A DNA stretch of 13,812 bases, taken from assembly GCA_002399225.1 (NCBI GenBank), contig DHDF01000007.1, positions 16,934 to 30,745 on the forward strand, written 5' to 3'. The DNA is from a bacterium UBA4883. GTDB taxonomy: Bacteria > Bacillota > Clostridia > Oscillospirales > Acutalibacteraceae. The stretch's first letter is position 1. The number at the start of each line of letters is the position of its first letter. A program made the position numbers and the translations under genes. Below are positions 1 through 13,812 of this stretch, in pieces. The notes under the pieces were generated by a model that was given only the letters and a program-made list of their open reading frames with translations, was not told the DNA's origin and ran no database searches.

Positions 1-918
1 GCAGTAATAGCAGAGGCTCAGCTTTTCACGGACATTTAAAAACAGTTTAGAATTTGGAGTTCCGCCATACAGCGCACTGAAAAGCTTCATGGCGGGAACT
101 CCACTGTCCGGTTCCGCACAGTCCGTGCGGAACCCCATAACCAGCTTAGACTGCACCACGTCCATTTTTTCGCTGACCCTGTTAACTTCTGACGCCTTCG
201 GGATCGTCGTGTTTGGGCAATTCACACTATCGGTCCGCGCAAGGTTCTGAAATGCCGCATAAAAATCGTGGTAAATGGGCTCCGGATCGCAGTCCCCCAG
301 AACCATGATCTCCACTCTTGCCCTGTGGATTAGATTTGTCCATGCCTGCGTCAGTCCCTCCCGCGTCAAGTTCTGAAGCTGCTGGCGGGTTCCGCAGCGG
401 CCGATTCCATATGGTTCTTTGGCACACATCAGCCGCTCGCATTTCAACTTGGAATAGACTCTTTTATCATTAAATTCGGAATCTAACATTTCAATCAGCT
501 GGCGCTTCTCCTGCTCAAAGCTCTGAATGGGAAAAGCGCCGTTTTCAAACGGCGGATCAAAGATGATGCTGCACAGAAGCTTGGCCAGTTCCGCCGAGAT
601 GCTTTCGCCATGCAAAGAGTAATGGTCGGCAATCCCGGAAGCGGAAACGGACAAGACCTGGGCATCCCCTAATTTTTGCACATCCGCATCCAGCACAGCA
701 CCGTAAAGCTCTGCCAGATGCTCATTCAGTTTTGTAAAATCCGGATATTTTCTGCTGGCCCGACTCAGCAAAAAAGGGAGGATCGAATTTGCAGAAACGG
801 TTTTTTCCGTTAAAGGCCATAAAAAATGAACCGACATGCGGATTGTTTTAAAGCGCTCATCTCGAATGCTGCAAAAATTTACGCCGTTGCAAACAGACCG
901 CTGTTCAATTCCTGCCAT
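1..918 (-). CDS. YmfF-like M16 peptidase homologue, partial (3' end outside window)
   Basis: The reverse strand is open for 306 codons from ATG at 918 to the window edge, about 70% of the usual 420-430 residues. The start of the protein contains NGVNFCSIRDERFKTI followed by SVHFLWPL, the typical N-terminal strands of the YmfF branch of M16 (insulinase-like) proteins. The last residues, LYGGTPNSKLFLNVREKLS, match the M16 pattern GG-SSRLF-VREK. No HXXEH zinc motif is visible in the N-terminal third, as expected for this branch, which is thought to pair with a catalytic YmfH partner. In Bacillus, ymfF and ymfH are linked to 5-aminopentanol modification of elongation factor P. A ymfH-like gene may lie beyond the left edge. 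I chose ATG 918 because GGAG lies 12 nt upstream, whereas the in-frame ATG at 930 has GGAG directly abutting it. Family assignment is fairly confident; the precise role is by homology only. Confidence 0.85.
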   Translation of the reverse strand, partial: MAGIEQRSVCNGVNFCSIRDERFKTIRMSVHFLWPLTEKTVSANSILPFLLSRASRKYPDFTKLNEHLAELYGAVLDADVQKLGDAQVLSVSASGIADHYSLHGESISAELAKLLCSIIFDPPFENGAFPIQSFEQEKRQLIEMLDSEFNDKRVYSKLKCERLMCAKEPYGIGRCGTRQQLQNLTREGLTQAWTNLIHRARVEIMVLGDCDPEPIYHDFYAAFQNLARTDSVNCPNTTIPKASEVNRVSEKMDVVQSKLVMGFRTDCAEPDSGVPAMKLFSALYGGTPNSKLFLNVREKLSLCYYC

Positions 919-960
919 ATTAAATTTCATCTCCAAAACAGATTCGGTGAAACAAAGATT

Positions 961-969
961 ATTATATCA
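961..969 (-). promoter_or_regulatory. Extended -10 promoter for the ymfF-like gene
   Basis: The reverse strand reads TGATATAAT, a perfect -10 hexamer with an upstream TGn extension. It lies about 40 nt before the chosen start at 918. No good -35 hexamer sits 17 nt upstream, which extended -10 promoters tolerate. The same TGATATAAT occurs on the other strand at 1052-1060, so the intergenic region carries two divergent promoters with identical -10 elements. Confidence 0.55.
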
Positions 970-1031
970 CAGTTCAACCGTTTAGAAAAGGACGATTGCA
1001 TGAAATTTAAAGGAGCAAAAACGGGCTGGTC

Positions 1032-1060
1032 TTGCCGATTTTTAAAAGCGGTGATATAAT
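1032..1060 (+). promoter_or_regulatory. Sigma-A-type promoter for the EamA transporter gene
   Basis: TTGCCG (1032-1037), a 17-nt spacer, then TATAAT (1055-1060) preceded by TGA, giving an extended -10. The expected transcript start near 1067 leaves a leader of about 36 nt before the TTG start at 1103. Confidence 0.7.
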
Positions 1061-1102
1061 TTTTTATAAATTTATGCTGAATTTTAGGATAGAGGTGCCA
1101 TT

Positions 1103-2008
1103 TTGAAACTTTTTCGAAATCGATCCCTTACCGCCGAGTTGGGGATTGTGCTGGTCACTATGATATGGGGAAGCAGTTTTGTCGTTGTAAAAAGCGCTGC
1201 AGACTCCATTCCTCCCGCGACGATTATCACCCTTCGATTCGGCATTGCGGCGGTTTTGCTTTGTCTTTTCTTTTTTCGTCGGCTGAAAGAAATCAAATGG
1301 TCCCATATCAAGTGGGGGCTACTGATTGGGTTACAAAGCTTTGTGGCTTATGAGTTACAGACAATGGGTGTGAAATACACGACTGCCGGAAAAAATGCGT
1401 TTTTAACTGCGGTCTACTGCGTCATTGTACCATTTCTGTACTGGGCCATAAAAAAGCAGAAACCACGTGCTTTTCATTTGATCTCTGCTTTTCTTTGTAT
1501 GGCCGGCGTTGGGTTTCTTTCCGTCCAAAGAAATTTTTCCATGAATCCGGGGGATTTGCTCTCCCTCGCATGTGGACTGTTCTTTGCCATACAAATTGTA
1601 ACCATCGGTATTTTAACCGAAAAGAATGACCCTATACTGCTCTGTATCACTCAGACGGCCGCTACTGCTCTGTTTGCCCTGCCATTCGCGCTTTTTGCCG
1701 AAAAAGCCCCCTCTGCCATGCCGGTGCAGTCCATTTTTCCTCTGCTTTATCTGGGTGTTGTGGGCACCATGCTGACCACCGTTCTTCAAAATGTCTGCCA
1801 AAAATACACCGAACCTTCGAAAGCATCCTTGATCATGTCCTTAGAATCGGTCTTCGGCACCCTCTGCGGCATTCTCTTTCTGCACGAATCTCTTACTCCC
1901 CGGTCTTTCGGCGGATTTCTGCTGATTTTTCTGGCCATTATGCTTTCGGAGCGGGGAGATCTTCTTTTTTCTCCTCATAGGAAGCTGAAAACGGGGCAGA
2001 ACGGTTAG
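1103..2008 (+). CDS. DMT superfamily (EamA family) membrane transporter
   Basis: A 301-residue, very hydrophobic protein with the two-repeat architecture of EamA drug/metabolite transporters, about ten membrane helices in all. The first repeat spans roughly residues 10-140 (IWGSSFVVVKSA near its start, ITLRFGIAAVLL in helix 2). The second spans roughly 150-285 (LLSLACGLFFAIQIV, then SLESVFGTLCGILFLHE near the end). The SLES/E-F-L-H-E pattern in the last helices is typical of the family. The start is TTG at 1103, supported by AGAGGTG with a 5-nt spacer; the next methionine is already inside helix 1. The tail is short and basic. The substrate cannot be read from sequence: EamA members export amino acids, nucleosides or other small metabolites. 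It has its own promoter and terminator, so it is probably monocistronic. Confidence 0.92.
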   Translation: MKLFRNRSLTAELGIVLVTMIWGSSFVVVKSAADSIPPATIITLRFGIAAVLLCLFFFRRLKEIKWSHIKWGLLIGLQSFVAYELQTMGVKYTTAGKNAFLTAVYCVIVPFLYWAIKKQKPRAFHLISAFLCMAGVGFLSVQRNFSMNPGDLLSLACGLFFAIQIVTIGILTEKNDPILLCITQTAATALFALPFALFAEKAPSAMPVQSIFPLLYLGVVGTMLTTVLQNVCQKYTEPSKASLIMSLESVFGTLCGILFLHESLTPRSFGGFLLIFLAIMLSERGDLLFSPHRKLKTGQNG

Positions 2009-2052
2009 GCTGTTTTTTGGTCGCTTTTCTCCGGCCAATCCCGCCAATCCTG

Positions 2053-2082
2053 GCGCCGCTGTAAATGCAGCGGCGCTTTTTT
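2053..2082 (+). terminator. Rho-independent terminator after the EamA gene
   Basis: GCGCCGCTG (2053-2061), a 6-nt loop, CAGCGGCGC (2068-2076), then six T. This is a perfect 9-bp GC-rich stem. The T-run adjoins the -35 of the next gene's promoter. Confidence 0.9.
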
Positions 2083-2110
2083 GAACCGTAAGTCTCATTC
2101 CGCATAATAT
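2081..2110 (+). promoter_or_regulatory. Probable promoter of the asparagine-synthetase-like gene
   Basis: TTGAAC (2081-2086) starts inside the T-run of the upstream terminator. CATAAT (2103-2108, 16-nt spacer) or TAATAT (2105-2110, 18-nt spacer) serves as -10. The leader to the ATG at 2142 would be only about 25 nt, with a very strong SD (AAGGAGGAGG, about 2127-2136). This shows that transcription signals in front of the gene are intact. Confidence 0.5.
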
Positions 2111-2141
2111 GGTTAATGGAATCAGAAGGAGGAGGTTCGAT

Positions 2142-3755
2142 ATGTGTGGAATTGCCGGTTTCTGCAATTACAATGAAGATTTTACGGAAGAAACCCCGTT
2201 TCTTGGTCAGCTTGCCCGGCGTATGGGGCACACGCTTCGGCACCGCGGACCTGATGAAAGCGGGGTTTTTGTTTCAAACCATGCCGCTTTTGCCCATCAG
2301 CGGTTTGCAGTGATCGACCCCAAAGGCGGAAAACAGCCGATGACCGCCTATGCAGGCGGCTATCGGTACACAATTGTTTATGATGGTGAACTTTACAATG
2401 CCGATGAGCTTCGACGTGAATTGGAAACCATCGGCTATCTTTTTGAGACTAAAAGCGATACGGAAACTTTACTCAAATGCTATATCCACTATGGAGCCGA
2501 ATGTCCCAAAAAACTGAATGGAATCTTCGCATTTGCCATTGACGATGAAAAACGGAACCGCTGTTTTCTCTGCAGGGACCGGTTCGGCGTCAAGCCGCTG
2601 TTTTTCACTCAGGCCGACGGACGGCTTGTTTTTGGCTCAGAGCTTAAGGCGCTGTTTCAATACCCGGGAATCCATCCTGTGTTAGATCGCCAGAGCCTTT
2701 GTGAAATTTTTGGTCTTGGCCCCTCTCATACCGCCGGGATCGGGGTCCTAAAAGGAATTTACGAAATCAAGCCCGGATATTTTACCCTTTTTAAGTTCAC
2801 AGGGAATAGCCGGTATTTTCAGCCGACGGCCCTCCAGCCAGATACCGACAGTCCTTGGGCGGAAAAAATGGCAGAGTACTGCGGAACGAATCACACCGTT
2901 CTGAAATGCGATAACCTGAGCCAGGCTGATAAACTCTACGACGTAGTCGATGCAAGAGACATGCCTGGCATGGCAGATGTAGATTCCTCTTTCCTGCATT
3001 TTTTAAGTCTGGTGAAGAAAGAGCATTCGGTCGCAATCAGTGGAGACTGCGCTGACGATATTTTCGGCGGCTACCCTTGGTTCTGCCAAAAAAGGCCATG
3101 GAAAGCACATTGCTTTCCATGGTCCCACAGCCTTTCCATACGCACGAACTTGATCAAACCGGAAATCAACGATGTGCTCAATGTGGCCGGATATGTTCAC
3201 CAGCGGTATGAAGAGTCCCTTGCAGAAGTGCCAAAACTGGAAAACGAGAGTCCCCAGGAGGCGCGCCGCAGAGAGATTTTCTACCTGGATCTCAAGTGGT
3301 TTATGAGAACCCTGTTGGAGCGGGACGACCGCATGGGTATGGCAAGCGGCCTCGAAGTTCGCATTCCTTATGCGGATCACCGGATTGTGGAGTACGTTTT
3401 TAATGTTCCGTGGAATTACAAATGCCATGACGGCGTTGTGAAAGGCCTGCTCCGGGATGCCGCGCGCCCTTGGCTGCCTGATAAAATCCGGCTGCGCCGA
3501 AAATGCCCTTACCCCAAAACATGCAACCCGGCCTTTGAGCGAATCCTCCGCCGCCGGTTCGATCTGGTGATAAAAGACAGAGAGGAACCCCTTCATCCGC
3601 TGATCGATTCCAAAGCGGCAGATCATCTGCTGCATATGAAATTTGATCCTGACAGACCATGGTTTGGGCAATTGATGGCAGGGACGCAAATGATCGCCTA
3701 TCTGCTTCAAATCAATTACTGGCTGAAAACATACGAGATTGAAATTGAGCTGTAA
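2142..3755 (+). CDS. asnB-like: AsnB-family glutamine amidotransferase/synthetase, internally deleted (no ATP-binding PP-loop)
   Basis: The 537-residue product starts MCGIAGF, giving the N-terminal Cys nucleophile of class II glutamine amidotransferases. The start is ATG 2142, not an in-frame GTG-type start at 2109, because Cys must follow Met and AAGGAGGAGG precedes it. The glutaminase domain (about 1-205) keeps Arg54 (HQRF), Glu83 and Asp106 (SDTE), but YNGE has become YDGE (Asp81). After GYFTLFKFTG (about 212-221) the protein jumps to NSRYFQPTALQPDTDSPW. From memory, the clostridial family is about 610-615 residues, and the missing 75-80 residues include VSDVP and SGGLDSS, the PP-loop that binds ATP. 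The family's SGECADEIFGG appears as SGDCADDIFGG, which puts Asp at the catalytic Glu. The C-terminal half (RRREIFYLDL, DDRMGMASGLEVRIPY, RRKCPYPKT, RPWFGQLM) is well conserved. Aspartyl-AMP formation looks impossible. It could be a recent pseudogene or a repurposed glutaminase-like or regulatory protein. Family is certain; function unknown. Confidence 0.9.
   Translation: MCGIAGFCNYNEDFTEETPFLGQLARRMGHTLRHRGPDESGVFVSNHAAFAHQRFAVIDPKGGKQPMTAYAGGYRYTIVYDGELYNADELRRELETIGYLFETKSDTETLLKCYIHYGAECPKKLNGIFAFAIDDEKRNRCFLCRDRFGVKPLFFTQADGRLVFGSELKALFQYPGIHPVLDRQSLCEIFGLGPSHTAGIGVLKGIYEIKPGYFTLFKFTGNSRYFQPTALQPDTDSPWAEKMAEYCGTNHTVLKCDNLSQADKLYDVVDARDMPGMADVDSSFLHFLSLVKKEHSVAISGDCADDIFGGYPWFCQKRPWKAHCFPWSHSLSIRTNLIKPEINDVLNVAGYVHQRYEESLAEVPKLENESPQEARRREIFYLDLKWFMRTLLERDDRMGMASGLEVRIPYADHRIVEYVFNVPWNYKCHDGVVKGLLRDAARPWLPDKIRLRRKCPYPKTCNPAFERILRRRFDLVIKDREEPLHPLIDSKAADHLLHMKFDPDRPWFGQLMAGTQMIAYLLQINYWLKTYEIEIEL
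3096..3122. repeat. Perfect 12-bp inverted repeat inside the asnB-like gene
   Basis: CCATGGAAAGCA, a 3-nt loop CAT, then TGCTTTCCATGG. The arms are exact reverse complements, so RNA or single-stranded DNA would fold into a tight hairpin. The right arm encodes the family-conserved C-F-P-W stretch. The left arm encodes P-W-K-A at a place where relatives carry unrelated residues. Confidence 0.9.
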
Positions 3756-3787
3756 AAATTCTCTGTTCCACCAAGCTCTCTTTTGCA

Positions 3788-3831
3788 AAAAGAGGCCGAT
3801 CTGAGCTATAGATGCTCAACCGGCCTCTTTT
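3788..3831. terminator. Bidirectional terminator between convergent genes
   Basis: AAAAGAGGCCG (3788-3798) pairs with CGGCCTCTTTT (3821-3831) as an 11-bp stem. The 22-nt loop holds a small inner GAGC/GCTC stem. The A/T ends give a T-run on both strands, serving the asnB-like gene (+, ends 3755) and the NlpC/P60 gene (-, ends 3837). Confidence 0.85.
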
Positions 3832-3836
3832 CATAA

Positions 3837-4520
3837 TCACGCAGCAGAATTTGAAGAAGGAACAACCATTGCACCTGTCTGATCAAAGGTATAGACAACC
3901 CCGTCAATCGTCCTCGAAGTATCGACAAGATACTGACCGTTTTCGTAATAATACTGACGCCCTTCAAAGGTCACAAAGCCGTTTTCCGGGTAACTGATCT
4001 GTGGAAGCTTAAACCATTGGGTCCAGTGGTATTTACCTCCGATCACTTTTCCGCACTTCATGTTCTCACCTGTGCAGCGGTTGTCCATTTCTTGGTTGTC
4101 GCCTATGTAAACTCCCACATGGCCCGGACTGTAAAGAATCAACCCATGAATTCTCGGCAGCGTGGAAGAATCCGAAAGGTTGATCGTTCCGCTGGTCTTT
4201 GCGGAGGCCAGCATCGAGCGGGAACTCCCCGCCACCGCAACCAGACCCGGCTGCGGATTGCAGTTATCCCCCCGCCACCACAAGTAGGATTTGATGAGTC
4301 CGGAACAGTCACTGCAGCGGACACCGCCGACATACTGACCGTAATACCCATATCGGTACTGCCAGCTACCCTGGTACGCCTCCACGGCATGTTCTGACAG
4401 TCCAACACCCGTTTTGGCTTCCGCGGCGGAAGCGGGAGCAGAATGGAAAGCAAAAACCCCAAGAAAAACAAAACTTACCAAAAATGCGATTGCCAGACTC
4501 ATTCCGCGCTTCCAACCCAT
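3837..4520 (-). CDS. Secreted NlpC/P60 peptidoglycan hydrolase with wall-binding repeats
   Basis: A 227-residue exported protein. Residues 1-32 form a Sec signal peptide: positive charges WKRG, a hydrophobic run to about 24, and a probable cleavage after PASA. The NlpC/P60 domain (about 40-178) shows catalytic Cys72 in CSDCSGL and His134 in SPGHVGVYIG. The third polar residue probably lies in the following QEMDN segment. Five cysteines (69, 72, 87, 149, 156) are unusual for an exported Firmicutes protein. Residues 181-220 (GFVTFEGRQYYYENG, then VVYTFDQTGAMV) look like short choline/glucan-binding-type wall repeats. I chose ATG 4520 because AGAAAGGA, a full anti-SD match, lies 8 nt upstream; the upstream in-frame ATGs at 4541 and 4529 lack a well-placed SD. 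It probably cleaves stem peptides of peptidoglycan outside the cell. It is a single gene with its own promoter. Confidence 0.87.
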   Translation of the reverse strand: MGWKRGMSLAIAFLVSFVFLGVFAFHSAPASAAEAKTGVGLSEHAVEAYQGSWQYRYGYYGQYVGGVRCSDCSGLIKSYLWWRGDNCNPQPGLVAVAGSSRSMLASAKTSGTINLSDSSTLPRIHGLILYSPGHVGVYIGDNQEMDNRCTGENMKCGKVIGGKYHWTQWFKLPQISYPENGFVTFEGRQYYYENGQYLVDTSRTIDGVVYTFDQTGAMVVPSSNSAA

Positions 4521-4586
4521 CGGATACATCCTTTCTCTCATCGTCCTGCTGCTTGATTACGTCCTTTTAATAAGTATTACAAATTG

Positions 4587-4620
4587 GTAACATAATATCA
4601 CATAATCGTAACAGTTGCAA
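4587..4620 (-). promoter_or_regulatory. Promoter of the NlpC/P60 gene with a WalR-like box
   Basis: On the reverse strand TTGCAA (4615-4620), a 17-nt spacer and TATTAT (4592-4597) form a sigma-A-type promoter. Within and just past it lie three hexamers: TGTTAC (4608-4613), N5, TGTGAT (4597-4602), N4, TGTTAC (4587-4592). The first pair resembles the WalR/YycF consensus TGTWAH-N5-TGTWAH with one mismatch. WalR controls peptidoglycan hydrolases in Bacillus. Placement between -35 and -10 would suit repression. The promoter is likely; the operator identity is inference. Confidence 0.5.
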
Positions 4621-4697
4621 CAGAAAAAGGAAGGTCAGGGAAACTTTGTTTTATTTTCACAAAAATTCGTCAAATAATTTTGTAATATTTACCTCCA

Positions 4698-6074
4698 TTA
4701 TGATTTCACAGGCTGAAGCAGGTAAGAAACGATTTCCTCTGTATGCATGGAGCGGGATCCTTTGACCAAAACAGTATCGCCGTGGCGCAGCAAATCCCGC
4801 AGCGTTTCACATGCCTGCCGGTTATCCGTGCAAATGCGGCAGTCCATGCCGGAGCGGACGGAGCGCGCTCCTTTTGCGATCGCGCCGGCCTGCTTTCCAA
4901 CGGTGACAAGAATATCCACGCCGGAATTGGCGGCAAAGGCTCCCACGTCGAAGTGAGCTTCCGCAGAGTAATTTCCAAGTTCCAGCATATCCGCCAGCAC
5001 GGCGATGCGCCTGCCATTCCGGAAAGACCTGAGAACGCCGAGGCTGCTTTTGGCCGCATCCGGGCTTGAGTTGTAACTGTCGTCAATCACGATAAACCCG
5101 TTCGCCCGGCGGATTTGCTGCCGCATGGCAGGCGCCTGGTAATGCGTAAGCGCCGCGGCCGCGCTGAGAAGCGGCACCCCCAGCCGCTGAGCGACGGCAA
5201 GCCCGGCCAGCGCGTTGAGAATATGATGCGTCCCAATCATCGGAATCACGACTTCGCCGCGTTCCCCATCCGGTGCAACATAAGAAAATCGAGTGGACTC
5301 TCCCACGCTTTCCGCCCGTTCCGCCCGGAAAGAACAGTTTTGTCCCATTCCATAAAGCACAGTTTCAAATGGAAGTGTATCCGCAAGACCCCGGAGCAAT
5401 TCGTCGTCCCCATTCAGAAATAAAACGGAGTCGGGATGAAAGCGGTCGGTAATATGCAGCTTTTCCGCCAAGATATTTTGTCGGCTGCCGAGCTGCTGGA
5501 TATGAGAAACACCGATATTCGTCATCACCGCGTAATCCGGTGCGGCGATCTGTGCAAGGCGGCTCATTTCCCCAAATTCGCTCATGCCCATTTCCACCAC
5601 CGCAACATCATATTCTTCCGACATCCGGCAAAGCGTCAGGGGCACGCCGATCTGGCTGTTATTGTTTCCGCTGGTTTTCATCACTTTTTTCCCGGCCGAG
5701 AGGGCCAGTGCCACCATCTCTTTTGTGGAGGTCTTTCCCACGCTCCCTGTGATGCCGACCACCGGTATAGAAAAGCGTTTGCGGTATTCGGCGGCAATAC
5801 GCTGAAGAGCTTCACCGGTATTCGGAACCGCAATCCAAGCCCCCGGTCCGTCCGCCGCCTGATGTTCCTGGGTCAGGACGGCAGCCGCGCCCGCTTTCAG
5901 CACGGCCGGTATAAACTGATGGGCGTTTACCCGCTCGCCCCGAATCGGCACAAAAAGCGCACCTGGGACGACCTTGCGGCTGTCGGTGGAAACCGATGTC
6001 ACCGCAGTCTGAGGGCTGCCGCAGAGCAGCCGCCCTCCACAACTTGAAACAATTTCTGAAACCGTCATCCTCAT
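4698..6074 (-). CDS. murF: UDP-N-acetylmuramoyl-tripeptide--D-alanyl-D-alanine ligase
   Basis: A 458-residue Mur ligase, normal length. MurF adds D-Ala-D-Ala to the UDP-MurNAc tripeptide in the cytoplasm, the last cytoplasmic peptide step before lipid I. The N-terminal substrate domain (about 1-100) has the STDSRKVVPGALFVPIRG signature. The central ATPase domain carries GITGSVGKTSTKE (P-loop 110-115), NNNSQIGVPLTL (138-148), EMGMSEFGEM and NIGVSHI. The C-terminal domain begins near 315, contains DDSYNSSPDA (331-340), and ends with VKGSRSMHTE (437-446). It follows murE by about 9 nt, so the two are co-transcribed. SD support at ATG 6074 is weak (GAAAG-like), which suggests translational coupling to murE. 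An ATG two codons later is an alternative. No clear terminator follows; the 4521-4697 gap is AT-rich and holds the divergently placed hydrolase promoter. Confidence 0.97.
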   Translation of the reverse strand: MRMTVSEIVSSCGGRLLCGSPQTAVTSVSTDSRKVVPGALFVPIRGERVNAHQFIPAVLKAGAAAVLTQEHQAADGPGAWIAVPNTGEALQRIAAEYRKRFSIPVVGITGSVGKTSTKEMVALALSAGKKVMKTSGNNNSQIGVPLTLCRMSEEYDVAVVEMGMSEFGEMSRLAQIAAPDYAVMTNIGVSHIQQLGSRQNILAEKLHITDRFHPDSVLFLNGDDELLRGLADTLPFETVLYGMGQNCSFRAERAESVGESTRFSYVAPDGERGEVVIPMIGTHHILNALAGLAVAQRLGVPLLSAAAALTHYQAPAMRQQIRRANGFIVIDDSYNSSPDAAKSSLGVLRSFRNGRRIAVLADMLELGNYSAEAHFDVGAFAANSGVDILVTVGKQAGAIAKGARSVRSGMDCRICTDNRQACETLRDLLRHGDTVLVKGSRSMHTEEIVSYLLQPVKS

Positions 6075-6083
6075 CGTGCACTT

Positions 6084-7541
6084 TCACAACTTTCCATTAA
6101 TAATATCAGAAACGACTTCCCGTTCATCCAAATGATACTTAACGCCCTTGATCTCTTGATAATCTTCATGACCCTTTCCTGCCAGAACGACAATGTCTCC
6201 GTCCTGCGCGTGTTCCATACAGTACTTAATTGCCTGCCTGCGATCTGGAATTACGACATATTTACCATTGGTCCTGTCGATTCCCGTGCGGATATCGGCG
6301 ATGATATCCATCACATCCTCATCGCGTGAGTTGTCCGCCGTTAGGACGGAGAGATCCGCCAGCTTTCCACTTTCCTCACCCATCTCAAATCTGCGGGAAC
6401 GCGCGCGGTTTCCCCCCGCACCGAACATACAGACAAGCCGATGCGGCCGGTACTCCCTGAGCGTTTCCAGAATGTTGCGCATGGCAAGCGCATTGTGTGC
6501 ATAGTCAATCAGAAGCGTGTAGTTTCCCGGGACCGGAACCGGTTCCACTCTGCCGCGCACTTTGACATTTTGAAGGCCGTCGCGGATATTCTTTTCCGTA
6601 ACGGGGAAATGCAGGCAGACAGCCGCTGCCGCCAGGGCGTTGTAAACGCTGAAGCGACCCGGGACACCGACTTCAACCTCCTGGAGATTCAGCCTGCCGG
6701 AAAGATCAAATCGGACTCCGAGGAAACTCGGGCGGGAAACCAGCTCTTCCTTTGCGGCAATCAGCTCCGCTTTCGGTGAGAAACCGTAAGTCTCAAGCGA
6801 ACAGGTATGGCCTTTTACAATGCCTTGCCAGTTTTGATCATCCATATTGACGACGCCCGTCTTGCACATCCGGAACAAGAGGCTTTTACAGGCCATATAT
6901 TCCTGCACATCTTTATGCTCATTTCCACCGATATGATCGGGAGAAAAATTTGTAAAGACCCCATAGTCAAACTGGATTCCGGACACGCGGTGATCCCGCA
7001 GGCCGATGGAAGAAGCCTCCATCACCGCCACCCTGCAGCCCTCATCCGCCATCCGGCGCAGATAGGACTGAATTTCATAGGACTCCGGCGTCGTGTTTTC
7101 CGTTCGAAACGTCCGGTTTCCAATCACCGCTCCGATTGTGCCGATGATGCCTGTCTTGATCCCAGCGGACTCTAGAATTGAGCGTATCATAAAAGAAACG
7201 GTCGTTTTTCCCTTGGTTCCCGTAATCCCCACCATGATCATTTCACGGGCCGGATACCCGAACCACGCGGCTGAGATCAGCGCCATCGCCTGCCGGGTAT
7301 CCCGGACCATGACAACGCTTGCGCTGCCGGCCTCTACCGAATGCTGCGCCACTACCGCAGCCGCTCCGGCCCGCACCGCCGCTCCCGCAAACCGATGGCT
7401 GTCCACCGTCGAGCCGCACAGGCAGATGAACAGACTTCCTTTCTTCACTTTTCGCGAATCGTAAACTACACTTGTTATTTCTACATCCGTAGTTCCGGAA
7501 CAGGAACAGTCCAGTTCCCGGATTAAATCTGTCAAAAGCAT
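6084..7541 (-). CDS. murE: UDP-N-acetylmuramoyl-tripeptide synthetase, MurE (probably meso-diaminopimelate-adding)
   Basis: A 485-residue Mur ligase that adds the third stem-peptide residue to UDP-MurNAc-L-Ala-D-Glu. The N-terminal domain has VYDSRKVKKGSLFICL. The P-loop is GITGTKGKTT (105-114). EASSIGL (175-181) and NFSPDHIGGNEHKD lead to Lys219 (ACKSLLF), the usual carbamylated lysine. The C-terminal domain starts near 330 with RGRVEPV, then DYAHN and FGAGGNR, and ends with GKGHEDYQ (455-462). The diaminopimelate-recognition motif, normally DNPR, reads DNSR (403-406). Arg is kept, so mDAP is the likeliest substrate, but the Pro-to-Ser change makes this less certain. ATG 7541 is preceded by GGAGGG with about 6 nt spacing. 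It is the first gene of the murE-murF operon, away from the usual division/cell-wall cluster, so a second murE elsewhere is possible. Confidence 0.95.
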   Translation of the reverse strand: MLLTDLIRELDCSCSGTTDVEITSVVYDSRKVKKGSLFICLCGSTVDSHRFAGAAVRAGAAAVVAQHSVEAGSASVVMVRDTRQAMALISAAWFGYPAREMIMVGITGTKGKTTVSFMIRSILESAGIKTGIIGTIGAVIGNRTFRTENTTPESYEIQSYLRRMADEGCRVAVMEASSIGLRDHRVSGIQFDYGVFTNFSPDHIGGNEHKDVQEYMACKSLLFRMCKTGVVNMDDQNWQGIVKGHTCSLETYGFSPKAELIAAKEELVSRPSFLGVRFDLSGRLNLQEVEVGVPGRFSVYNALAAAAVCLHFPVTEKNIRDGLQNVKVRGRVEPVPVPGNYTLLIDYAHNALAMRNILETLREYRPHRLVCMFGAGGNRARSRRFEMGEESGKLADLSVLTADNSRDEDVMDIIADIRTGIDRTNGKYVVIPDRRQAIKYCMEHAQDGDIVVLAGKGHEDYQEIKGVKYHLDEREVVSDIINGKL

Positions 7542-7588
7542 GAAAATCCCTCCGCAGTCATATTGTTAGAATGGATGAAATTTCCTGA

Positions 7589-7617
7589 ATTATACCGTAC
7601 GAAACTGGAAGTGTCAA
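7589..7617 (-). promoter_or_regulatory. Full-consensus sigma-A-type promoter of murE-murF
   Basis: The reverse strand has TTGACA (7612-7617), a 17-nt spacer and TATAAT (7589-7594), matching the housekeeping consensus at all 12 positions. The transcript should start near 7582, giving a leader of about 40 nt to ATG 7541. Strong constitutive expression is expected. Confidence 0.9.
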
Positions 7618-7619
7618 CT

Positions 7620-7694
7620 TCACATGGCAGTCTCACCCACCTGAAAAGCGGGGGAAGCAGCGTTTGCTTGCAATTTGGAGAAGTCGATACCCAT
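7620..7694 (-). CDS. Possible small protein of 24 residues (tentative)
   Basis: ATG at 7694 is preceded by AAAGGA with a 7-nt spacer and is followed by 24 codons ending in TGA at 7620, two bases before the murE -35. The peptide begins MGIDFSKLQANAA and has no cysteine or membrane segment. The same frame is open upstream for about 33 further codons but without an ATG, GTG or TTG start, so the stretch could instead be the remnant of a longer gene. TATAAT at 7755-7760 could drive it, but no good -35 is present. I do not recognise it, and a chance ORF is quite possible. Confidence 0.2.
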   Translation of the reverse strand: MGIDFSKLQANAASPAFQVGETAM

Positions 7695-7823
7695 AGTTTG
7701 ATCCTTTGACTGAAAGGACTTTACTTTTTTGGATATTTCACTGAAAAAGCGGGGATTATATTCCAGTTACATTTAAACTGATTTGTATGAATTTATTACT
7801 TTGTATTCAAACTGTATAGTTAC

Positions 7824-7859
7824 ATTCGGGCCGAATCATGATATTCTGTCTTACAGAAT
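7824..7859. promoter_or_regulatory. Two tandem palindromes before the radical SAM gene, possible operator
   Basis: ATTCGG-G-CCGAAT (7824-7836) and ATTCTGT-CTT-ACAGAAT (7843-7859) are both perfect, six bases apart, and share the outer ATTC/GAAT. A weak promoter (TTACAT 7820-7825, TATTCT 7842-7847 with TGA before it) overlaps them, so a repressor site is plausible. The second could also form a small hairpin in the leader. No known regulator is recognised. Confidence 0.35.
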
Positions 7860-7904
7860 TTAAAGCTTGATGGCTGATTACTGAGGAAAGGAAGCAATTG
7901 AATC

Positions 7905-9341
7905 ATGGGGACAATAAATGAAAAGTTGGAAACCTACGGACTAAAAAAAGTCTTAAATTACCTGGACAGCAATCCGCAGGAAAACGTACCGAAAGTGATC
8001 GGTTGGCTCAGAAAATTCGACCGAGACGGTCTCTACACCAATACTTACAATATGATTGACAGCTTTATGAAGGATCCGGATAATAACTGGAACCGGTTAA
8101 TTTCAAGCCTCTATACTGATATTGACGACAGCGTGAGAAGAAAAACATTTGAGAATTTTCTGATCAACTCCGCAATTCTCGGCAGCCAGAGGAAAAATAA
8201 GCTGGTGGAAAAGTACGACTGTAATATTCCATGGGCCATTTTAATGGATCCGACTTCCGCCTGCAATCTGCACTGCATTGGATGCTGGGCGGCGGAATAT
8301 GGAAACAAACTGAATCTGAGCTATGAAACACTGGATGATATTATCCGTCAGGGCAAAGAAATGGGTACCTACATGTACATTTTCTCAGGGGGCGAACCTC
8401 TTGTTCGGAAGGATGATATCATCAAGCTTTGCGAAAAACATAATGACTGTGAGTTTCTCGCTTTTACAAATGCAACCCTGATCGATGAGAAATTTGCAGA
8501 CGACATGCTGCGCGTGAAAAACTTTGTGCCAGCCATCAGCATAGAAGGTTATGAAGAGGAAACCGACTTCCGCCGCGGAAAGGGCACTTATCAGTCGGTT
8601 ATCCGTGCCATGAATCTTTTGAAGAAAAAGAAACTTCCGTTCGGCGCTTCTCTGTGCTATACAAGCAAAAACGCAGAGACCATCGGAAGCGAGGCTTATT
8701 TTGATCATCTGATTGACTTGGGCTGCAAATTTGCCTGGATCTTCACTTATATGCCGGTCGGCGTGGATGCGAAACCTGAGCTGATGGCAACCGCCAAGCA
8801 GCGCAAATTCATGTACGATCAGGTTCGCAAATTCCGTGCTACAAAGCCTTTGTTTACCATGGATTTCTGGAATGACGGGGAATATGTCAACGGGTGCATT
8901 GCCGGTGGGCGCCAGTATCTTCATATCAACGCAAATGGCGATATTGAACCTTGTGCGTTCATCCATTACGCCGACTGCAATATTCACAACAAAACGTTGC
9001 TGGAAGCTTACCGTTCCCCGCTGTTCATGCAGTACCGCAGAAACCAGCCGTTCAATCACAATCAGCTCCGTCCATGCCCTCTGCTTGACAACCCCGGCAG
9101 ACTTTCGCAGATTGTGAAAAAGTCAGGCGCAGATTCCACGGATCTGATCCATCCGGAAGACGTTGAGCAACTGTCAGCAAAGTGTATTGATGCTGCAAAG
9201 GCCTGGGCGCCGGTCGCACAGGATCTCTGGGACAATAGCGAAGGCCGCGAACGGGCTGACTGGAAGGCACAGAAAGAAGCCGATTCAAAAGCCAAAACCA
9301 GAAGTAAAGTAGAAAGCAAAACCGGGGTGCGGGTACCCTAA
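7905..9341 (+). CDS. Radical SAM protein with SPASM-like C-terminal cysteines, function unknown
   Basis: A 478-residue protein. Residues 1-110 are a charged, helix-rich N-terminal extension without cysteine pairs. The radical SAM core starts at IPWAILMDPTSACNLHCIGC: Cys120, Cys124 and Cys127 form the CX3CX2C site for the S-adenosylmethionine-binding [4Fe-4S] cluster. It continues with FSGGEPL (160-166, the GGEP motif) and the strand AISIEGY. The C-terminal part carries Cys331 (GCIAGGRQYLHINANGDIEPC), Cys350, Cys358 and Cys391 (RPCPLLDNP), a SPASM-like arrangement for an auxiliary Fe-S cluster. A lysine- and serine-rich tail follows residue 448. ATG 7905 has AAAGGAAG about 10 nt upstream. No obvious precursor peptide gene is adjacent, so a peptide substrate is not indicated; SPASM-type enzymes also act on proteins, cofactors or lipids. 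It appears monocistronic, with its own terminator. Family certain; reaction unknown. Confidence 0.92.
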   Translation: MGTINEKLETYGLKKVLNYLDSNPQENVPKVIGWLRKFDRDGLYTNTYNMIDSFMKDPDNNWNRLISSLYTDIDDSVRRKTFENFLINSAILGSQRKNKLVEKYDCNIPWAILMDPTSACNLHCIGCWAAEYGNKLNLSYETLDDIIRQGKEMGTYMYIFSGGEPLVRKDDIIKLCEKHNDCEFLAFTNATLIDEKFADDMLRVKNFVPAISIEGYEEETDFRRGKGTYQSVIRAMNLLKKKKLPFGASLCYTSKNAETIGSEAYFDHLIDLGCKFAWIFTYMPVGVDAKPELMATAKQRKFMYDQVRKFRATKPLFTMDFWNDGEYVNGCIAGGRQYLHINANGDIEPCAFIHYADCNIHNKTLLEAYRSPLFMQYRRNQPFNHNQLRPCPLLDNPGRLSQIVKKSGADSTDLIHPEDVEQLSAKCIDAAKAWAPVAQDLWDNSEGRERADWKAQKEADSKAKTRSKVESKTGVRVP

Positions 9342-9363
9342 AGAAAGCTTAAAATTAAAATGT

Positions 9364-9397
9364 AGGCTGTTCCGCCATTTTGCGGAACAGCCTTTTT
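9364..9397 (+). terminator. Terminator after the radical SAM gene
   Basis: AGGCTGTTCCGC (9364-9375), a 6-nt loop and GCGGAACAGCCT (9382-9393) form a perfect 12-bp stem followed by TTTTT. On the reverse strand the same hairpin is followed by an interrupted T-rich stretch, so it may also serve the converging glycosyltransferase gene ending at 9403. Confidence 0.92.
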
Positions 9398-9402
9398 ACC
9401 GC

Positions 9403-10608
9403 CTAGTGTCCTGAATCTCTGCTTTCGACCAAGGCATAAAGCTTTTTGATTTCGTCCTCATTGGTAAAGTCGCAGTGAATGAGAGCCTGCACATAGGATT
9501 CTCTCAGAGCCCGGCTGCGCACAAGCTTTTCCAATCCCTGCTCCACTCCGTCCGCTGTCATCGGAACAATCAGTCCATTCTTCCCCGAGGTGATCTGATC
9601 GGCAGCCGTAGAAAAATTGGTCAGCAAAATTGGACGGCACAAAACCATCGCTTCGTCGACTGCAATGGATTTTCCCTCAAAACGGGATGGCTGCATGTAT
9701 ATGTCACATTCCCGGACATAAGGATAAGGATTCTCGCGCTCTCCGAGAAACACGATTGCATCTCCCGCACCCAATTCTGCCGCCTGCCGCTTTAAATTTT
9801 CCTCTTCCGGGCCAACGCCGATAATATACCACCGAATTTTCAGCCCTTTTCGATTCAAATGAACGACAGCGGGTATGGCGATATCCAGTCCCTTTTGCTT
9901 GGAGAGTCTGGCAATAGATAAAACACGAATGCCCTGATAGCCGTCGCTGAATCCGCCGCCCTTGTCTGCCATGGAGCGTAGAAAAGTAGACGAGATGATA
10001 TTGTAGATCACATGAAATTTTGCGGACTGATTCGGGAAAGCCGCCTCCAGCGCCGTTTTACAAGACTCAGAAACCGTGCAGAGGGCATCGAGTTTTTCAA
10101 CATAAGGCCGGTCAAATTCTTTCAAAAGTCCCATGGCGTTGTAATCACCGTGAATAAAACCGATTTTTACGCCTGCATCCACTTTTTCAATCGCATAATA
10201 GAGCGGCTGACCTTCCATAAACGCGATGACCGCATCATAACGCTTCCGAGCGTGCGGAATAGTGTGGCGCTCTATACGCCACATTTTGGAAAGCTTTTCC
10301 CCCATGGTTCCGTGAAGTCCGGCAAAGCTGACAAACAGACGGCAAACTGCAAGCAAAGGATGCCCATGGAAGAAGAGTACCGGCAAAGCGTGACGGATAT
10401 TCAGCCGGTATTCCTTCGGAAACAGCGGCGGCAAAAGATGGACCTGCTGCGGAATGCGGCTGAAAAATAGCCCTTCGTTTGCAAAAAGCTGTAAATCGAC
10501 TTCATAGTGCTCGTAATCAAACAGAGATAAAATGGTAACCAGGCTTTTCTCTATCCCCCCGCTATGCAGGCTGTAGTTTAAAAACAAGATTTTTTTCCGT
10601 TCAGGCAT
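9403..10608 (-). CDS. GT4-family glycosyltransferase
   Basis: A 401-residue GT-B-fold glycosyltransferase. The N-terminal domain opens with KILFLNYSLHSGGIEKSL, the glycine-rich acceptor-side loop of GT4 enzymes. The C-terminal donor domain (from about 225) has VLSIARLSKQKGLDIAI, WYIIGVGPEEENL and SRFEGKSIAVDEAM, where Glu311 and Glu319 form the EX7E motif that contacts the nucleotide sugar. No membrane segment is evident, so it probably acts at the inner face of the membrane on a lipid-linked glycan. ATG 10608 has GGGAG 7 nt upstream. It lies 16 nt downstream of the GT2 gene and is the second gene of that operon. Donor and acceptor sugars cannot be read from sequence. A role in surface polysaccharide or teichoic-type glycan synthesis is inferred from the three clustered glycosyltransferases. 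Confidence 0.92.
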   Translation of the reverse strand: MPERKKILFLNYSLHSGGIEKSLVTILSLFDYEHYEVDLQLFANEGLFFSRIPQQVHLLPPLFPKEYRLNIRHALPVLFFHGHPLLAVCRLFVSFAGLHGTMGEKLSKMWRIERHTIPHARKRYDAVIAFMEGQPLYYAIEKVDAGVKIGFIHGDYNAMGLLKEFDRPYVEKLDALCTVSESCKTALEAAFPNQSAKFHVIYNIISSTFLRSMADKGGGFSDGYQGIRVLSIARLSKQKGLDIAIPAVVHLNRKGLKIRWYIIGVGPEEENLKRQAAELGAGDAIVFLGERENPYPYVRECDIYMQPSRFEGKSIAVDEAMVLCRPILLTNFSTAADQITSGKNGLIVPMTADGVEQGLEKLVRSRALRESYVQALIHCDFTNEDEIKKLYALVESRDSGH

Positions 10609-10624
10609 GATAAGGCTCCCAAAG

Positions 10625-11704
10625 TTATTTTTTGCTGGTATTTTCCCGCAAAGCGTGGGAATAAAAACTGTAAAACAGATAAATAAAGGGCGTAAATTTG
10701 GAACGTATGACCCGAAGGATAATTCTGTCCGCCCGGGTGCCTTTTTTTAAATAGTCAGACCGGGCAGCCTCTTTGGTATACGGATTTTTCAGGATAGAGC
10801 GAACCTCCCGATACCGCTTCCAAAAGCCGGCCGGGTTGCTCGGGGTAAAGCAGTTGACCAGAGAGGAATGAACCGCTGAACGGAGAAACCAGGCGAGATG
10901 GCGTTTCGCAAACCGCTCATAAAGCCCACGTTCCGTCAAAATTCTGCGCACGGTGGCATAGCAACAGGTCAGCATCTCCATCTTGTGCGGCCGGTATCGC
11001 GTACTGAGGGAATCCGGGTTGTAACGGTAATGATAGTAGGCTCCCCCTACGACAAGAAGGCGTTTGGACGCGCAGTGCGCCTCAATCGCCGCAGGCAAAT
11101 CTTCCAGCATCATTTCGCGCTCATCACCGAATTGTATTCCGTTTTTCAGATACCAGCTGCGCAGATACATGCGGCGCCAGGCGCACCCGAGCATTTCCAC
11201 GTGCCGCCAGGCATTTTCCTCACGATCCGGCCCAACTAGCTCCGTGACCAAAAGTTCTTGTGTCTCATCGCCGTATTCCGGATAATTAAACGGCAGCTTG
11301 CAAACACGCTGCTCTCCCTCCTGAAGATTTTCTCGAACGTAATTGAACAGGACCAGATCCGCCTGATATTCCGCTGCGGCGGTATAAAGATTTTTTAACA
11401 TGTTTTCGTCGATCCAGTCATCGGAATCCACGAAAAGCAGATAGTCCCCTTTTGCGTGCTTCACGCCGAAATTTCTTGTATTTCCCAGCCCGCTGTGGGG
11501 TTTTTCCAAAATTTTCACGCGGCTGTCCCCGGAAAAACGCCGAGCGATCTCAAGGGAACGGTCGGTGGAATCGTCGTTGACCAAAAGGACTTCGAAGTCC
11601 ACAAAGGTCTGTCTCAGGATGCTGCTGACACAGCGCTCCAGGTATTGTTCAACATTGTAGATCGGCACAATAACACTGATTTTCGGCACAATCTTATCCC
11701 TCAT
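10625..11704 (-). CDS. GT2-family glycosyltransferase
   Basis: A 359-residue GT-A-fold enzyme. KISVIVPIYNVEQYLERCVSS begins at residue 8. VNDDSTDRS (42-50) is the nucleotide-binding acidic motif, usually NDGSTD. GLGNTRNFGVKHAKGDYLLFVDSDDW includes the DSDD metal site (93-96). MMLEDLP (198-204) provides the likely catalytic acidic pair. The basic C-terminal third (to FIYLFYSFYSH) may contact the membrane. I place the start at ATG 11704. An in-frame start at 11776 would sit upstream of the TATAAT at 11744-11749 and so would not be transcribed from that promoter, and the extra 24 residues are not family-like. The SD is modest (GGCGGAAA). First gene of a two-gene operon with the GT4 gene; sugar specificity unknown. 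Confidence 0.92.
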   Translation of the reverse strand: MRDKIVPKISVIVPIYNVEQYLERCVSSILRQTFVDFEVLLVNDDSTDRSLEIARRFSGDSRVKILEKPHSGLGNTRNFGVKHAKGDYLLFVDSDDWIDENMLKNLYTAAAEYQADLVLFNYVRENLQEGEQRVCKLPFNYPEYGDETQELLVTELVGPDREENAWRHVEMLGCAWRRMYLRSWYLKNGIQFGDEREMMLEDLPAAIEAHCASKRLLVVGGAYYHYRYNPDSLSTRYRPHKMEMLTCCYATVRRILTERGLYERFAKRHLAWFLRSAVHSSLVNCFTPSNPAGFWKRYREVRSILKNPYTKEAARSDYLKKGTRADRIILRVIRSKFTPFIYLFYSFYSHALRENTSKK

Positions 11705-11743
11705 TTTCCGCCGACAAAATATTTTTCGACAAAGGATTGTATT

Positions 11744-11772
11744 ATTATAACATTTTCTTCCATCCAACACAA
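11744..11772 (-). promoter_or_regulatory. Promoter of the GT2-GT4 operon
   Basis: On the reverse strand TTGTGT (11767-11772), a 17-nt spacer and TATAAT (11744-11749). The transcript start near 11737 lies about 33 nt before ATG 11704, which decides the GT2 start. Confidence 0.6.
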
Positions 11773-11792
11773 GCAAAAACCCTGCTGCAAGG

Positions 11793-11821
11793 TTGAAATC
11801 GGCGTTGGGGTATGCTATCCT
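11793..11821 (+). promoter_or_regulatory. Promoter of the divergent glycosyltransferase gene
   Basis: TTGAAA (11793-11798), a 17-nt spacer and TATCCT (11816-11821) preceded by TGC (extended -10). It is divergent from the GT2 promoter, with the two -35 hexamers about 20 nt apart. Confidence 0.55.
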
Positions 11822-11859
11822 AATTATGCAGATTGATGAAACATTTGGGAGAATCCGGT

Positions 11860-13140
11860 ATGAAGAATTGTCTGGTGCTGCTTACAAAAAAATATCCTTT
11901 TGACTCCGGCGAAGAATTTATTGAAAATGAGGTTCCGATTCTTGCCAGAACTTTTCAGCATATTGTCTTAATTGCAACGTCGGTTGCCGATCAAACAAAG
12001 CAGACGCGTACGGTTCCAGAAAATGTCGAGGTATACGCCCTGCCCGCCGCGCAAGTCCGCCGCGCCGTCCTGCTGCGCCTCCCTGCCGCTGCGCTGTTTC
12101 CGCTTTCGGGCGAGGTAGCTGGGACCGACCGGGAACAGGCCGGTAAAACCTTTCGCAGAAAACTGTTTTGCTCTTATTTTCTGGCAAAAGCCAACTGCGT
12201 CTACACCGGCTGCAAAAAATTGCTATCAGGTGCAAAGCTGGAAGCATACGACGGCGTAACGTTTTACAGTTACTGGCTGTATGATACTGCTTTGGCAGCA
12301 ATCAAACTAAAGCGGGATTTCGGCCTGAAAAACAGCCGCGTCATCAGCCGGGCACATCGATATGACCTGTACGCAGACCAAAACCCCGCTGGTTTTCTGC
12401 CAATGAGGGAAACTCTGCTCCAGAACCTGGACAAGGTGTACCCCTGCTCTTTGGATGGAAAACGGTATTTAATCAAATCCTATCCTCAATATTCCGGGAA
12501 AATCCAGACGGCTTACCTCGGTACGCAGGATCAGGGCCTTTCTCCAGACAGTGAAGGCCCTACTTTTCATTTGGTGAGCTGCTGCCATGTTTCCGCCGTC
12601 AAGCGGGTCGACTGCCTCGCTCGTTCGCTGGCGCTTCTGAAAAGCAGCGGTCTGAAGCTGAAATGGACCCATTTGGGCGGAGGAGACGGTCTGGATGCTA
12701 TTAAAGATTTTGCAAAAGAAAATCTGTCATTTCTGGAATATCATCTGGCCGGCGAGGTCAGCAATTCCCGCCTGATGGCCTTTTACAGAGAAAACCCTGT
12801 CGACTGCTTTGTCAATACCAGCAGTTCGGAAGGGCTGCCCGTCAGCATTATGGAAGCCGCATCATTCGGCATCCCGATCCTGGCGACGGATGTCGGCGGA
12901 ACTTCGGAAATCGTGAAGCCGGGAAAAAACGGCTTTCTTCTTCCCCCTGATTTCTCCCTAGAGGAGCTTGCCGGCAAGATAGAACTTTTCTGCCGGATGA
13001 ACACCGAAGACCGGCACAAGCTGCGGCAGGCAAGCCGCGCAATTTGGGTGGAAAATTTTTGTTCTAAACAGAATTATGCCCGGTTTGCAGTGGAAATAAC
13101 GCCAAACCGTTCATCACAGGAATCCATCCGTTCTTCATAA
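11860..13140 (+). CDS. GT4-family glycosyltransferase (GT-B fold)
   Basis: A 426-residue protein. The N-terminus LVLLTKKYPFDSGEEFIENEVPIL is typical of a GT4 subgroup with the pattern T-YP-GE-FIE-E, common in exopolysaccharide and capsule clusters. SRAHRYDLYAD (163-173) lies in the inter-domain region. The donor domain holds HLVSCCHVSAVKRVD (about 237-251), WTHLGGGDG, and SSSEGLPVSIMEAASFGIPILATDVGG, with Glu324 and Glu332 forming EX7E. GKNGFLL follows. ATG 11860 has GGGAG at 8 nt; upstream in-frame starts at 11833 and 11836 lack an SD. The stretch encoding residues 57-85 is markedly GC-rich and gives an Ala/Leu/Arg-rich, possibly membrane-peripheral helix. It is divergent from the GT2-GT4 operon and probably contributes to the same glycan. 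Sugar unknown. Confidence 0.92.
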   Translation: MKNCLVLLTKKYPFDSGEEFIENEVPILARTFQHIVLIATSVADQTKQTRTVPENVEVYALPAAQVRRAVLLRLPAAALFPLSGEVAGTDREQAGKTFRRKLFCSYFLAKANCVYTGCKKLLSGAKLEAYDGVTFYSYWLYDTALAAIKLKRDFGLKNSRVISRAHRYDLYADQNPAGFLPMRETLLQNLDKVYPCSLDGKRYLIKSYPQYSGKIQTAYLGTQDQGLSPDSEGPTFHLVSCCHVSAVKRVDCLARSLALLKSSGLKLKWTHLGGGDGLDAIKDFAKENLSFLEYHLAGEVSNSRLMAFYRENPVDCFVNTSSSEGLPVSIMEAASFGIPILATDVGGTSEIVKPGKNGFLLPPDFSLEELAGKIELFCRMNTEDRHKLRQASRAIWVENFCSKQNYARFAVEITPNRSSQESIRSS

Positions 13141-13150
13141 TTATGTATTC

Positions 13151-13173
13151 TCCGCCCAGAGGGGCGGATTTTT
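13151..13173 (+). terminator. Terminator after the glycosyltransferase gene
   Basis: TCCGCCC (13151-13157), a 4-nt loop and GGGCGGA (13162-13168) followed by TTTTT. It lies 10 nt after the stop codon. No T-run exists on the opposite strand, so it serves only the + gene. Confidence 0.85.
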
Positions 13174-13178
13174 GCATC

Positions 13179-13559
13179 TTAAAAGATATTTTCCGGGGTC
13201 GGAATTTCCGTCTCATCCAAATACTCTATTTGCTCAATGCAGCGGTTACAGTCTGCCAGAAACTGATCTGTGCCGTCATACTGACAAAGCATCGGCAGTC
13301 CCGCCAGCGTCTGGCCAATCGCCTCCAGCTTTGAATGAGGCATATAGAGACATAAAACAGAATGTGCATTTTGCCAGTCGTCCACGGCTTTTTGGCTCAA
13401 TCGGACCGCGTTGGCTGTTTCTCCGCGCTGCTCCGCATTTTTCGCTTCTTCAACGGTCTGAACCATTTGGCCGCTGAGTTTGCTGGTATAGTGGGTGCCA
13501 ACGATGCAAACACCGGTTAAGACGATAAAAATTCCAAATGAAATCCAGATGCGTTTCAT
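13179..13559 (-). CDS. DUF4363 family membrane-anchored protein
   Basis: A 126-residue protein with one N-terminal membrane segment (about residues 4-21, IWISFGIFIVLTGVCIVG) and an extracytoplasmic helical domain. The pattern VDDWQNAHSVLCLYMPHSKLEAIGQTL, a run of polar helices, and the C-terminal PTPENIF match what I recall of DUF4363. GGAGG lies 7 nt before ATG 13559. The ATG overlaps the stop of the upstream DUF421 gene (ATGA), so the two are translationally coupled. As I recall, this pairing is common in Clostridia and suggests the proteins work together in the membrane. The biochemical role is unknown. Confidence 0.8.
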   Translation of the reverse strand: MKRIWISFGIFIVLTGVCIVGTHYTSKLSGQMVQTVEEAKNAEQRGETANAVRLSQKAVDDWQNAHSVLCLYMPHSKLEAIGQTLAGLPMLCQYDGTDQFLADCNRCIEQIEYLDETEIPTPENIF

Positions 13560-13812
13560 TTTGACGCCTCCTTTTTCACAATGAAAAAGTCGCCCTTCGT
13601 ATTTGCAGTCATCAGGAAAATATCTTCGGCCTTAAGGTGCTGTCCAGCCAGAACGCCAGACAGCCATTCAGTACTCTGGCCACACAATTGCAAAGAAAAC
13701 TCCGATACAACCCCGTCACTGATGACAACGGTTTCGATACCCGTGTCAGGAAGAGGGACGGCAAGCATCCCCGCCGTCGGCTGTTCTTTGTCCGGCTTTT
13801 TAATCACGCTCA
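13556..13812 (-). CDS. DUF421 (YetF-like) membrane protein, C-terminal part only (5' end outside window)
   Basis: The reverse frame is open to the right edge; 84 codons are visible. A GTG at 13807 could be read as a start, but the content is the C-terminal cytoplasmic region of DUF421 proteins. KKPDKEQPTAGMLAVPLPDTG is the linker, VVISDGVVSEFSLQLCGQS and WLSGVLAGQHLKAEDIFLM follow, and GDFFIVKKE is the last strand. The missing N-terminal half should hold the three or so membrane helices. The stop overlaps the DUF4363 start by ATGA. YetF-family proteins are poorly characterised; some are associated with spores or stress. Confidence 0.8.
   Translation of the reverse strand, partial: SVIKKPDKEQPTAGMLAVPLPDTGIETVVISDGVVSEFSLQLCGQSTEWLSGVLAGQHLKAEDIFLMTANTKGDFFIVKKEASK

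Follow-up and report, generated by a model that had tools for sequence, protein, structure and literature searches.

Does an asnB-like gene that has lost its ATP-binding loop and kept an open reading frame still encode a useful protein, or is it what remains of a gene that its host has ceased to need? The question is raised by a window of 13,812 nucleotides, the whole stretch of DNA analysed here, which belongs to contig C41 of a bacterium in the same genus as Caproicibacter, represented by a draft genome of 156 contigs that is rated 56.1% complete. Three other genomes of the genus were compared (G001, G002 and G003), as was a set of 120 homologues listed out of the 7986 proteins passing the search, the window protein being among the 120.

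The asnB-like frame and its missing stretch

The frame encodes 537 aa, or 548 aa if an alternative in-frame ATG at 2109 is used. As an earlier note on this DNA had stated, its 537 codons hold no stop, and no frameshift was found either. The nucleophile Cys following the initiator Met is retained (MCGIAGF), C2 being invariant in an alignment of 45 sequences. The curated model of the family (TIGR01536, glutamine-hydrolysing asparagine synthase) still calls the product an asparagine synthase, at 377.1 bits against a cut-off of 267.1, despite the lost ATP site. The earlier note also took promoter, Shine-Dalgarno sequence and terminator to be intact, which stands in part: a Shine-Dalgarno-like site and a hairpin are visible (Table 1), but the hairpin is absent from the list of the terminator scan, and the promoter scan, which gave a site at 2081-2108, counted four sites where shuffles average 2.1 (sd 1.3), not clearly an excess over chance.

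Table 1. Features of the asnB-like gene and its immediate surroundings (positions in the window).
Feature	Position	Strand	Remarks and basis
asnB-like frame	2142..3755	+	glutamine amidotransferase domain and truncated Asn_synthase domain, 537 aa
Glutaminase part (GATase_7/GATase_6)	2142..2657	+	nucleophile Cys2 present
Remaining Asn_synthase domain	2835..3725	+	Pfam profile 55-353 of 354
Shine-Dalgarno-like site AAGGAGGAGG	2126..2135	+	by eye, from sequence
Terminator-like hairpin, between asnB and convergent gene	3787..3831	.	by eye, from sequence
Deletion junction, 80 codons / 240 nt missing, in frame	2775..2795	+	alignments; one aligner run: 2789/2790
Codon 81, N81D (NGELYN motif; Asn in at least 99% of other homologues)	2382..2384	+	aligns with N74 of E. 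coli AsnB
Codons 302-306, DCADD, homologues ECADE (SGExxDE motif)	3045..3059	+	alignment
Perfect 12-bp inverted repeat, 3-nt loop, inside asnB	3096..3122	.	repeat scan and comparison with relatives

Aligned by MAFFT with ten relatives, the window protein showed a single 80-residue gap, located between L216 and F217. A second alignment was likewise short of 80 residues, with the gap edges slightly shifted (reference residues 213-296); outside the deletion, identity to the nearest relatives found is about 75-80%, too low to place the breakpoint with single-base precision. The frame indeed runs from GYFTL directly into FKFTGNSRYFQPTALQPDTDSPW, and the proposal that one in-frame deletion accounts for the length was borne out by the single gap against full-length relatives. 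The 75-80 missing residues that had been predicted agree with the 80 found, but the full length is 617 aa and not the expected 610-615. In keeping with the gap, the Pfam Asn_synthase match starts only at profile position 55. The PP-loop motif SGG[LIVM]DSS is present in 119 of the 120 listed proteins, the sole exception being the window protein; it occurs nowhere in that protein, so that the loop is gone, as had been claimed, and has not been relocated. Adenylation should then be impossible, a point on which the chemistry of the family supports the earlier reading. An origin of the deletion in long direct repeats was considered and discarded, none of at least 12 bp having been found in 2000-3900.

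Structure models were calculated with AlphaFold2 for the intact orthologue from G002 (P0005) and for the window protein. The former, with 44 sequences, had a mean pLDDT of 87.3 and showed strands in its second half at residues 213-218, 221-226, 264-267, 293-299, 330-336, 377-379 and 485-487. The missing stretch wholly holds the strands 221-226 and 264-267 and the helices 239-256 and 272-287, and the strands 213-218 and 293-299 lie partly inside it. For the window protein, with 45 sequences, the mean pLDDT was 64.6, and beyond residue 189 the model lacked any strand of at least three residues, a result to be read with the reserve that AlphaFold2 judges large deletions poorly. It agrees with a loss of the synthetase fold, the core of the synthetase domain being predicted to be incomplete.

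The locus within the genus

The order asnB, unnamed gene, murF, murE and radical SAM gene is identical in the window and in G002, and in G001 and G003 the same downstream genes lie beside the 3' half of asnB; the labels murF and murE were assigned from the sequences, the radical SAM name comes from a search. The window asnB is thus in orthologous position, homologous and syntenic with an intact-looking gene. In G002 that gene is in one piece, encodes 617 aa and is about 75-76% identical to the window gene on either side of the deletion; at the protein level, the 617-aa relatives from the same genus (P0002-P0005) are 78-79% identical to the window protein. We regard it as confirmed that the window gene is an orthologous asnB with a real in-frame deletion.

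Some observations concern the neighbourhood. The unnamed gene beside asnB (3837-4541, minus strand, 234 aa) is 70-71% identical in G001, G002 and G003, and gave no Pfam match at E 1e-5. Upstream of asnB lies an EamA-type transporter gene (1103-2008), for which no tblastn match at 1e-8 was obtained in the compared stretches of G001, G002 and G003; the upstream flank is therefore unlike the downstream one, which is conserved. In another genus of the family (G121, L024) a murF-like gene, 64% identical, stands directly downstream of a 617-aa asnB, so that the asnB/murF neighbourhood may predate the genus. A cell-wall substrate for the 617-aa type would be a guess.

In both G001 and G003, the orthologous asnB is split near codon 393 by a prophage, with GGAC as the shared core at the insertion. 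The inserts are about 37.2 kb long in G001 (L053 7260 to L052 13447) and about 36.5 kb in G003 (L055 5971 to L054 7005). Phage major head, portal, terminase and tail genes were found in the G001 insert, and a large serine integrase (phrog_95) in both; that of G001 also matched PF00239, PF07508 and PF13408, the family-library search in the G003 insert covering its integrase only. Where the two inserts can be aligned, they are 80-91% alike; no alignment was obtained for the genes close to the integrase, which in G001 include those for an Eco57I-type methylase and a ResIII-type protein. Excision of the prophage might restore the interrupted asnB in these two genomes. We rejected the idea that the window gene is a scar of the same prophage, since the insertion near codon 393 is far from the deletion and the window aligns with the intact G002 gene codon for codon at that place. 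In the four genomes of the genus, asnB is hence intact and in one piece once, interrupted twice, and once deleted and degraded. Of the 120 listed proteins, the window protein included, 111 have a length of exactly 617 aa, and in one genus the gene has been disabled in two ways, by a deletion in the window lineage and by a prophage in two other genomes; this suggests that the genus can, at least at times, do without the 617-aa amidotransferase. Literature searches returned no paper on asparagine synthetase in Caproicibacter. For an in-frame-deletion pseudogene with a PP-loop, only a cereal genome-editing paper was among the matches listed, and for prophage or serine integrase sites the asparagine synthetase gene was absent among those listed.

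The genome of the window also holds a second AsnB type, present as two pieces close to the ends of contigs and probably the halves of one gene; the piece with the synthetase domain (L004) keeps SSGVDSS and SGEGADE. G001, G002 and G003 each have one 617-aa-type locus and one locus of a different AsnB type, whose open frame spans 624-629 aa. A search for asnA as a backup gave no match in any of the four genus genomes, the control matching in 2 of 14, and a megablast search for plasmid copies in 72,556 plasmid records gave no match.

Damage and selection outside the deletion

Of 183 alignment columns in which 99% or more of the homologues agree, 16 are altered in the window protein; 3 of these fall among the 74 columns before the junction and 13 among the 109 after it; the count is based on 120 listed of 7986 matches and excludes columns with fewer than 100 homologues or with a gap in the window protein. 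In a leave-one-out comparison, the other 119 listed homologues differed at five or fewer of the near-invariant columns, with a median of 0. Three of the 16 altered columns bear on mechanism and place changes in both active sites. In the glutaminase part, the Asn of the NGE motif, expected of a functional AsnB-type amidotransferase, has been replaced (N81D). Asn-74, its counterpart, forms the oxyanion hole. In a study of the human enzyme (PMC6748925), Asn-74 is described as part of a network for substrate recognition and thioester stabilisation, and Glu-364 as needed for catalytic activity. By correspondence of the SGE motif, Glu-364 occupies the position of E302D, and together with E306D this change makes the SGExxDE motif read SGDCADD in the window protein.

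The inverted repeat inside the gene (Table 1) has a 3' arm similar to the relatives and a 5' arm that differs from them. It is likely the scar of a template switch (quasi-palindrome) that kept the frame. The same repeat is listed as terminator-like on the minus strand.

For estimates of selection we used our own four-taxon codon likelihood with a topology picked from control genes; the asnB pieces of the split relatives (G001 and G003) were ended before the prophage boundary. For the whole of asnB, omega was 0.114 on the window branch against 0.048 in the background (2dlnL 14.8), absolute values that are rough owing to the four taxa, the control-gene topology and near-saturated synonymous sites (2.2-3.2 neutral units on the window branch). 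When the two sides of the junction were measured separately, as the earlier note had proposed, omega was raised after the junction (0.143 vs 0.051, 2dlnL 13.2) and not significantly so in the glutaminase part before it (0.066 vs 0.042, 2dlnL 1.4). Four neighbouring genes taken jointly gave 0.088 on the window branch vs 0.082 in the background (2dlnL 0.3), and 2dlnL values of 0.0-1.1 singly. An omega of 1 on the window branch was rejected for asnB (2dlnL 97.2), for its N part (50.3) and for the rest (47.4). Selection on asnB thus appears to have been relaxed in the window lineage, although omega for the branch as a whole stays far below 1; most of this branch may predate the loss. The loss can hardly be called simply very recent, as had been suggested: after the junction omega is about 2.8-fold that of the background, so that the relaxation went on long enough to add tens of missense changes.

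Counts of unique changes point the same way. In asnB, 74 of 516 codons carry an amino-acid change unique to the window, compared with 6, 12 and 10 in the three relatives; in the control genes the figures are 95 of 1641 codons and 36, 56 and 60, respectively. Synonymous unique changes are raised as well in asnB (62 vs 21, 33 and 38), more than in the controls (126 vs 85, 117 and 98), so that part of the excess is divergence. By a rough hand estimate, 74 x (1 - 0.048/0.114), the neutral excess amounts to about 40 changes. Neutral simulation of this excess left the gene without a stop in about 11% of 600 runs, before indels, and simulation of 20 missense changes did so in 38%, for the whole gene. 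For a neutral relic, an open frame is therefore slightly unexpected, without settling the matter.

A gene being lost or a protein retained

On balance, the window asnB is probably an early-stage pseudogene, a dead or dying gene; gene loss of this kind is ordinary and common. The lineage would have started from a 617-aa AsnB-family gene next to murF and murE, as in its relatives from the genus. Selection on it would have relaxed, and a 240-bp in-frame deletion would have taken part of the synthetase-domain core with the ATP-binding PP-loop; residues of the glutaminase and synthetase sites would have changed too, with no order set between deletion and substitutions. The open frame would most likely be a leftover: a deletion that keeps the frame brings in no stop, and alongside a few tens of missense changes no more than one or two stops would be expected. 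Besides the deletion, the orthologous position, the excess of near-invariant changes and the raised dN/dS, the data show a further AsnB-type piece with a PP-loop in the genome of the window; in addition, the prophage splits the gene in two of the three other genomes. That both activities are lost, that the protein misfolds and that the gene is dispensable and without function is what we infer.

The maintained frame leaves a minority chance that the shortened protein is made and kept for an ATP-independent role, such as binding, regulation or a weak glutaminase activity, its synthetase part being newly constrained. Cys2 is kept, near-invariant changes are sparser before the junction than after it, dN/dS is not significantly raised in the glutaminase part, the Shine-Dalgarno-like site and the hairpin terminator are visible, and the protein is listed on 4 contigs. 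However, the residue equivalent to Asn74 of E. coli is Asp, and the deletion removes part of the synthetase core, where the model has no strand. The same deletion, which the earlier note had proposed to look for in related genomes, occurs in none of the other 119 listed homologues (120 listed of 7986), so that related species give no hint of the short form having been retained for long. The retained non-synthetase function that had been offered as an option, especially a retained glutaminase, is weakened by the altered near-invariant columns, which include both active sites. We consider such retention unlikely, and it seems rather doubtful that the gene now encodes a maintained AsnB pseudoenzyme without ATP site and with both catalytic centres changed, acting as a non-catalytic protein beside murF and murE.

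Two further explanations draw on the quality of the draft genome. With little more than half of it recovered, an intact copy might lie in the missing part and the window gene would be a spare; we find this very improbable, as no second copy of the 617-aa type was seen in the genome of the window (G000), and G001, G002 and G003 carry one such locus each, plus one different AsnB type. Fragmentation into 156 contigs could also have produced an artefact of assembly or strain mixture. Yet the identical 537-aa protein appears on 4 contigs according to the database listing (the longest of 418,985 bases, that of the window of 46,194), which makes an assembly slip unlikely, no direct repeat of at least 12 bp that could collapse was found in 2000-3900, and the gene has separate damage outside the deletion. 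An artefact is thus hardly to be expected.

Several known systems invite comparison. In sequence, domain order and Cys2, the window protein is like the AsnB-family glutamine-hydrolysing amidotransferases (TIGR01536; GATase_7 + Asn_synthase), but it is without 80 residues including the PP-loop and has N81D, E302D and E306D. Its best match by sequence among solved structures is the hydroxyamidotransferase 7ylz (318.3 bits; E. coli AsnB, 1ct9, 109.1 bits), which aligns on both sides of the deletion, with 96 residues between the two aligned stretches where the window protein has 18. With the 617-aa relatives of the same genus it shares the locus, in the case of G002, whereas the PP-loop is kept in all 119 other listed homologues. 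In-frame internal deletion is a known kind of pseudogene formation in bacteria. With pseudogenes formed in this manner the window gene has in common the open frame, the lost enzyme core and an excess of changes at near-invariant sites; unlike them, it has as yet acquired neither a stop nor a frameshift.
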